The position numbers were made by a program, and so were the translations under genes. Shown one piece after another: positions 1-64,000 of a stretch of DNA of 64,000 nt. The notes under the pieces are model-generated. The model did not search any database. It was not told the DNA's origin and saw nothing but the letters and a program-made list of their open reading frames with translations. Within the stretch, counting starts at the first letter, position 1; the number at the start of each line of letters is the position of its first letter. The stretch is from Deltaproteobacteria bacterium (GTDB taxonomy: Bacteria > Myxococcota_A > UBA9160 > PR03), in contig JAPSFT010000007.1 in the NCBI GenBank assembly GCA_035063765.1, positions 62,001-126,000 on the forward strand, read 5' to 3'.

Positions 1-1007
1 GCATCGCACCGGCCCGCTTCGCGCGCCTGTTCGCCCACGACGGCGATCCGCTCGCGAGGCTCGTCGATGCAACAGCCGATCTCCCCGCCGGCGCACTCGT
101 CGCGCGCTGCGACGGCCAGCACCCCTTCGTCGACCTCGACGTCACCGAGGCGCTGGCGGCCTGCGCGACGGCCGAGGGACTCGACTGCGCGAAGCTGCCC
201 GACGACTTCCCGCCGGCTTTCGCCTCCGAGGTGTATCGAGTGGGCGCGCTGCGCCGGCTGGCCGCGGCGCTCCACCCGGCCCGCGACGCCGCCCTGCGCG
301 CGTACCCGCGCCATGCGGCCTGCCGGGCGGAGAGCGGCCTGCGCTGGCGGCACTTCCCCCCGCCCCGCTACGCGCCGGCCCGCCTGCACGCCTGGCGTCG
401 TGCCGCGCGTGCCCTCTACGACACGCCGCGCGCCGAGGGGGACCCCGCGCACCGCCAGGCCGCCGGCGACCAGTCGCGCTTCCACTACGAGCTTGCCGCC
501 GCGCACCTCGCGTCCGACTTCCGCGTCCTCGAGGCCGCCTGCGGAGACGGCGGCGGCACACGCTTCCTGGCCGAGCGGGTGGCCGAGGTCGTCGCCGTCG
601 ACCTCGCGCGCGGCCAGCTCCCGCGACTTGCCGGGCTGCGCGCACGCCGCTGGCCGGTGCGCGCCGTCGTCGCCGACGTGTCCCGATTGCCCTTCCCCAC
701 CGGTCGCTTCGACGCCGTTACGTCGTTCGAGACGCTCGAGCACACGGTGGATCCCGAAGCCTGCCTGGCCTCGTTCGCCCGCGTGCTGCGGCCCGGCGGG
801 GTCCTGGTGCTCTCGACGCCGCAGAGCTCGCTCGGCGCCGTGCCGCTCAACCCGCATCACCACCGGGAGTTCTCGCTCGACGAGTTGCGCGCACTGGTGA
901 CCGCGCGCTTCCGGATCCACGAACTGATCGGGATCAAGGCTGGACGCATCGTCGTCCCGGGGGATCCGGTGGGCAACAACACGGTGATGGTATGCGAGCG
1001 GCGTTGA
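1..1007 (+). CDS. Cytidylyltransferase-like plus SAM-methyltransferase fusion (5' partial)
   Basis: The reading frame is already open at position 3, so the gene begins outside the window. The first ~85 visible codons resemble the end of an SpsF-type nucleotidyltransferase (VARCDGQHPFVD is like the R-x-T-x-D-x-P-x-D segment of that family). The last ~170 residues form a class I methyltransferase, with motif I VLEAACGDGGG and later DAVTSFETLEH and LRPGGVLVLST. This suggests one protein that activates a sugar acid and methylates a small molecule or glycan. It overlaps the following sulfotransferase by 16 bases. The methyltransferase call is firm; the N-terminal call rests on a short segment. Confidence 0.75.
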   Translation, partial: IAPARFARLFAHDGDPLARLVDATADLPAGALVARCDGQHPFVDLDVTEALAACATAEGLDCAKLPDDFPPAFASEVYRVGALRRLAAALHPARDAALRAYPRHAACRAESGLRWRHFPPPRYAPARLHAWRRAARALYDTPRAEGDPAHRQAAGDQSRFHYELAAAHLASDFRVLEAACGDGGGTRFLAERVAEVVAVDLARGQLPRLAGLRARRWPVRAVVADVSRLPFPTGRFDAVTSFETLEHTVDPEACLASFARVLRPGGVLVLSTPQSSLGAVPLNPHHHREFSLDELRALVTARFRIHELIGIKAGRIVVPGDPVGNNTVMVCERR

Positions 1008-1834
1008 CTCCTCCGGACGGAGCCCCGCTGCGCGTCCTCCAGTGCGGCTACTCGAAGTCCGGCAACTGGCTGCTGCACGGGATCGTGGCGGCGATCCTCG
1101 GCCGGCACGGACGCTTCCGCTCCTTCGTCGAGGCGAGCGGCGTGGGAGCGGTGATCGATGGACTCTGCGGCGCCACGCGGCGCATGCCCGACGCCCACCG
1201 CGTGGACAACTTCAAGCTCGTCGACGGGCGCTGGCACGTGCAGTTCCCGGACCATCGCTGCCGCTTCCTGCCGCTCGACATCGAGCTGGCACTGGCACAC
1301 TCGACGCTGGTCTGGAGCCACGATCGACCGGACGAGCTGGCGCCCTGGAGCCCACGCTTCTCGCACCGTCTCTACGTGCTGCGCGACGGCCGCGACGTCG
1401 TGAACTCGATGCTCCACTACCTGGTGACGCCCGCGATCCTGGCGCTCTACCCGGACCACCGCTTCGAGACGATCGAGCAGATCTACGGGGACCTCGACTT
1501 CTTCGCCGGCAAGGTGACGGCCTGGCGCGACCACGTGCGCGCTCTGGCCGGCCGCGCCGGTGGCTGGCGGCTGGTGCGCTACGAGGCGCTGGTCGAGGAC
1601 CGAGAGGCGACGGTCGCCGCCCTCGCCGCACACCTCGGTCTGCCGGTCGACGCGTCCGCGATCGCACGCGACGCGGACTTCGCACGCATGCGCGAACAGG
1701 CGCCACGCCACCTGCGCGCGGGCCGGCGCGGCGACTGGCGACGCTGGTTCGGCACCCGGCACCGCGCGGTCTTCAAGGACCTGGCCGGGTGCGAGCTCGT
1801 CGAGCTCGGCTACGCCAGCTCCCTCGACTGGTGA
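992..1834 (+). CDS. Sulfotransferase family protein
   Basis: This 280-residue protein is a PAPS-dependent sulfotransferase. The 5'-phosphosulfate loop is CGYSKSGNWLLHG at residues 18-30, and the 3'-phosphate motif is YVLRDGRDVVNSM near residue 130. The ATG lies 16 bases inside the preceding methyltransferase, so the two are translationally coupled. The end overlaps the convergent aldo/keto reductase by 25 bases. In this setting it may sulfate a surface or flagellar glycan, but nothing in the sequence identifies the substrate. Confidence 0.85.
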   Translation: MRAALTPPDGAPLRVLQCGYSKSGNWLLHGIVAAILGRHGRFRSFVEASGVGAVIDGLCGATRRMPDAHRVDNFKLVDGRWHVQFPDHRCRFLPLDIELALAHSTLVWSHDRPDELAPWSPRFSHRLYVLRDGRDVVNSMLHYLVTPAILALYPDHRFETIEQIYGDLDFFAGKVTAWRDHVRALAGRAGGWRLVRYEALVEDREATVAALAAHLGLPVDASAIARDADFARMREQAPRHLRAGRRGDWRRWFGTRHRAVFKDLAGCELVELGYASSLDW

Positions 1835-2748
1835 GGCGATGCCGCGTTCTGCCAGCGCCAGGGATCCAGGACTGTCTCGGGGAGCGGCGGCACCAGCACC
1901 GCAAGCTCCTGCTGCAGGCGCGCCGCACGCGCGATCGCCGCGTCTGCCCGCAGGTGCGCGCCGAGCTGGGCCGCGCACTCGACGCCGATCACGAGCGCCA
2001 CGCCAGGGACCGCAGCCGCAAAGCCGAGCAGCAGCGCGGGGAGCGGCAACGCATGCGCCGCGGCGAAGGCGTGGACGCGTGCGAGCGGCGGCCGCAGCGC
2101 AGCGAGTGCGGGCGGCAGGGCGTCGGGCGGCAGGAGGGCGGCGCCCTGGAGGAACACGCTGCGCACCTGCACCTCGACGCCACGCGCCGCAGCCTCGGCA
2201 AAGAAGCCGGTGCGCAGCAACCGCTGGTCGAACAGGCTCGCCGCCACCTGGACGCGCTCGACGGTGGGATCGGCGAGCGCGTCCCAGGCCTCGGCGGGGC
2301 TCGCCGCGGAGACGCCGAGCCGGCCGATCCGGCCGGCTCGGCGTTCCGCCCGTAGTCGCGCCCAGAGCGCGCCGGCCGCGGCCTCCCGGTGCGCTGCCCG
2401 GTGCAGGAGCAGCGCATCGAGGCGCTCCACACCGAGCGCCTCGCGGCTCGCGAGGAGGCTCTGCTCGACGCGCGCGTGCACCTCGGCCTCCGACGCACCC
2501 GGCGGGCAGACGTCGGGAGCGAGCTTGGTCCCCACCGTGAAACAGGTCGCGGTGGCGGCCATCGCTGCGGCGATGCGTTGCTCGCTCTCGCCGTAGGCAC
2601 GCGCCGTGTCGAGCCCGCGTACGCCGGCAGCGCGCGCCAGCATGAGCAGGCGCGCCCGCTCGTCGGCGACCGGTGGTCCGCCGCGGTTGGCGATCCCGTA
2701 GGGTCCGCCCCACTGCGCGGTCCCGAGCACGAGGCGCGCCGCGATCAC
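1810..2748 (-). CDS. Aldo/keto reductase
   Basis: This 312-residue NADPH-dependent aldo/keto reductase starts VIAARLVLGTAQWGGPYG. The catalytic tetrad is visible as D and Y in GLDTARAYGES, K in TVGTKLAPD and H in DALLLHRA. The GTG start at 2748 overlaps the stop of the upstream SDR by four bases (GTGA), the pattern seen through this operon. Aldo/keto reductases of this kind often sit with SpsF-type cytidylyltransferases in surface-sugar clusters. A role in making a flagellin sugar is inferred from position only. Confidence 0.85.
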   Translation of the reverse strand: MIAARLVLGTAQWGGPYGIANRGGPPVADERARLLMLARAAGVRGLDTARAYGESEQRIAAAMAATATCFTVGTKLAPDVCPPGASEAEVHARVEQSLLASREALGVERLDALLLHRAAHREAAAGALWARLRAERRAGRIGRLGVSAASPAEAWDALADPTVERVQVAASLFDQRLLRTGFFAEAAARGVEVQVRSVFLQGAALLPPDALPPALAALRPPLARVHAFAAAHALPLPALLLGFAAAVPGVALVIGVECAAQLGAHLRADAAIARAARLQQELAVLVPPLPETVLDPWRWQNAASPHQSRELA

Positions 2749-3569
2749 CAGGCGGTCCAGCCGCCGTCGACGACCAGGTCGTGGCCGGTCACGAAGCTCG
2801 CCGCGGGGGAGAGCAGGAACGCAACCGGCCCGACCAGCTCCTCGGCGGCGGCCACCCGCCCGAGCGGCGTGCGCGCCTCGAGCGCGGCCCGGAAATCGGC
2901 GTCGCCACGGATCTCGTCGCGGGGGAAGGGACCCGGCGAGACGCTGTTGACGCGGATCCCGAGCGGGCCCAGGTGGCAGGCCGCGTAGCGCGTGAACTGC
3001 ACGAGGCCCGCCTTGGCTGCGCCGTAGGCCGGGGGGTTGTGCCACTGTGGATGACGCCGATAGGCAGCGGGTTGCGGTGAGACGTGGCCGTACATCGAGG
3101 CCACGTTCACGATCGCCCCGCCCCCTCCACGCATGCGTCGCGCGGCGGCCTGCGTGGCGAGGATCGGGTCGGCGAGGCCGCTCGCGAGCGCGGCGCGCGC
3201 TGTCTCCGGCGTGAGGTCCGCGAACAGCAGCCCGCCCGGGCCCCCGTAGGCGTTGTTCACCCAGCCGCCGACAGCGCCCGCCTCGCGCTCGATGCGGTCG
3301 AGGACGCGCTCGACGTCGTCGGGCCGCGCGACGTCGGCCACCTCCCAGCACACGCGACCGGCGGCGCCGCGCGCAGCCGCAGCGTCGGCGACGGCGCGGA
3401 GCGGCGCCTCGCGGCGCCCGCACACCACCACCACCGCGCCGGCCGCGGCGAGCCCGCTCGCGAGCGCGCTTCCAAGGTGCCCCCCGCCGCCCGTCACGCC
3501 GATCCCGACGCCGGCGAGCCCAAGGCCCGCGAGCGGCGGTGCAGCGACGGACGGCGGCGACACGCTCAC
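2745..3569 (-). CDS. SDR-family oxidoreductase, PtmA-like by context
   Basis: This 274-residue classical short-chain dehydrogenase has the nucleotide loop GVTGGGGHLGSA near residue 20, VNNAYGG in the NNAG position, serine in NVASMYGH and the catalytic YGAAK. The end VTGHDLVVDGGWTAW is typical of the family. The GTG start overlaps the cytidylyltransferase stop by four bases. Nonulosonate (legionaminic or pseudaminic acid) clusters of Campylobacter carry a comparable SDR, PtmA, beside a cytidylyltransferase, so a sugar-modifying role is plausible. The substrate is unknown. Confidence 0.85.
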   Translation of the reverse strand: MSVSPPSVAAPPLAGLGLAGVGIGVTGGGGHLGSALASGLAAAGAVVVVCGRREAPLRAVADAAAARGAAGRVCWEVADVARPDDVERVLDRIEREAGAVGGWVNNAYGGPGGLLFADLTPETARAALASGLADPILATQAAARRMRGGGGAIVNVASMYGHVSPQPAAYRRHPQWHNPPAYGAAKAGLVQFTRYAACHLGPLGIRVNSVSPGPFPRDEIRGDADFRAALEARTPLGRVAAAEELVGPVAFLLSPAASFVTGHDLVVDGGWTAW

Positions 3570-4306
3570 CCCTCCGCCAGCGCCTTCTGGCGCACGTGCG
3601 CGTTGCCCGCGACGAGCGCCGGCCGCGCGTCGAGCGCACGCACCATGGCCGGGTAGTCGATCGTCACGGCCTGCGCGCCGAAGGCGGCGAAGGCTCCCTG
3701 CGCCATGGTCAGATCCGCCGGCGTGTCGACGGTCCAGCGCCACGTCGGACGCGCCGGCCAGGCCGGCGGCAGCGGCACGGCGTGGCGCGCGCCACGCGCG
3801 GCGAGCCAGGTGAGCACGTGCGCCCGGTCGTGCGCCTCGGTGGCGCCTGCGTCGGCCGCCAGGACCGCCGCGCCACGCGCTACCTGCGGCGCGTAGCCGA
3901 GCGGCAGCACGCCGCCGGCGGCCTCGACGAGCGCTACGGACGGCGGCTGCACGGCCGCTCCGGCCAGCAGGTGGTCGACGATCGCGGCGTCGGTGAAGGG
4001 GTCGTCAGCGGTGATGCGGACGATCCAGGCAGGGCGTCGCGCGCGCGCGATCTCGGCGAAGCGCGACAGCACGTCCTCCACAGCGCCGCGCTGCACATGC
4101 CATCCGAGCGCCTCGCCCCAGCGTGCGGTCACGTCGTCGTCGGGGCCGGCGGTGGTGGCGAGCCACCACTCGTCGATCCGCGCCGGCGCGAGCCGCGCCG
4201 CCAGCAGCGCGAGGAGCGGCCGGCCGGCCAGCGGCGCCAGCACCTTGTTCGGGAGCCGGGTCGAGCCAGCGCGCGCCTGCACGATGCCGACGATGGCGCC
4301 CCTCAC
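3566..4306 (-). CDS. SpsF/PseF-type cytidylyltransferase
   Basis: This 246-residue protein starts with the nucleotidyltransferase signature IVQARAGSTRLPNKVL and carries VRITADDPFTD, which matches the R-x-T-x-D-x-P-x-D metal/CTP site. WRWTVDTPADL is the usual late motif. It probably makes a CMP-activated sugar acid for the flagellin glycan. The GTG start at 4306 shares four bases with the stop of the receiver-like gene. It could be the PseF-equivalent step, but SpsF-family members act on several sugars and the exact substrate cannot be read from sequence. Confidence 0.85.
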   Translation of the reverse strand: MRGAIVGIVQARAGSTRLPNKVLAPLAGRPLLALLAARLAPARIDEWWLATTAGPDDDVTARWGEALGWHVQRGAVEDVLSRFAEIARARRPAWIVRITADDPFTDAAIVDHLLAGAAVQPPSVALVEAAGGVLPLGYAPQVARGAAVLAADAGATEAHDRAHVLTWLAARGARHAVPLPPAWPARPTWRWTVDTPADLTMAQGAFAAFGAQAVTIDYPAMVRALDARPALVAGNAHVRQKALAEG

Positions 4307-4899
4307 GCCGGTTCGCCTCCGGAATCCGCGGCGGGATCCGCCGCCGTCGCCCCCGGGCAGGCTTGCGCTCCGGCGGCGGCGGGATCCGACCCGGGTGGCT
4401 CCACCCCCGCCGTGGCCGGCGGTGCCGTGTGCGCCGAGGAGCCCGGGGCGCCCGGCGATGCTGCCTCCACCACCGTGCTCGTGTCGTCCGCGCCGGCGGC
4501 CGGCGGTGATCCCGTCCCGGCCCACAGTGCCCGCGCGATCTCGGCCGGGTCGTAGGGCCGGCGCACGACGGTGCGCGCACCCGCACGCAGCGCGAGCTCG
4601 ATGTGCACGCGCGTCGGCGCCTCGACAGCGAGGGCCGCTGGCACTCCTCCGGTGGCCGGGTCGTGCGCGAGCGCCTCCACCACGTCGAGTCCTGCCCGCA
4701 CGCCCAGGTCCCAGGCCACGACGACTCCCCGCGCGCCGGCCAGCGCGGCAAGAGCGGCCGGCCCGAGCACGCCCGGGTCGAGAGCCACGACCGGCACGCC
4801 GCCGAGCGCGTCCGCGGCCGCCGCGAGCCGCTCGCGCTGCGCCGGACTCGGGTCGATGACGACGAGCGCCGGCGCTGCCGCCGCCCCTTCCGCGGTCAT
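4303..4899 (-). CDS. Receiver-like protein of the glycosylation operon
   Basis: Residues 10-125 look like a CheY-type receiver fold: VVIDP after strand 1, VVAWDLG with D64 at the phosphorylation position, and VVRRPYDP where the conserved Lys-Pro should be, so lysine is replaced by arginine. Residues 130-198 are a low-complexity Ala/Pro/Gly tail. It lies between maf and the cytidylyltransferase, joined to both by ATGA and GTGA overlaps. A signalling-like protein inside a flagellin glycosylation operon is unusual. It may be a phosphorylation-independent adaptor. Confidence 0.6.
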   Translation of the reverse strand: MTAEGAAAAPALVVIDPSPAQRERLAAAADALGGVPVVALDPGVLGPAALAALAGARGVVVAWDLGVRAGLDVVEALAHDPATGGVPAALAVEAPTRVHIELALRAGARTVVRRPYDPAEIARALWAGTGSPPAAGADDTSTVVEAASPGAPGSSAHTAPPATAGVEPPGSDPAAAGAQACPGATAADPAADSGGEPA

Positions 4900-6887
4900 C
4901 GCGCGGCCCCGGTGATCGCCCGCGCCCGGGCGCCCGCTTCGTGCGCCGGGGCCGGCCGTCCGGGCGCCGGGCCACCGTCCTCTCGCGGTGTCGGCCCAGC
5001 TTCCGGTACCGACGCGAGCTGCTGTTCGAGCCGGTCGAGGAGAGCTCGGGCCCGCTGCGCCGCGGTGAGGGTCGCGGCGAAGAGCCGTGCCGCCTCGGCG
5101 GCGGCGCCCTCGGCGGCGGGCGTCGCGTCGGCGCGGCGCGTGGCGAGCTCGTTGCGGTGACGGTCGAGCTCGGTGAGATCGTCGAGCCAGGGCAGCGCGT
5201 CGAGCGCACGGCGCACGTCACGCTCGGCACGTCCGATGGTCCGCAGCAGCTCCGCGCGCCGGCGGAGTCCGGAGGCCTGGCGCAGCGCGCGCGGCGCCTC
5301 CGCCGCGGCGCGCGCGCCCATCCGCGCCGCCCGCTCGATCGCACCGAGCGCACGGCGCCCTGCCGCGACACGTTCCGCGAACGCCGCGACCGGCGGGCGC
5401 GACGCGATTGCGTGCGCACGATCGATCGCGCCGACGTCTACCGTCTGCGCCGGCAGCTCGCCCAGGACCTCGGCGAGCGCACGATGTGCGAGGCCCGGGA
5501 TGCGCGCTCCTCCCTCGGTGCAGTTGACGATGCGTACCCCGCGCGCGGCCCAGAAGGCACCGATCGCGCGGTAGTGCTCGAGGAAGGCAGCGTAGGTGCG
5601 GGATGTGGCAACGTGGCCACCGTTCCAACCCGCCACCTGGAGCAGCTCGTCGCTAGCTCCCTCGGAAGGCGGGGCCAGGCCGAGCATCGACTTCTTCTCG
5701 GCGAGTCCCGCGAACGCGTAGCGGCCGCCGCCGAGCGTACGCAGCGACACCATGTCGTAGGCGCTGCCGCGCGCGTAGACCCGCCCGTCGGTGAAGGCGA
5801 GGTCCTGGCCGACGAGCAGGATCGGGTCGGCGCCGAGGTGCGCTGCCAGATGGACGGCGCTCTGGGCCACCGTCGCCCCGCCCGGCAGCCAGCGGCGCTC
5901 GCCGAAGCCGCGTGCCAGCCAGCAGGCCAGCCCGTTGGGCTCGGGGTAGCCGACGAAGCGCGCGCGCACCGGCGTGGCGAAGACCCGGGGATGCACCGAG
6001 GGCGGCACCACCAGCGCCAGCGACTCCGCCGGCCCGCCGTCGACGAGCTGCCCCGAGACGTCCTTGCTCTCCACCACGTGTACCAGGTCGGGTTCGATCC
6101 CGGCTCGGCGCAGCGCCGGCAAGGCCTGCCCGATCGCGATCAGCAGCACCTGCTTGCGCGCCTGCGCCAGCGTCTCGAGCTGCCGGTCGAGCGAGGGCCC
6201 GGCAGCGGCCACGACCGCCGGAACGCCCGCGAACGCGTCGAAGAGCACCGCGGCCGAGGGCGTCGCCGCGAGCGCGGGAGCGTTCTCGATCGCGAGCGCG
6301 GCCCAGGTCTCCATCATCGCGATGCGTGTGCCGGCCACCAGGTCAGCGCTGCGCTTGGTATCGGCGACGCGGCCAAGTGCCGCACGCGCCGCATCCGGCG
6401 CGAGCGCCTGGAGGGAGGGGTGCAGGAAGACGCGCACGGCGAGTCCCGCGACGTAGCGCTGCGCGAAGGCGCGCGCGAGCTCGTCGGGATCGGCCGCGAA
6501 GGCCAGCGCCGGATCGGACAGCCAGGGCAGCTCGCCGCGCAGCGCGAGCGCCGCGCGCAGACGCGCCGGTGACGGTTCGTGCACGAGCACGCGCGCCGCC
6601 GGCCGGCGGGCAAGGAAGGTCTCGAGGTGGTAGCCGAGGCCGAAGCCGACCGCGACCAGGAGGTCCACCGGCGAGGCGGCGAGCACCTCCGCTTGCGCCG
6701 CGCCCTCGCCGGCGGGGTCGTACGCGGAGGCGATCTGGCGGCCGCCCTCGACGAGCGTGGTGGCGCCCGTCGGTCCCTGGACGGCGGCGATCGCTGCGGA
6801 GTCCGCCGCCGCCACCGCCGCGGCCAGGGCCGGGTGCGCCCGGCGCAAGCGCGCCAGGTTGCGCTCAAAGTCCCGGGGTGAGGCCAA
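4896..6887 (-). CDS. Maf-family motility accessory factor / flagellin glycosyltransferase
   Basis: This ~663-residue protein matches the Maf (DUF115, MptE-like) family, which transfers nonulosonic acids onto flagellin. Diagnostic segments are FERNLARLRRAHP at the N-terminus, LLVAVGFGLGYHL and VLVHEPSP in the Rossmann-like region, VVAAAGPSLD, HVVESKDVSG, ILLVGQDLAFTDGRVYA and VNCTEGGARIPG. The TTG at 6887 is chosen because GGAG lies seven bases before it and family members begin just before FERNL; a start at 6998 is the alternative. It overlaps the end of the GH57 gene by 23 bases. Confidence 0.9.
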   Translation of the reverse strand: MASPRDFERNLARLRRAHPALAAAVAAADSAAIAAVQGPTGATTLVEGGRQIASAYDPAGEGAAQAEVLAASPVDLLVAVGFGLGYHLETFLARRPAARVLVHEPSPARLRAALALRGELPWLSDPALAFAADPDELARAFAQRYVAGLAVRVFLHPSLQALAPDAARAALGRVADTKRSADLVAGTRIAMMETWAALAIENAPALAATPSAAVLFDAFAGVPAVVAAAGPSLDRQLETLAQARKQVLLIAIGQALPALRRAGIEPDLVHVVESKDVSGQLVDGGPAESLALVVPPSVHPRVFATPVRARFVGYPEPNGLACWLARGFGERRWLPGGATVAQSAVHLAAHLGADPILLVGQDLAFTDGRVYARGSAYDMVSLRTLGGGRYAFAGLAEKKSMLGLAPPSEGASDELLQVAGWNGGHVATSRTYAAFLEHYRAIGAFWAARGVRIVNCTEGGARIPGLAHRALAEVLGELPAQTVDVGAIDRAHAIASRPPVAAFAERVAAGRRALGAIERAARMGARAAAEAPRALRQASGLRRRAELLRTIGRAERDVRRALDALPWLDDLTELDRHRNELATRRADATPAAEGAAAEAARLFAATLTAAQRARALLDRLEQQLASVPEAGPTPREDGGPAPGRPAPAHEAGARARAITGAAR

Positions 6888-9180
6888 CGCCGTGCTCCGT
6901 TCGGTAGGCAAGCCCGCGCTGGATCGCGCGCGCCGTGCGACGCACGCCGCCGAGCTCGCCGGCATAGCCGACCAGCGCGACGTGGAACGACTGCACACCG
7001 CGCAGGAAGGTGGCGCGCGTCTCGTCGGTCTCCGCGGCGCTCTGGTGCAGGCGCAGCAGGAAGCGGTCCTCGGCGTCCTGGAACTCGAGCAGTGGCGCGA
7101 GCGCGGCCTGGGCGCGGTCGCCGATCACGGCGACGCCGGCCCGCTCGTCGCCCGCCGCCACCCAGCCCTCGGTTGCGCCCAGGCAGGACGTCGCCGACAC
7201 CGACGGCGCAGCGGCGCGCGGCTGCTCGATGCGCGTCCCGGGCGGCAGGACGAAGCGCTCGATCTCGCGACCGCCGTTCACCGTGGCGAACGTGAGCCGT
7301 GCGCGCGCGTAGGCGCCGGGCATCCAGGTGACGGCCGCCACGCGCAGCGAGCGCAAGCGCACCTCGCGCAGGTGCAGCTCGTGCAACAGGTCGAGGCGCG
7401 GGCGGTCGCGGTAGGCACGGTAGACCTTGCGCCAGGGGCCGAGAGGGGTCGGGACCTCGAGCGCCAGCACGTCTCGCAGCGGACCCGCCGCCAGGCGGCG
7501 TACCCGCGCGATCGGCTGGAGGTCCGTGACCTTCTCGCCCGGCTCGGTCACGGCCACGGCATGCCCCGAGTAGAAATCGGGCGAAAGCGCCACGTCGGAG
7601 AAGGTGCCGTGCGGGATCGTGCCGACCAGCGGGGCCGGCGCGAGCGCCGGGAAGGCGAGCGCAGCGAGCGCGCCGCCCCGGTGCGGCAGCAGGCGCGCCT
7701 GCACGGCGTCCGTCTCGAGCCGCTCTGGATCCGCGGGGGCATCCGCGTCCTGTGTCGCCGGGCCTGGCACGAGGCGCAGCTCGAGGCGCTCACCCGGCGC
7801 GAGACACGGCGCCGCCACGAGCCGGGCGGTGCGGATCGAGCCGTCGCGGTGGCGCTCGAGCACCTCGACCTGCGCGGCACCGGCAGCCAGCGCCTCGGGC
7901 CGTTCAGCGACGACCGAGGCTGCCGCGAGGCGCCCGGGAGGCAGGCGCAGCAGCACCTCGACGACCTCACCCGGCCAGGGCTCCTCCCACGGGTTCGCGA
8001 GCAGCACGTCGGTGTCAGCACTACGTAGCGGCAGCAGCGCCTCGAGCCGCTCGCGCAAGAAGGCGTCGAGCCGCCCGGCGCCGGCGTGGAAGTCCTCGAG
8101 CTTCTCCTCGGTGGCGCGCGTGCGCAGGTCGCTGCGCCAGAGCTCGACGAGAGTCCGGCACCACTCCGGGCGCCGCGCCGTGCCGAGCGGCCCCTCGAGC
8201 GCACGCACCGCATGCAGCGTGCGGTGGAGCCGGAAGCAGCGCGTGTTCTGGCCGAGCCCGTCGCGGCCCGACACCGCCCAGCGGGTCGGGTTGTAGCGCG
8301 GCTGCTTCTTGCACGGGATCGGGTCGGCCGCGCTGGCCAGCTCGACCCGCGGGCCCGGCGCGAGACCGGCGCCGGCGTCGCGAGGCAGCACGAGCGCGCA
8401 GTCGGGCCGGCGCGCGAGCGCGGCGAGCGCGCCGCGGACGCGCGTCATCTCCTCGCCGCGCTCCGCGCCGGCGGGCGCCGAATGGCCCGGCCGGTAGTCG
8501 AAGATCTCGAGGTCGCCGCCGTAGGCGCAGGCCAGGCGCGGCTCACCCGGCGCCCGCGCCGCCAGCACGAAGTCGACATAGTCGGCGAGCGGCAGGACGC
8601 CGTGGGCGACGCGTTGGAACTTCTGGAACAGCACCGAGTCGTTCCACAGCAGCGGCAAGCCGCCGGTGTTGCCGATCGCGAGCCGCGCCGGGCGGTGGCG
8701 CAGCGGGCGCAGCTCCGGACGCCGGCTGGCCGGGTTGTTCCATTCCATCACGAGCGCAGTGGCGCCCAGTTCCTCGTAGAGCGGGCCGAGGCCCTGTGCG
8801 AAGGTCTGTTCGTGCACGAACCAGGTGCCCGGTGCCGCGCCGAGCAGCGCGGTATAGACGTCGCGGCCGAGGCGCAGGTTGGCGCGGTTCACGTCCTCGG
8901 GCACGAGCGGCGCGGCGAGCTGTGCAAGCCCCGAGCCCACCACCTCGACGAGCCCGCGCCCGGCCAGTTCGCGCAGGGTCTTCACCCACTCGGGATCCTC
9001 GCGCACCAGGCGTTCGAGCGTGCGCGCCGGCAGCTCGATGCCGAGCGGTAGCCGCTCCTCGGCGCTGGTGCGCAGGAGCGGCCAGTAGCAGCGCTCGAGC
9101 ACCCGCGGCACGTCCGCTTCGGGTAGCGCCGAGAAATCCAGGTTGGCGTGGAAGACCGTGAACAGCCGCAGCACGCTCAT
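6865..9180 (-). CDS. GH57-like glycoside hydrolase
   Basis: This 771-residue protein begins LRLFTVFHANLDFSAL and has PLGIELPARTL, FVHEQTFAQGLGPLYEELG and ACAYGGDLEIFDYRPG, as in the polysaccharide-deacetylase-like barrel of glycoside hydrolase family 57 (alpha-amylase or branching type). The second half is beta-rich. No signal peptide is visible, so it probably acts in the cytoplasm. The ATG overlaps the pseC stop by four bases. A GH57 enzyme between pseC and maf is not part of the known pseudaminic acid pathway; it may trim or rearrange a glycan or precursor. Confidence 0.75.
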   Translation of the reverse strand: MSVLRLFTVFHANLDFSALPEADVPRVLERCYWPLLRTSAEERLPLGIELPARTLERLVREDPEWVKTLRELAGRGLVEVVGSGLAQLAAPLVPEDVNRANLRLGRDVYTALLGAAPGTWFVHEQTFAQGLGPLYEELGATALVMEWNNPASRRPELRPLRHRPARLAIGNTGGLPLLWNDSVLFQKFQRVAHGVLPLADYVDFVLAARAPGEPRLACAYGGDLEIFDYRPGHSAPAGAERGEEMTRVRGALAALARRPDCALVLPRDAGAGLAPGPRVELASAADPIPCKKQPRYNPTRWAVSGRDGLGQNTRCFRLHRTLHAVRALEGPLGTARRPEWCRTLVELWRSDLRTRATEEKLEDFHAGAGRLDAFLRERLEALLPLRSADTDVLLANPWEEPWPGEVVEVLLRLPPGRLAAASVVAERPEALAAGAAQVEVLERHRDGSIRTARLVAAPCLAPGERLELRLVPGPATQDADAPADPERLETDAVQARLLPHRGGALAALAFPALAPAPLVGTIPHGTFSDVALSPDFYSGHAVAVTEPGEKVTDLQPIARVRRLAAGPLRDVLALEVPTPLGPWRKVYRAYRDRPRLDLLHELHLREVRLRSLRVAAVTWMPGAYARARLTFATVNGGREIERFVLPPGTRIEQPRAAAPSVSATSCLGATEGWVAAGDERAGVAVIGDRAQAALAPLLEFQDAEDRFLLRLHQSAAETDETRATFLRGVQSFHVALVGYAGELGGVRRTARAIQRGLAYRTEHGVGLTPGL

Positions 9181-10397
9181 CGTCGAGCCCGCCGTAGCTC
9201 GCCACGTAGCTCGTCGAGCACCCGATCCCAGTCGGCGTCGCCCAGCCAGGGATGGAGCGGCAGCGAGAGCAGGCCCAGGTACGCCTGCTCGGCCACCGGA
9301 TGGTCACCGAAGCGGGTGCCGAGACGCTCGCGGTAGAGCGGCTGGAGGTGCACCGGCACGTAGTGCACCTGTACGCCGATGCCGCGCATGCGCAGAGCGG
9401 CGAAGAGCGCGGCCCGCCCGCCGCGCAGCGTGCCTGGCTGCACGCGCACCGGGTAGAGGTGCCAGGCCGAGCGCACGCCCGGGCGCTCGGAGGGCAGTAC
9501 GAGCGCGTCCTCGCCGGCCAGCGCACTCGTGTAGCGCTCGGCGAGCGCACGCCGGCGCGCCACCCGCGAGGCGAGCCGCGCCAGCTGGCTGCGGCCGAGC
9601 GCCGCTGCGGGCTCCGCGAGGCGGTGGTTGGTGCCGAGCGCGTGCAGCTCGTAGACCCAGTCGCCGCGCTGCTCGGCGTCCCATTCCGGCGGCAGGCCCA
9701 GGCCGCGACGGCCGCTGTGCGCGCGCTCGAGACCGTGGTCGCGCAGGCGGCGCACCGCGCCGGCCAGCTCGGCGTCGTCGGTCACGACGGCACCGCCCTC
9801 ACCGGTGGTGATGGCCTTGGCAGGGTGGAACGAGAAGCACGCCGCGTGGCCGAGCGCGCCGGCCGCGCGCTCCCCTACCGCGGCGCCGAGTGCGTGGCAG
9901 GCGTCCTCGAGCACGAAGCGCCCGGGACCCAGCGCCTCGGCGATCGCAGCGACGTCGGCCGGGTGGCCGGCGTAGTGGACCGGGATCGCGCCGCGCGTGC
10001 GCGACGTCACGGCGCGCGCCACCGCGGCGGGATCGAGGTTGAGCGTGTCGGGCTCGACATCCGCGAAGCGCGGTCGCGCGCCGCAGGCCAGCACGGCGTT
10101 CGCCGTCGCCACGAAGGTCAGCGGCGGTACGATCACCTCGTCACCGGGCCCGACGCCGAGGGCGCCGAGCGCCGCCGTCAGCGCGGCGGTACCGCTCGTG
10201 ACGGCCACACCGTGCCGGGTCCCGATCGTGCGGGCCAGCTCGGCGCCAAGCGCCTCCGCTTCCGGCCCCTGGGCGATCGCCGGGCTTGCGAGGGCACGCA
10301 GCACGGCGGCGCGATCACCGTCGTCGACGTGGTGGCGCGCGTACGGGATCGGCGGGCCGGGCGCCGGCGGCGGCGCAGGCGCCGCGCTAGCGCTCAT
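9177..10397 (-). CDS. pseC: PseC, UDP-4-amino-4,6-dideoxy-AltNAc transaminase
   Basis: This 406-residue PLP aminotransferase of the DegT/DnrJ/EryC1 family follows pseB, as in pseudaminic acid pathways. It aminates the 4-keto sugar made by PseB. The N-terminus has IPYARHHVDDGD, and the cofactor lysine is in FSFHPAKAITTGEGG. VPPLTFVATANAVL and VLEDACHALGA fit the PLP-binding positions. The ATG at 10397 overlaps pseB by 11 bases. LegC could be an alternative, but adjacency to a PseB-type dehydratase favours PseC. Confidence 0.9.
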   Translation of the reverse strand: MSASAAPAPPPAPGPPIPYARHHVDDGDRAAVLRALASPAIAQGPEAEALGAELARTIGTRHGVAVTSGTAALTAALGALGVGPGDEVIVPPLTFVATANAVLACGARPRFADVEPDTLNLDPAAVARAVTSRTRGAIPVHYAGHPADVAAIAEALGPGRFVLEDACHALGAAVGERAAGALGHAACFSFHPAKAITTGEGGAVVTDDAELAGAVRRLRDHGLERAHSGRRGLGLPPEWDAEQRGDWVYELHALGTNHRLAEPAAALGRSQLARLASRVARRRALAERYTSALAGEDALVLPSERPGVRSAWHLYPVRVQPGTLRGGRAALFAALRMRGIGVQVHYVPVHLQPLYRERLGTRFGDHPVAEQAYLGLLSLPLHPWLGDADWDRVLDELRGELRRARR

Positions 10398-11358
10398 CGC
10401 CGGCAAGCTCGTGGACGAGCTCGCGCAGCCGGTCCACGTCGAGCCACTGGCTATTGGTGTCGCTGCGGTAGGCGAAGTCCTCGGATACCGGTCGACCATC
10501 GCTGCGCGGCGTGGTGCGGGACACGACGAAGTGGGTCGCGTACTCGCGCGTGCGGTGCGCCTCCTCGGGCGTCAGGAGCATCTCGTGCAGCTTCTCTCCG
10601 GGCCGCATGCCCACCTCCTTGAGCATCGCCTCGGGCGCGATCGCGCGCGCCAGATCCACCATCCGCATGCTGGGGATCTTGGGCACGTAGATCTCGCCCC
10701 CGCGCAGGTCGTGCAGGACCTGGAGCACCAGCTCCACCGCCTGGCCGAGCGTGATCCAGAATCGACTCATCCGCAGGTCCGTGATCGGCAGCACGCCGGT
10801 CGCTGCCTGCTCCAGGAAGAGCGGGACCACGCTGCCGCGGCTTCCCAGCACGTTGCCGTAGCGCACGCAGGCAAAGCGGGTCTCGCGCGGACCGCTGTAG
10901 GCGCTGCCGTGCACGAAGAGCTTCTCGGCGCAAAGCTTGGTGGCGCCGTAGAGGTTGACCGGGTTCACGGCCTTGTCGGTCGACAGCGCGACGACCTTCG
11001 CGACGCCGGCATCGATGGCGGCATCGATCACGTTCTGGGCGCCGAGCACGTTGGTCTTGACTGCTTCGGCCGGGTTGTACTCACACAGGTGGACCTGCTT
11101 GAGGGCGGCCGCGTGCACCAGCCAGTCGACGCCGTAGAGAGCGCGCGCCAGCCGGTCGCGGTCGCGCACGTCGCCGATGAAGAACCGGAGCCGCGGGTCG
11201 TTCCCGAAGGCGCGCGCCATCTCGTACTGCTTGAGCTCGTCACGGCTGTAGATCCGGATCGTGCAATCGGCCCGTTCGCGCAGCAGGCGGCGCACGAAGG
11301 CGCGGCCGAACGAGCCGGTCCCCCCGGTGACGAGGACCTGCGGCGGTCTGGCGTCCAT
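10387..11358 (-). CDS. pseB: PseB, UDP-GlcNAc 4,6-dehydratase (inverting)
   Basis: This 323-residue protein catalyses the first step of pseudaminic acid synthesis. It shows the NAD loop VTGGTGSFGRAFV, then FFIGDVRDRDRL, HAAALKQVHLCEYNP and ALSTDKAVNPVNLYGATK, all near-identical to PseB/FlaA1 enzymes, including Y-x-x-x-K and the STDK motif. The ATG at 11358 is six bases after a run of eleven G residues that serves as the ribosome-binding site. A sigma-54 promoter lies 52 bases upstream. It is the first gene of the glycosylation operon. Confidence 0.95.
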   Translation of the reverse strand: MDARPPQVLVTGGTGSFGRAFVRRLLRERADCTIRIYSRDELKQYEMARAFGNDPRLRFFIGDVRDRDRLARALYGVDWLVHAAALKQVHLCEYNPAEAVKTNVLGAQNVIDAAIDAGVAKVVALSTDKAVNPVNLYGATKLCAEKLFVHGSAYSGPRETRFACVRYGNVLGSRGSVVPLFLEQAATGVLPITDLRMSRFWITLGQAVELVLQVLHDLRGGEIYVPKIPSMRMVDLARAIAPEAMLKEVGMRPGEKLHEMLLTPEEAHRTREYATHFVVSRTTPRSDGRPVSEDFAYRSDTNSQWLDVDRLRELVHELAGDER

Positions 11359-11364
11359 GGCGTT

Positions 11365-11375
11365 CCCCCCCCCCC
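11365..11375 (-). repeat. Poly-G(11) tract at the pseB ribosome-binding site
   Basis: Eleven consecutive C bases on the plus strand give an 11-base poly-G run in the pseB mRNA, ending six bases before the ATG. It replaces a normal Shine-Dalgarno sequence, and two of its bases also belong to the upstream hairpin stem. Homopolymer tracts of this length are prone to slipped-strand changes. Length changes here would alter hairpin-to-start spacing rather than the reading frame. Confidence 0.85.
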
Positions 11376-11399
11376 GCCGCCGGGACGGAACGGCGGCGG
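11374..11399 (-). promoter_or_regulatory. Hairpin in the pseB 5' leader
   Basis: On the plus strand CCGCCGCCG at 11374-11382 and CGGCGGCGG at 11391-11399 are perfect complements around an eight-base loop. The sigma-54 promoter predicts transcription starting near 11399, so the hairpin would form the very 5' end of the mRNA, directly before the poly-G ribosome-binding site. It may stabilise the message or limit ribosome access. Confidence 0.5.
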
Positions 11400-11409
11400 T
11401 GTTCGATGG

Positions 11410-11425
11410 AGCAAGACCGATGCCA
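11410..11425 (-). promoter_or_regulatory. Sigma-54 promoter of pseB operon
   Basis: The minus strand reads TGGCATCGGTCTTGCT. GG and GC are exactly ten bases apart, and only one base (T for C) departs from TGGCAC-N5-TTGC. The predicted transcription start is near 11399, giving a leader of about 41 bases. This would place the glycosylation genes under the same sigma factor as fliC and flgF. Confidence 0.75.
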
Positions 11426-11553
11426 ACGCGTTCCGGGCGTGGGGAGGGAGGAGACGGAGCGGTGGGAAGCGATGGACCGGGGGCCGTGCAGGATGAAACG
11501 GTGACGCTTTCCGGTTGCACGCGAGCCGGACGCAGCGCGGGCGCCGCGACCGC

Positions 11554-11919
11554 TCAGGCCCGCTCGCTCACGAAGCGCGGCTCCTCGCGGCCGGCACCGC
11601 GCGCACGGCGGCCGCTCTCGGCTCCGGCCCGCAGCCGGGTGAGCGCGCGTCCGACGGCGTCGCGCCGCTCCGTCGCCAGCGCGACGAGGCGCGGCAGCCC
11701 GGCCTTGGAGCGGACCAGCGCAGCGGCGACCGCAGGTGCCGCGAGGGCCTGCGGATCGAGCGCCACGAGCGCGGCGATCCGTGCCTCTCGCTCGGCACCG
11801 AGCGCGAGTGCTCGCTCGACGGTGCCGGTCGCCAACGCCTCGCCCAGCGCGGCATCGAGGGCGAGGAGCGCAGCGGCGGCCGCGGAGGCCGCGTCGACCG
11901 CGGGCGTCGCGGCGCTCAT
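11554..11919 (-). CDS. Small helical protein after fliS, FliT-like by position
   Basis: The product is 121 residues, Ala-rich and almost wholly helical by composition, with no signal peptide or membrane segment. It starts at an ATG sharing four bases with the fliS stop. The slot after fliS is where the export chaperone fliT usually lies, and the size fits. The sequence has no motif that proves the identity, so FliT is a positional inference. The 195 bases between this gene and pseB hold the pseB promoter and leader. Confidence 0.6.
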   Translation of the reverse strand: MSAATPAVDAASAAAAALLALDAALGEALATGTVERALALGAEREARIAALVALDPQALAAPAVAAALVRSKAGLPRLVALATERRDAVGRALTRLRAGAESGRRARGAGREEPRFVSERA

Positions 11920-12293
11920 CCGCCGAGCTCCGCTACCGGCCGTTCGGCCAGCTCGTGCCAGGCATCGCGCAGCGGCCCCAGCACGGAGGCGGCGGCAGCG
12001 AGCTCGACGACTGCATTGCGCTGGTTGGCCTCGAACAACCGCTCGCTTGCGTAGACGTAGAGCTCCTCGAGGCGCGGGGCCAGATCGGCGCCCCGCTCGA
12101 AATCGAGGCTGCTGCGCAGCTCGCCGACGATCGCAAGCGCGCGCGAGATCGCCTCACCGCGCTCGCGCACGCGTCCGGCCTCGTGGTGACGGCGGGCCGC
12201 CTCCACGTGGCGCAGCGCGGCGTCGTAGAGCTGCGCCAGGAGCGCCACCGGCGATGCGGTTCGCACCTGCATGTCGAGGTACGGGTTCGCCAC
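11916..12293 (-). CDS. fliS: FliS, flagellin export chaperone
   Basis: This 125-residue helical protein begins ANPYLDMQVRTASPVALLAQLYDAALRH, the FliS hallmark (the Y-x-x-x-x-V-x-T-A-S-P-x-x-L-I-x-x-L-Y-D pattern). FliS binds the C-terminus of flagellin in the cytoplasm and delivers it to the export gate. In CsrA-FliW systems it also helps free flagellin from FliW. The GTG start shares one base with the fliD stop (TAGTG), so the two are coupled. It lies downstream of fliD in the usual fliC-fliD-fliS order. Confidence 0.95.
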   Translation of the reverse strand: MANPYLDMQVRTASPVALLAQLYDAALRHVEAARRHHEAGRVRERGEAISRALAIVGELRSSLDFERGADLAPRLEELYVYASERLFEANQRNAVVELAAAASVLGPLRDAWHELAERPVAELGG

Positions 12294-13705
12294 TAGCCGC
12301 TACTCCCGAGGAACCCTGCTGACGCCTGGAGCGTCGAGATCAGCCGCTCGAGCGACGCGAACTGGCGCACCAGCGATTCCTCGCGCCGGCCGAGCCGGTC
12401 CTCGAGCCGGTCGATCGCATCCTGGAGCTGATCGACTCGCCGATCGAGCGAGGCGATCCGGCTGGTGACGGCCCCGTCGCCGGTGCGCACGAGCGCGTCG
12501 AGCGAGCGGGCCAGGGCGGTGGCGATGCCGTCCGTGGTACCGTCACCCGAGAGCAGCTCCCGCACGCTGTCGGGGTCCTGGTCGAGCGCCTCGCCCAGCC
12601 GCGCCCGGTCGAGCGTGAGCTTGCCGCTGCGGTCGAACGCGATGCCCACGGCGCCGAGCGAGGCGAAGCCGTTGCCGGCGAAGGCGCGGGTTCCCTGGAG
12701 CACGCCCTGGAGCGTGCGCTCGACGGTGCGCAGCGTGAAGTCGCCGGACAGCGGGCCCGCCTGCTCGTCGGCCCCGACCGTGCCCTGCTTCACGGTGAAC
12801 TCGCGCACGGCGTTCCAGGCGTCGACCAGGGCTTGGAAGCGGCCCGCGACTGCCTCGTCGTCGCGGCTCACCGTGACGGTGTGCGCATCGGCCGGGTCGA
12901 GTGGGTCGTTGACCCGGCGCAGTGCAAGAGACACGCCCGGAAGCGCGTCGCCGATCTCGTTGCCCGCGCGCTCGATCGGCACGCCGAGCACGACGAGCCG
13001 GGCGTTCTCCGCTGGGCGCGAGAGCGCGGCGTCGAGGAACGCGGCGCCACCCGGGCCGACCAGCGTCCCGCCCAGCGTGAGGTCGTGGGCGGCCCCGGTC
13101 CGGGTGCCGGAGATCACCAGGCGTACCCCGCCAAGGCCGTCGTCGAGCAGGGCGGCACGCAGGTCCCCCTGGTTGCCCGAGTCGCCGTTGATCGCGTCGC
13201 GTATGCCGGTGAGCGTGGTATCACCGGCCAACTCGATCTCGAGCGGTGACGCGCCGCCGAAGTCGATCTGGATCGTGTCGCCCGCCCCGCCGACGACGTC
13301 GTCGGCACTCGCGAAGGCAGCGCTCACGAGCCTGGCGCTGGTGGCGAGACGCTCGACGCGTACGTCGTAGACGCCGGGCGCCGCGCGGCCGTCGGCGCTG
13401 ACACCGAGTGCATCGGAGTCCGAGCTCTCGGCCGTGAGGGCAAGCAGCTCCTCTTCGGTGGCTACACTCGCCAGCGTGTCACTTCGGTTGTCGATCGCGC
13501 GCGCAGCGTCGCGCAGCGCCAGCAACAGGCCGTTGAACTGACGAAGCAGCCCCTGCTGCGTGCGGACGTCCCCCTGCTGCGCCTCGAGGCGCCGGACCGG
13601 CTGCCGCTCGACGTCGAGCAGCGCCTCGATGATCGCCGCCGTGTCGATGCCGGTGGCGAGCCCCCCGAAGCTGAGCCGTCCGCCGCTGACGGGATCGGTC
13701 GCCAT
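12293..13705 (-). CDS. fliD: FliD, filament cap protein
   Basis: This 470-residue protein starts near LSFGGLATGIDTAAIIEALLDVERQPV, the conserved FliD N-terminus that forms the leg domain. The C-terminal ~100 residues are coiled-coil, including IASLDRRVDQLQDAIDRLEDRL and QFASLERLISTLQ. It caps the filament tip and promotes flagellin assembly. The ATG at 13705 is preceded by AAGGAGGG. It is separated from fliC by 97 bases containing two hairpins, so it may be read through from the fliC promoter at a lower level. Confidence 0.95.
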   Translation of the reverse strand: MATDPVSGGRLSFGGLATGIDTAAIIEALLDVERQPVRRLEAQQGDVRTQQGLLRQFNGLLLALRDAARAIDNRSDTLASVATEEELLALTAESSDSDALGVSADGRAAPGVYDVRVERLATSARLVSAAFASADDVVGGAGDTIQIDFGGASPLEIELAGDTTLTGIRDAINGDSGNQGDLRAALLDDGLGGVRLVISGTRTGAAHDLTLGGTLVGPGGAAFLDAALSRPAENARLVVLGVPIERAGNEIGDALPGVSLALRRVNDPLDPADAHTVTVSRDDEAVAGRFQALVDAWNAVREFTVKQGTVGADEQAGPLSGDFTLRTVERTLQGVLQGTRAFAGNGFASLGAVGIAFDRSGKLTLDRARLGEALDQDPDSVRELLSGDGTTDGIATALARSLDALVRTGDGAVTSRIASLDRRVDQLQDAIDRLEDRLGRREESLVRQFASLERLISTLQASAGFLGSSG

Positions 13706-13727
13706 GACCCTCCTTGGCCCGCGCAGG

Positions 13728-13757
13728 GGCCCGCCGCGGCGGGTGCCGCGGCGGGCC
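13728..13757 (-). terminator. Perfect 13-bp hairpin between fliC and fliD
   Basis: GGCCCGCCGCGGC at 13728-13740 is the exact complement of the segment at 13745-13757, with the four-base loop GGGT between. It lies 22 bases before the fliD start. There is no T tract, so it may be an attenuator or an mRNA-stabilising structure rather than a classical terminator. Confidence 0.55.
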
Positions 13758-13795
13758 GGAGGCGTCCGGCCGGCAGCGGCCGACCGGAAGCCTCC
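13758..13795 (-). terminator. Second hairpin after fliC
   Basis: GGAGGC at 13758-13763 pairs with GCCTCC at 13790-13795, followed inward by CCGG at 13666+100 (13766-13769) with CCGG at 13784-13787 and a short inner stem, with small internal mismatches. It lies just after the fliC stop codon. It probably lowers read-through into fliD and protects the abundant flagellin mRNA from 3' decay. Confidence 0.5.
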
Positions 13796-13802
13796 GCGAG
13801 CG

Positions 13803-14630
13803 CTAGCCGAGCAGCCGCAGCGCGGCCTGGGTCGAGACGTTCGCCTGGGCGAGCACCGCGACACCGGCCTGCTGGAGCACCTGGTTGCGCGTCATCTCCG
13901 CGGTCTCGGAGGCGACGTCGACGTCGCGGATCCGCGACTCGGCGGCCGTCGTGTTCTCCACGGCCACCGCGATCGACCGGATCGCGGACTCGAGCCGGTT
14001 CTGTGCAGCACCGAACTGCGCGCGCAGGTTCGACACCGTGTCGATCGCGGAGTCGATCGCGGACAGCGCCGCCTGGGCGCCGCTTGCGCTGGTGATGCTG
14101 AGGCCGCTGACACCCACGCCCGACGCGGTGGCGTCCACGCCGGTCACCGTGATGCGATCGTTGGCCGTGTTGTTGGTGCCGATCTGGAAGGTCACCGACA
14201 CGCTGCTCCCACCGTTCAGGACCTGCGTGCCGTTGAACTCGGTGACCGCCGCGATCCGGCTGATCTCCCCCACCAGCGCCTGGAACTCGTCGTTGAGCGT
14301 GGTCCGCTCGCCCGAGCCCAAGGTGCCGTTGGCCGACTGGATCGACAGCTCCCGCAGCCGGATCAGGATCCCGCTGGTCTCGTTGAGCGCACCCTCTGCG
14401 ATCTGGAGCATCGACACGCCGTCGTTGGCGTTGCGCTGCGCCTGCGAGAGGCTGCGGATCTCGGCGCGGAAGCGCTCCGAGATCGCGAGGCCGGCGGCGT
14501 CGTCGCTGGCACGCGTGATGCGAAGACCAGACGACAGGCGCTCGAGCGAGCGGTTCAGGCGGTCGGTCGTGTTGACCAGGTTTCGCTGCGCGTTGACCGA
14601 CGCAACGTTCGTGTTGACCCGAAGGCCCAT
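13803..14630 (-). CDS. fliC: FliC, flagellin (short type)
   Basis: This 275-residue flagellin is mostly D0/D1 domains. The N-terminus is GLRVNTNVASVNAQRNL with LSSGLRITRASDDAAGLAIS, and the C-terminus is VLQQAGVAVLAQANVSTQAALRLLG. The short central part (about residues 140-185) is rich in Ser, Thr and Asn and could be exposed and O-glycosylated. The ATG at 14630 is preferred over 14636 because it sits six bases after GGAG, whereas 14636 abuts it. Transcription should come from the sigma-54 promoter at 14746-14761, and the leader carries CsrA-type sites. Confidence 0.95.
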   Translation of the reverse strand: MGLRVNTNVASVNAQRNLVNTTDRLNRSLERLSSGLRITRASDDAAGLAISERFRAEIRSLSQAQRNANDGVSMLQIAEGALNETSGILIRLRELSIQSANGTLGSGERTTLNDEFQALVGEISRIAAVTEFNGTQVLNGGSSVSVTFQIGTNNTANDRITVTGVDATASGVGVSGLSITSASGAQAALSAIDSAIDTVSNLRAQFGAAQNRLESAIRSIAVAVENTTAAESRIRDVDVASETAEMTRNQVLQQAGVAVLAQANVSTQAALRLLG

Positions 14631-14638
14631 TCCCATCT

Positions 14639-14648
14639 CCTTCCCTGT
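14639..14648 (-). promoter_or_regulatory. CsrA-binding site 1 over the fliC Shine-Dalgarno
   Basis: The minus strand reads ACAGGGAAGG, matching nine of ten positions of the CsrA consensus ACANGGANGU. It overlaps the fliC ribosome-binding sequence GGAAGGAG, so a bound CsrA dimer would block initiation. csrA and fliW are encoded about 2 kb away on the same strand. Confidence 0.6.
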
Positions 14649-14656
14649 GTGGACGA

Positions 14657-14675
14657 GCCGCCCATCCCTGGCGGC
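14657..14675 (-). promoter_or_regulatory. CsrA-binding site 2 in a hairpin loop of the fliC leader
   Basis: On the minus strand GCCGCC and GGCGGC form a six-base-pair stem around the seven-base loop AGGGATG. A GGA in a hairpin loop is the preferred CsrA target. The site lies about 15-20 bases upstream of site 1, so one CsrA dimer could bridge the two. Confidence 0.55.
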
Positions 14676-14745
14676 CCACCGCGCCGGGCGCCGACCTGGC
14701 GTCCGGCACGGACGACCCGGCACGCGCCGGGCCGCCACCGGGGAG

Positions 14746-14761
14746 TGCAAGGGAGGTGCCA
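14746..14761 (-). promoter_or_regulatory. Sigma-54 promoter of fliC
   Basis: The minus strand reads TGGCACCTCCCTTGCA, with perfect -24 (TGGCAC) and -12 (TTGCA) elements and ten bases between GG and GC. Transcription should start near 14735, giving a leader of about 105 bases that includes both CsrA sites. Flagellin here therefore seems to depend on sigma-54 rather than sigma-28. Confidence 0.85.
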
Positions 14762-15075
14762 GCGGCCTGGCAGCGCAGCTCGGGCAAACCCCCGAGGCGT
14801 CCGCCGCCCGCCGCCACGGCGGGGGATCGCCCGCGAGTTGCGCGCGTGCTGCCCGCGCGCGATCGCTTGCTGCCGGCAGGCGCCGCCGCTCGGCCGCTTG
14901 CCGGCTGCAAGGGGGCATTCAAAACGCAAGGTTCGCGCAGCGATGCGGTGACCGCGAAGGCGCCGCGTGCGGCACCCGGTTTGCAGGTCTTCCCGCGCGG
15001 ACACGCTCGACGATGGGAGCGCCCAGGGGCGAGCGGGACGCAGGAACGCCCCCGAAAGGAGCAGGAGGAGCGGAG
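14762..15075. other. Divergent fliC / GNAT intergenic region with candidate enhancer
   Basis: No gene was found in these 314 bases. At 14897-14911 the sequence CTTGCCGGCTGCAAG has inverted CTTGC/GCAAG arms, 136-150 bases upstream of the fliC -24 element, a normal distance for a sigma-54 activator. Its minus strand contains TTGCAGCCGGC, an 11-mer also found before flgF at 24409. A palindrome CTGCCGGCAG lies at 14870-14879. A small AT-richer patch at about 14915-14932 could be a bend site. Confidence 0.45.
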
Positions 15076-16173
15076 ATGGGGCGAGCGGCGAGCGAGGGCG
15101 TGGAGGCGGCGGCGCGTGCGGGACTGCTGGCCTGGCTCGAGGCGGGGCTGAGGCCGGAGCAACCGGGGGCTCTCGTCGCCGAGCAGCCGCTCGCGTTGGC
15201 CCCCGAGCGGGTCGGCGACCACGTCGTCGTCCGCCGCGCCGGCCACTTCGCCGCCCACGCGCTCGCCCGCCTGCTCCCGGTGCGCGTCGCCAACCGGCCC
15301 GCGTTGGTGGGCCTCGTCGGGCTGGTCTACACGGATCCGGGCTTTCGCGGCCAGGGACTGGCACGTGCCTGCGTGGCAAGGGCCGCACGGCGGCTCGCCG
15401 ACGGCGGCGCGCTCGCCGTGCTGCTCTGGACCGATCTCGACGCGCTCTACGCGCCCCTCGGCTTCGGCCGGGCCGGGCGCGAGTGGATCCTCGCCCTCGA
15501 CCCAGCACGCTGTGCGGCGGCCCGAGGCTTTGCGGACGGCGCAGTGGCGGTCGGCCCGCCTGCGCCCGGCGACTGGCCAGCGCTCGAGCGGCTCTACGAC
15601 ACCCGCCCCACGCGCGCCGAGCGCCCGCCCGGCGCGCTCGCGCGCCTGGCTGCGGCGCCCGACTGCACGACGCGTGTCGCACGCCGCGCGGGTCGCCCCG
15701 TCGCCTACGCCTGCGCGGGCCGCGGTGCCGACCTCGGCGGCTGTGTCCACGAATGGGCGGGCGATCCCGACGCCGTGCTCGCCTGCATCGAGGCTCTGGC
15801 GAAGGCCGGCGCGCGCCGCTGGCTGTGCGGGCCGGGCGACGACCCCGCCGCCGCCCGGCTACGCGAGGGCGGAGCGGAGGCGAGCCCGGGCGACTTCGCG
15901 CTCGCCTGGCTGCCCGATCCGCCGGCCCTCCTTGCGCACGTAGCCGGCGGCGTACCGGCGCTGGCCGGCATCCGATTGCGCGCCGAGGGCACGGGCTACG
16001 TCCTCACGGGCGGGCGCGGCGCCGTCGCGCTCTCGGCCGACCAGACACGCGCCTGGCTGCTCGGGCCGGAACGGCCGGCCGCAGCGGCGCGGGCGCTGGT
16101 GGCGAACGAGTGGCTGGCACTGCGCGCGCGCCTGCCCTGGCCGCTCGCGCTCTCCGGCTTCGACTCGGTATGA
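15076..16173 (+). CDS. Two-domain GNAT acetyltransferase
   Basis: This 365-residue protein has an N-terminal GNAT domain with VGLVYTDPGFRGQGLARACV (motif A, the acetyl-CoA pyrophosphate loop R-G-x-G-x-A) near residues 75-95. A more diverged second half is similar in layout to Eis-type tandem GNATs. AGGAGG precedes the ATG. It is the only plus-strand gene between fliW and fliC. Acetylation of a flagellar sugar (the PseH step is missing here) or of a protein is possible, but PseH is a shorter single-domain enzyme, so this is only a guess. Confidence 0.7.
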   Translation: MGRAASEGVEAAARAGLLAWLEAGLRPEQPGALVAEQPLALAPERVGDHVVVRRAGHFAAHALARLLPVRVANRPALVGLVGLVYTDPGFRGQGLARACVARAARRLADGGALAVLLWTDLDALYAPLGFGRAGREWILALDPARCAAARGFADGAVAVGPPAPGDWPALERLYDTRPTRAERPPGALARLAAAPDCTTRVARRAGRPVAYACAGRGADLGGCVHEWAGDPDAVLACIEALAKAGARRWLCGPGDDPAAARLREGGAEASPGDFALAWLPDPPALLAHVAGGVPALAGIRLRAEGTGYVLTGGRGAVALSADQTRAWLLGPERPAAAARALVANEWLALRARLPWPLALSGFDSV

Positions 16174-16188
16174 GCAAGCCGCTCGGCG

Positions 16189-16647
16189 TCAGCCCATGGA
16201 GCTGGCCGGAGGCAGCCTGGCCGCGTCGAGCACGCGCGCGCGGGTCGGATGGCCCGGCTCCTCCAGGATCACCTGCGCAGCGAGCCGGGTACCGGGGTGG
16301 ATCAGGATGGGTGCGGCCAGGTTCAGCGTGACGCCGCCGGTGGAGACGGTGGCAAGCGCCAGCACCTCGAGCTCCCCCGGGTCGCTGGCGCCGAGCGCCC
16401 GCAGCGCCTGCGCCGGGATCGCGGGCGCGTAGTCGGGTCGGAAGCGAAACGGGCTCGCGACCACGAACGTGAGCGCCGGGTCGTCTACGCACAGGAGCCA
16501 ACCGAAGCTCCCGCCGCGGTCGTGGCCGCGCACCAGGAAGCGGCGTGCCGCCGGAAAGCCCGGCAGACCGGGGAAGTGGACCAACTCGTCCTCGCTGGCC
16601 TCGATCGTCCCGAACTGCAAGGTCTCGAAGCGCATCCGCCCGCTCAC
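16189..16647 (-). CDS. fliW: FliW, flagellar assembly factor and CsrA antagonist
   Basis: The ~150-residue protein carries the FliW features [37 protein letters not shown] and [28 protein letters not shown]. FliW binds CsrA and relieves its repression of flagellin translation, and it is titrated by flagellin. The GTG at 16647 is chosen because it overlaps the csrA stop by four bases and AGGAG stands four bases before it; an ATG at 16635 is the alternative. The csrA-fliW pairing matches known partner-switch loci. Confidence 0.93.
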
Positions 16648-16886
16648 TCGACTCCTCCCCCGGTCCTCACGATCTCGATCACCTCGAGCGGTGCCGACGC
16701 GGCGGCGCGGGCCGCCTCGCGATTGGCCTCCTCGATGCGCTCGAAGACCTCCTCGCGGTGCACGGCTACCGCATCCGGCGCCTCGACGCCGATCCGCACG
16801 TGCCCAGGCGAAACCGACACCACCGTAACGCGTACGTCGGCTCCGATCCGTAGGCTCTCGCCAGGGCGACGGGTCAGGACCAGCAT
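16644..16886 (-). CDS. csrA: CsrA, translational regulator
   Basis: This 80-residue protein begins [23 protein letters not shown] and contains [20 protein letters not shown] with the RNA-contact arginine, matching CsrA/RsmA closely. The C-terminal helix is extended, as in FliW-linked CsrA, where it contributes to the FliW contact. The ATG follows the flgL stop by two bases. Likely targets are the two GGA sites in the fliC leader. Co-transcription with flgK-flgL ties its supply to hook-filament junction genes. Confidence 0.95.
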
Positions 16887-16888
16887 CG

Positions 16889-17833
16889 CTAGCGCAGGAA
16901 GTCCAGCAGCGAAGGCGTGACGACCCGCGCAGCAGCCTCGAGTGCGGCGGTGAGCGCCGTCTCCTGGCTGACCAGGTCGGAGAGGACACGCAGCGTGTCG
17001 GCGTCCTGCGTCACGGAGAGCTGGCGGGTGGTCTCCACGCCGGCGTCGGCCAGGCTGCTCTTGGCGGCATCGAGCCGCGCGCCCTCGGCTCCGACGCGCG
17101 CACGCTCGAGCTCGAGCTGGCGTTGCACGCGGTCGAGGTCGTCGAGCGTGGCGGCGACCGCATCGCGGTCGTCGTCGACGAGCGCCTGCCAGAGCGCACC
17201 GAGCGTCGCGAAGGCGTCGGCACGGCCCGCATCCGGGACGGTGTCGCCGTCGCCGTCGCCGAGGAAGACGCGGCGACCGTCGAGGGTGACGGCGACGCGT
17301 TGACCGGGCGCGACGGCGAGCTCGATCTCGTCGGAACTCCCCGCGAAAGCGACGACCGGCGGGGCTCCGGCGGCGAAGGCGCCCGTGACGGTGAAGGCTG
17401 GCGTTGCGTTGGCGGTGCCGGCGAAGACCCAACCGTCGTCGTGGCGGGCATTCGCGGCGCCCGTCAGCTCCTCGAACAACACCTCCACCTCGGCGGCGAT
17501 CGCGCGGCGAGCCACCGCGTCGAGCGTGCCGTTGGCGCCCTGCACGGCCAGCTCGCGGGCGCGTACGATCGCATCGCTCGCCGAGCCGAGCGCGCTCTCC
17601 GCGGCGCGGAGCCGGTCGGTGCCCCGCTCGACGTTGCGCGTGTACTGGAGCTGGGCCGCCTGCTCGGCCCGCAGCACGGCAGCGCGGCTTGCGCCGCTGG
17701 GATCGTCGGAGGGCCGGTTGATGCGCAGGTTGCTCGACGCCTGCTCCTGGGTGCGTGCGAGCCGGGCGCGCGCACGCACCACGTCGAAGAGACTGGTGCG
17801 CGTGACGATCGATCCCGGGATGCGGACGCTCAC
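16889..17833 (-). CDS. flgL: FlgL, hook-filament junction protein
   Basis: This 314-residue protein is flagellin-like at both ends. The N-terminus has [29 protein letters not shown], the FlgL signature. The end is coiled-coil with [20 protein letters not shown]. It forms the second junction ring between hook and filament. The GTG start follows AGGAGG closely. flgK lies 15 bases upstream in the same operon. Confidence 0.93.
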
Positions 17834-17848
17834 GGCGACCTCCTCACG

Positions 17849-19297
17849 CTACGGACCGACCATGCCGAGCACCGAGTCCAGCAGGCGCGTCAGCGTCTCC
17901 ACCACGCGCGCGTTGGCCTGGTACGCAGACTCCAGCCGGATCAGCTGCACCATCTCTTCGTCGAGCGACACGGCCGACAGCGCGTCGCGGCGGTTCTCGA
18001 GCTGCTGGAGGGCGCGCGTCTGGTCGTCACGGGCCGTAGCGAGGCTGCGGCTCTCGGCCCCGACGCGGCCCACGGTCGCCGCCACGTGTCCGAGCAGCGT
18101 GCGCGAGGGGCCGCTGGGCGGGCCGGGCGGATCGCCGGGCAGCGCGATCACCAGTGGCGTCTGGCGCAAGGCAGCCAACGCGAGCGCGTTGCGGTTGTCA
18201 CCGGGATCGGTGCCCAGGCCGGCGGCGATCGCCTCCGCGCTCGCCGCGACGGCGGGATCCAGCGTGAGGCTGCCGGCTGCGTCCTCGACGGCGGCCGTAG
18301 CAGCGAACAGGTTGCCGACCGTACCATCGAGTCCCACGCCCGCGGCGTGCACGCCGTTCACCTGGACGGCCAGGTTGTAGGCCAGCACGTCGAGTTCGCG
18401 GACCGCGTCCGCGGCGATCCCGTCGCGTACCGCGAGCCAGCCGCCGAGCTCGCCTTGGCCGAGGTCGGCGGTGAGGTCGGTGAGCGAGCTGCCGTCGTCG
18501 AAGAGGATGCGCGAGAAGGACGGCGAGAAGGGATGGGTGGGATCGGGCTCGGCGACCAGCCGGCGGGCGGTGACCCCGTCCACGAGCGGAAGCCCGCTTC
18601 CGACCATCACGACGAGCGAGCCGTCGGATTCCTCGAAGGTCGAGACGTCCACCTTCCGCGCGAGGTCGCGCACCAACGCGTCGCGCTGGTCGCGCAGGTC
18701 GTTGGCGGGAGCGAAGGCCTCGGCACGGACGATCTCACGGTTCAGACCCGCGATCTCGCGGGCCAGCGACTCGATCTCGCCGAGCGTCTGCACCGCACCG
18801 CGGTCCGCCTCGGCCTGGAGCCCGCGCAGCGCGCGGTCGGCGTCGTGGATCGCGTCGAGCAGCAGCCCGGCAGCCGCCCGCACGCCCTCTCGCTCGACCG
18901 GGGCGCCCGGGGTGGCGGCGCTCGCCAGGTCGTCGAAGGCATCGAAGAGCGCGCCGAGACGCGCCGCCAGGCCCTCGCCCGACTGCTCGTTCCAGACCTC
19001 CTCCACCCGTGCCAGCGCATCCGCCTCGATGCCGAGCGCCGCACCACGCGCGTCCTCGTCGGCAAGCTGGCGCAGCAGCAGCGGGTCCGCGAGCCGCTCG
19101 ATCGAGAGCTGCTCTACGCCGGTCCCGATCGCGCCACTACCCGATTCGATCGGATCACCGGCCGCCAGGACCTGGCGCTGGCGCGAGTAGCCCGGCGTCT
19201 CGACGTTGGCGATGTTGTGTGACACCACGCGGACGCCGCTCTGCGTCACCGCGAGACCGCGGCTCGCTACGTCGAGGATGCCGAAGAGGCCCGACAC
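17849..19297 (-). CDS. flgK: FlgK, hook-filament junction protein 1
   Basis: This 482-residue protein starts SGLFGILDVASRGLAVTQSGVRVVSHNIANVETPGYSRQ, the conserved FlgK rod-like N-terminus. The C-terminus VSLDEEMVQLIRLESAYQANARVVETLTRLLDSVLGM is also standard. It caps the hook before filament growth. The GTG start is two bases after the flgN stop, consistent with coupling to its chaperone. The length is slightly short of the 550 residues of enteric FlgK because the middle domain is small. Confidence 0.95.
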   Translation of the reverse strand: MSGLFGILDVASRGLAVTQSGVRVVSHNIANVETPGYSRQRQVLAAGDPIESGSGAIGTGVEQLSIERLADPLLLRQLADEDARGAALGIEADALARVEEVWNEQSGEGLAARLGALFDAFDDLASAATPGAPVEREGVRAAAGLLLDAIHDADRALRGLQAEADRGAVQTLGEIESLAREIAGLNREIVRAEAFAPANDLRDQRDALVRDLARKVDVSTFEESDGSLVVMVGSGLPLVDGVTARRLVAEPDPTHPFSPSFSRILFDDGSSLTDLTADLGQGELGGWLAVRDGIAADAVRELDVLAYNLAVQVNGVHAAGVGLDGTVGNLFAATAAVEDAAGSLTLDPAVAASAEAIAAGLGTDPGDNRNALALAALRQTPLVIALPGDPPGPPSGPSRTLLGHVAATVGRVGAESRSLATARDDQTRALQQLENRRDALSAVSLDEEMVQLIRLESAYQANARVVETLTRLLDSVLGMVGP

Positions 19298-19299
19298 GC

Positions 19300-19809
19300 C
19301 TAGGCCACCCGCTCGACCAGCCGGCCGGGCCCGCCCGCCGCCGCACGCGCGCCGGCCGGGGTATAGACCGGCTCGCAGGGCAGCAGTCGGCCCAACGAGG
19401 CGAGCGTCTCGCGCACGTGGGCGAGGCTCTCGCGCGCGAAGCCGGCGTTCGCGTCCACCAGCTCACCCACTGCCGCCAGCAGTGCGACCAGGCGCGAGTG
19501 CCGCTCGCGCAGCGCGGCACCCACCCTGCCGAGCCGCTCGCATAGCGCCGACAGCGTCGGCGCCGCCGCCAAGCCGAGTGCTGCGGCCAGCTCGTCCGCG
19601 ACGGCACGGCGGGTTTCCTCGAGCAGCGCCGCCTCGTCGGCGAGCGCCTCCTTGGCGGCGACCACCGCCTCGAGACCCTCGGCGTCGAGCATCACCATGC
19701 AGTCACGCTCGCGTTGGAGGGCGTCGCGCAGCTCCACGTACAGTCGCTCCTCGGCCGCCAGGACGGCCTCGAGCCGTGCCACGATCGGCGCAAGGGGAAT
19801 CGGACTCAT
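19300..19809 (-). CDS. flgN: FlgN-family export chaperone
   Basis: This 169-residue protein is helical throughout, with a leucine-rich start (LARIVARLEAVLAAEERLY region) and a central heptad pattern typical of FlgN. It lies directly before flgK and flgL, whose products FlgN chaperones in the cytoplasm. The family is weakly conserved, so the call depends on size, helical character and position between flgJ and flgK. The gap to flgJ is one base. Confidence 0.8.
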   Translation of the reverse strand: MSPIPLAPIVARLEAVLAAEERLYVELRDALQRERDCMVMLDAEGLEAVVAAKEALADEAALLEETRRAVADELAAALGLAAAPTLSALCERLGRVGAALRERHSRLVALLAAVGELVDANAGFARESLAHVRETLASLGRLLPCEPVYTPAGARAAAGGPGRLVERVA

Positions 19810-19810
19810 C

Positions 19811-20143
19811 TCACTCCTCCTTCCCGGACGACCCCGTGCCGGGACGCTCGCGTGAGCCCGCGGTCACCGCCTCGCCGTCGGCCACGTCCGCGACTGCCCG
19901 CGCCAGGCCGAGACCGCCGCGCTCTGCCGCGAGCCGCGCCACCTCGGCGGCAAAGAGCTGGCGCGAGAGCGTGCCGCCGGGGCTGCCTCCACCCAGCGAA
20001 CCCTTCGCGAAGAGCGGGCGAGTGACCGGCTCGAGCAGCCGCTCGAGCACGAGCGCCTCGAAGCGGCGCGCGACCTCGGGGGCGCTTGCCGGCGCCGCAG
20101 CACTCGCACGCACGTGCGGAGCCAGCGCATCCATCCGCATCAC
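19811..20143 (-). CDS. flgJ: FlgJ N-terminal type rod-binding protein
   Basis: This 110-residue protein matches the rod-binding half of FlgJ: VARRFEALVLERLLEPVTRPLF and GGTLSRQLFAAEVARLAAERGGLGLARAV. The muramidase domain found in enteric FlgJ is absent, as in many non-enteric bacteria where a separate enzyme opens the peptidoglycan. It helps assemble the rod in the periplasm. GTG at 20143 overlaps the flgI stop by four bases; an ATG follows as the next codon. Confidence 0.85.
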   Translation of the reverse strand: MMRMDALAPHVRASAAAPASAPEVARRFEALVLERLLEPVTRPLFAKGSLGGGSPGGTLSRQLFAAEVARLAAERGGLGLARAVADVADGEAVTAGSRERPGTGSSGKEE

Positions 20144-21297
20144 AGGATCCCCAGCTCGGCCTGCAGCGCACCCGCCGCCTGGATCGCCTGCAGGATCGCG
20201 ATCAGGTCGCGGGGCGTCACACCGAGCGCGTTGAGGCCGCGAACCAGCTCGTCCACCGTGACGCGCCCGCCGACGAGCGCGAGCTGGCCGGGTTCCTCGG
20301 TCGCCACGACGTCGGAGTTGTCGAAGACCACCGTGTCGCCCTCACCGAACGGACTCGGTTGCGACACGTCACGCGTAACGGCGATCGACACCGAGAGGTT
20401 TCCGTGTGCCACTGCCACCCGACTGATCGCCACCTCGGCGCCCATCACGACGGTTCCCGTGCGTTCGTTCAGGACGATGCGAGCCGCGCGATCCGCCTCC
20501 ACCTCGAGCGACTCGACCGACGCCAGGAATCCGACTACGTCACCCTCCCATCCCGGTGCCACATCGACCTCGAGCGTGCCGGCATCGCGAGCACGCGCCA
20601 CGGCGCTGCCGAAGCGCGCGTTGATGCGCTCGGCCATCCGGCGCGCGGTCGTGAAGTCCGCGCGCTTGAGCGCCACCTCGAAGCGCGACTTGCCATCGAT
20701 CCGGTATTCCAACTCCCTTTCGACCGTGGCACCGCTGGCGATCCGGCCAACGGTCGGGTGGTTCTTCTGCACGCTGCTCCCCCCGCTCCCGCCGCCGGCC
20801 GTGAACCCGCCGACCGAGATCGGGCCCTGGGCGATCGCATAGACCTCGCCGTCGGAGCCGTAGAGCGGGGTCATCAGCAGCGTGCCTCCCTCGAGGCTCG
20901 TGGCGTCACCGACCGACGAGATCACGGCGTCGAGCGTCGAGCCGGTCCGTGCGAATGGATGTAGCTGTGTGGTGACCATGACGGCCGCCACGTTCTTGAC
21001 CTTCACGAGGTCGGACTCGACGCCGATGCCCATGCGCCCGAGCAGGCTCGTCAGCGAGCGGACCGTGAACTCGGTGCGCTCCTTGTCCCCGGTGCCGTTC
21101 AGGCCGACGACCAGGCCATAGCCGATGATCTGGTTCTCGCGGACGCCCTTCACGGACGCCAGGTCCTTGACCCGCCCCGCCTCGGCCGGACCGGCCGGCG
21201 CGGCCACGACGAGCGCGCCGGCCGCGAGCACGGCCAGCAGCGCGCCCGCTCGGCACGCTCGCGTCCGCCGACGCGCGCTCAGAACGGCGCCGTCCAT
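20140..21297 (-). CDS. flgI: FlgI, P-ring protein
   Basis: This 385-residue precursor has a signal peptide (ALLAVLAAGALVVAAPAGPAEA) followed by RVKDLASVKGVRENQIIGYGLVVGLNGTGD, the universal FlgI start. Other conserved parts are GTLLMTPLYGSDGEVYAIAQGP and the ending LVRGLNALGVTPRDLIAILQAIQAAGALQAEL. It forms the periplasmic P ring in the peptidoglycan layer. ATG at 21297 is chosen for signal-peptide geometry, with GAGG eight bases before it; a GTG at 21318 is possible. It overlaps flgH by 19 bases. Confidence 0.95.
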   Translation of the reverse strand: MDGAVLSARRRTRACRAGALLAVLAAGALVVAAPAGPAEAGRVKDLASVKGVRENQIIGYGLVVGLNGTGDKERTEFTVRSLTSLLGRMGIGVESDLVKVKNVAAVMVTTQLHPFARTGSTLDAVISSVGDATSLEGGTLLMTPLYGSDGEVYAIAQGPISVGGFTAGGGSGGSSVQKNHPTVGRIASGATVERELEYRIDGKSRFEVALKRADFTTARRMAERINARFGSAVARARDAGTLEVDVAPGWEGDVVGFLASVESLEVEADRAARIVLNERTGTVVMGAEVAISRVAVAHGNLSVSIAVTRDVSQPSPFGEGDTVVFDNSDVVATEEPGQLALVGGRVTVDELVRGLNALGVTPRDLIAILQAIQAAGALQAELGIL

Positions 21298-22049
21298 CCA
21301 AGGAGCCTCGCCAGCCACCCGGGCCGCTGCTTGTCGTCGATCACGCCGAGCCCGTCGATCGTGATCCGCGCGTCTGCCAGCGCGGTGGACGGAACCACGT
21401 TGTCGATCCCGATGTCCGCGCGGCGCACCAGTCCCTCGACGGTCAGGTACTGGAGCTCGTGGTTCACCACCGTCGCGCGCCGGCCTCGCACGTGGAGGAC
21501 GTCGCCGGGCAGCACCGCCATCACGCGACAGGTGATCACGGCGTCGAAGCGTCCGCCGCGCGACGTCGTGCCGCTGCCGTCGAACTCGTTCTTCGTGCCG
21601 CCTTCGGCGATGTTCAGCTCGGTGCCGGGCGGTACGTCGCGGCTCTCGGCGTTCAGGAGCAGGTCCAGGATCTCGCTTACCGGCTTGGCGATGAGGTCCT
21701 GGAGCCCGATGTCGGAGGCGATCGTCGCCGACACGTTGGCATCGCTCTCGACGTTGGTGGCTGCATCGCTGGTGGCGCGGGTGCGCTCGGACACCACCAC
21801 GGTCACGAGATCTCCGACGCCGCGCGCCTTGCGGTCGAAGGAGAGGAACGAGCCCGAGGCGAAGTAGCCCGGGTAGATCGCGCCCTCGGTGGGCGCCGGG
21901 ACCGGCGGCACCGCGATCGGCTCGTAGTCGAACGGCTGGCGCGCCTCGCGAAGCGCGGTCTCGACGCAGCCGGCCCCCGCCAGCGCCGCTGCCGCGAGCG
22001 CCGCCGCCCCGCGCCGGGCCCGGTTCCGGGACCGGTCAGAACGCGACAT
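21279..22049 (-). CDS. flgH: FlgH, L-ring lipoprotein
   Basis: This 256-residue outer-membrane lipoprotein shows GDLVTVVVSERTRATSDAATNVESD, NEFDGSGTTSRGGRFDAVITCRVM and LHVRGRRATVVNHELQYLTVEGLVR, all diagnostic of FlgH. The N-terminal hydrophobic stretch ends LAGAGC with Cys28, a slightly non-standard lipobox (Gly at -3). Its presence shows a true outer membrane. The ATG lies within the end of flgA (14-base overlap). Confidence 0.95.
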   Translation of the reverse strand: MSRSDRSRNRARRGAAALAAAALAGAGCVETALREARQPFDYEPIAVPPVPAPTEGAIYPGYFASGSFLSFDRKARGVGDLVTVVVSERTRATSDAATNVESDANVSATIASDIGLQDLIAKPVSEILDLLLNAESRDVPPGTELNIAEGGTKNEFDGSGTTSRGGRFDAVITCRVMAVLPGDVLHVRGRRATVVNHELQYLTVEGLVRRADIGIDNVVPSTALADARITIDGLGVIDDKQRPGWLARLLGWTAPF

Positions 22050-22788
22050 GCACGCTCCCGTCCGCGGCCACCCGTCCGCGCAGCTCGCGGTGCGAAGCAG
22101 GGTTCTGCACGCGCACCAGCTCGCCCACTCCACCGTCGTCACGCGCGATGCCGGTGGCGTCGATGCGCAGGCCTCCCTGCTCGTAGCGCAGTCGGACCGG
22201 CTGGCCGCGGGTCACGACCGGCACCGCCTCCACCCAGTCCTCGCGCCAGAGGGCGCCGTTCGGCACCCTCCGTCGCGTACGCTTGCCGACGAGCGCTGTC
22301 GCCTCGACCGGCGTGCCGGCGCGCTCGCCGGCTTCCAGCGGCCGGCGCTCGAGGTCGTCCTTCGTGACGATCTCGCCGCGTTCGAGCGTGCGCGCCGCCA
22401 CGAGCCGCTCCGCGAGGACATCCACGATCACGTCGACGCGCCCCTGCGCGAGCTCTCGGCCGTCGCGACGTAGCGTCACCGTGAGCGGCACGCGCCCGCG
22501 CAGCAGGCCGTCGCCCGGCGCCTCGATCTGGACCGCGACGCCCTCGGGAGCGAGCCCCGGCGGCGCGAAGTCGGAGAACGGCGGCAACGCCACGTGCACC
22601 GGCTCGTCCGGCAGATGTGCGAGGACCCACGCCTCGATGTGCCCCCGCAGCCATGCCGGCGGCTCGCGATCGGTGGTCCCGGCGACCGGTGCGGCCACGG
22701 CCGGCGCATCGGCTGCACGGCCGGGCGCAGCAAGCGCGAACGCCGCCAGCGCGAGCGCAAACGCGAACGCGCGACCCCGCGCGCTCAT
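22036..22788 (-). CDS. flgA: FlgA, P-ring assembly chaperone
   Basis: This 250-residue protein starts with a clear signal peptide (FAFALALAAFALAAPGRAA). The SAF-like C-terminal domain contains LVAARTLERGEIVTKDDLERR, NGALWREDWVEAVPVVTRGQPVRLRYEQGGLRI and the ending NPASHRELRGRVAADGSVHVAF, as in FlgA. It works in the periplasm to help FlgI form the P ring. The ATG overlaps the flgG stop by four bases. Confidence 0.93.
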   Translation of the reverse strand: MSARGRAFAFALALAAFALAAPGRAADAPAVAAPVAGTTDREPPAWLRGHIEAWVLAHLPDEPVHVALPPFSDFAPPGLAPEGVAVQIEAPGDGLLRGRVPLTVTLRRDGRELAQGRVDVIVDVLAERLVAARTLERGEIVTKDDLERRPLEAGERAGTPVEATALVGKRTRRRVPNGALWREDWVEAVPVVTRGQPVRLRYEQGGLRIDATGIARDDGGVGELVRVQNPASHRELRGRVAADGSVHVAF

Positions 22789-23570
22789 CGGTAGAGCGCC
22801 CCGATGGTCTGCAGCATCTCGTCGCCTGCCTGGATCGCACGTGCGTTCAACTCGAAGGCGCGCTGCGTAAGGATCATGTTCACCAGCTCCTCGGCCACGT
22901 TGACGTTGGCGTTCTCGAGGAAGCCCTGCGCCAGCGAGCCGAACCCCTGCTCGTCCGGCGTACCGGTCTGCGCGTCTCCCGATGCCTCCGTCGGCACGAA
23001 GGCGTTGCCACCGATCGCCCGCAGGCCCGCCGGATTGGCGAAGCGGGCCAGCTCGACCTGGCCGGCATCGGTCGGCGCCGCCGCACCCGGCTGGAGGATC
23101 GACACCGTGCCGTCGCGCAGGATCGTGACCTGGATCGCGTCGAGCGGGATCTGGATGTTCGGAACCAGCAGGAAGCCCTCGGTCGTGACCACGTTCCCGT
23201 CGCGGTCACGCGAAAAGGTGCCGTCGCGGGTGTAGATCGTCTCGCCGTCGGGCCGCTCGACCTGGAAGAAGCCCTCGCCTTCGACGGCGAGGTCGAGGTC
23301 GCGGCCGGTGCTCACGAACTCGCCCTGGCCCATCTGCTTGCCGATCGCGGCGAGCTTGACCCCGTTGCCGATCTGCACGCCGGAGGGAAGCGCAGCGCCG
23401 CTTGCGGCCAGGGCGCCCGGCGCGCGCAGCGTCTCGTAGAAGAGGTCCTGGAACTCGGCGCGCGACTTCTTGTACCCCGTGGTGTTCACGTTGGCGAGGT
23501 TGTTCGAGATCGCGTCGAGGCGTGTCTGTTGGGCGGACATGCCGGTGGCGGCGGTGAAGAGGGCACGCAT
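22785..23570 (-). CDS. flgG: FlgG, distal rod protein
   Basis: This 261-residue protein matches FlgG over its whole length. It begins MRALFTAATGMSAQQTRLD with ISNNLANVNTTGYKKSRAEFQDL, continues GFFQVERPDGETIYTRDGTF, and ends GFLENANVNVAEELVNMILTQRAFELNARAI. It forms the distal rod across the periplasm. The ATG shares one base with the flgF stop (TGATG), so the pair is coupled. Confidence 0.97.
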   Translation of the reverse strand: MRALFTAATGMSAQQTRLDAISNNLANVNTTGYKKSRAEFQDLFYETLRAPGALAASGAALPSGVQIGNGVKLAAIGKQMGQGEFVSTGRDLDLAVEGEGFFQVERPDGETIYTRDGTFSRDRDGNVVTTEGFLLVPNIQIPLDAIQVTILRDGTVSILQPGAAAPTDAGQVELARFANPAGLRAIGGNAFVPTEASGDAQTGTPDEQGFGSLAQGFLENANVNVAEELVNMILTQRAFELNARAIQAGDEMLQTIGALYR

Positions 23571-24307
23571 CAGCTCATCTCCTGGATCAGGCGGCCGGTA
23601 GCCTGGTCGTCGGCCTGCATCGCGCGCAGCGAGATCTCGAAGGCGCGCTGCAGGAAGACGAGACTTGCGAGCTGCTCGGCCGGCCGGACGTTGGACCGCT
23701 CGAGGGCGCCGGGCGCAACCTGCGGATCCTCGACCGGGATCGCGGCCGCGTCGGGTGCGGCACGCAGCAGCCCAGCGCCGTCGGCGGCGAGCGCCGCGGG
23801 ATCGTCGAAGGTCACGACCTGGAGCCGGCCCACGACCGCACCCGTGCCGTCCACGACGGCGCCGCCGCCGCGGATCGAGACGGGGCCCTGATCGGCGACG
23901 ATCGGTCCAGCCTCGCCGCGCACCGGGTGGCCGGCGGCGGTGACCAGCGTGCCGTCCGTGCCGATCGCGAAGGCTCCGGCGCGCGTATAGCGCGGGCCGG
24001 CCGGCGTCTCGATCGCGAAGAAGCCGTCTCCGTCGATGGCCGCGTCGAGCGCTCCGCCGGTGGTCGCGACCGGGCCACGCGCGAGGTCGAGCGCAGTTGG
24101 AGCGACGGTGGGGAACACACGGCCGGCGGCACCGCGCGCATGGCCCGCACCGACATCGCGGATGCCGGTCTCGAGCAGCGTCGCGAACGATACGCGGCCC
24201 GTCTTGAAGCCATCGGTGTCGGCGTTCGCCAGGTTGTTGGCGACGACGTCGAGCTCGCGCACGCGCGCGAGCGCGCCCGCGAGCCCCACCCACATGCCGC
24301 TGGCCAT
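23570..24307 (-). CDS. flgF: FlgF, proximal rod protein
   Basis: This 245-residue rod protein has RVRELDVVANNLANADTDGFKTGRVSF at the N-terminus, DGDGFFAIETPAGPRYTRAGAF in the middle and a flgG-like helical end (LASLVFLQRAFEISLRAMQADD). It is shorter and more diverged than flgG, as usual for FlgF. GGAAGGAG precedes the ATG. It is the first gene of the rod-ring-junction operon, 46 bases from a consensus sigma-54 promoter. Confidence 0.93.
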   Translation of the reverse strand: MASGMWVGLAGALARVRELDVVANNLANADTDGFKTGRVSFATLLETGIRDVGAGHARGAAGRVFPTVAPTALDLARGPVATTGGALDAAIDGDGFFAIETPAGPRYTRAGAFAIGTDGTLVTAAGHPVRGEAGPIVADQGPVSIRGGGAVVDGTGAVVGRLQVVTFDDPAALAADGAGLLRAAPDAAAIPVEDPQVAPGALERSNVRPAEQLASLVFLQRAFEISLRAMQADDQATGRLIQEMS

Positions 24308-24352
24308 CCTCTCTCCTTCCCGGCCGGCACGGACGCCGGCGCCCTACCGGAA

Positions 24353-24368
24353 AGCAAGCGACGTGCCA
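24353..24368 (-). promoter_or_regulatory. Sigma-54 promoter of flgF operon
   Basis: The minus strand reads TGGCACGTCGCTTGCT, a full match to the -24/-12 consensus with GG and GC ten bases apart. The start should be near 24342, leaving a 35-base leader to flgF. It should drive flgF through csrA-fliW. Confidence 0.9.
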
Positions 24369-24564
24369 GGGCGACGCCCGACGCCTGATCCGTCGGCCTC
24401 TCGCGCAGTTGCAGCCGGCCGTGGGCACCGGAGCTGCGTCGCGGGTCGGCAAATCCTTCCCAGGCTGGCAGACCCGCATTGCAGCCTGAACGGGCGGCGT
24501 GCACGGGGGGCGCCGCCACGGCCGCGCGGACTCCCGGTGGCTCGCGCTGCGGGCCGGCCGCGCC
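24369..24564. promoter_or_regulatory. flgF upstream region with repeated TTGCAGCC motif
   Basis: No gene was found here. TTGCAGCCGGC occurs at 24409-24419, the same 11-mer present in reverse before fliC (14897-14911). TTGCAGCC recurs at 24479-24486. The two copies lie about 40 and 110 bases upstream of the sigma-54 -24 element, which suits activator binding sites. Confidence 0.4.
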
Positions 24565-24795
24565 TCATACGCGCACGTCCAGATGTTGGCCCTTGCCCGG
24601 CTCGGTGCTGCCGTCGGGCGATGCCTCGTCCGCCGGGAGCTCGGACGTCGGCGGCGCGCGCCGCGAATCCGGTGGGTCGCGGCGCGGACCAGGCTCGCGG
24701 CGGCGCGCCCGCGGCCCGGCAGGTTCGTCCGGAGCGACCCGCGGCACGTCGGCGGGCGGTGCGACCGGCGGCGTGCGGCCGATCGACTCGCTCAC
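24565..24795 (-). CDS. Small Pro-rich protein coupled to flhG
   Basis: A 76-residue frame starts at a GTG overlapping the flhG stop by four bases, the same coupling seen at the neighbouring junctions. The product starts SESIGRTPPVAPPADVPRV, is rich in Pro, Arg and Asp, probably disordered, and ends GQHLDVRV. No family is recognised. It is the last frame before the flgF promoter region. Coupling and reading-frame position support it, but such a short GC-rich frame could be chance. Confidence 0.4.
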   Translation of the reverse strand: MSESIGRTPPVAPPADVPRVAPDEPAGPRARRREPGPRRDPPDSRRAPPTSELPADEASPDGSTEPGKGQHLDVRV

Positions 24796-25613
24796 GGCGC
24801 TGCGGCTCCGTCGCCCCCACGCGCGTCTGCTGCAGCCTGCGCTCCGGCCGTGGCGCGCGCGTCGGCGAGTAGCCGCTCGGCAAGCGCGGTCAGGTGCCGA
24901 GCCGCGCGGCTGCGCGGGAACAGCTCGACCACCGCGCGCTGGCGCGCCACCGCCTCGGCGACCCGCGGGTCGTGCGGTAGCCAGCCGAACCAGCCGAGCT
25001 CGAGATCGAGAAAGCGCGCCGCCAGGCGCGCGAGCCGCTCGTGCACGGCGCGCGCCTCGCACTCGCCGCTGGCCTCGTTCACGAGCAGCGCCGCCGGCGC
25101 CGGCCCGGCCTCACGCGTGAGCACCTTCAGGGTCGCATAGGCATCGGCGAGGCTGGTCGGCTCGGGCGTCGCCACCAGCAGCCGCCGTGCGCAAGCACCC
25201 GCGAGCGCGACGACGGCGGGACCGACCCCGCTCGCGGCGTCGATCAGCGCGAGGTCGTAGCCTCTGGCGAGCCGGCCGAGCGCGGCGGCGAGCGGCGCGA
25301 GTGCGCGGGCCGGCAGCGCCGCGAGGTCGGCCCGGCCGGCGGCAGCGGGCAGCACCGCCACACCCGACGGGCCCGCAGCCAGCGCGGCGTCCAGCGGACA
25401 GCGCCCCGCGGCGACGTCGGCGAGCGTGGGCCCCGGTACCATGCCGAGCAGGACGTCGACCTTGGCCAGCCCGAGATCGCCGTCCACCAGCAGCGCGCGC
25501 GCGCCGCGGCGTGCCGCCGCGATCGCGAGGTTCGCGGCCAGGTTGGTCTTGCCGACCCCGCCCTTGCCGCTCACCACGGACACCAGCGGCGCCGCCCCGC
25601 ACAGCGGAGTCAC
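24792..25613 (-). CDS. flhG: FlhG/FleN, MinD-like ATPase for flagellar number
   Basis: This 273-residue ParA/MinD-family ATPase has the deviant Walker A SGKGGVGKTNLAANLAI near residues 15-30, followed by LLVDGDLGLAKVDVLLG and LALIDAASGVG. FlhG limits the number of polar flagella by acting on FlhF and often on the sigma-54 activator FleQ. The start region lacks the DQA-x-x-L activator helix of some FlhG proteins. GTG overlaps the flhF stop by four bases. Confidence 0.92.
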   Translation of the reverse strand: MTPLCGAAPLVSVVSGKGGVGKTNLAANLAIAAARRGARALLVDGDLGLAKVDVLLGMVPGPTLADVAAGRCPLDAALAAGPSGVAVLPAAAGRADLAALPARALAPLAAALGRLARGYDLALIDAASGVGPAVVALAGACARRLLVATPEPTSLADAYATLKVLTREAGPAPAALLVNEASGECEARAVHERLARLAARFLDLELGWFGWLPHDPRVAEAVARQRAVVELFPRSRAARHLTALAERLLADARATAGAQAAADARGGDGAAAP

Positions 25614-26764
25614 GCCGCGGCTCCCAGCAACTGCTGCGCGAGCGCTTGCGGTTCCGGCAGCGCCAGGTCTTCGGGAACGCGACGGCCGGTGCCGAGCCAG
25701 GCGAGCGGTGGCGTTCGCTCGTCGAGCAGCAGGCTCGCAAGCTCACCCAGTCGGTCACTGTCGTCGAGCCGGGTCACGACGAGCGCGTCGGGCCCGAGCG
25801 GTGCGAAGCGACGCAGCTCCTCGTGCATCGCGTCCAGGCGCGTGGTCGCCGACACCACGAGATGGACACGGCCCCGCGGGCCGAGCGCTCTTCGCAGCCG
25901 GACCAGCTCGCTAAGAGCGGCGCCGTCGCTCCGGCCGTTGCCCGCGGTGTCGACGAGCACGCGACGCCCAGCGCCGCGAGTGAGCTCGCCGAGCAGCCGC
26001 TCCGGCGAGGGTGCGGTCGCGAAGGGGATGCCGTGCTCGCGCGCGAGGCGTCGCAGCACCTCGCAGCCGCCGGCGCGATGCACGTCGGTGGAGCACAGCG
26101 CGAGGCGATCGCGGCCGGCGCTGCGGCCGGCGAGCTTCGCCACCGTCGTGGTCTTGCCGACACCAGCAGCGCCGACGAAGAGCGACACCACCGCCGGGTC
26201 GTCCTCGCGTGGCACGAGAAGCCGCGCATCGAGCCGCCCCGCGAGCACGGCAGGCAACGCGGCGCGCGGATCGCCCCCGCCGGCGGCCGCTGCCTCTTCG
26301 GCCAGCGCGCGCGCCTGGCGCGGCGCGAAGCCGCCCGCCACCAGGCGGCGGGCCAACGGGTCGCGCACGCGTTCGCCCCGCGCCGCCAGTTCCTCCACGG
26401 CCTGGCGCAGCTCGGCGATCTCGGCAGCGAACCCGCCCGGGAGCGCACGGGACTGCTGCGCCTCGAGGTCGCGGCGCAGCGCGCGCAGCTCGGCCTCGAG
26501 CGGGTCGAGCAGCGCCTGGGTCAGCACGAGCGGCTGCCAGGAGGGATGCGCCTCCACCGGTGCAGGCGCCGGCGCGGACGGCCGCCGGTGCTCGCGATCG
26601 ACCGCCGCAACCAGCTCGACCATCGGCCGCCCGAGCCAGCCGAACAAGCCGGCGTCGCGGCGCACGCGCCGGGTCGAGAGCACCAGGGCGTCCGGGCCGA
26701 GCTCCTCCTTGACCTGCGCGACCGCCTCCTCGAGCGTCGCCGCGACGAAGCGCTTAATGTGCAT
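25610..26764 (-). CDS. flhF: FlhF, SRP-type GTPase for flagellar placement
   Basis: This 384-residue protein begins MHIKRFVAATLEEAVAQVKEELGPDALVLSTRRV, the FlhF B-domain start. The NG domain has VGAAGVGKTTTVAKLAG near residue 200, then LALCSTDVHRAGG and VLVDTAGNGRSDG, the G-box set of SRP GTPases. It marks the pole for flagellar assembly. The ATG overlaps the flhA stop by 11 bases. The order flhA-flhF-flhG is the standard polar-flagellum module. Confidence 0.95.
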   Translation of the reverse strand: MHIKRFVAATLEEAVAQVKEELGPDALVLSTRRVRRDAGLFGWLGRPMVELVAAVDREHRRPSAPAPAPVEAHPSWQPLVLTQALLDPLEAELRALRRDLEAQQSRALPGGFAAEIAELRQAVEELAARGERVRDPLARRLVAGGFAPRQARALAEEAAAAGGGDPRAALPAVLAGRLDARLLVPREDDPAVVSLFVGAAGVGKTTTVAKLAGRSAGRDRLALCSTDVHRAGGCEVLRRLAREHGIPFATAPSPERLLGELTRGAGRRVLVDTAGNGRSDGAALSELVRLRRALGPRGRVHLVVSATTRLDAMHEELRRFAPLGPDALVVTRLDDSDRLGELASLLLDERTPPLAWLGTGRRVPEDLALPEPQALAQQLLGAAA

Positions 26765-28814
26765 CGCTGAGCTCCACCACACCCTCGCCCGCCACCCGCA
26801 GCTCCGGAGGCAGCTCGTTGTGCGAGAGCACGGCGGTCCGGGCATCGAGCCGCGCGACGAGCTGGCGCAGCGGACCGCGCAGCGCCGGTGCGGCCAACAG
26901 CACGAGCGGCCGCTCGCGCCCACCCGCGCGGGTAAGCGCTGCCTCGAGGCCGCGCACCAGGCGCTCGAGCGTGGGCGCGTCGAGGGAGAAGAACGCACCC
27001 TGGTCGGTGCGTTGTACCGCACCACGCAGCCGCTCGTCGAGCCCGGGCTCGAGCGTCCAGACGCGAAGCACGCCGTCGCCGTCGAGGTGAGGCCGCGCGA
27101 TCGTCCGCGCCAGTCGCTGGCGCACCAGCTCCGTCAACTGGTCCACGTCCTGCACCCGCGGCACGTGCTCGGCGAGCGTCTCGAGGATCGTCTCGAGATC
27201 GCGGATCGAGACCCGTTCGGCAAGCAACTGGCGCAGCGTGCGGTGCAGCGTCGAGAGCGGGACGATCGCCGGCACGATCTCGTCGACGAGCTTCGGCGCC
27301 TGCTCGGCGAGCCGGTCGAGCAGCTCACGCACGTGACGGCGCGTCAGCAGCTCGGCCGCCTGGCCGCGGATCACCTCCGCGAGATGGGTCGCGAGCGCGG
27401 TTGCCGGGTCGACGACCGCCCAGCCCGCGGCAGCGGCACGCTCACGATCGCGCGCGCGCACCCAGCGCGCCGGCAGCCCGAAGGCGGGATCCCGGGTGGG
27501 ATCGCCGGGCACCGGAGGCGCATCGGGGCCGGGTTGGAGCGCGAGCCAGCGGCCGGCCGGGAGCTGGCCTGCCGCGACCGGATTGCCCCGCAACAGGACC
27601 GAGTAGTGATCGGCGCCGAGCTGGACGTTGTCGCGGACGTGCACGAGCGGCACGACGAAGCCGAGCTCGCCGGCGAGCTGGCGCCGCAAGGCCTTGATGC
27701 GGCCGAGGAGCTCGCCGCCGCGCGCGGGATCCGCGAGCGGCACGAGCTGGTAGCCGAGCTCGAGCTCGAGCTCGTCGACACCGAGTGCAGCACGCACCTG
27801 TGCCTCGGGATCGATCGCAGCCGCGGCCGGCGACGGCGGCGGAGCCGACTCCGGTGCTCCACCCAGGCGATCGCGCATGCGCCAGGCGAGCGCCCCCGCA
27901 CCGACCGCCAGCGTGGCGAAGGGCAGGAACGGGAGCCCCGGCACGAGCGCCAGCGTCCCCAGCATGCCGGCGGCAAGGGCGAGCGGGCGCGGCTGGAGCA
28001 CGAGCTGGTCGCGCAGCTCCTCGGCAAGCGGGGCGCCACCGGCGGCGCGGCTCACCACGACCCCCGCCGCTGTCGACACCACGAGCGCCGGAATCTGACT
28101 CACCAGCCCGTCGCCGACGGTCAGGATCGTGTAGGTAGTGGCCGCCTCGACGAGCGGCATGCCCTCCTGGAACACGCCGATCGCGAGCCCACCCACCACG
28201 TTGACGACCAGGATCACGAGCCCAGCGATCGCGTCACCACGCACGAACTTGCTGGCACCGTCCATCGCGCCGTAGAAGTCCGTCTCGCGCTGCAGCTCGA
28301 CGCGGCGGCGGCGGGCGGTCTGGTCGTCGATCACGCCGTGGTTGAGATCTGCGTCGACGGCCATCTGCTTGCCCGGTAGCGCGTCGAGCGTGAAGCGAGC
28401 GGCCACCTCGGCGATCCGGCCGGCGCCCTTCGTGATCACGACGAAGTTGATGACCAGGAAGATCGCGAAGAGCGCGAACCCGACCAGGAAGCTGCCGCCC
28501 ACCGCGAAGGCGCCGAAGGCCTGGATCAGGTGTCCGGCAGCCTCGGGCCCCTCCGCCCCGTGCAGCAGGATGAGCCGCGTGCTCGCCACGTTCAGCCCGA
28601 GACGAAGCAGTGTCACGATCAGAAGCAGGGAGGGAAACACCGAGAAGTCGAGTGGACGATCGGTATAGAGCGCGACCAACAGCACCAGGAGCGACACCGT
28701 GAACGAGACCGACAGCAGCAGGTCGAGTAGCGCTGGCGGCAGCGGCACCGCCATCATGGCCAGGATCCAGAAGAACGCCGCTGCCAGCAGCGTGTCGGCG
28801 CCCATCCACCTCAC
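26754..28814 (-). CDS. flhA: FlhA, export gate component
   Basis: This 686-residue membrane protein has about eight N-terminal transmembrane helices. The FHIPEP-family signature covers RFTLDALPGKQMAVDADLNHGVIDD and FYGAMDGASKFVRGDAIAG. A large cytoplasmic domain follows that docks chaperone-substrate complexes. GTG at 28814 overlaps the flhB stop by four bases; ATG at 28805 after GAGGTGG is an alternative start. It is central to type III export. Confidence 0.97.
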   Translation of the reverse strand: MRWMGADTLLAAAFFWILAMMAVPLPPALLDLLLSVSFTVSLLVLLVALYTDRPLDFSVFPSLLLIVTLLRLGLNVASTRLILLHGAEGPEAAGHLIQAFGAFAVGGSFLVGFALFAIFLVINFVVITKGAGRIAEVAARFTLDALPGKQMAVDADLNHGVIDDQTARRRRVELQRETDFYGAMDGASKFVRGDAIAGLVILVVNVVGGLAIGVFQEGMPLVEAATTYTILTVGDGLVSQIPALVVSTAAGVVVSRAAGGAPLAEELRDQLVLQPRPLALAAGMLGTLALVPGLPFLPFATLAVGAGALAWRMRDRLGGAPESAPPPSPAAAAIDPEAQVRAALGVDELELELGYQLVPLADPARGGELLGRIKALRRQLAGELGFVVPLVHVRDNVQLGADHYSVLLRGNPVAAGQLPAGRWLALQPGPDAPPVPGDPTRDPAFGLPARWVRARDRERAAAAGWAVVDPATALATHLAEVIRGQAAELLTRRHVRELLDRLAEQAPKLVDEIVPAIVPLSTLHRTLRQLLAERVSIRDLETILETLAEHVPRVQDVDQLTELVRQRLARTIARPHLDGDGVLRVWTLEPGLDERLRGAVQRTDQGAFFSLDAPTLERLVRGLEAALTRAGGRERPLVLLAAPALRGPLRQLVARLDARTAVLSHNELPPELRVAGEGVVELSDAH

Positions 28815-29917
28815 GGTGCGCTCCTCGCTCCGGACGCGACGCCCCAGCTCGCTGCGCGAGTACGGTCGAGCCGGTACACGTAGGCCAGCACTTCGGCGAT
28901 CGCCTCGTAGAGCGCCACCGGGATCTCGGCCCCGGCCTTCACACTGCGGTAGATCAGGCGTGCGAGCGGCGGATCCTCGACGATCGGGATCTCGTGCGCG
29001 CGGGCGATCTCGAGGATGCGCAGCGCCAGCCGGCCGCGGCCCTTGGCCAGAACGGTAGGCGCAGCCATTCGAGCCCGATCGTAGGCGAGTGCCACCGCAA
29101 AGTGTGTCGGATTGCGCACCACGACGTCGGCGCGACCCACCTCGGCCAGCAGGCGCTGGCGGGTGAGCTCGCGCGCCGCCTGGCGCATGCGCGCGCGCAT
29201 ATGGGGATTGCCCTCGCGCTGGAGCGCCTCCTCGCGCACCTCCTGGCGCGTCATGCGCAGCCGGTGCCGATGGCGATGGCGCGTCCAGGCGACGTCGAGC
29301 ACCGCGATCACGGCGAGTACCGCCAGCACCGGGAGCGCGAGCGCCCAGGCGAGGCGGTGCAGGGTGGCGGCCGCGGCAGAGGGCTCGGCGCCCGCCAGCG
29401 CTAGCACCTCGTCGAGGCGGGGGAGAAGCACAGTGCGCGCCACCGCGAGCAGCACGGCCAGCTTGACGAGCGCCTTGACCAGGTCGACGAGCCGCTCGAC
29501 CGACACCAGCCGCTGGAGCCCCGTCACGGGGTTCATCCGGTCCCAGCGCAGGGAGAGAGCCTCGCTCGCGAAGAGCGGCCCCACCTGGACCAACGCGCCG
29601 AGCGCAGCCACCACGAGCAGGGCAGCGAGCAGCGGGGCCAGCAGGCGGCCGGTGGCGAGACCGTACGCCAGCGTGAGCGCGTGGAAGTCCCCCAGCGTTC
29701 CGGGGTGGACGAGCTGTCCGCTCCAGGCGCTGCGCGCGTGGGCCGCGATCCCCTCGACGAGGGCCGCGCCGGGCGTCCCGAGCAGCAACACCAGCGCCGT
29801 CGCCAGCCCGAAGAGCGCGCCGACGTCGCGGCTGGACGGCACCTGCCCGCGGCGGCGTGCGTCCTCGAGACGCCTGGGCGTCGCCGGCTCGGTCCGCTCG
29901 GCGCCGGGCTCCGCCAC
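28811..29917 (-). CDS. flhB: FlhB, export switch protein
   Basis: This 368-residue protein starts AEPGAERTEPATPRRLEDARRRGQVPSSRDV, standard for FlhB. It has four transmembrane helices and the autocleavage site VVVRNPTHFAVAL (N-P-T-H) in the C-terminal domain. It switches export from rod/hook to filament substrates. The GTG shares one base with the fliR stop (TAGTG). A basic stretch RHRHRHRLRMTRQEVREE lies just after the last helix. Confidence 0.97.
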   Translation of the reverse strand: MAEPGAERTEPATPRRLEDARRRGQVPSSRDVGALFGLATALVLLLGTPGAALVEGIAAHARSAWSGQLVHPGTLGDFHALTLAYGLATGRLLAPLLAALLVVAALGALVQVGPLFASEALSLRWDRMNPVTGLQRLVSVERLVDLVKALVKLAVLLAVARTVLLPRLDEVLALAGAEPSAAAATLHRLAWALALPVLAVLAVIAVLDVAWTRHRHRHRLRMTRQEVREEALQREGNPHMRARMRQAARELTRQRLLAEVGRADVVVRNPTHFAVALAYDRARMAAPTVLAKGRGRLALRILEIARAHEIPIVEDPPLARLIYRSVKAGAEIPVALYEAIAEVLAYVYRLDRTRAASWGVASGARSAP

Positions 29918-30684
29918 TAGCTGGCCCCCACCAGCGCGGCGCTACGCCCGCTCCAGCCGGCCAGCAACCCGGCGAGAGCGTCGACGAGCGTCGTCGCGCC
30001 GAGCGCCAGCAGCGCCAGCAGCAGGAGCACGTGCGCCGGTAGCTGGAGCGCCATCAGGTTCACCTCCGGCAGCGCACGGCCGACGAAGCCGAGCACGAGG
30101 TTGGCGAGCAGCATCGCCACGGTGACCGGCGCGGCGAGCTGGACCGCGATGCGGAACAGCTCGGCGCCGAGCGTCGCCAGCGCCAGGAACGAGGTCTGCC
30201 CGGGTGCACCGCCGCCGATCGGCAGCGATGCAAAGGAGCCCACCAGCGCGCGGAGGAGCGACTCCGGCCCACCGATCGCGAGCCACACCAGCGTCGCCAC
30301 CGCCTCGAGCACGGCAGAGAACGCCAGCGTCGAGGCCGCGCTCGCGGGATCCAGGACCGAGGCGGCGCCGAGCCCGCCCTGCACCGAGGCGAAGCCGCCG
30401 ACCAGGCCGATCGCATCGAACACGAGCCGTGCGCCGAAGCCGAGCACGGCCCCGATCGCGAGTTCCCCCCCGGCGAGCGCTGCGAGCCACAGGGCCGAGG
30501 GGTCCGGCGGTGCGGCGGACGGCGGCAGCACCGGCGCGAGTGCGGTCGCGACCGCCACGGCCAGCCCGGCGCGCACCCGCAGCGGCACGGCGGGATGGCC
30601 GAGCACCGGCGCCGTCGCACAGAGCGCCACGACCCGTGCGCAGGCGGCCAGCCAGACGATCAGCAGCTCCGGCCCGGGCACCAC
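29917..30684 (-). CDS. fliR: FliR, export gate component
   Basis: This ~255-residue membrane protein has five to six hydrophobic helices. The FliR features are LLIVWLAACARVVALCATAPVLGHPAVPLRVRAGLA near the start and QLAAPVTVAMLLANLVLGFVGRALPEVNLMALQLP near the end. It completes the FliPQR gate in the inner membrane. The GTG at 30684 lies two bases after the fliQ stop; the next codon is also GTG. The gene reads straight into flhB. Confidence 0.93.
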   Translation of the reverse strand: MVPGPELLIVWLAACARVVALCATAPVLGHPAVPLRVRAGLAVAVATALAPVLPPSAAPPDPSALWLAALAGGELAIGAVLGFGARLVFDAIGLVGGFASVQGGLGAASVLDPASAASTLAFSAVLEAVATLVWLAIGGPESLLRALVGSFASLPIGGGAPGQTSFLALATLGAELFRIAVQLAAPVTVAMLLANLVLGFVGRALPEVNLMALQLPAHVLLLLALLALGATTLVDALAGLLAGWSGRSAALVGAS

Positions 30685-30686
30685 GG

Positions 30687-30956
30687 CTAGAGGCCTCCTC
30701 GCGCCGCGATCTCGAAGGCGCGGGCCGCGAACTCCGCGATGGTGCCCATGATCCATGGGAAGAGCAGCGAGAAGAGCACCAGCGCCGCCACGATCTTCGG
30801 CACGAAGGTGAGCGTCTGGTCGTTGATCTGGGTCGCGGTCTGGAGCACCGAGAGCAGGAGGCCCACCGCGAGCACGCCGAGCAGGACCGGCGCCGTCACC
30901 AGCAGGCTGGTGCGGATCGTCTCCTGGAGCAGCGCCGTGGCGACTTCGAGCGTCAT
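30687..30956 (-). CDS. fliQ: FliQ, export gate component
   Basis: This 89-residue protein has two transmembrane helices, with VLLGVLAVGLLLSVLQTATQINDQTLTFVPKIVAALVLF as the conserved FliQ core. The ATG overlaps the stop of the fliO-fliP fusion by four bases. It forms the outer part of the export gate with FliP and FliR. Confidence 0.96.
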   Translation of the reverse strand: MTLEVATALLQETIRTSLLVTAPVLLGVLAVGLLLSVLQTATQINDQTLTFVPKIVAALVLFSLLFPWIMGTIAEFAARAFEIAARGGL

Positions 30957-32110
30957 CCGCCGAGTCCGCCACCAAACCCGCGCACCAGCGATCCGACGAT
31001 CAGGTTCCAGCCGTCGACGAGCACGAACAGCATCAGCTTGAACGGGAGGGAGACGATCATTGGTGGCAGAACGATCATCTGCATCGAGATCAGCAGCGAC
31101 GCGATCACCAGGTCGATGACCAGGAACGGCAGGAAGATCGAGAATCCGATCTCGAAGGCGGTGCGCAGCTCGCTGATCAGGTAGGCTGGCAGCAACGTGA
31201 AGAGCGGAACCACCTCCGGCGTCTCGGGAGCGGGCGCGCCGGCGATCTCGACGAAGAGCGCCAGGTCCTTCTCACGGGTGTGCTCGAGCAGGAATCCGCG
31301 CAAGAGGTCACCCGTGCGGGTGGCAGCCTCCTCGGGCAGGATCGCGCGCGCTACGTAGGGGTCGAGGGCCTGCGACTTGATGCGGGTGCCGAGCGGCGCC
31401 ATCACGAAGCAGGTGATCGCGAGCGCGAGCCCGATCAGCACCTGGTTCGGCGGGAGTTGCTGCACGCCGAGCGCCTGGCGCAGCAGTGCCAGCACGATCA
31501 CGACGCGGGTGAAGCAGGTCGCCATCAGCAGCACCGAGGGCGCGACCGAGAGCAGCGTGAGCAGCGCGACGATCTCGAGCGTACCGGAGATGCGCTCCGG
31601 CGCCGCGGCCGCGCCGAGGTCCACGGCGAGCCCCGGGCCGGCCACCGCAGCGGCGGGATCGACGGCCGCGAGTGCCGGCAGAGCGGCCAGCACCACGAGC
31701 ACAGCGCCGCCGGCTGCGAGCACGCGCGCAATGCGGCGGCGCAGCCCGGCCTGGGTCTGGGGTGCTGCGCTGGAGGCGTGCTCCGCGTCGCCGGCTGCCG
31801 CGGCCGCGAAGATCGTCCCTGCGTCGGGCCCGCCCGCCCGCGTGGACGCGGGCCCGCTCGCGGGCGCCGTCGCCCGCACCGGGAGCCGGCGCAGCAGGCG
31901 CACGGCGGAGTCCGTGGCGCCGAGCAGCAGCCGTTCGCCGTCGACCTCGACCACGTGTAGGCGCTGGCGCGGCCCGAGCGCGCAGCTCGCCTCGATGCGT
32001 AGCCGCACGCCGCCCCCTCCGAGGCGCCGGGCGAGCCCCGGGCGCAGCGCGAGGCGCAGGAGCGCCAGCACCGCCAGCACGACGCCGAGCGCGAAGACCG
32101 GTTGCAGCAC
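30953..32110 (-). CDS. fliP: FliO-FliP fusion protein of the export gate
   Basis: One 385-residue frame carries a FliO-like part (residues 1-80: one membrane helix VFALGVVLAVLALLRLAL, then a small beta domain with RQRLHVVEVDGERLLLG), a linker (81-120), a FliP signal-like hydrophobic segment (ARVLAAGGAVLVVLAALPALAAV, 128-150) and full FliP (170-385, with LLMATCFTRVVIVLALLRQALG and LPFLVIDLVIASLLISMQM). FliO normally helps assemble FliP. AGGAGG stands before GTG at 32110. No ATG, GTG or TTG well placed for a separate FliP was seen. Confidence 0.9.
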   Translation of the reverse strand: MLQPVFALGVVLAVLALLRLALRPGLARRLGGGGVRLRIEASCALGPRQRLHVVEVDGERLLLGATDSAVRLLRRLPVRATAPASGPASTRAGGPDAGTIFAAAAAGDAEHASSAAPQTQAGLRRRIARVLAAGGAVLVVLAALPALAAVDPAAAVAGPGLAVDLGAAAAPERISGTLEIVALLTLLSVAPSVLLMATCFTRVVIVLALLRQALGVQQLPPNQVLIGLALAITCFVMAPLGTRIKSQALDPYVARAILPEEAATRTGDLLRGFLLEHTREKDLALFVEIAGAPAPETPEVVPLFTLLPAYLISELRTAFEIGFSIFLPFLVIDLVIASLLISMQMIVLPPMIVSLPFKLMLFVLVDGWNLIVGSLVRGFGGGLGG

Positions 32111-32127
32111 CGTCGCCTCCTCGCCCG

Positions 32128-32469
32128 TCAGGGCGCGCCCTCGCGGCCGCCGCGCCGCGCGGCGCCGACTACCTCGGTGAGCGTCACCGCGAGCCGGTCG
32201 TCCACCATGGACAGCTCGCCGCGCGCCACCAGCCGGCCGTTCACGAGCACGTCGGCGGGCTCGCCACTTGCGCGGTCGAGCTCGACGATCGAGCCCTTCT
32301 CGAGCTCCAGAACCTCGCGCACGAGCAGGCGGGCCCTGCCCACCTCGACGGTGAGCTGGAGCGGTACGTCGGCGACGAAGTCGAGCGACGCCGGCGCCTC
32401 CGTCGGCGTGGCAGCAGCACGTCCCGCGCTGCCGGCCTTCTTCCCCTCACCGCGCTGCGACGCTTCCAT
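32128..32469 (-). CDS. fliN: FliN, motor switch protein
   Basis: This 113-residue protein holds the SpoA domain with VPLQLTVEVGRARLLVREVLELEKGSIVELDRASGEPADVLVNGRLVARGEL, the FliN core. The first ~30 residues are a variable linker. It forms the lower C ring and the docking site for export ATPase complexes. It starts 23 bases inside the end of fliM. Confidence 0.95.
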   Translation of the reverse strand: MEASQRGEGKKAGSAGRAAATPTEAPASLDFVADVPLQLTVEVGRARLLVREVLELEKGSIVELDRASGEPADVLVNGRLVARGELSMVDDRLAVTLTEVVGAARRGGREGAP

Positions 32470-33424
32470 CCGCTGCTTCCTCCCCGGCGTCGAGCCGGTC
32501 GATGATCTGCACGGCCAGCCGCCCGTCCATCGCCCCTCGCATTCCGCGGAAGCGGGGCACGCCCTCGACGGCAACGACGACGCCGCCGTCGCGCCGCGCC
32601 GCCACCGGCAGCACGTCACCGACGCGCAACGCCGCGAGCTGGGCCACCGTGACCTGCGCGGTACCAGCGGCGACCGCCACCCACAGCGGCGCGTCGAGCA
32701 GGCTGCGTGTCAGCGCGCCGCTCGTCTCCCGGCCGGCCTCGCGGCGCGCGCCGGCGGCCGGGGTGTCGCCGAGCACACCGCGCGGCAACGCCAGGCGCAA
32801 GCGCCCGATCTCCTCGAAGCCGGCCAGCTCGAAGCTGGCGAGGACGAGGCGCGGTGTGCGCGCGTCGCGGAGCGCTGCGACGCCCTCGAGGCCGCGGATC
32901 TCGGGCATACCGCCCAGGCCGGCGGCCGGCGCCAGCCGCTCCACCAGTTCGGCGCCGATCCGGCGCAGGAAGCGCAGCTCGATCTGGGTATAGGGCCGCT
33001 CGGGCGGCGATAGCGCGCCGGGCTCGCGCGCGCCGAACGCGAGCCGCATCCACGCGAACAGCAGCGGCCGGCTCAAGAGCAGGAAGCCCGGCTCGCCGCC
33101 CGGCGTCGCCGCGAAGACCAGCACGCGATCGCTCGGCAGCATGGCCGCCGCCAGGTCCGCGGGGCGCGCCTCGTCGAGCGCGAGCAGCGAGAGATCGATG
33201 CGGCGCTGAAAGCGGCTCGCCAGCGCGCGCGCCTGGTCGCGCGCGAAGCGCTCGAGGCCCCGGCGGAGTCCCGCCAGCCGGTCGGCGCGCCCGCCGGACT
33301 CGGGATCGAGGCCGGCGGGCCGGCGCAGGCGCTCGGCGTCGCGGCGCGCACCCGCGAGCTCGTCGACGATCGCCTCGATCTCGTCCGGCGAGAGCAGGCG
33401 CCAGGCGGCGTCGGGCTCGCTCAT
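32447..33424 (-). CDS. fliM: FliM, motor switch protein
   Basis: This 325-residue protein starts LLSPDEIEAIVDELAG, a short version of the CheY-P binding N-terminus. A CheC-like middle domain includes PYTQIELRFLRRIGAELVERLAPAAG, and the end is a SpoA domain (VTVAQLAALRVGDVLPV). It transmits the rotation-direction signal in the C ring. The ATG overlaps the fliL stop by four bases. No CheY gene is present in this window. Confidence 0.93.
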   Translation of the reverse strand: MSEPDAAWRLLSPDEIEAIVDELAGARRDAERLRRPAGLDPESGGRADRLAGLRRGLERFARDQARALASRFQRRIDLSLLALDEARPADLAAAMLPSDRVLVFAATPGGEPGFLLLSRPLLFAWMRLAFGAREPGALSPPERPYTQIELRFLRRIGAELVERLAPAAGLGGMPEIRGLEGVAALRDARTPRLVLASFELAGFEEIGRLRLALPRGVLGDTPAAGARREAGRETSGALTRSLLDAPLWVAVAAGTAQVTVAQLAALRVGDVLPVAARRDGGVVVAVEGVPRFRGMRGAMDGRLAVQIIDRLDAGEEAADGSVAAR

Positions 33425-33948
33425 TGGATCACGAACTCCGTGATCAACACCGCGCGGATGCGGTCGGGCCCGGCGATGTCGGCCAGGCGCTCGTGCAGCT
33501 CGTTCTTCAGCATCGCCTTCCCCTCGAACCCGTCGAGATCCTCGAGCCGCTTGCTCGAAAGCACCACGATTACCGCGTCGCGCAGCTGTGCGGTGCGCTC
33601 GGCGAGCTCCTTCCGGTCACCCGGGCTCGCCAACTCGATCTCGATCCGCGCCTTCAAGAAGCGCTCGAAGCCCTCACCAGCGACGTTCACGACGAAGGGA
33701 TCGAGGTTGAGGACGCGGTCCACGAGCGGGGCCGGGCCCAGCGAGGCGCCTTCGCCGCTCGCGGCCTCCTCGCCACCGCGGCCGGCATCGGCCGGCAGCC
33801 GCGCCGCGCCGCGCTGCGCCGCGAACCAGGCGCCGCCGGCACCGAGACCCAAGCAGACGACGCCGACGAGGATCGTCGACAGCAGCCGCCCGCGCCCTGC
33901 CGGTGTGGGCACCGGCGCCGCACTCACGGCTTCTTCCGTGCTCGACAT
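33421..33948 (-). CDS. fliL: FliL, basal-body-associated protein
   Basis: This 175-residue protein has one transmembrane helix (LLSTILVGVVCLGLGAGGAWFA) after a short cytoplasmic tail, then a periplasmic domain with RVLNLDPFVVNVAGEGFERFLKARIEIEL and the ending RIRAVLITEFVIQ. FliL associates with stators around the basal body. GGAGG precedes the ATG. It begins 16 bases after the sigma-54 activator gene and leads the fliL-fliM-fliN-fliOP-fliQ-fliR-flhB-flhA run. Confidence 0.94.
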   Translation of the reverse strand: MSSTEEAVSAAPVPTPAGRGRLLSTILVGVVCLGLGAGGAWFAAQRGAARLPADAGRGGEEAASGEGASLGPAPLVDRVLNLDPFVVNVAGEGFERFLKARIEIELASPGDRKELAERTAQLRDAVIVVLSSKRLEDLDGFEGKAMLKNELHERLADIAGPDRIRAVLITEFVIQ

Positions 33949-33964
33949 CGCGTCCTCCCCTCGC

Positions 33965-35275
33965 TCAGAGCCGACCCAGCGGCGGTCCCTGCGGCTCGAT
34001 CCCGAACTCCCGGAGCCGGCGCCACAGCGTCGTTGTCGAGATCTCGAGGATCTCGGCCGCTCGCTTGCGATTCCAGCCGACCACCTCGAGGGTGCGCAGG
34101 ATGTGCGCGCGCTCCAGCGTCGCCAGGCTCTGCAGGCCCGGCGCGGGCGGTTCGGCGGGCCGTCGTTCGCGCAGGCGCAGCGGCAGGTCGGCCGCCGAGA
34201 GCACCCGCGACCGGCACAGCGCCACACCGCTCTCGATCGTGTTCTCGAGCTGGCGCACGTTTCCCGGCCAGGCGTGGCCGAGCAGCAGCTCGAGGGCATC
34301 CTCGCCGATCCGCTCGACCGGCTTGTCCATCTTGCGCGCGAAGCGGCGGAGGAAGTGCTCCACCAGCAGCGCCACGTCCTCACGGCGCTCGCGGAGCGGA
34401 GGCACGTGGATCGGGATGACGGCCAGCCGGTAGTACAGATCCTCACGAAAGCGGCCTTCGGCCACCTCCCGCTCGAGATCCTTGTTGGTGGCGGTCACGA
34501 GTCGCACGTCCACGAAGCGCGAGGTCTCGCTACCGACCGGACGCAGCTCGCCGGTCTGGAGGAAGCGCAGCAGCTTGGCCTGCATGGTGAGCGGCATCTC
34601 CGCGACCTCGTCGAGGAACACGGTGCCGCGGTGGGCGTGCTCGAAGAGCCCACGCTTGTTCGCCGAGGCACCGGTGAAGGAACCGCGCCGGTGCCCGAAC
34701 AGCTCGCTCTCGAGCAGGGACTCGGGAACGGCGGCAGAGTTCACTGCGCAGAAGACGCGGCCCGCGCGGCGGCTTGCCTGGTGGATCGCCCGACCCACCA
34801 GCTCCTTGCCGGTACCGGTCTCGCCGGTGACGAGAACGGTGCTATCGGTGGCAGCGACCTTCTCGATCAGCTGCAGGAGATCGCGGATCGCCGGCGAGCG
34901 GCCCACGATCCCGGTGCCGGCGGCAAGCGCACCCGGCGCCCCCGCTTCGGGCTCGTCGCCGAGCAGCTCGTCGACCGTGCCGAGCAGGCGTTCGGCATCC
35001 ACGCGGCCACCCGGCGCACCTGCTTCGCCGCCGGCCAGCACCAGGCTGGTGCCCGGCAGACGCTCGCGCAGGCGCTCGAGCAGGGCGGGTAGCGCGGGGT
35101 CGCTCGCGCGGACGTCGTCGCCGACCACCGCTACGTCGAAGCCCTCGCCCTCGCCCTCGAAGCCCACCTCCTCGGGACGTGTCACGGCCACGACCTCGTG
35201 GCCGCGCCCGTCGAGGAGCTCCCGCATGCGCCGCCCGGACTGGCGGTCGGCGTCCACGATCAGGATCCGTGCCAC
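33965..35275 (-). CDS. Sigma-54 activator, FleR/FlrC-like, with degenerate receiver
   Basis: This 436-residue regulator has a receiver-like domain (1-110), an AAA+ domain (Walker A GETGTGKE at 151-158, GSFTGA loop at 198-203 in place of GAFTGA, FLDEVAEMPL) and a Fis-type helix-turn-helix (RAAEILEISTTTLWRRLREFG). In the receiver, glycine stands where the phosphorylated Asp is expected and the conserved Lys is missing. It is the likely activator of the three sigma-54 promoters here. GTG at 35275 is chosen because it starts the VARILIVDAD strand; the frame is open to 35611. Confidence 0.88.
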   Translation of the reverse strand: MARILIVDADRQSGRRMRELLDGRGHEVVAVTRPEEVGFEGEGEGFDVAVVGDDVRASDPALPALLERLRERLPGTSLVLAGGEAGAPGGRVDAERLLGTVDELLGDEPEAGAPGALAAGTGIVGRSPAIRDLLQLIEKVAATDSTVLVTGETGTGKELVGRAIHQASRRAGRVFCAVNSAAVPESLLESELFGHRRGSFTGASANKRGLFEHAHRGTVFLDEVAEMPLTMQAKLLRFLQTGELRPVGSETSRFVDVRLVTATNKDLEREVAEGRFREDLYYRLAVIPIHVPPLRERREDVALLVEHFLRRFARKMDKPVERIGEDALELLLGHAWPGNVRQLENTIESGVALCRSRVLSAADLPLRLRERRPAEPPAPGLQSLATLERAHILRTLEVVGWNRKRAAEILEISTTTLWRRLREFGIEPQGPPLGRL

Positions 35276-35661
35276 TTCCCGTGCCCCCCTCGCGCGTAGA
35301 TCGGTTACCCGATGCGCCCACGGTCGGGCGCGGCATCCCTTTCCCACCGGCCTCCCGTCCTGCAACCGCTCGATCGCTGCGTTCTGGAAGCACGGGCTGC
35401 GCGGTGAAACGATCTCGTGTCGGACCGGCAACGCGCTCGCAGGCAGAATGATCGGCACGTGCAGAACGTGCTTGAGTGCCGAGTGCACGTTTCCCATCGA
35501 AACACCGGAAACACCGAGATGAGGTGCTACCGGGAACACATTTCCTAGGGTGTTGCCCGCCGTGTACTCGGGGATTCTCCCGAGATGCCGGGCGTACGTA
35601 CACCGATGCACGATCGCGATTGCGTCGTGTTCATCGAAATCCGCTCAGTATCGGTTGGGAA
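35276..35661. promoter_or_regulatory. Regulatory-looking gap with repeats before the sigma-54 activator
   Basis: This 386-base region is less GC-rich than its surroundings and has no convincing gene. It holds a tandem direct repeat GAAACACCG at 35499-35507 and 35508-35516. An inverted repeat AACGTGC at 35465-35471 / GCACGTT at 35485-35491 (13 bases apart) and the palindrome GCACGTGC at 35455-35462 lie beside it. These look like operators for the master regulator's promoter. No clear sigma-54 or sigma-70 promoter was read. Confidence 0.4.
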
Positions 35662-36654
35662 TCAGACCCAGGGCTCGTCGGAGTCCGAGCCGAGCACGAT
35701 CTCGCCCTGGTCCGCAAGGCGGCGTGCGACGTCGACGACCTCGCGCTGCTTGGCCTCCACCTCGGAAAGGCGGCGCGGACCGAGCGACTCGCTCTCGTCG
35801 GCCAACGACTCTCGGGCGCGGGTGGAGAGGCAGGCGTGCACACGCTCGCGCAGCGAGTCCGAAGAGGCCTTGAGCGCCAGCGCCAGGTCCTCCATCGGGA
35901 CCTGCTGGAGCAGCCGCCGCATCCCCTTGTCATCGAGCGAGGACAGGTGCTCGAAGGTGAACAACTGGCGGCGGATCTCCTCGGCGATCGTGCCGTCGGC
36001 GGCCTCGAGCGCATCGAGCACCTCGTCGCCTTGCGCCTTGCGGAGCTGCGCGATCAGCTCGGCGGCCAGCGCCGGCCCCGCCGCCGGCGTGGCGCCGCGC
36101 TCGTGGTCGGCGAAGAGCTCCTCCAGGCCGGCGGCGACGTCCGACACCACCTCGGCCGTGACCGACTCGAGGGTTGCGAGCCGGCGCACCACCTCGGGCC
36201 GCACGGTGTCCGGGAGCGCGGCGATCACCGCCCCGCCCTGCCGGGTGGGGAGCTGCGAGAGGATCAGGGCGATCGTCTGCGGGTCCTCGCCCGCGATGCC
36301 GCTCGCGATGAAGGCGGGCGTGTGCGGATGCAGCGCCCAGGCGATCGGCGCGTAGTCGCGGCGGTACTTGGCGCGCAGCCGCTCGGCGTGCGTCGGCGGC
36401 AGAAGGGTCTCGATGATCTCGAGGGTGCGGACCGCACCGCCGAAGACGGCCCCGCTGCGGCCCGCGATGCGCTCGCGAAACTCCTCCAGGACCCGGGCCT
36501 GGAGCTCTGCCGGAACCGAGTCGATGCGCGACACGGCTGCCAGGATCCTCTCCACTTCCTCCTCGTCCATGCGCGAGAGCAGCTCGCGCGCACCCTCCTC
36601 GGGCAGCGAGAGGATCAGGATCGCCGCCTTCTCGGGCCCGGAGAGCTCGCTCAC
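35662..36654 (-). CDS. fliG: FliG, motor switch protein
   Basis: This 330-residue protein matches FliG throughout: ELSGPEKAAILILSLPEEGARELLSRMDEEEVERI at the N-terminus, HPHTPAFIASGIAGEDPQTIALILSQLP in the middle, and a torque domain with EEIRRQLFTFEHLSSLDDKGMRRLLQQVPMEDLALALK. It couples stator force to rotation at the MS ring. The GTG overlaps the stop of the PilZ protein by four bases. Unusually it is not beside fliF, which is absent from the window. Confidence 0.96.
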   Translation of the reverse strand: MSELSGPEKAAILILSLPEEGARELLSRMDEEEVERILAAVSRIDSVPAELQARVLEEFRERIAGRSGAVFGGAVRTLEIIETLLPPTHAERLRAKYRRDYAPIAWALHPHTPAFIASGIAGEDPQTIALILSQLPTRQGGAVIAALPDTVRPEVVRRLATLESVTAEVVSDVAAGLEELFADHERGATPAAGPALAAELIAQLRKAQGDEVLDALEAADGTIAEEIRRQLFTFEHLSSLDDKGMRRLLQQVPMEDLALALKASSDSLRERVHACLSTRARESLADESESLGPRRLSEVEAKQREVVDVARRLADQGEIVLGSDSDEPWV

Positions 36655-37457
36655 AGGGCATCCCCGACGCGCGCGAGCAGCGCACCGGCGCGCTGCGCGT
36701 AGGTCTGGGTCACGGCCTGTGCGAGGCGCTGTGCGAGCCAGGGCTTGGCGGCGCACAGGTAGCGGAACGAGGACTCGTGGATCTCGAGCAGCCGCACGTC
36801 GGTGGCGGCCTGGGCGGACTCGCTCGGCAGCCCCTCGGCGACCAGCGGAAGTCCCCCGAAGAGCCGCCCCGGCCCGAGCCGTGCCAGCAGATGGTCGCGC
36901 ACCCCTCGCGCGCGCACTTGGAGCGCCACCTCACCGCTGTACACGATGAAGATCGAGCTCAGGCCGCTGCGCGGCACATCGCCGCGGTAGATATAGTGAC
37001 CGGTGGTTACGTTCCGCCAGCGCGATGCGTGCGCGAGGCCAACCGCCTCGTCGACCGAGAAGTGCGACAGGTCCGAGCCTCCGTAGAGGAAGCGTGCCAG
37101 CGTCTTGCCGCTGTCGAGCACCAGGTCCCAGAGCCTCGTCACGACCTCGTCGGGCAGATCCGTGAAGGAGACGCCCGTCAGCATGACCTTCTCACTCGGC
37201 TCCTCGCGCTGCCAGCGGCCCTCGGCCTCGAGCATGACGGCACCGCCGGGCAGATGGAGCCTCACGCGCCGGATCGAGCGGATGTCGAAGCCCGAGGCCG
37301 TCGCGATGCAGGCACCGCCGATTCCGAGGTCGCGGGTCTGCCCGACGAGCGGGCCGGGCAGACCCGCGCTCACGATCTCCGCGCGATGATCGGCTCCCAC
37401 GCGCGGGTCCGAGCGCGCGTGGCGCAGATGGTCGAAGGGAGCCTGCGAAGTACTCAT
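36651..37457 (-). CDS. PilZ plus cyclic-nucleotide-binding domain protein, coupled to fliG
   Basis: This 268-residue protein has a PilZ-like domain (residues 15-115) and a cNMP-binding-like domain (140-250, with YIYRGDVPRSGLSSIFIVYSGEVALQV and FGGLPLVAEGLPSESAQA). In PilZ the arginines R19 and R25 are present, but the D-x-S-x-x-G motif reads DLGIGG, so the serine is lost. No helix-turn-helix is seen, so it is not a Crp-type DNA binder. Coupling to fliG suggests a YcgR-like second-messenger effector acting at the motor. Confidence 0.75.
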   Translation of the reverse strand: MSTSQAPFDHLRHARSDPRVGADHRAEIVSAGLPGPLVGQTRDLGIGGACIATASGFDIRSIRRVRLHLPGGAVMLEAEGRWQREEPSEKVMLTGVSFTDLPDEVVTRLWDLVLDSGKTLARFLYGGSDLSHFSVDEAVGLAHASRWRNVTTGHYIYRGDVPRSGLSSIFIVYSGEVALQVRARGVRDHLLARLGPGRLFGGLPLVAEGLPSESAQAATDVRLLEIHESSFRYLCAAKPWLAQRLAQAVTQTYAQRAGALLARVGDAL

Positions 37458-37483
37458 CGGTGGCCGATCCCTCCCGCGCGCCG

Positions 37484-38125
37484 CTAGAGCGCGACGAGGC
37501 CCTCGTGGATGGCGACACGGACGAGCCGCGATGCCTTCCGGATCTTCAGCTTCGCCATCAGGTTGCAGCGGTGGGTCTCGACCGTCTTGATCGAGACCCC
37601 GAGCGCCGTCGCGATCTCCTTGCTCGACAGGCCCTCGGCGATGAGCTGGAGCACCTCGCGCTCGCGACCCGTGAGCAGCGAGACCGGGGACGCGGCCTCG
37701 CCCGGTTGCACCAGCGCCCCGACGACGCGGTCGGCGATCGATGGCGAGAGGTACGTGCGCCCCGCCGCGAGCGCGGCGATCGCATCGCGCAGCTCCGCCG
37801 GCGAGCAGGATTTCACGAGGTAGCCGGCCGCACCGGCCTGGAGCGCCTGGGTGACCTGAAGCTGGCCATCGTGGATCGAGAGCACGAGGCAGCGCGTGCG
37901 CAGCCCGCGCTGCCGGATGCGCCGGATCGCCTCGACTCCGGAGAGGCGCGGCATCGTCAGCTCCAGCACCGCGATGTCGGGCTCGTGCAAGGTGGCGAGC
38001 TCCACCGCCTCCTCGCCGGTCGCGGCCTCGGCGACGACGCGCAGCTCGGGCACCTCCTCCACGAGCCGCCGCACACCCTCGCGCACCAGGCGGTGATCGT
38101 CGGCGAGCAGGAGCTTTACGATCAC
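37484..38125 (-). CDS. LuxR/NarL-type response regulator with Glu55 at the phospho-site
   Basis: This 213-residue regulator has a receiver (LLLADDHRLVREGVRRL) and a LuxR helix-turn-helix (LTGREREVLQLIAEGLSSKEIATALGVSIKTVETH). The residue expected to be the phosphorylated Asp is Glu55 (PDIAVLELTMPRLSG; codon GAG). Asp9, Asp10 and the Lys in GYLVKS are kept. Asp-to-Glu often mimics the active state, so it may bind DNA without a kinase. GGAGG precedes the GTG start. It lies 26 bases upstream of the PilZ gene and probably heads that operon. Confidence 0.88.
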   Translation of the reverse strand: MIVKLLLADDHRLVREGVRRLVEEVPELRVVAEAATGEEAVELATLHEPDIAVLELTMPRLSGVEAIRRIRQRGLRTRCLVLSIHDGQLQVTQALQAGAAGYLVKSCSPAELRDAIAALAAGRTYLSPSIADRVVGALVQPGEAASPVSLLTGREREVLQLIAEGLSSKEIATALGVSIKTVETHRCNLMAKLKIRKASRLVRVAIHEGLVAL

Positions 38126-38306
38126 GGACTTGCCTCCGATCCGGCGGGCCGCCTGCCGGTGGCACGCACGACGCTGATCGGCGGCGGGCCGGACGGCGCG
38201 GATCGGGGAGACCGTGGATTTCTCGGACTTAGACCCTGTACGTCGAGGTCAGGAGAAGCTCCTGGAAGCCTCGGTATTTCTACCGATCTCGCCTCCGCCC
38301 TCGGCC
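38126..38306 (-). terminator. Gap with two hairpins between twin response regulators
   Basis: CAGGAG-AAG-CTCCTG at 38250-38264 and CGGTA-TTTC-TACCG at 38272-38285 are short perfect hairpins just after the upstream regulator's stop. They probably weaken read-through from one regulator gene to the other. No promoter was recognised in the rest. Confidence 0.35.
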
Positions 38307-38948
38307 TCAGGGAGCGACCAGGCCCTCGCGGATCGCCAGGCGCACCAGCCCCGAGGTCTTGCGGATGCTGAGCTTGGTCATGAGGTTCGCGCGGTGCGTC
38401 TCGGCGGTCTTCACCGAGAGGCCGAGCTGGGTGGCGATCTCCTTCGAGGAGAGGCCCTCGGCAACGAGCTGGAGTACCTCGCGCTCGCGGTCGGTGAGCA
38501 TGGCGAGCGGCGCCGCCCGGCGCTCCTCGCCACCACGGACCGCCTCGACCATGTGGTGCGAGATCGCCGGGGATACGAAGGCACGCCCCCCGCGCACGGC
38601 GTCCACCGCCTCCAGGAGCTGGCGCGCGGCGGCGCTCTTGACGACGTAGCCGAGGGCCCCTGCCCGCAGCGCCTCGCGAACATGAGACCAGCTCTCGTGC
38701 ATCGTCAGGACCAGCACCCGCGTATCGCCCTCGCGTGCGATCTGGCGGGTCGCCTCGACCCCGGAGAGACGCGGCATCCAGAGGTCGAGTACCGCAATGT
38801 CGGGTCGATGACACCGCGCCAGATCTACGGCCTCCCGCCCGTCGCTCGCCTCCGCGACGACCTCGAGGTCGGTGCGGCTCTGGATCAGCAGCCGCAGCCC
38901 CTCGCGAACCATCTGGTGATCGTCGGCCAACAGGATCCGGGTGGCCAT
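38307..38948 (-). CDS. LuxR/NarL-type response regulator with intact Asp55
   Basis: This 213-residue regulator is a close paralogue of the neighbour at 37484-38125 and has the same length. It keeps the phosphorylation site (PDIAVLDLWMPRLSG, Asp55), the acidic pair ADDH and Lys in GYVVKS. The helix-turn-helix is LTDREREVLQLVAEGLSSKEIATQLGLSVKTAETH. The divergent kinase at 39190 is its nearest partner candidate. The ATG at 38948 begins ATRILLADDHQMVREG. Confidence 0.92.
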   Translation of the reverse strand: MATRILLADDHQMVREGLRLLIQSRTDLEVVAEASDGREAVDLARCHRPDIAVLDLWMPRLSGVEATRQIAREGDTRVLVLTMHESWSHVREALRAGALGYVVKSAAARQLLEAVDAVRGGRAFVSPAISHHMVEAVRGGEERRAAPLAMLTDREREVLQLVAEGLSSKEIATQLGLSVKTAETHRANLMTKLSIRKTSGLVRLAIREGLVAP

Positions 38949-39189
38949 CGCCGCCTCCCGCGCGCTCGCGCGCCATTCTACGAGAACCGGCGACGAAGTG
39001 GAACCGCGATCGGAGCAGGATGCGGCGCGCCGGCCGGAGTGGACAATGGCGGGGACCAGGAGCAAGCGCGATGCGAACCGCTCTCCGAGAGCCGACGCGA
39101 GGGTCGGCGCCGCAAGGGCACGGGCTGCAGGCCGCCAGGCGCGGAGCGCCGAGCGAGGCACCGGCGCCGTACCGGCGGAGGGCACGCCC
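38949..39189. promoter_or_regulatory. Divergent region between response regulator and kinase
   Basis: These 241 bases separate two divergent genes and must hold promoters for both, but none is clear. A near sigma-54 sequence at 39061-39076 (minus strand TCGCATCGCGCTTGCT) has a perfect -12 but lacks the essential GG at -24. GGAGG eight bases before 39190 is the kinase ribosome-binding site. Confidence 0.3.
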
Positions 39190-40272
39190 GTGAACGAGCT
39201 GGGTGCGCTGCTCGCCGTCACGCGCGAAGCGATCGCGCTCGTCGACGCGAACGGCACCGTGCTCGCTAGCAGTGAGGCGTTCGCGCGGCTGCTCGGAGGC
39301 GGAGGCGGACGGCCCGCGCGTCTCGCCGACGCACTCGGTAGCGACGCGTGGGCGGCCCTGCACCGTGCGGCCGTCAGCGCGGCGGCCGCAGCGGGCCCGC
39401 CCGCAACGGCGGCACCGGAGCGGACCTTCCCGCTGCGCGTCGAGCTGGTGACGGAGACCGGCCCGCGTGCCTTCGACCTGCGCGTACGACGCGTGGCCGG
39501 GGCCGGTGGTGCGATCGCCGTCGCGCTCCACGAGACCGGATCCGGGCCGGAAGAGCGAGCCGCCGGCCGCCGCGCCGCGCCGCGCCGCGCCCAGCGCGGC
39601 CGGCTGGCGCGCGGGGCAGCGCACGAGCTCGCCAACCTGCTCGTGTCGATCCAGTTCGCGAGCGATGCGCTGCTCCGGGGCGAGGCCTCTCCAGCGGAGG
39701 CACGCGACGACCTCACGGCGATCCGCGAGGCGGCCGAGCATGCCGGGGCGCTGCTTCGCCGGCTCCAGGTGGGCTCGGTGCCGCCCGAGGCAGAGGCGCC
39801 ATGCGACCTCGGCGCCGCGGTCACCGCCTTCGCGCCGCTCCTCGAGCGTCTCCTGCCACCGCGCGGGCCCTGCACGGTGGCGGTGGCCGACGCGCCACTG
39901 CGCGTGCGTGCGGGTCGCGAGCGGATCGAGCAGGTGCTCGCGAACCTCGCGCTGCCGGCGGACGACGCGGCGCCCGCCTCCGGCACCTTCGAGCTGCATG
40001 TCCGCCGCGCGACGCTCGGCGACGACGCGGGCAGACGCGGCCTGTTCGGTGCGCCGGCCGGCATCTACGGGGCGATCGTGGTACGCAACGCCGGAGCCGG
40101 AGCCGCCGCGCTCCACGCCCGGCTCGCCGAAGACGAGGGCCTCGGCCTGCCGCAGGTGCGTGCGCTCGTCGTCGACGGGCTCGGCGGCGACATGGCGATC
40201 GAGGACGCACCGGAGGGCGGCGCGCTCGTGACCGTCTACCTCCCGCTCGCGTCCGACGACGCGGCCGGCTGA
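39190..40272 (+). CDS. PAS histidine kinase with degenerate ATPase domain
   Basis: This 360-residue protein has an N-terminal PAS-like part (REAIALVDANGTVLASSEAFARLLGG), a dimerisation helix with the phospho-accepting His (RGAAHELANLLVSIQ) and a poor catalytic domain. The N box reads LANLALPADDAAP, with Pro for the essential Asn. The G1 box reads RNAGAG, with Asn for Asp, and no F box is seen; only GLGL of G2 remains. It may be an inactive kinase that acts as phosphatase, phosphotransfer or docking partner for the adjacent regulators. Confidence 0.75.
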   Translation: MNELGALLAVTREAIALVDANGTVLASSEAFARLLGGGGGRPARLADALGSDAWAALHRAAVSAAAAAGPPATAAPERTFPLRVELVTETGPRAFDLRVRRVAGAGGAIAVALHETGSGPEERAAGRRAAPRRAQRGRLARGAAHELANLLVSIQFASDALLRGEASPAEARDDLTAIREAAEHAGALLRRLQVGSVPPEAEAPCDLGAAVTAFAPLLERLLPPRGPCTVAVADAPLRVRAGRERIEQVLANLALPADDAAPASGTFELHVRRATLGDDAGRRGLFGAPAGIYGAIVVRNAGAGAAALHARLAEDEGLGLPQVRALVVDGLGGDMAIEDAPEGGALVTVYLPLASDDAAG

Positions 40273-40400
40273 GCGCCGTGCCGCGCCCCGCCGTCGCTCC
40301 AGCGAACGCCCGAGCGCAGCTCGGCACTTCCATCGATCCGTGTCGGAGCGCTCAAGAAGCGCAAGGCCTCGCACCGAAACGGCGGACGGAGGGTACGCCC

Positions 40401-42299
40401 TTGGCTTCTCGAGACTCAGTAGGCGCCGGCGCGGCAGGGACGGAGCAGCTGCCGCTGACTCGGATCCTGATCGAGGAGGGGCTCGTCACGCCCGAGCAGG
40501 TCGGCCACGCCGAGCGCGTGCGCACCAAGCTGCGCAGCGACCGCTCGCTGCTCGAGGTGGTGAAGGAGCTCTACGGGCTCGACGACATGGCGCTCCAGGC
40601 CGTGCTGGCCCGCCGCCGTCAGGACGTGCGGCTCGGCGACCTGCTGGTCGAGCTCGGCTACCTGCGCCGCGAGTACCTCGAAACCGCGCTCGCGATCCAG
40701 CGCGAGGACCCGGCGTCCAAGCTGCGTATCGGTGAGGTGCTGGTCGCTCACCACTTCATCGAGGAGAGCCGGCTGGTCGAGGTGCTCGCGATCCACCTCG
40801 GCTTCCCGCTCGAGACGCCCGACCTCGCGGACACGGCAGCGGAGCTCGTCGACGACGTTCCGCTCCGCTACTGCGAGCAGCACGAGTTCGTGCCCGTGCG
40901 CCGCGAGAACGACTGCATCGTCGTGGCGTTTGCCGACCCCACCCACCCCGGCGCACTCGAGGCTGCCGAAGGCGTCTTCGGGAAAGGCCGCGTGGTGGCC
41001 GCGATCGCCGCGCGCACCGCGATCCAGACCGCGCTGCGCCGGCTGGCGGGTCGAGAGGGTGCCGTCGTGGTCGAGGGAGCCTCGGGCTCTCTCGTGGTGG
41101 AGATCGTCGACGAGATCCTGCAGACGGCGCTCGACCAGGGCGCCAGCGACGTGCACTTCGACCCGCGTCCGGACCGCCTCACGGTGCGGCTGCGGGTGGA
41201 CGGGGTACTGGCACCGCTGCGCGATCTGCCGCGTACGGTGGCGCCGGCGATCGCCACCCGCATCAAGGTGCTCTGCCAGGCGGACATCGCCGAGCGGCGC
41301 CGCCACCAGGGTGGCCGCTTCCTGTACGAGGCGGAGGGCCGCCACGCCGACCTGCGCGTCTCGATCTACGTCACGGTGCACGGTGAGAAGATCGTGCTAC
41401 GGGTGCTGAACCAGGACCGCCGGCTGCTCTCGCTCGGCGAGATCGGGATGGCGCCCCACATGCTCGAGCGGCTGCGTGACGACGCTCTCGAGCGTCCGAG
41501 CGGCGTCGTGCTCGTCACCGGACCCACCGGCTCGGGCAAGACGACGACGCTCTATTCCTGCATCCAGGAGATCCGCAGCGAGGAGATCAGCATCCTCACG
41601 GCCGAGGATCCGGTCGAGTACGTGATCGACGGCATCGGCCAGTGCTCGCTGAACCCGGCGATCGACCTGACCTTCGAGGAGACGCTGCGCCACATCGTGC
41701 GGCAGGACCCGGACGTGATCGTGATCGGCGAGATCCGTGACCGGCTCTCCGCCGAGACCGCGATCCAGGCGGCGCTCACCGGCCACAAGGTGCTCACCAC
41801 CTTCCACACCGAGGACACGATCGGTGGTCTGGTGCGCCTGCTCAACATGAACATCGAGGCCTTTCTCATCTCCTCGACGGTGGTGAGCGTGGTCGCGCAG
41901 CGCCTGATGCGCCGGGTTTGCAGCCAGTGCGCGCAGCCTCACCGGCCCACGCAGGTGGAGCTGCGCCGGCTCGGCTGCCCGCCGGCCGCGCTCGAGGGCG
42001 CGACCTTCCGGGCGGGCAGGGGCTGCGATGCCTGCCGCCACACCGGCTACAAGGGCCGCGTCGCGGCCTACGAGCTCCTCGTGCTCGACGCCGCCGTACG
42101 CGACGCGATCCTGGCCCGCGCCAGCTCGCACGAGATCCGCAAGATCTGCCGGGAGAGCACCGGACTCGTCACGCTCTTCGAGGACGGCCTCGTGCGCGCC
42201 GCTCGTGGCGACACCACGCTGCGCGAGGTGATCCGCATGCTGCCTCGACTCGATCGACCGCGCCCCCTCGCCGAGGTCCGGCGCCTACTGGGATGGTGA
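40401..42299 (+). CDS. PilB/GspE-family ATPase with MshEN c-di-GMP-type domain
   Basis: This 632-residue secretion ATPase has N-terminal MshEN-like repeats: RLGDLLVELGYLRREYLETALAIQ at 77-100 fits the R-L-G-x2-L-x3-G...L-x2-Q c-di-GMP motif, and RIGEVLVAHHFIEESRLVEVLAIH at 109-132 fits in part. Walker A GPTGSGKTT is at 374-382, the Asp box and Walker B follow (AEDPVEYVIDGIGQCSLN, VIVIGEIRD), and a four-Cys zinc site CSQC...CDAC is near the end. TTG at 40401 follows GGAGGG by seven bases. No pilin, PilC or PilT genes are nearby. Confidence 0.88.
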   Translation: MASRDSVGAGAAGTEQLPLTRILIEEGLVTPEQVGHAERVRTKLRSDRSLLEVVKELYGLDDMALQAVLARRRQDVRLGDLLVELGYLRREYLETALAIQREDPASKLRIGEVLVAHHFIEESRLVEVLAIHLGFPLETPDLADTAAELVDDVPLRYCEQHEFVPVRRENDCIVVAFADPTHPGALEAAEGVFGKGRVVAAIAARTAIQTALRRLAGREGAVVVEGASGSLVVEIVDEILQTALDQGASDVHFDPRPDRLTVRLRVDGVLAPLRDLPRTVAPAIATRIKVLCQADIAERRRHQGGRFLYEAEGRHADLRVSIYVTVHGEKIVLRVLNQDRRLLSLGEIGMAPHMLERLRDDALERPSGVVLVTGPTGSGKTTTLYSCIQEIRSEEISILTAEDPVEYVIDGIGQCSLNPAIDLTFEETLRHIVRQDPDVIVIGEIRDRLSAETAIQAALTGHKVLTTFHTEDTIGGLVRLLNMNIEAFLISSTVVSVVAQRLMRRVCSQCAQPHRPTQVELRRLGCPPAALEGATFRAGRGCDACRHTGYKGRVAAYELLVLDAAVRDAILARASSHEIRKICRESTGLVTLFEDGLVRAARGDTTLREVIRMLPRLDRPRPLAEVRRLLGW

Positions 42300-42301
42300 C
42301 C

Positions 42302-43138
42302 ATGTCGGAATCGCTCGCAGACATCGCGCTCGCGCAGATCGAAGGGGGCAGGGCCCGGATCCCGGTCTTCGATCCCAAGGCCGCGCGTGCCCAGCAGATG
42401 CTCGCCGAGGGCAGCTTCGAGATCGAGGAGCTCGAGGCGCTGATCGCCGCCGAGCCGGCGCTGGCCAGCGCATTGCTGCGCGCGGCCAACTCGACCTTCT
42501 TCGGCGGCCTCGACAAGGTGGTCTCGATCCACGAGGGCATCCTGCGTCTCGGTGCGCGGCGCAGCGCGCAGCTGGTGGTGGTCCTGGGCCAGAAGCAGGC
42601 CCATCGCATGGGCAACCCACAGCTACAGGCGATGGCCGAGCGGCTGTGGTCGCACTCGCTGGCCTGCGCGCTCGGCACGGACTGGCTCGTGCGCCGGCTG
42701 CGTGTGCCCGAGATCGAGAACGCAGCCATGCTCGCCGGCCTGCTCCACGACACCGGCAAGCTGTTCCTGCTCTGTGTGCTCGATGATCTGATTTCGTCGC
42801 GTAAACTGCAGTTCGAACCCACCGGGACCCTGGTCATCCAGATCCTGGCTGCGCTGCACGCATCGCTCGGTGCGCGCCTGCTCGACGAGTGGCGGATCCC
42901 CGATCCGTACCGCGCGCTCGTGCTGCACCACCACGACGAGGAGGTGGACGAGAGCGATGCGCTGCTGCTCGCCGTCCGGCTCGTGGACGGCGTCGCGAAC
43001 AAGCTCGGCATCGGTCTCGAGCCGCGCCCCGACCACGATCCCGCGGGTACCCTGGAGGCACAGGCGCTGCGCGTGCCCGAGGTGATGATCGCGGAGCTCG
43101 AGATCCAGCTCGAGGACGCGCTCGCGATCGAGAGCTGA
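42302..43138 (+). CDS. HDOD-domain signalling protein
   Basis: This 278-residue protein is a single HDOD domain: DIALAQIEGGRARIPVFDPKAARAQQML, LLRAANSTFFGGLDKVVSIHEGILRLGARR, and HSLACALGTDWL with AAMLAGLLHDTGKLFLL. HDOD proteins lack phosphodiesterase activity in most cases and act as regulators of motility and c-di-GMP signalling. The start is taken at ATG 42302, two bases after the ATPase stop; ATG 42293 would overlap it. Tight spacing implies a two-gene operon. Confidence 0.85.
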   Translation: MSESLADIALAQIEGGRARIPVFDPKAARAQQMLAEGSFEIEELEALIAAEPALASALLRAANSTFFGGLDKVVSIHEGILRLGARRSAQLVVVLGQKQAHRMGNPQLQAMAERLWSHSLACALGTDWLVRRLRVPEIENAAMLAGLLHDTGKLFLLCVLDDLISSRKLQFEPTGTLVIQILAALHASLGARLLDEWRIPDPYRALVLHHHDEEVDESDALLLAVRLVDGVANKLGIGLEPRPDHDPAGTLEAQALRVPEVMIAELEIQLEDALAIES

Positions 43139-43162
43139 GGCGCGACCGGAGCCGCGAGGCGC

Positions 43163-44083
43163 TCAACCCCCCGTGGCTGGCGCCGGCGGGCCGGCCGCGG
43201 GTGTACCGTCCGGCACCACGCGCGCCGGCGGGCTCGACTCCGCCGGTGCGGCGGCGGCGTCGCGGAGCAGGATCGAGACGCGGCGGTTGCGCGGATCCTC
43301 GGGGTGATCGGCGAGGCGCGGCCGTCCGGAGGCGTAGCCGCGGATCTCCTCCACGCGGTCGGCAGCGACGCCCGACCCCTCCAGGACGCGGCGGGCAGCG
43401 TTCGCGCGGTCGGTGGAGAGATCCCAGTTGGAGTAGCCGCCCGGCGCATAGGCCAGGCTGTCGGTGTGACCTTCGATCACCACCCGTCCCGAGCTGGTGC
43501 GAAGCGAGTCACCGACGGCCTCGACCACCCGCCGCCCGATCGGCGTCAGCGCCGGACTGCCAAGCGCGTAGAAGGCGCCCTGCTCGGACTCCATCAGCTC
43601 GATACGCAGGCCCTCGTCGGTAAGCGTCACCTCGACGAGGTGCGCGATCCGCTCGAAGCCTTCGATCTCGGCGAGCCGGCGGCGCAGCGCCTGCTCGGCT
43701 TCCTCCAGCCGCTTCCTTCGATCACGCTCGCGCTGCTCCTGCTCCGTGCCGCGCAACGGTTGGGCCAGTGGCACCTCCAGCAAGGCCGCCTGCCCCGCCA
43801 TCGGTGCCGAACCCGCGTCGAGCACGCCGGCGGCCCCCTGCTGGGCGTCGGAGCCCGCCACCTCGAGGGTGCCGAGCGGATCGCGGAAGTAGCCGCCGAC
43901 GGCGCGCTTCACGTCCTCGTTCTGGTTGATCAACCACATCACCATGAAGAAGGCCATCATGGCCGTCACGAAGTCCGCGTAGGCCACCTTCCAGGCGCCG
44001 CCGTGGTGGGCGTCGCCGTGACCGCCGCGGCTACGCTTGCGGATGATGATCGTGGGACCAGGCCGGCCGTCACCCCCCACCAT
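43163..44083 (-). CDS. motB: MotB, stator protein
   Basis: This 306-residue protein has a cytoplasmic tail, one transmembrane helix with the proton-binding aspartate (VAYADFVTAMMAFFMVMWLI, Asp37) and an OmpA-like peptidoglycan-binding domain with RVVIEGHTDSLAYAPGGYSNWDLSTDRANAARRVL. It anchors the stator to the cell wall. The start ATG lies within the end of motA (14-base overlap). The Pro/Ala-rich tail after the OmpA domain is variable. Confidence 0.95.
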   Translation of the reverse strand: MVGGDGRPGPTIIIRKRSRGGHGDAHHGGAWKVAYADFVTAMMAFFMVMWLINQNEDVKRAVGGYFRDPLGTLEVAGSDAQQGAAGVLDAGSAPMAGQAALLEVPLAQPLRGTEQEQRERDRRKRLEEAEQALRRRLAEIEGFERIAHLVEVTLTDEGLRIELMESEQGAFYALGSPALTPIGRRVVEAVGDSLRTSSGRVVIEGHTDSLAYAPGGYSNWDLSTDRANAARRVLEGSGVAADRVEEIRGYASGRPRLADHPEDPRNRRVSILLRDAAAAPAESSPPARVVPDGTPAAGPPAPATGG

Positions 44084-44948
44084 TGCCTCCCTGGGTCTTG
44101 AGCGCACGACACGCCTCGCTGAGCTCCGCCGAGCTCGGGCGCACCTCCGCCGGCAGCGAACGACGCGCCAGCTCCGCCGCCATTGCCGGGTTGGCACCCT
44201 TGTGCAGCGAGAGCAGCAGGTCCTTGAGCGTCACCAGGTAGCCATGGTCCTCCTCGAGCTTCGCGCCGAGGTTGTGGCCCATCGGCTGCACGACGCCGTA
44301 GGAGAGCAGCACGCCGAGGAAGGTGCCGACCAGCGCCGCGCCGACGTGATGGCCGATCTCCGCCGGCGGGCCGTCGATGTGGCCCATGGTGACGACGATG
44401 CCGAGCACGGCGGCCACGATGCCGAGCCCGGGCAGCGCGTCGGCCATCGTGAGCAGTGCCTTTGCCGGGCGCTGCTCCTCCTCCTTGCGGACGTGGAGGT
44501 CCGCCTCGAGAAGCTCCGCGAGCTCGTGGTCGCCGATCTTCACGCCCGAGGTGAAGAGCTCCAGCGTGTCGGTGAGGAAGGTCAGCACGGCGGCGTCGGC
44601 AGTGATGCTCGGGTAGCGGGCGAGGATCGGGCTCTGGAGTGGGCTCTCGAGGTGCTTCTCCAGCGCTACCAGGCCTTCGCGGCGCGCCAGCGTGAGCAGC
44701 TCGAAGCCCATCAGCAGGAGGTCCAGGTAGTCGCGGTCGCTGCGGCCGCCCTTGATCAGGGCGGGGACCTTGCGCACCAGCCCCTTGATCACACCCGCCG
44801 GGGTGCCCACCAGCAGCGCGCCCAAGGCGGCTCCGCCGATCACGATGAACTCGGAGGGCTGGAACAGCACCGGCACCGAGCCGCCGGCCAGCACGAAGCC
44901 GCCGATCACGGAGCCCAGGACGACCACGATGCCGACCAGCGCGAGCAA
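44070..44948 (-). CDS. motA: MotA, stator protein
   Basis: This 292-residue protein has four transmembrane helices and a large cytoplasmic loop between helices 2 and 3. Conserved features are EFIVIGGAALGALLVGTPAGVIKGL, TMADALPGLGIVAAVLGIVVTMGHID and VGAALVGTFLGVLLSYGVVQPM. Proton flow through MotA-MotB drives the motor. The TTG start at 44948 follows GGAGGG by seven bases, with no in-frame ATG placed better. It leads a two-gene operon. Confidence 0.96.
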   Translation of the reverse strand: MLALVGIVVVLGSVIGGFVLAGGSVPVLFQPSEFIVIGGAALGALLVGTPAGVIKGLVRKVPALIKGGRSDRDYLDLLLMGFELLTLARREGLVALEKHLESPLQSPILARYPSITADAAVLTFLTDTLELFTSGVKIGDHELAELLEADLHVRKEEEQRPAKALLTMADALPGLGIVAAVLGIVVTMGHIDGPPAEIGHHVGAALVGTFLGVLLSYGVVQPMGHNLGAKLEEDHGYLVTLKDLLLSLHKGANPAMAAELARRSLPAEVRPSSAELSEACRALKTQGGNGGG

Positions 44949-45398
44949 AGCCGCCCCCTCCAGCCGGCTCGCGCGCGCGGGCCAGCCTCGTTCGCGTCAT
45001 CGGCCCGCGGTTGGGGGTCTTGAGCTGCCGGCGCCTGATCGACTCGACGCTGGGATGTGTCACCGAGACCCGGGTCGGGCGTTCGCCCGAGGCCACGCGG
45101 CGGCGGGGGGGAGCGCACGCGTGGCGGGCCGCGCCGCCCGGCGATCCCGACGAGGCGCCAGACAGCCTGCGGGCCGATCGGTACGGTCGCGATCGCCCGC
45201 GGCCGGGCGGGTGGCGCCGGCGCGCCCGAGCGGGCCGTGCCCTCGCAAGATCCCGTCGGCTCGGCGACACGATCCCGGTGACGGAGCGGGCAGCCTGGGG
45301 TCGGAAACCGCGGTCGTCCCGCCCGGATCGACCCGGACGATCGGGATGGCGGTACAATCGCGCCGCCGCGCAGGCTGCGCGTCCGGGAGCTGGTTTGC
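44949..45398. other. 450-base divergent gap between motA and hybrid kinase
   Basis: No credible gene was found. The region must carry the motA and kinase promoters. A TACAAT at 45353-45358 upstream of the kinase resembles a -10 element but has no -35 partner. Several GC-rich inverted repeats are present, as expected from base composition. No sigma-54 or sigma-28 element was found. Confidence 0.4.
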
Positions 45399-46844
45399 TT
45401 GGACCCGTCCCTGCACCGATCACGCTGGCTGACCGAGCTCGAGGACGCCCTCCTGCTCGGTGCGGCGACGATCGACGGCGACGGCCGCATCGCGCTCTGC
45501 TCCGAGGGCTTCGAGCGCCTGCTCGCCGCTCGCGAGGGAGCGCAGCTTGCCGCGCTGGTGGCGCCGGAGCAGCGTGAGCCGCTGCGCACCGCGCTCGACG
45601 CCGTGCGCGACGGTGAGCCGGAACGCGTACTGCGCCTCCCGGACGGCAGCAACGGGCGCGTCGTCGAGCTGCGCCTGCGCCGGTCGGCCGAGCCGGGTGG
45701 TCGGGTTGCCGCACTCGCGCGCGACCGCAGCGACCTCGACCGCATCGAGCGCCACCTGCTGCTCTCCGAGCGGCTGCGCCTGGTGGGCGAGATGGTGCTC
45801 GGCTGCGCGCACGAGTTGAACAACCTGCTGGGCGTGATCTGCCATGTCGCCGAGTCCGACACGGAGCCCGAGCCCGGCGACCTCGAGCTGCTGCGCCGTT
45901 CGGCCGACGACGCGCGGGGGCTCGTCCAGCGGCTGCACGGGTTCGCCCGCAACGAGGATGCCCTGGCCCGGCCCGGCGACGTCGTGGACGCACGCGAGGT
46001 GCTGCGCGACGCGCTCGAGTTCACCCGCCTGCGCTGGCAGCGCGAGGCTGCCGCTGCCGGCATCCGGATCGAGGTGGAGGCAGACCTCCAGCCCGTCGGC
46101 GTGGTGACCGGCTCGGCGGCCCAGCTCCGGCACGCCGCGATCAACCTGATCACGAACGCGATCGACGCGATGCCGCGCGGCGGGCGGCTCCGGGTGGGGA
46201 CCCGCCGGGACGGCGACTACGCCGTACTCGAGGTCTCGGACACCGGGACGGGCTTTGCGTCGGAGCTGCAGGAGCGGATCTTCGAGCCCTTCTTCTCGAC
46301 CAAGGGCGAGACCGGGCTCGGCCTCGGCCTCACGATCGTGGGCGAGATCGTCGCGCGACACGAAGGGCAGCTGCGCGTGCGCTCCCACGCGGACCGGGGC
46401 AGTGCCTTCGAGATCCGCCTGCCGGCCCGCACCGACGCATCGGTCCGGGTGGACGGCGCTCCGCCCGCCCGGGCGGGGGCCGCTCGCGCCTCGCGCGTTC
46501 TGCTCGTCGACGACAACCAGCTCCTGCGCCGTCTGATCGCGCGCACGCTGCGCGGCGACGGGCACGAGGTGCTCGAGTCGTCGAGCGCGGAGGAAGCGGA
46601 GGCGCTCGCGACCGAGCCGGATCGGATCGACCTGCTGATCCTGGATGTGTCGCTACCGGGCCGCTCCGGGCTCGAGCTGATCCGCATCCTGCGCGCGCGC
46701 GGCTGCCGGGCCCCGGCGCTCCTGATCACGGGCTGGGGCTTCGATATCCGCGCGGTCGAGGCGACCCGTGTCCTCGCCAAGCCCTTCTCGCCCGAGGCCC
46801 TGCGCCGCGCGATCGCTGAGCTCCGGGGTGACGACGGCGCGTAG
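45399..46844 (+). CDS. Hybrid PAS-histidine kinase with receiver
   Basis: This 481-residue protein has a PAS domain (about 20-130), a His box (VLGCAHELNNLLGVI), an intact ATPase domain (INLITNAIDAMPRGG, VSDTGTGF, IFEPFFSTKGETGLGLGL) and a C-terminal receiver (VLLVDDNQLLRRL, LLILDVSLPGRSG, LAKPFSPE). It is soluble, with no membrane helix. Unlike the kinase at 39190, all catalytic boxes are present. TTG at 45399 follows GGGAG. The last 192 bases overlap the convergent cyclase gene. Confidence 0.9.
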   Translation: MDPSLHRSRWLTELEDALLLGAATIDGDGRIALCSEGFERLLAAREGAQLAALVAPEQREPLRTALDAVRDGEPERVLRLPDGSNGRVVELRLRRSAEPGGRVAALARDRSDLDRIERHLLLSERLRLVGEMVLGCAHELNNLLGVICHVAESDTEPEPGDLELLRRSADDARGLVQRLHGFARNEDALARPGDVVDAREVLRDALEFTRLRWQREAAAAGIRIEVEADLQPVGVVTGSAAQLRHAAINLITNAIDAMPRGGRLRVGTRRDGDYAVLEVSDTGTGFASELQERIFEPFFSTKGETGLGLGLTIVGEIVARHEGQLRVRSHADRGSAFEIRLPARTDASVRVDGAPPARAGAARASRVLLVDDNQLLRRLIARTLRGDGHEVLESSSAEEAEALATEPDRIDLLILDVSLPGRSGLELIRILRARGCRAPALLITGWGFDIRAVEATRVLAKPFSPEALRRAIAELRGDDGA

Positions 46845-49800
46845 ACCGCGGCCGACCCCCATCCGCGTGGCGTGCAGCACCATGCCACACTCCTGCCACT
46901 CGGCATGGGCGCGTGCAGCATAGTACTCGGCGCGGCGCTCCCCGCCGAACCGCCGGCACAGATCGACGTAGGCGGCGTAGGCATCGGCAGCGTGCGGCCG
47001 GAGGCCGAGGTCGGCGGCGAGGCGAAGCGACTCCTCGACCGCGTGCTCCGCGCTCTGGCGGTCGGGATGAGGCGCGAGCCCGAGCGCGAGCCCGAGCGTG
47101 CGCAGCGCGCGCAGGCGGACGAGCCGCGGCGGCCGGGCGTCGAGGCAGCGGCGGGCCAGATCGGCTGCCTCGCCGAAGCGCCCGCACTCGAGCCTCGCCA
47201 GCGCCAGCCAGTCGAGCGTGGTCGGCCAGCGCGGATTGATCTCGGCCAGGCGCTCGAGCACCTCGGCGGCGCGTTTGGGCTCGTCCTGGAGCAGGTACAC
47301 GTAGCCGGTCCAGAGTGCCGCGTTGTAGACCGCGCTCACCTGGGCGGTCCGGGAGCCGAGCTCGCGAGCCAGCTCCGCGGCACCGAGCGCGGCTTCGCAC
47401 TCGCCGCGGAAGGCGTGAGCCTTCGCCAGCCACCCGGCTGCCAGCGCCTGCACCACGTCGAGCCTTGCCTCGCGCGCCAGCGCGAGCGCCTCCTGGCAAC
47501 GCGTGAGAGCCAGGTCGAGGGCGCCCGTGTCACACCAGGCGTAGCCCTCGTTGCCGAGCCCGAACGCGATGCCGGCCCGGTCGCCGGCGGCGCTCGCCTG
47601 CTCGGTGATCCAGCGCGCGCTCTCTGCGGCGGAAGCGATCTCCCCATCGAGGTGGCACATGCGGATCCGGTACGCGTGCGCGCGCCCCAGGAGGGCGCGA
47701 TCGCCGCGCCCGAGCTCGAGACCGCGCTCGAGCAGCGCTCGTGCGTGTACCCCCTCGCCGCCCTCGGCGAAACGCACCCATGCGCCCTCCACCCACGCCT
47801 CGGCGAGCCGCACACGGTCCTCGTGCGGCAGTTCGCCGGGCGCCAGCGAATCGAGCACGGCGGCAGCCTCACCGGCGCGATCGAGCGTGTTGAGCGCGCG
47901 TGCCAGCGCGATCCCGACCCGCACCGTGAGCGCGGACTCGCTGCCCGCAAGCGGCGGGGCACGCAGGAGCTCCCAGGCACGGCGCAGATGGCTGACCGCC
48001 TCGCGCACGGCGTAGAGCGCCAGGTACCCCTTGCCCGCCGTCGCGAGCGCACGCGCTGCGAGTCGCGGCTCGTCGCCCTGGTCGAAATGACGTCCGATCT
48101 CGGAGGCGCGCTCGGCACTCGGCAGCTCCTCGCTCTCCTCGAGCAGCACGGCCGAACGGCGGTGCATTTCGCGCCGGCGGGCCAGCAGGATCTGCTCGTA
48201 CGCCACCTGCCGGTGCATCTGGTGGCCGAAGTCGAGCGCGCCGGCGCCGCACGGAACCAGCAGCGAGCGTTCGATCAGCGGCACCAGCGCCTCGCGCACC
48301 GGCTCGGGGTCCTCGCCGGCGAGCCGTGCGAGCAGGCCGGGCGCGAACGGCTTCCCGAACACGGCCGCCGCCTCGAGCAGGCGCTTCGCGCCCTCGGAGA
48401 GCGCGTCGATGCGCGCGGCGATCACGCCGCGCAGCGTATCGGGCAGACGCACGCGGGCGCGCCGCCAGCTTGCCTCCAGGCGCGCGGCGGTGCGCAGCTC
48501 CTCGTCGCCCTCCGCGAGCGTGCGCGCCACCTCGAGCACGTAGAGCGGATTCCCGCCCGCCCGTTCCGCAGCGAGCAGTGCCAGCGCCTCCGGGTCCTCC
48601 CGCATCGTCAGCGAGCCGAGGGCGACCGCGTAGGCGTGCTCGGCGCCGAGCGGTTCGAGCGGGATGCGCTCCGCGCGCGCCGGCCCGTCGCCGCGGCCGC
48701 CGGGCTCGCTCGAGCGCGTCACCAGGAAGCAGATGCCGGCGGCGGGTGGACGCTCGAGCAAGGCGCTCGCGAGCCGCAGCGACGATCCGTCGAGCCACTG
48801 CACGTCCTCGAGCAGGATCGTCACGGGCCGGCCGGTGGGGCCGCCGTGCGCGTCGAGCAGCACGCGCACGGCCTCCTCGCACGCGGGCGGGTCCACCGCG
48901 CCCGCACGGCCATCGAGCTGGCAGGCGACCGCCAGCGCCGCGGCCCGATCGGTCGTCGGCCAGCGGCGTAGCAGGTCGAGCCACGCGTCGTAGGCGCGCG
49001 ACTCCGCGGCCTCGTGGCAACGACCCTCGAGCCAGGACCCACCCTCCCGCAAACGGATCTCGTCGGCGAGGCGCGACTTTCCGATCCCGGGCTCGCCGAC
49101 CAGCTCGATCCAGCGCGCGCTGCCCGGCGGCACCGCCTCGAGCCGCGCCAGCACGGTCGCGATCTCGGCCACGCGCCCGACGAAGGGCGCGAGCCCGCTC
49201 GCACGCTCGGCGTCGAGCGTGCTCTCGTGCCCCGCGCCACCCAGCACCTCGAAGGCCTCCGCGGGCTCGGGGCTCCCGCGCACCGGAAGTGCGCCGAGGG
49301 GGCGCAGCTCGCAGAAGCCGCGCACGCGGCGCGCCGTCACGCCGCTGATCACGATCCGGCCCGGCGCGGCTGCCTGCTCGAGCCGCGCCGCCAGGCCCAC
49401 GGTGGGGCCCTCCGCGGTGTAGTCGCGGCGCAGATGGTCCCCGATCGAGCCGACCCACACGGGGCCCGAGTGGATGCCCATGCGCAACAGCAGCGGGACC
49501 CCGTAGCGCTCGTCGACGAGCCGGGCGTAGCCCGCCGCGGCGCGCCGGATCGCGAGCGCTGCGCGCACGGCGTCGCGCGCGTGGTGCGGGCGCGCCAGCG
49601 GCGCCCCGAACAGCGCCATGAACCCGTCGCCCCGGAACTGGTTGATCGTGCCGTGCTCGGCGTGGACCGCGTCGAGCGCCAGCGCGAACAGGCCATCCAT
49701 CAGCGCGTGCAGGTCCTCGGGGTCGATCCGGTGCGCCATCGCGAGCGAGCCCGCAATGTCGGCCACGAGGACCGTCACCTCCTTGCGCTCCCCCTCGCGC

Positions 49801-49952
49801 GCGCTGCGCCGCGCGAGCACCTCCGCCAGGTGATCGGGCGTATAGCCGCCGGCCTGCGCTGCGGAGGTGCCGAGCGGAGCTCCGCAGCGCAGGCAGAAAC
49901 AGCTCTCGGGGGGCAGGCCGCCGGCGCCGCAGCACGCGCAACGGGGCGTCAT
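46653..49952 (-). CDS. Cyclase-like, AAA ATPase and TPR signalling protein
   Basis: This 1099-residue protein has a zinc ribbon (CACC...CFCLRC, 5-23), a class III cyclase domain (58-195), an AAA/STAND ATPase (VGEPGIGKSRLADEI, LLEDVQWLDG) and TPR-like helices (about 620-1020). Metal residues Asp65 and Asp109 are present, but the usual substrate Lys is Gln105 and the transition-state Asn is Gly186, so cyclase activity is doubtful. The last ~64 residues are encoded opposite the hybrid kinase and look like read-through rather than a domain. Confidence 0.85.
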   Translation of the reverse strand: MTPRCACCGAGGLPPESCFCLRCGAPLGTSAAQAGGYTPDHLAEVLARRSAREGERKEVTVLVADIAGSLAMAHRIDPEDLHALMDGLFALALDAVHAEHGTINQFRGDGFMALFGAPLARPHHARDAVRAALAIRRAAAGYARLVDERYGVPLLLRMGIHSGPVWVGSIGDHLRRDYTAEGPTVGLAARLEQAAAPGRIVISGVTARRVRGFCELRPLGALPVRGSPEPAEAFEVLGGAGHESTLDAERASGLAPFVGRVAEIATVLARLEAVPPGSARWIELVGEPGIGKSRLADEIRLREGGSWLEGRCHEAAESRAYDAWLDLLRRWPTTDRAAALAVACQLDGRAGAVDPPACEEAVRVLLDAHGGPTGRPVTILLEDVQWLDGSSLRLASALLERPPAAGICFLVTRSSEPGGRGDGPARAERIPLEPLGAEHAYAVALGSLTMREDPEALALLAAERAGGNPLYVLEVARTLAEGDEELRTAARLEASWRRARVRLPDTLRGVIAARIDALSEGAKRLLEAAAVFGKPFAPGLLARLAGEDPEPVREALVPLIERSLLVPCGAGALDFGHQMHRQVAYEQILLARRREMHRRSAVLLEESEELPSAERASEIGRHFDQGDEPRLAARALATAGKGYLALYAVREAVSHLRRAWELLRAPPLAGSESALTVRVGIALARALNTLDRAGEAAAVLDSLAPGELPHEDRVRLAEAWVEGAWVRFAEGGEGVHARALLERGLELGRGDRALLGRAHAYRIRMCHLDGEIASAAESARWITEQASAAGDRAGIAFGLGNEGYAWCDTGALDLALTRCQEALALAREARLDVVQALAAGWLAKAHAFRGECEAALGAAELARELGSRTAQVSAVYNAALWTGYVYLLQDEPKRAAEVLERLAEINPRWPTTLDWLALARLECGRFGEAADLARRCLDARPPRLVRLRALRTLGLALGLAPHPDRQSAEHAVEESLRLAADLGLRPHAADAYAAYVDLCRRFGGERRAEYYAARAHAEWQECGMVLHATRMGVGRGLRAVVTPELSDRAAQGLGREGLGEDTGRLDRADIEAPARDQERRGPAAARAQDADQLEPGAAR

Positions 49953-49983
49953 CCGACCTCCTCCCTGCCCGGGGGATCGGGCG

Positions 49984-50898
49984 CTACGGCCTCGCTTCGA
50001 CGACGTCCATGCGCACCGCGTAGGGCGGGACGCTCGCCGAGAGCTGCGGGATCCAGGTGATCAGGTACGCCGCCAGCCGCGCGTCGCCGGCGGCCGGCGG
50101 CGCCACACCCGTTGCGGTCTCGTAGCGCAGCACGGCGCGAGCCTGGACGACGTCGCCGAACCCGGCGTCACGCTCCACGATCGTGTCCCACGCGGTCCAC
50201 CGGTAGCCGGTGCCGTCGAGCGACGGCAGCCGGCCCGCACCGTCGCCGACCACCTGCGGCAGCAGGCCCTTCTCCAGCCCCACGTTGCGCTTGAGCACGA
50301 CCTTCTCGCCCCCGTACACGAGCGGGACCGAGCGGCCCGGCAGGCCCTCCTCGATCCGCACGCCGCGGTCCAACGGCAGGAAGGCGTCGCCTCCGCCGGC
50401 GGCTGCCGGCAGCGGCAGCAGCAGCACCATGTCATAGATCGCGTCGACGCGCTCGTGATTGCGCTCGAAGCCGTCGACGCGCAGCTCCCACTGGCGGCGC
50501 TCGGGGCCGGCCGAAGACGTATAGGCGACGGTCGCGGCGGCCGACTCGACGTGCAGCGCTGTGGGCAGCGTCGCGTCCGTACTCGAGAGGCTCGCGAGCG
50601 AATCGCCGACCACCGCCTCGTAGTACGTCGCCATCGGCCCGCTGCCCTCCCGAAGGAGCGCCTCGCCGTCGGCCGACTCGCTCTCGTCGTACGGATCCAC
50701 GCAATCCGGATCCTCGGAGTCGACGAAGCCGTCGCCGTCGTTGTCCTCGGTGTCGCCACACTCCGGCTCCGGCGCCGCCGAGCCGCCGTCGCTGGCGAAG
50801 GCCGGTGCTGCAGCAGTGAGCGCGAGCGCACACGCGCCCGCAGCGAACGCGAGGCGCAGCCATTGCTCTCGATGGATCCCCTCGATACCAGGCGTCAT
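49984..50898 (-). CDS. Secreted protein with cysteine-flanked calcium loop
   Basis: This 304-residue protein has a signal peptide (LRLAFAAGACALALTAAAPAFA) and then ECGDTEDNDGDGFVDSEDPDC, a D-x-D-x-D-G calcium-binding loop between two cysteines of a kind frequent in myxobacterial exported proteins. The remaining ~240 residues look beta-rich and match no family I recognise. It starts at an ATG sharing four bases with the lnt stop. GGAG lies seven bases before this ATG. No lipobox is visible, so it is probably periplasmic or secreted. Confidence 0.7.
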   Translation of the reverse strand: MTPGIEGIHREQWLRLAFAAGACALALTAAAPAFASDGGSAAPEPECGDTEDNDGDGFVDSEDPDCVDPYDESESADGEALLREGSGPMATYYEAVVGDSLASLSSTDATLPTALHVESAAATVAYTSSAGPERRQWELRVDGFERNHERVDAIYDMVLLLPLPAAAGGGDAFLPLDRGVRIEEGLPGRSVPLVYGGEKVVLKRNVGLEKGLLPQVVGDGAGRLPSLDGTGYRWTAWDTIVERDAGFGDVVQARAVLRYETATGVAPPAAGDARLAAYLITWIPQLSASVPPYAVRMDVVEARP

Positions 50899-52490
50899 GC
50901 CCATTCTCCTCTGGAGGTCTCCGGGGTGGAAGGCGGGGCGAGCGTCTGCTGCGCCCCCGAACAGGATCGGATCCCCTGCCGGCAGCGGTGCCGCAGCGCG
51001 GCGAGCGCGGCGGGCGCCAGCAGGCCCAGCCAGGCCGGTCCCACACCCCAGCGCGCGTAGGGCGTGATCGGCGCCGGCGCGCCGGCGGGAGCGACCCGCA
51101 TCGCGCGGGTCCCGGCCTCGATGCGCGCGGTCTCGCGCCCGTAGGCGTCGATCCAGGTGCTCGGGCCGGTGTTGGCCGCGCGCACCAGCGGCAGGCCCAC
51201 CTCGATCGCACGCAGGCGCGCGATCGCGGCGTGCTGGCGGGCCGACCAGGGGCCCGACTCGGCCTCGTTGGCCGGACTCAGCAGCAGCGAAGCGCCGCGC
51301 CGGCGGAGCCCGCGAGCCAGGTCGGGGTGCGCGGAGTCGATGCACAGCAGGATGCCGGCACGCAGCCTCGCGCCGTCGGCCAGCGGCACGTCCACCAGGC
51401 CGGGCTCGGGGGCCGGACGCACGTTGCCGGGCCACCACCCGGCTCGCGCGAGCCGGCGCGCGAACCGGGTGTCGGGCGCGCGCTCGTAGAGCGGTACCGG
51501 GCGCACCTTGTCGCCGGCAATGCGGGTGTCTCCCCCCGGTGTCGCAAGGGCGACCGAGTTCCATCGCTCTCGGGAGCCGTCGCTGGTCGCACGGCGCAGT
51601 CCGGCGACGATCGGTGTCGCCAGGTGGTTCGCGATCGTCCCGAGGAAGAGATCGCCGCGCCGATCGCCGGTGCGCTCGAAGGCGCCCTCCGGCCAGACCA
51701 GGAGATCGGCGCCGGCCTCACCGGCGGCGCGGCTCAGCGCGAGCAAGCGCCCCAGGTTGGTGTCGAAGCGCGCCGGGGCGTGGCGCTCACGGCTCGGGAC
51801 GTCGGGCTGGACCGCCGCGACGCGCACCGCTGCGGGCCCCGCCCCCAGCGAGGCGTCGGCGGCCGCGAGACGCTCTGCGCCGGCGAGCGCCGGCCCGCCG
51901 ATCAGCGCGAGCGCGGCCACCTGCCGCTGCAGGGCGTGGGGCGCGAGCACCGCGAAGGCGAGTGCGGCGTTCGCTGCCGCGGCCCAGCCCGAGAGCAGGG
52001 CGACGCCGCCGAGGGCCGCCGGCTGGGCGAGCGCGGGCCAGGTCGCCAGGGCGTCGCCGAGTCGCAGCCAGGGTGTGCCGAGCGGGCCGCTCGCGCGCAG
52101 CGTCTCGAGTGCCACCCACGCGGCCGGGAAGGCGGCGAGCGCGCAGGCCGCGCCCGCGCGCCGAGCGCCGACGGCGAGTGCCGCGCCGAGCGCCGCGAGG
52201 GGGAGCGCGAGCAGCGGCACGCCGAGCGCGAAGGCGGCCCACAGGACGGGCCCTCCGACGCCGAGCGGAACCCACAGGAAGCCGAGCCCGAAGAAGGCGG
52301 TGCCGCAGACCGCCCCGTGCGCAGCCCCGCGCCGCGCGGAGCCCGCGCCGAGCGCCCCGAGCAGGAACGGGACGAGCGCCACGAAGACCACCGGGCCGAG
52401 CCCGAGCGGCGCGGTCGCGCCGGCCATGAGCGCACCGGCGAGAGCACTGGCCTGCAGTGAGCCCGCGAGCTGCCTGCAGATGGTTCGCAC
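50895..52490 (-). CDS. lnt: Apolipoprotein N-acyltransferase
   Basis: This ~531-residue membrane enzyme has about six N-terminal helices and a nitrilase-type domain. The catalytic triad is visible as Glu in LLVWPEGAFE, Lys in AGDKVRPVPLYER and Cys in GILLCIDSAHPDLARG. It adds the third acyl chain to outer-membrane lipoproteins, consistent with FlgH here. GTG at 52490 (VRTICRQL) after GGGGGCAGG is chosen; a TTG start at 52520 is possible. It is coupled to the secreted protein downstream. Confidence 0.92.
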   Translation of the reverse strand: MRTICRQLAGSLQASALAGALMAGATAPLGLGPVVFVALVPFLLGALGAGSARRGAAHGAVCGTAFFGLGFLWVPLGVGGPVLWAAFALGVPLLALPLAALGAALAVGARRAGAACALAAFPAAWVALETLRASGPLGTPWLRLGDALATWPALAQPAALGGVALLSGWAAAANAALAFAVLAPHALQRQVAALALIGGPALAGAERLAAADASLGAGPAAVRVAAVQPDVPSRERHAPARFDTNLGRLLALSRAAGEAGADLLVWPEGAFERTGDRRGDLFLGTIANHLATPIVAGLRRATSDGSRERWNSVALATPGGDTRIAGDKVRPVPLYERAPDTRFARRLARAGWWPGNVRPAPEPGLVDVPLADGARLRAGILLCIDSAHPDLARGLRRRGASLLLSPANEAESGPWSARQHAAIARLRAIEVGLPLVRAANTGPSTWIDAYGRETARIEAGTRAMRVAPAGAPAPITPYARWGVGPAWLGLLAPAALAALRHRCRQGIRSCSGAQQTLAPPSTPETSRGEWA

Positions 52491-52621
52491 CCTGCCCCCA
52501 TCGGCGAAGCACCAGAGCAAACCGCATACCCACTCGGAGGGACTTGGTTTCGTCTTCGAAATCGAATACTTGGCTGATCTACTGCCGATCTTCGGGAGCC
52601 TGATGTTGTTGTTTCGACAAC

Positions 52622-54132
<1,511 letters not shown>

Positions 54133-54136
<4 letters not shown>

Positions 54137-54507
54137 GCGACCTCCGGCGCCCGCGCGTGCGCATCATCGACCGCGACGCCGGCCTGGTGGAGTCGCTGTC
54201 GGCAGTGCTGGGCGACGCCGGCTACGTCGTGTCTCGCTGCCAGCTCCCCGCGGCGGAACCGGAGGACGTGCTCGTGATCGGCGTCCCACCCCCGCCGGGG
54301 GTGCGCCCCCCCCTCGTCCGGGGTGTACCGATCGTCGTGCTGGCCCTGTCGCACCCCTCCTTCGGCGAACTGGAGGAGTGGATCCGCGGGCGGCCGCGAT
54401 GGGCGCTCTGCTCGAAGCCGGTGCCCGAGGAAGTGCTGCTCGACTGCCTGCGCGAGCTTCTTGCCGAGCCTGCACCGCCGTTGGCGAGGGCTCGCGAGGC
54501 TCGCTGA
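54133..54507 (+). CDS. Pseudo-receiver coupled to the sigma-54 activator
   Basis: This 124-residue protein has the outline of a CheY-type receiver: RIIDRDAG at strand 1 and CSKPVPEEVL with the Lys-Pro motif at strand 5. The phosphorylation position reads EDVLVIGVPPPPG, with Gly50 for Asp, so it cannot be phosphorylated there. The ATG overlaps the activator stop by four bases. It may serve as a bound regulator or anti-activator of that protein. Confidence 0.65.
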
Positions 54508-54511
54508 CCGT

Positions 54512-54535
54512 CCCCGCGCAGCGCGAACGGCGGGG
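54512..54535. terminator. Possible shared hairpin between convergent genes
   Basis: CCCCGC at 54512-54517 pairs with GCGGGG at 54530-54535 around a 12-base loop. It lies in the 32-base gap between two converging genes, where a bidirectional terminator is expected. The stem is short and no T tract follows. Confidence 0.3.
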
Positions 54536-54539
54536 TTCG

Positions 54540-57500
54540 CTACGCCCCGCGGTTCGCGCTGCGGTCCAGGACGCGGACGGCGTCGAGGAGCGTGCGTACG
54601 CGGGTCGCGAGCGCTCGGCCCGAGAACGGCTTCTGCAGGAAGGCCACCTCGTCGGCCAGCACCCCGTGGCGAAGGACCGAGTCGTCCGTATAGCCGGACA
54701 GGTAGAGCACCGGAAGGCCCGGCCGGCGCGCCTGCAGCGTCTCGGCGAGCTCGCGGCCGCTCATGCCGGGCATCACGACGTCGGTCGCCAGCAGATCGAC
54801 GCGCTCCGGGCGCGTCTCGAGCAGCGCGAGCGCCTCCGCGCCGCTGGCGGCCACCAGCACGCGGTAGCCCGATTCCGTCAGAGCGCGCCACGCGAGCGAG
54901 CGCACACCCTCTTCGTCCTCGACCAGGAGCACGGTCTCGCTTCCCGCCGTCGGCGGCTCGGGAGCGGGCTCGCCGGCCGCTGCGGCCGGTTCCGCCACTC
55001 GTGGGAGGACGAGCTCGAAGAGGCTGCCTCGGCCAGGCTCACTCTGCACGAAGACGTGTCCACCGCTCTGCTGCGCGATGGCGTAGACCGTGGCAAGCCC
55101 GAGCCCGGTGCCACGCCCCGTCGGCCGGGTGGTGAAGAAGGGCTCGAAGATGCGGCCGAGCGTGTTCGGCTCGATGCCGTGCCCGGTGTCGCGCACCGCG
55201 AGCACGACCCAGGCACCGTCGCCGAGCTCGGGGTGTTCGCTCGCGAAGGCGCCCCCGGGCTCCTCGTTGCGGGTCTCGACCGTGAGGCATCCGCCGCGCG
55301 GCATCGCGTCGCGCGCGTTCACGGCCAGGTTCAGCAGCACCTGGTCGAGCTGCGCGGCACCCATCCGCACGCGACCCAGGCCCGGCGCGCAGCGCAGCAC
55401 CAGGTCCACGTCCTCGCCGAGCAGGCGGCGCAGCATCTTGACGCTCTCGCTGACGCACTCGTTCAGGTCGAGCACCTCGACCCGCACCACGACCTGGCGG
55501 CCGAAGGTCAGGAGCCGCTGCGTCATCGCCGCCGCTCGCTGCGACGCCTTCTGGATCTCCTCCAAGAGCTCCCGGTCCGGATCGCTCGTGCCGAGCCGTT
55601 CGCCCAACAGCTCGGCGGCGCCGACGATCACCGTGAGCAGGTTGTTGAAGTCGTGTGCCACGCCGCCGGCCAGACGGCCGAGCGCCTCCATCTTCTGGGA
55701 CTGGAGCAGCTGCGCCTCGAGCCGGCGTCGCTCGGTGACGTCGGTTCCCATCACCAGCACGCCGGTCTGGCGGCCGTGCTCGTCGCACAAGACGGTGCCC
55801 GAGACCTGGATCGAGAGCGTGCAGCCGTCGGCCCGCTCGAGGCGGATGTCGTCGACGCGCTCTCCGCGGCGCAGGAGATCGCCGAAGTCACGGAGCCGCT
55901 CTTCCCGCTCGGCCGCGGGCACGAAGTCGAGGAAGGAGCGGCCCAGGAGCGACTCGCGCGGCGCGCCGAGCATCTGGGCCAGCCGGCCGTTCACGAAGGT
56001 CGTGCGGCCTGCGAGGTCGCCGATCCAGACCCCTTCCTGGGTGGTCTCGACGATCGTGCGGTAGCGCTCCTCGCTGGTGCGCAGGCTCTCTTCCATGCGC
56101 ACCTGCTCGGTGACGTCCTGTGCCATGGCGACGAGTCCGACCAGGTAGCCCGACTCGTCCAGGAGCGGGGTGTTGACCCAGTCGCACACGATGCGCCGCC
56201 CGTCGCGGGTGCGGTTCTCGATCCGGTACGCGACCACGGGCTCGGAGCCGCCGCGCAACCGCTGGAGGGCGTGGTCGATCGCGGGCCGCACGTCGTCGCC
56301 CAACAGCGTCTCGAAGGGGCCGGTGCCCAGCACCTCCTCGGCGCGCCAGCCGAAGATGCGCTCGGCGGCCGGGTTCCAGGATGCGATGCGGAGGTCCTCG
56401 TCGAGCGCCACGCAGGCGAGCGGCATCCGCGCGACGTGGAGCTCGTGGCGCGCGAGGATCCGCAGGCGCTCTCGCTCCGTGGCCTTACGCTCCTCCTCGC
56501 TGCGGCGCCGCTCGACGAAGAGCCCGAGCTGGCTCGCAATGCCGAACAGTGTCGCCAGCAACTCGGCGTCGCGCGGCCGGGCCTCCTGGCTCGCGAGCGC
56601 GAGGACCCCGACGATCCCCGATCCCGACGCTGCTGCGGGCACGGCGACCACGCAGCGCAGGCCCGCGCAGAGCGCGTCCTCGGAGCGTTCGCGCAGCGCC
56701 TCCGGCCCGGCTTCGAGGCCGTCGATCCAGATCGGCTGGAGCTCGGCCCACGCCCGGCCCGCCGCACCCCGGCCGCGCTCCAGCTCGTGCGTCCCGGCGC
56801 CCGCGGCGATGGCGCTCCCTCCCCCCTCCGGCCCGGGCCAGGCGGCCGCACAGCGCATCCGGCCTTCCTCGTGCAGCCAGATCGCACCCGCGTCCCAGCG
56901 GAGCGTCTCCCCGAGCGTGCGCAGCAGCTCCGACAGGGCCTGCGCCACGGACACCGCTCCGGAGAGGGTCTCGGTGGCGAACAACTGGGCACGGAGGCGG
57001 CGATCGGCGCGCTGGTGCGCCGACACGTCGACCATCGAGACGACCATCTCGCGCAGCCGGCCGGGCAGGCGCGCGAGTCCGACCAACACCGCCACGCGCG
57101 AGCCATCGCGCCGCTCGATCTCCGTCTGGAAGGGTGGACAGCGTCCGGTCCGGGCGGCCTGGGCCAGGGCTGCGAGGTGGCGCGCGCGGTGGCCGGCGGG
57201 CGAGAGCGCGCTCCATTGCATCCGACCGGCCGCAAGCTCCTCGCGCGTGTAGCCCGTGATCGCGAGGAAGGCGTCGTTGGGCTCCCGGATCCGGCCCTCG
57301 GCATCGTGGCCCGCGATTCCGGCCAGGCTCGAGTCGAGGACGAGGCGCAAGCGTTCGGCGACCTCGTCGAGGACCAGCGGCCGCTCCCCGAGTTCCCGCA
57401 GCATGGGCACGCTCACGCCGGCGGCGCCGACCACCGCGCCGGCCGCGTCGCGGACGGGCGCGATCCGCACGTGGAAGGAGCGGCCAGCCCACTCGCTCCG

Positions 57501-57773
57501 CGCCTCCGCGACCTCACCGCCGAGCGCCCGGTCGAAGGCGACGAGGAAGGGATGGCTGGCCGGCAGCCCGAACACCTCGGCCGGGTCGCGCCCCGTCAAC
57601 TCGTCGGCCGAGACCCGGAGGCGGGCGATACCCGCGCCGGCGACGTGCGTGATGCGGCGCTCGCGATCGACCGCCCAGAGCGTCACGTCCACCGGCCCGA
57701 GCAGCGCTTCCGGGAGCGCGGGGCCCGGGGGCTCGTCTCGCGTTTGCGTCGCCAAGGGGCGGGATTCTCGCAT
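54540..57773 (-). CDS. Multi-PAS/GAF hybrid histidine kinase
   Basis: This 1077-residue soluble kinase has PAS domains at about 20-130 and 140-265, a GAF domain (about 275-445), PAS domains at about 455-580 and 585-705, then the His box (LAGGVAHDFNNLLTVIVG), an intact ATPase domain (LLNLAVNARDAMPRGG, VRDTGHGI, IFEPFFTTRPTGRGTGLGL) and a C-terminal receiver (VLLVEDEEGVRSL, LLATDVVMPGMSG, LQKPFSG). No membrane helix is seen. It converges on the pseudo-receiver gene, but nothing in sequence shows they are partners. Confidence 0.93.
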   Translation of the reverse strand: MRESRPLATQTRDEPPGPALPEALLGPVDVTLWAVDRERRITHVAGAGIARLRVSADELTGRDPAEVFGLPASHPFLVAFDRALGGEVAEARSEWAGRSFHVRIAPVRDAAGAVVGAAGVSVPMLRELGERPLVLDEVAERLRLVLDSSLAGIAGHDAEGRIREPNDAFLAITGYTREELAAGRMQWSALSPAGHRARHLAALAQAARTGRCPPFQTEIERRDGSRVAVLVGLARLPGRLREMVVSMVDVSAHQRADRRLRAQLFATETLSGAVSVAQALSELLRTLGETLRWDAGAIWLHEEGRMRCAAAWPGPEGGGSAIAAGAGTHELERGRGAAGRAWAELQPIWIDGLEAGPEALRERSEDALCAGLRCVVAVPAAASGSGIVGVLALASQEARPRDAELLATLFGIASQLGLFVERRRSEEERKATERERLRILARHELHVARMPLACVALDEDLRIASWNPAAERIFGWRAEEVLGTGPFETLLGDDVRPAIDHALQRLRGGSEPVVAYRIENRTRDGRRIVCDWVNTPLLDESGYLVGLVAMAQDVTEQVRMEESLRTSEERYRTIVETTQEGVWIGDLAGRTTFVNGRLAQMLGAPRESLLGRSFLDFVPAAEREERLRDFGDLLRRGERVDDIRLERADGCTLSIQVSGTVLCDEHGRQTGVLVMGTDVTERRRLEAQLLQSQKMEALGRLAGGVAHDFNNLLTVIVGAAELLGERLGTSDPDRELLEEIQKASQRAAAMTQRLLTFGRQVVVRVEVLDLNECVSESVKMLRRLLGEDVDLVLRCAPGLGRVRMGAAQLDQVLLNLAVNARDAMPRGGCLTVETRNEEPGGAFASEHPELGDGAWVVLAVRDTGHGIEPNTLGRIFEPFFTTRPTGRGTGLGLATVYAIAQQSGGHVFVQSEPGRGSLFELVLPRVAEPAAAAGEPAPEPPTAGSETVLLVEDEEGVRSLAWRALTESGYRVLVAASGAEALALLETRPERVDLLATDVVMPGMSGRELAETLQARRPGLPVLYLSGYTDDSVLRHGVLADEVAFLQKPFSGRALATRVRTLLDAVRVLDRSANRGA

Positions 57774-58068
57774 GGTCGACCCGAGCCCTGCGGCCGACGC
57801 GATCACCGTGGCCGTGCTCGGTGCCCGCGTGCGGACGTTGCCGCGGCGGAAGATTAGCCCTGATCCGGCATCGCCGGTTGTGGTGAAACCCCGGAATCGA
57901 AGGGGCCCCCTCGGTGTGACCGTGGCCGGACGCCGCGGCCACGAGAAGACTCCCGGCGCGCTCGAGCTTTCCTCCCGCTCGCGATGCTCGCCACCGTGCC
58001 CTCGCCGCCCGCCCCGGGGGCCACGCGCTCCGTAGCAGCAGCGCACCCGCGCGCGCTCGGCCGGGGAA
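57774..58068. other. 295-base gap with hairpins
   Basis: No gene was found. GTGGCCG at 57922-57928 and CGGCCAC at 57936-57942 form a seven-base-pair stem with a seven-base loop, a possible terminator for the acyl-CoA ligase operon that ends at 58069. The stretch nearest 57774 should contain the hybrid-kinase promoter, but none was recognised. Confidence 0.35.
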
Positions 58069-59559
58069 TCACGCCGAGAGATAGGACTGGCGGAGCAGGC
58101 CGGTCCGCAGCTTGCCCGTCGGCTCGCGCGGGAGCTCGCGCAGGAAGTCGATCGAGCGCGGCAGCTTGAAGGTGGCGAGGTGCTGCCGGCAGTGCTCGAT
58201 CAGCCGGCGCTCGAGCTCGGGGCTGGCGGCGATCGCGCCCACCGGCTCCACCACGGCCTTCACCTGCTCGCCGTACTCGTCGTCGGGCAGGCCGAAGACG
58301 GCGGCGTCGCGCACCGCCGGGTGCGCGAGCAGCACCTCCTCGATCTCGCGCGGGTAGACGTTGATCCCGCCGACGATGATCGTGAAGGCCTTGCGCCCGG
58401 TGAGGTAGAGGTAGCCCTCGTCGTCGAGGTAGCCGATGTCGCCGAACGACGCGCCGCCCGACGGGGTCCGCGCCTCGCTCGTCTTCGCGTCGTCGTTGTG
58501 GTAGCGGAAGTCGCTGCCGTTCGTGAACCACACCTCGCCGACCTCGCCCGGCGGCAGATCGTGGCCCGCCTCGTCGAGGATCCGGACGGGCCCGCGCAGC
58601 GAGCGACCCACCGAGCCCTTGTGCGCGAGCCATTCCTGCGGCCCGATCACGCAGGTGCCGGCGCCCTCGGTGCCGGCGTAGTACTCGTGGAGGATCGGCC
58701 CCCACCAGTCGAGCATCGCCTCCTTGACCGGGATCGGGCACGGGCCGGCGCCGTGGATGGCGAAGCCGTGCGACGACAGGTCGTAGCGCGTCCGCTCCTC
58801 CTCGGAGAGGCGCAGCATCCGGACGAACATCGTGGGGACCCACTGGCTGTGGGTCACCCGATGCCGCTCGATGCACTCGAGGGCGAGGAGCGGGTCGAAG
58901 CGCTCCAGGACCACCGTGGTCGCTCCGATCCGCCCCATCTGCAGCAGGAAGGACAGCGGCGCCGAGTGGTAGAGCGGCGCGGGCGAGAGGTACACGGACC
59001 CGGGGCCGATGCCGTACGCGAGGGCCAGCAAGCGGTCGCCGGGCGGCAGCTCCTCGATCGGCGCGGGAGGAGCCGGGCGCCACACGCCCTTCGGGCGGCC
59101 GGTCGTGCCCGAGGAGTAGAGCATGGCGACCCCCTCGCAGCGCTCGTAGCGCGGCGGCTCGTCGCCCTCGCGGCCCGGCCGGTCCTCGCCGTCGAGATCG
59201 AGGAGGGGAACGCCGCTCGGCGCCGCGGCGCTCGCGGCGGTGCGCGCCGTGTGCACGAAGACCCGCGCGCCGCAGTCCGCGACGATGTAGCGGACCTCCT
59301 CCGCGGTGAGGCGCGTGGACACCGGCGTGTAGCGGAAGCCGGCGTCCTGGCACGCCCACACGAGCTCCACGAAGGCACGGCCGTTCTCGACGCAGAACGC
59401 GATCGGGTCCCCGGGCCGCAGGCCGCGGTCGTGGAGCGCATTGGCGACCCGCACGATCCGCCGCCGCAGCTCGCCCCAGCGGACCCGCTCGCCGCTCGGG
59501 ACGACGACGAGCGCGAGCTCCTGCGGCCGCTCGAGCGCGTGGTGCCCCGGGTGCGCCAT
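58069..59559 (-). CDS. Acyl-CoA synthetase / AMP-dependent ligase
   Basis: This 496-residue ANL-superfamily enzyme has the AMP-binding motif MLYSSGTTGRPKGVW, the acetyl-binding segment YYAGTEGAG, the hinge GDIGYLDDEGYLYLTGRKAFTIIVGG and the C-terminal catalytic Lys in PTGKLRTG. It activates a carboxylic acid to a CoA thioester via an acyl-adenylate. The chain length is not readable. It follows an LLM-type oxidoreductase by three bases, suggesting shared catabolism of a fatty or cyclic acid. Confidence 0.93.
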   Translation of the reverse strand: MAHPGHHALERPQELALVVVPSGERVRWGELRRRIVRVANALHDRGLRPGDPIAFCVENGRAFVELVWACQDAGFRYTPVSTRLTAEEVRYIVADCGARVFVHTARTAASAAAPSGVPLLDLDGEDRPGREGDEPPRYERCEGVAMLYSSGTTGRPKGVWRPAPPAPIEELPPGDRLLALAYGIGPGSVYLSPAPLYHSAPLSFLLQMGRIGATTVVLERFDPLLALECIERHRVTHSQWVPTMFVRMLRLSEEERTRYDLSSHGFAIHGAGPCPIPVKEAMLDWWGPILHEYYAGTEGAGTCVIGPQEWLAHKGSVGRSLRGPVRILDEAGHDLPPGEVGEVWFTNGSDFRYHNDDAKTSEARTPSGGASFGDIGYLDDEGYLYLTGRKAFTIIVGGINVYPREIEEVLLAHPAVRDAAVFGLPDDEYGEQVKAVVEPVGAIAASPELERRLIEHCRQHLATFKLPRSIDFLRELPREPTGKLRTGLLRQSYLSA

Positions 59560-59562
59560 CGC

Positions 59563-60612
59563 TCAGCCCGCCGTCGCCGAGCGGACGAGGTCCACCGCCC
59601 TCTCGAGGTGTTCGATCTGCTCAGCGGCCGTGTTGCCGTTCGGCCCGAGGCGCAGCGTGTCGACCCCGGCGCCCGCGTAGGCGCGGATGCGATCGCGCAC
59701 CATCGACTCCGTCCCGATCAGGTAGGCCGACAGCACGAGCTCCTCGGGGACGGCCGCCACCGCCGCCGCCTTGTCGCCGGTCACCCAGAGCCGCTGCACC
59801 TCCCGCGCCGCGTCGGCGAAGCCCGCCCGCGCATAGGCGGCGTTGTAGAAGTTGGTGGTGGCCGAGCCCATGCCGCCGAGGGCGAACGCCATTCCCAGCT
59901 TGGCCCGCCCGATCAAGGACTCGACGTCGTCGGACACGGCCAGGTGCGCGTTCACCTGGATCTCGATGTCGCCGAGCGTGCGGCCCGCGCGGGCGGCGCC
60001 GCGCCGGATCGGGTCCAGCATCACCTCGGCGTGCTCGGGGATGAACGAGGTGCCGAGCCACCCGTCCGCGAGCTCGCCGGTCAGCTCGAGCGCCTTCGGG
60101 CCGAGCGTCGCCAGGTGGATCGGCAGGTCGGGGCGCGGTGGGATCGACGAGCGCAGCGCCTTGCCCTCGCCGCCCGGGCGCGGCAGCACGTAGTGCTTGC
60201 CCTCGTAGCGCAGGCGCTCGCCCCGCAAGCCCATCCGCACGATCTCGACGAACTCGCGCAGCCGGCCGACCGGATCGGCGAAGGCCGCGCCGTGCAGGCC
60301 CTCCACCACCTGCGGGCCGCTGACACCGAGGCCGAGCGAGAAGCGGTCGCCCGAGAGCTGCGCGAGCGAGAGCGCCGTGAGCGCCGTGGCGGCCGGCGTG
60401 CGGGCGCTCACCTGCATGATGCCCGAGCCGAGCCGGATCCGTTGCGTGACCGCCGCCAGGTACCCGAGCGACGCCACCGCCTCCATGCCCCACGCCTCGG
60501 CCGACCACGCGGTGTCGGCGCCGAGGCGTTCCGCCGCCTGCACGTAGGCGACCAGGTCGTTCCAGCGGGAGCCGTCGTAGTACGCGCTCCCCACGGACAC
60601 CGAGACCTTCAT
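59563..60612 (-). CDS. LLM-class (luciferase-like) flavin/F420 oxidoreductase
   Basis: This 349-residue TIM-barrel oxidoreductase matches luciferase-like monooxygenases: AERLGADTAWSAEAWGMEAVASLGYLAAVTQRIRLGSGIMQVSARTPAATA and GDRFSLGLGVSGPQVVEGLHG are typical of the F420-linked branch. FMN cannot be excluded. It starts at an ATG and reads into the acyl-CoA ligase. It is unrelated to the flagellar genes. Confidence 0.88.
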   Translation of the reverse strand: MKVSVSVGSAYYDGSRWNDLVAYVQAAERLGADTAWSAEAWGMEAVASLGYLAAVTQRIRLGSGIMQVSARTPAATALTALSLAQLSGDRFSLGLGVSGPQVVEGLHGAAFADPVGRLREFVEIVRMGLRGERLRYEGKHYVLPRPGGEGKALRSSIPPRPDLPIHLATLGPKALELTGELADGWLGTSFIPEHAEVMLDPIRRGAARAGRTLGDIEIQVNAHLAVSDDVESLIGRAKLGMAFALGGMGSATTNFYNAAYARAGFADAAREVQRLWVTGDKAAAVAAVPEELVLSAYLIGTESMVRDRIRAYAGAGVDTLRLGPNGNTAAEQIEHLERAVDLVRSATAG

Positions 60613-60688
60613 CGTCTCCTCCCCGTGGCGCGAGCCCGCCGGGCTCGCGCCGGTCGTGATCCCGAGCCGGTCCCCGCGGCGAGGGCGC

Positions 60689-62116
60689 TCACGGCTCGTG
60701 CGCGAGCCAGCGCAGCGCGCGCTCGGCCGCGCGGACGCCGAGGGCGCGGAGCGGCTCGGGGCCGACCCACGGCGGCACGCCGAGGAACGGTAGCCCGTCG
60801 AGCTCGCGCCGCTGGCCGTCGACGACGGCCGCCAGCAGGCGCCCGAAGAGCTGGCTCATCACGACGCCCTCGCCGCAGTAGCCGAGCCCGAAGGCGAGGC
60901 GCCCGGCGTCGTCGAGCGAGCCGATGCGCGGCGTGAAGTCGCGCGTGAACGCCATCGTGCCGCCCCAGGCGTGGGTGAAGCGGATCCCCGCGAGCTGCGG
61001 GAAGGTCTCGAGGAGGCTGCGCCGGAGCCTCTCGACCACGGACGCGTCGATCCCGCTGCTCGGGCGGCTGCCGTAGGTGTAGGGTGCGCCTTCGCCGCCC
61101 GCGACGATCCGGCCGTCCGCGGTCGGGCGCAGGTACATGAACTGCACGCGCGCGTCCGAGAGCCCCTGGCGCCCGCTCCAGCCGATCGCCTCCCACTGCT
61201 GCGGCGAGAGCGGCTCGGTCGCGACGACGTAGTTGGCGAGCGGGACGAGCCGCCGGGCGAGGACGCCGATCTGCGGCGCGTAGCCGTTCAGCGCGATCAC
61301 GGCGCGCGGCGCGGAGACGGTCCCGAGCTCGGCGCGGATGCGCAGCGGATCGCCGGGCTCGACGCGCAGCACGCGCGTGGCCTCGAAGACCTCGACCCCG
61401 AGCGACTCGACCACGCGCAGCATCCCGCGCGCCAGCTTCGCCGGGTTCAGGATCGCGGTGTCGGGCGCGAGCATGCCGGCCGGGAAGCGCTCGGTGTGGA
61501 CGAGCGCCCGCAGCTCCGCCCCCTCGACCAGGCGCGCGCCGATCCCGAGGCCGCGCGCCGCCTCGACGGCCGCCGCCAGCGCCTCGACCTGGGCGTCGCC
61601 GGCCGCCATGCGCAGGCTGCCGTTGCGCTCGAGGTCGCAGTCCACGCCGTGCTCGGCGACGAAGCGCTCGATCGAGGCCATGCCGAGCGCGATCGCGTCG
61701 TACACCGGACGCGCCCGCTCGGGCCCGTGCGCGGCGACGTAGTCCGGGAAGCCCGTGTAGGTCCGGTCGGCGAAGCCCCCGTTGCGGCCGCTCGCGCCGT
61801 AGCCGCAGCGCGCGCCCTCGAGCACCACGATGCGCCGGGAGGGATTCCGGCGCGCGAGGTGGTAGGCGGTCGCGAGCCCCGTGAAGCCGCCCCCGAGGAT
61901 CGCCACGTCGGCGCGCTGGTCGCCCGCGAGCGGCGGGCGCAGGGGGCCTTCGCGCAGGCCCGCCGCATCGAACCAGAAGCAGTCGACGAAGGACTCGTAG
62001 AGCTCGGGCGGGCGGTCCGGATCGGCGAGCCAGCGCGCGGGCAGGGTCGCGCCGGCCCAGCCGAGCCCGGCGCCGGCGGCGCCGGCGAGGAGCTCGCGCC
62101 GCGTGAGCCGGCTCAT
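60689..62116 (-). CDS. FAD-dependent oxidoreductase with Tat-like signal
   Basis: This 475-residue DAO-family flavoprotein has the N-terminal FAD loop VAILGGGFTGLATAYHLAR with Glu in VVLEGARCG and a GYGASGRNGGF signature found in amine and amino-acid oxidases. The C-terminal part FGLGYCGEGVVMSQLFGRLLA closes the FAD site. It begins SRLTRRELLAGAAGAGLGWAGA, a twin-arginine-like export signal. The substrate is unknown. Confidence 0.87.
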   Translation of the reverse strand: MSRLTRRELLAGAAGAGLGWAGATLPARWLADPDRPPELYESFVDCFWFDAAGLREGPLRPPLAGDQRADVAILGGGFTGLATAYHLARRNPSRRIVVLEGARCGYGASGRNGGFADRTYTGFPDYVAAHGPERARPVYDAIALGMASIERFVAEHGVDCDLERNGSLRMAAGDAQVEALAAAVEAARGLGIGARLVEGAELRALVHTERFPAGMLAPDTAILNPAKLARGMLRVVESLGVEVFEATRVLRVEPGDPLRIRAELGTVSAPRAVIALNGYAPQIGVLARRLVPLANYVVATEPLSPQQWEAIGWSGRQGLSDARVQFMYLRPTADGRIVAGGEGAPYTYGSRPSSGIDASVVERLRRSLLETFPQLAGIRFTHAWGGTMAFTRDFTPRIGSLDDAGRLAFGLGYCGEGVVMSQLFGRLLAAVVDGQRRELDGLPFLGVPPWVGPEPLRALGVRAAERALRWLAHEP

Positions 62117-62162
62117 CGCGCGGACCCGCGCGGGCCGGACGACGGGGTCGGCATGACGCGCT

Positions 62163-63047
62163 TCACTCCATCCAATCGAGCTCCCGGATCGCGACGCTCC
62201 CCGGAATCACCGTACCGCAGTGCGGGTGCGGCCAACCGCAGCTCGTGACGTACCAGCGGCCGCTCCGGGGATCGCGGAGGTACTCGGGCGCATGCGCGGG
62301 GAGCGTCGCCGCGACCTCGTCGGGGCCCTCGCCCGTGTAGGTGCCGAAGTCGAAGGGGTTGGTACTGCGGAAGAGCAGCGTCTCGTGGTACCCGGCGGGC
62401 CCGTCGAAGCTCGTCGTGTAGGTGATCGAGAGCCAGTACGCGCCGCCGTGGCGGAATACGAAGGGCGACTCGGTGGCGGCCCAGGGCGGGTTCTTCGGCG
62501 CGGTGCCGCCCGTGCGGAGCGCGAAGCGCACGAAGCGCCAGTCCAGGAGGTTCTCGGAGACGCAGACGCTCACGGCGCCCGTCTGGCCGCGCTTGCCCGT
62601 CGCGTAGAGGAGCCAGGTGTCGTCGTCGAGGCGGAAGACCATGCCGTCACGCAGCACGGCCTGGATCGGCGCGCCGGCGAGCGTGCACGGGATCTCGCGC
62701 CAGTGATCGAGGCGCTCGTCGTCGCACACCGCCGCACGCAGCAGGTCGGGGCCGTAGAGCAGGATCCAGCGCTGGCCGTCGAAGGCGACGGCCGGGGCCC
62801 AGGCGCGGTGGCCGAAATCGCAGATGCGGTTGTGCTCTTCGAAGGCGCCGGTCACGAGCGAGGCGCCCGACCCGTGACAGAACCAGCGCTCCTGCTGCGG
62901 ATCGACGTCGGGGGTCGGCTTCGTGATGCCGAACACGTGCCAGCGCCCGTCGGGCGCCTGTACGACGCAGTGGTCGTTCACGTAGCAGCCGCTCGCGCGC
63001 GGCGTGAAGAGCGGCCGCCATCCAGCGCCGCCGAGGACGGGCTTCAC
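62163..63047 (-). CDS. Five-bladed beta-propeller glycosidase-like protein (GH43-type)
   Basis: This 294-residue protein has the GH43/GH32-type propeller pattern: YVNDHCVVQAPDGRWHVFGIT with an early Asp, RAWAPAVAFDGQRWILLYGP, LRDGMVFRLDDDTWLLYATG and ATESPFVFRHGGAYWLSITY with a candidate acid residue. No signal peptide is seen. It is probably a hydrolase or a non-catalytic relative. The family call is moderate because the motifs are short. Confidence 0.65.
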   Translation of the reverse strand: MKPVLGGAGWRPLFTPRASGCYVNDHCVVQAPDGRWHVFGITKPTPDVDPQQERWFCHGSGASLVTGAFEEHNRICDFGHRAWAPAVAFDGQRWILLYGPDLLRAAVCDDERLDHWREIPCTLAGAPIQAVLRDGMVFRLDDDTWLLYATGKRGQTGAVSVCVSENLLDWRFVRFALRTGGTAPKNPPWAATESPFVFRHGGAYWLSITYTTSFDGPAGYHETLLFRSTNPFDFGTYTGEGPDEVAATLPAHAPEYLRDPRSGRWYVTSCGWPHPHCGTVIPGSVAIRELDWME

Positions 63048-63352
63048 CGCGTGACTCCCTGGCGAGGCCGCTCACGCGGCGCGCGGCAGATCCTACACCG
63101 GCCGCCGCTCGCGTCGAAGGAGATCGGAACGAGCCGGGACGGAGACGGGGGACCAGAGGCGAGACGTCGAACGCGGACGCGCTCGATCGGCCGCACGCGG
63201 CCGCGGGTGAGCTGAGTCAGGAGCGCGCAGCGCGCGCGGCGCGTGTGGCGGCTCGCGACAGCAGCGGGTCGATCGCAGCAGCAGCGTCGCCCGCGTTGGG
63301 TACGTGACTTGCAACCCGGGGGCGGAACTTCCCTCCACGAGGAGAGGCCGAC
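63048..63352. other. Divergent gap before the porin gene
   Basis: No gene was found in these 305 bases. The region should hold divergent promoters. GAGGAG lies nine bases before the porin ATG. No sigma-54 element or strong repeat was recognised. Confidence 0.4.
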
Positions 63353-64000
63353 ATGGCCTGGCGAGCGGCGACCGCGGGCATCCTCCTGGCGACCGGTCTC
63401 TCGTCTGCGAGCGCCCCTCCCTCCCTTGCGCAGACCGCGGCCCCGAGCACGACGCCGGGATGGATGGCGAACGTGCCGTCGGCGCGGCCCATGCCGCCGC
63501 TCGGCGACTTTCCCCGTTGGCCGTCGGGGCCCGGCTACTACTCCCTGATGGACGCCCTTCGCGGCACCCGGCGGGATGGGCCGCCCCGGTATCCCTATCG
63601 GGCCTATGGCCTCTCGCCCCCGCCCCTCTTCGACGTCGACTTCCGCTACCTCGACGACCCGAACAACACGCAGAAGGACGTCTTCGACCCGATCCACCGC
63701 ATCCGGCTCGGCGAGGATTGGCTCCTCAACCTGGGAGCGCAGGTCCAGTGGCGGCATCAGAACGAGCAGAGCAGCCGCCTCAGCGGCAACAACAACACCT
63801 TCGACATGCTCCGCACGACGATCTACGCGGACCTGTGGTACCGCGACAAGGTCCGCGCGTTCGTCCAGCCCTACGACGCGCGCATCTTCGACGAGGACCT
63901 TCCGATCGGCCCGCTCGACGCGGATCATCACGACATCCAGAACCTGTTCGTCGACATGAACCTCGGAGAGGTCCGGGACAAGGCCGTGTACCTGCGCGTC
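63353..64000 (+). CDS. Alginate-export-type outer-membrane protein (3' partial)
   Basis: The first 216 residues are present and the gene runs off the window. It starts with a signal peptide (AWRAATAGILLATGLSSASA). From about residue 95 it has FDVDFRYLDDPNNTQKDVFDPIHRIRLG, LNLGAQVQWRHQNEQSSRLSG and DMLRTTIYADLWYRDKVRAFVQPYDAR, typical of the alginate export beta-barrel family. It is probably a porin for an organic anion or sugar. The name does not imply alginate production here. Confidence 0.78.
   Translation, partial: MAWRAATAGILLATGLSSASAPPSLAQTAAPSTTPGWMANVPSARPMPPLGDFPRWPSGPGYYSLMDALRGTRRDGPPRYPYRAYGLSPPPLFDVDFRYLDDPNNTQKDVFDPIHRIRLGEDWLLNLGAQVQWRHQNEQSSRLSGNNNTFDMLRTTIYADLWYRDKVRAFVQPYDARIFDEDLPIGPLDADHHDIQNLFVDMNLGEVRDKAVYLRV

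Follow-up and report, generated by a model that had tools for sequence, protein, structure and literature searches.

A putative Glu-type pseudo-receiver encoded beside an Asp-bearing paralogue in a flagellar gene cluster

Introduction

The closest precedent for the locus described here is the CmrR/CmrT pair of Clostridioides difficile, co-located regulators with D52 and E53 that both affect motility and are reported to form heterodimers (PMC12548384). The two regulators analysed here, RR-A with Asp55 and RR-B with Glu55, likewise lie side by side, and their tie to motility is their location in a flagellar cluster. However, CmrR and CmrT belong to the OmpR/PhoB family, whereas RR-A and RR-B are NarL/FixJ proteins with a GerE output domain, and the CmrR/CmrT operon contains a kinase and a c-di-GMP riboswitch, whereas the kinase-like gene adjoining the RR-A/RR-B pair is divergent and has a degraded ATP site. 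The authors of the CmrR/CmrT study deem duplication unlikely for that pair, and no order-wide recurrence was described for it (PMC12548384).

RR-B also shares the missing phospho-accepting Asp with ChxR-like aspartate-less receivers, in which Glu is the commonest replacement, the switch Lys is mostly retained and the second acid is often lost (PMC4395418, PMC12632262, PMC3960148). Glu pseudo-receivers being common (PMC12632262, PMC4395418), RR-B itself thus belongs to a known class. Unlike many aspartate-less receivers, however, RR-B and its orthologue in a second genome of the genus keep both acids, and unlike such receivers at large, the family studied here has Glu alone as the replacement, recurring beside Asp relatives. 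The atypical Streptomyces regulators BldM and WhiI form homo- and heterodimers (PMC4125116; discussed in PMC12632262), but they owe their activity to developmental expression and are not adjacent flagellar-cluster twins like RR-A and RR-B. FsnR of Stenotrophomonas controls flagellar genes and has a link to c-di-GMP, which recalls the position of RR-B in a flagellar cluster beside a PilZ gene, but FsnR keeps and needs Asp53 and binds c-di-GMP itself, unlike RR-B with its Glu55 (PMC9600515).

Glu acts as a phosphomimic in many regulators (PMC12632262, PMC4395418). An Asp-to-Glu exchange alone often fails to activate, as for CheY, PhoB and Spo0A (cited in PMC4395418), and mimics at D53 of FsnR failed (PMC9600515). 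Whether Glu causes constitutive activity of natural pseudo-receivers is an open question in the field (PMC12632262).

Results and discussion

The stretch of DNA analysed (64,000 nucleotides, hereafter the window) carries a long flagellar cluster of an organism known from metagenome assembly only. Reading of the translated ORFs gave fliC, fliD, flgL, flgK, flgI, flgH, flgG, flhF, flhA, flhB, fliR, fliP, fliN, fliM, fliL, a gene for an NtrC-like activator, fliG, a gene for a protein with PilZ and cyclic-nucleotide-binding domains (PilZ-cNMP), rrB, rrA and then motB and motA. By tblastn, the order from flhF or flhB through motA is matched in G001, of the same genus, and in G002, of a sister genus in the same family (record QEVM01000075, MAG PRO3), and it is this gene order that places RR-A and RR-B among flagellar genes. 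ORF, domain and alignment data agree on rrA (38307-38948) and rrB (37484-38125), both on the minus strand, encoding 213 residues each and separated by 181 bp. The preliminary description of the two ORFs was accurate in these respects, as it was in assigning Asp55 to the copy that is transcriptionally upstream (rrA, codon GAC at 38784-38786, minus strand) and Glu55 to the other (rrB, codon GAG at 37961-37963, minus strand), with the acidic pair and Lys kept. The PilZ-cNMP gene (36651-37457, minus strand) starts 26 bp downstream of rrB and is syntenic in G001 and G002, and its stop is overlapped by the start of fliG (35662-36654, minus strand; named from translation and synteny), such that rrB, the PilZ-cNMP gene and fliG look co-transcribed. 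A scan for sigma-70 promoters and terminators between 36.5 and 40.4 kb returned none, the scan being uninformative at the local G+C content.

In domain searches both proteins consist of REC and GerE domains (PF00072 and PF00196; E=3e-25 and 5e-19 for RR-B), with the N-terminal receiver and C-terminal GerE/LuxR helix-turn-helix that define the NarL/FixJ type. BldM and WhiI are of the NarL/FixJ type as well. The AF2 model of RR-B (pLDDT 92.6) has the ordinary NarL fold, and NarL, VraR and LiaR were its best solved relatives in a fold search; the best match was BeF3-activated LiaR, in a comparison where such a model does not separate active from inactive states. In the alignment RR-B retains D9, D10, S83, Y102 and K105 and, with the phospho-accepting Asp exchanged for Glu55, is an aspartate-less receiver. 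RR-A retains the equivalents of these residues, with Thr instead of Ser (a 1-aa gap offsets the numbering of the two proteins by one past about residue 75). Identity between the two proteins is 59% over their full length, the receivers alone sharing 55% and the DNA-binding domains 74%, and their recognition helices are alike (VSIKTVETHRCNLM and LSVKTAETHRANLM). RR-B, a protein without any Trp, lacks the W[FLM][TS]R motif for c-di-GMP with which the receiver ends in VpsT/CsgD-type regulators.

The adjacent A/B pair is conserved in the window's genome (G000), G001 and G002, and RR-A has Asp in all three. The syntenic RR-B orthologue of G001, 68% identical to RR-B and without Pro59, also has Glu55 but encodes it by GAA rather than GAG, which rules out an assembly artefact. 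A single-strain variant, which the preliminary description had considered, and a sequencing error are both excluded by this conservation of Glu55 in a relative with a different codon. The syntenic B gene of G002 encodes Asp55 (GAC). The adjacent Asp/Glu arrangement of the CmrR/CmrT kind is therefore found in G000 and G001, while G002 has Asp in both genes, indicating that the Glu is younger than the pair. Read most simply, these three loci point to an Asp-to-Glu change within the window's genus that postdates the pair. Between G000 and G001, receiver identity is comparable for RR-B and RR-A (60% and 62%) and identity of the DNA-binding domain is higher for RR-B (86% against 71%), so RR-B is decaying no faster than RR-A.

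A census of homologues, mostly from 80 genomes of the order with a few from the phylum, gave 105 distinct proteins once a divergent tandem copy with Gly55 from G029 and one further long row had been excluded. Site 55 is Asp in 89, Glu in 16 and nothing else. The 16 Glu proteins are spread over 15 genomes (G000, G001, G008, G009, G015, G021, G028, G029, G033, G039, G040, G043, G052, G058 and G062), with two from G028, and the possibility that Glu is restricted to the twin locus was thereby ruled out. A tree of the 105 proteins was built by a quick search with sites 10 and 55 left out; mapping Asp and Glu onto it takes seven changes, only four of them forced by starred branches. A smaller, more careful tree requires six, at least five forced by well-supported branches. 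Part of these changes could be reversals from Glu to Asp. A single origin of Glu was rejected (one clade of the ten Glu proteins then known; AU p=7.3e-5). The A and B proteins form two separate well-supported clades; a joint A+B clade was not recovered, although it was not rejected either (AU p=0.24). The earlier view of RR-A and RR-B as duplicated close paralogues stands as regards their relatedness, but that they are sister duplicates is not established.

Glu proteins across the order share an active-site pattern. The switch Lys (Lys105) and the Ser/Thr at 83 are retained in 16 of 16. Twelve of the 16 no longer have D10, the second acid that binds Mg, compared with 2 of the 89 Asp proteins (Fisher p=8e-11, a value inflated by related rows, four of the Glu proteins coming from one genus), and the D+1, T+1 and T+2 positions are likewise relaxed in Glu proteins. 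In RR-B and its G001 orthologue, however, D10 is present and the metal site has not been ruined; this counts against the reading of RR-B favored below, as does the loss of Pro59 in the G001 protein. Of aspartate-less receivers at large, 26% have Glu in place of the Asp and 29% carry an acidic residue at the position of the second acid (PMC4395418). At that rate, four to six independent replacements would all be Glu with p of about 0.005 to 0.0003 (0.26^4 to 0.26^6), although 26% may underestimate the baseline for recent events, Asp-to-Glu being a conservative one-base change. Recurrence of Glu only, with both phosphoryl-binding residues kept, is what would be expected if Glu were a built-in mimic, without being proof of it.

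Taken as a whole, the comparisons favor, with a probability of roughly 0.55, RR-B as a Glu-type pseudo-receiver that is likely held by its phosphomimic in an output state set by expression, through a change that was repeated in the order. As a NarL/FixJ transcription factor without the acceptor Asp, RR-B would not be phosphorylated by histidine kinases at the usual position. The longer side chain of Glu55, with Lys105 and Ser83, would most likely keep the receiver at or close to the phosphorylation-induced state of its Asp55 relatives. In place of phosphorylation, output would depend on the amount of RR-B made, through the apparent operon with the PilZ-cNMP gene and fliG, and possibly also on pairing with RR-A. 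From the sequence we infer that phosphorylation of RR-B has been lost and, as an unproven extension, that RR-B is constitutively active on flagellar or surface-attachment targets. The same single change arose several times in related bacteria, for which reason Glu55 probably reflects functional rewiring and did not come about by accident.

One point at which this reading could fail is the role of Glu itself, which might be near-neutral: the receiver would have gone unphosphorylated since loss of its kinase, leaving a protein that works solely through its DNA-binding domain, with a Glu that mimics nothing. The state of the neighboring kinase-like gene is consistent with such a history, as it is with the favored reading. 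This divergent gene (39190-40272, plus strand) gives weak matches to both HisKA and HATPase. Compared with intact kinases, its product has Pro for the N-box Asn (NLALPADDA vs NLITNAIDA) and Asn for the G1 Asp (NAGAG vs DTGTG) and lacks an F-box, but keeps AHELAN at the phospho-acceptor His (His and ExxN retained), and is a probable pseudokinase. The counterpart in G002 is degraded further, and none was found at the G001 locus. The pair and its neighbor are thus not an orthodox kinase-regulator set, the adjoining gene having a degraded ATP site; an intact hybrid kinase is encoded about 6.5 kb off, at 45399-46844. The frequent loss of D10, the relaxed D+1, T+1 and T+2 positions and the single base that separates Asp from Glu would also fit a near-neutral Glu. 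Nonetheless, we consider that account unlikely, given that the replacement is Glu in every one of the 16 proteins, that all of them keep Lys105 and Ser/Thr83 and that the RR-B receiver is as conserved as that of RR-A. The His-Glu-x-x-Asn retained in the kinase-like protein resembles the HisKA phosphatase motif, making it conceivable that the product dephosphorylates RR-A.

A second alternative, that RR-B acts mainly as a partner of RR-A, with heterodimers or mixed operator occupancy modulating the phosphorylation-dependent sister, gains from the conserved adjacency in G000, G001 and G002, from the similar recognition helices and 74% identical DNA-binding domains, and from the precedents of CmrR/CmrT (proposed; PMC12548384) and BldM/WhiI (shown). 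We regard it as quite improbable nonetheless: the A and B receivers have diverged to 39-55% identity, which gives no hint that a common interface has been preserved, and the sole family member of G009 at E<=1e-30 is a Glu protein, so that Glu does not need an Asp twin. The proposal in the preliminary description of a copy locked in an active-like state, perhaps competing with its sister at the same operators, is a plausible hypothesis. That RR-B is instead locked off, a dominant-negative decoy occupying sites without activating because Glu is no phosphate mimic, would agree with the failed mimics of FsnR (PMC9600515) and others cited in PMC4395418, but is very unlikely, as recurrent Glu over Ala, Asn or Ser would then be harder to explain.

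Returning to RR-B as a phosphomimic-held regulator, its linkage to the PilZ-cNMP gene extends beyond the window. PilZ-cNMP homologues are present in 42 of the 80 genomes of the order, and in about 15 the gene adjoins one for a NarL-type regulator. The neighbor has Glu55 in G000, G001, G009, G015, G021 and G040 (and in G028, at 1.2 kb) and Asp55 in G002, G022, G023, G031, G038, G047, G069, G070 and G079; with both residues represented, what the PilZ-cNMP gene is linked to is the family of regulators and not Glu. We offer only tentatively the broader generalization that the order's PilZ/cyclic-nucleotide-tied NarL-type regulator repeatedly and independently took a phosphomimic, always Glu, usually losing the metal site. 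If true, nature would have run the same experiment several times over in this order, each time converting a switch that depends on phosphorylation into a regulator that is constitutive and controlled by its expression. The repeated Asp/Glu changes within one regulator family are what specialists might make use of: close relatives with separate changes provide paired material for a direct test of the role of Glu, and matched contexts that differ at site 55 are available in G009 (Glu) vs G070 (Asp) and in G000/G001 (Glu) vs G002 (Asp). In the PilZ protein of the window, RxxxR is present and the usual DxSxxG position reads DLGIGG. A literature search for the combination of PilZ, a cyclic-nucleotide-binding domain and LuxR-type regulators found none.

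A candidate operator box, GAAATACCGA (38271-38280, minus strand), with one mismatch to GAAACACCGA, lies upstream of rrB, and two tandem copies of GAAACACCG (35499-35517, plus strand) lie upstream of the gene for the NtrC-like flagellar regulator. With at most one mismatch allowed, the 10-mer GAAACACCGA precedes rrB as well as the ntrC-like gene in three of three genomes of the family (at L115 6565 and 9402 and at L116 10675 and 13383 in the other two). No 10-mer of this kind arose in 60 shuffles, a control that ignores the kinship of the species, and GAAACACCGA is thus a candidate for an operator shared by the two genes. Across the whole window, one-mismatch matches of the 9-mer were no more frequent than chance. 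Another pattern, GGTNGAANNNCCGA, was tried first and dropped, as it was not enriched in the window.

Some homologues elsewhere in the order have unusual residues or neighbors. The tandem NarL-like regulator of G029 (L148 9119-9727), with Gly at the phospho-site, adjoins a Glu55 regulator in a flagellar cluster, so that neither member of that pair has a phospho-Asp. Regulators of G070 (L145 9816-10454) and G039 (L153 6296-6928) keep Asp55 but carry Ala or Ser in place of the second acid that binds Mg; lying inside the clade with Glu55 members, they are possible intermediates or reversals. A gene for a GspE-like ATPase recurs near the regulator in G002, G062 and G028, and an HDOD gene in G002 and G062. 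At the G062 locus (L260 3250-7962), the Glu55 regulator has a second, divergent regulator upstream and faces the GspE-like and HDOD genes, an arrangement resembling that in the window.
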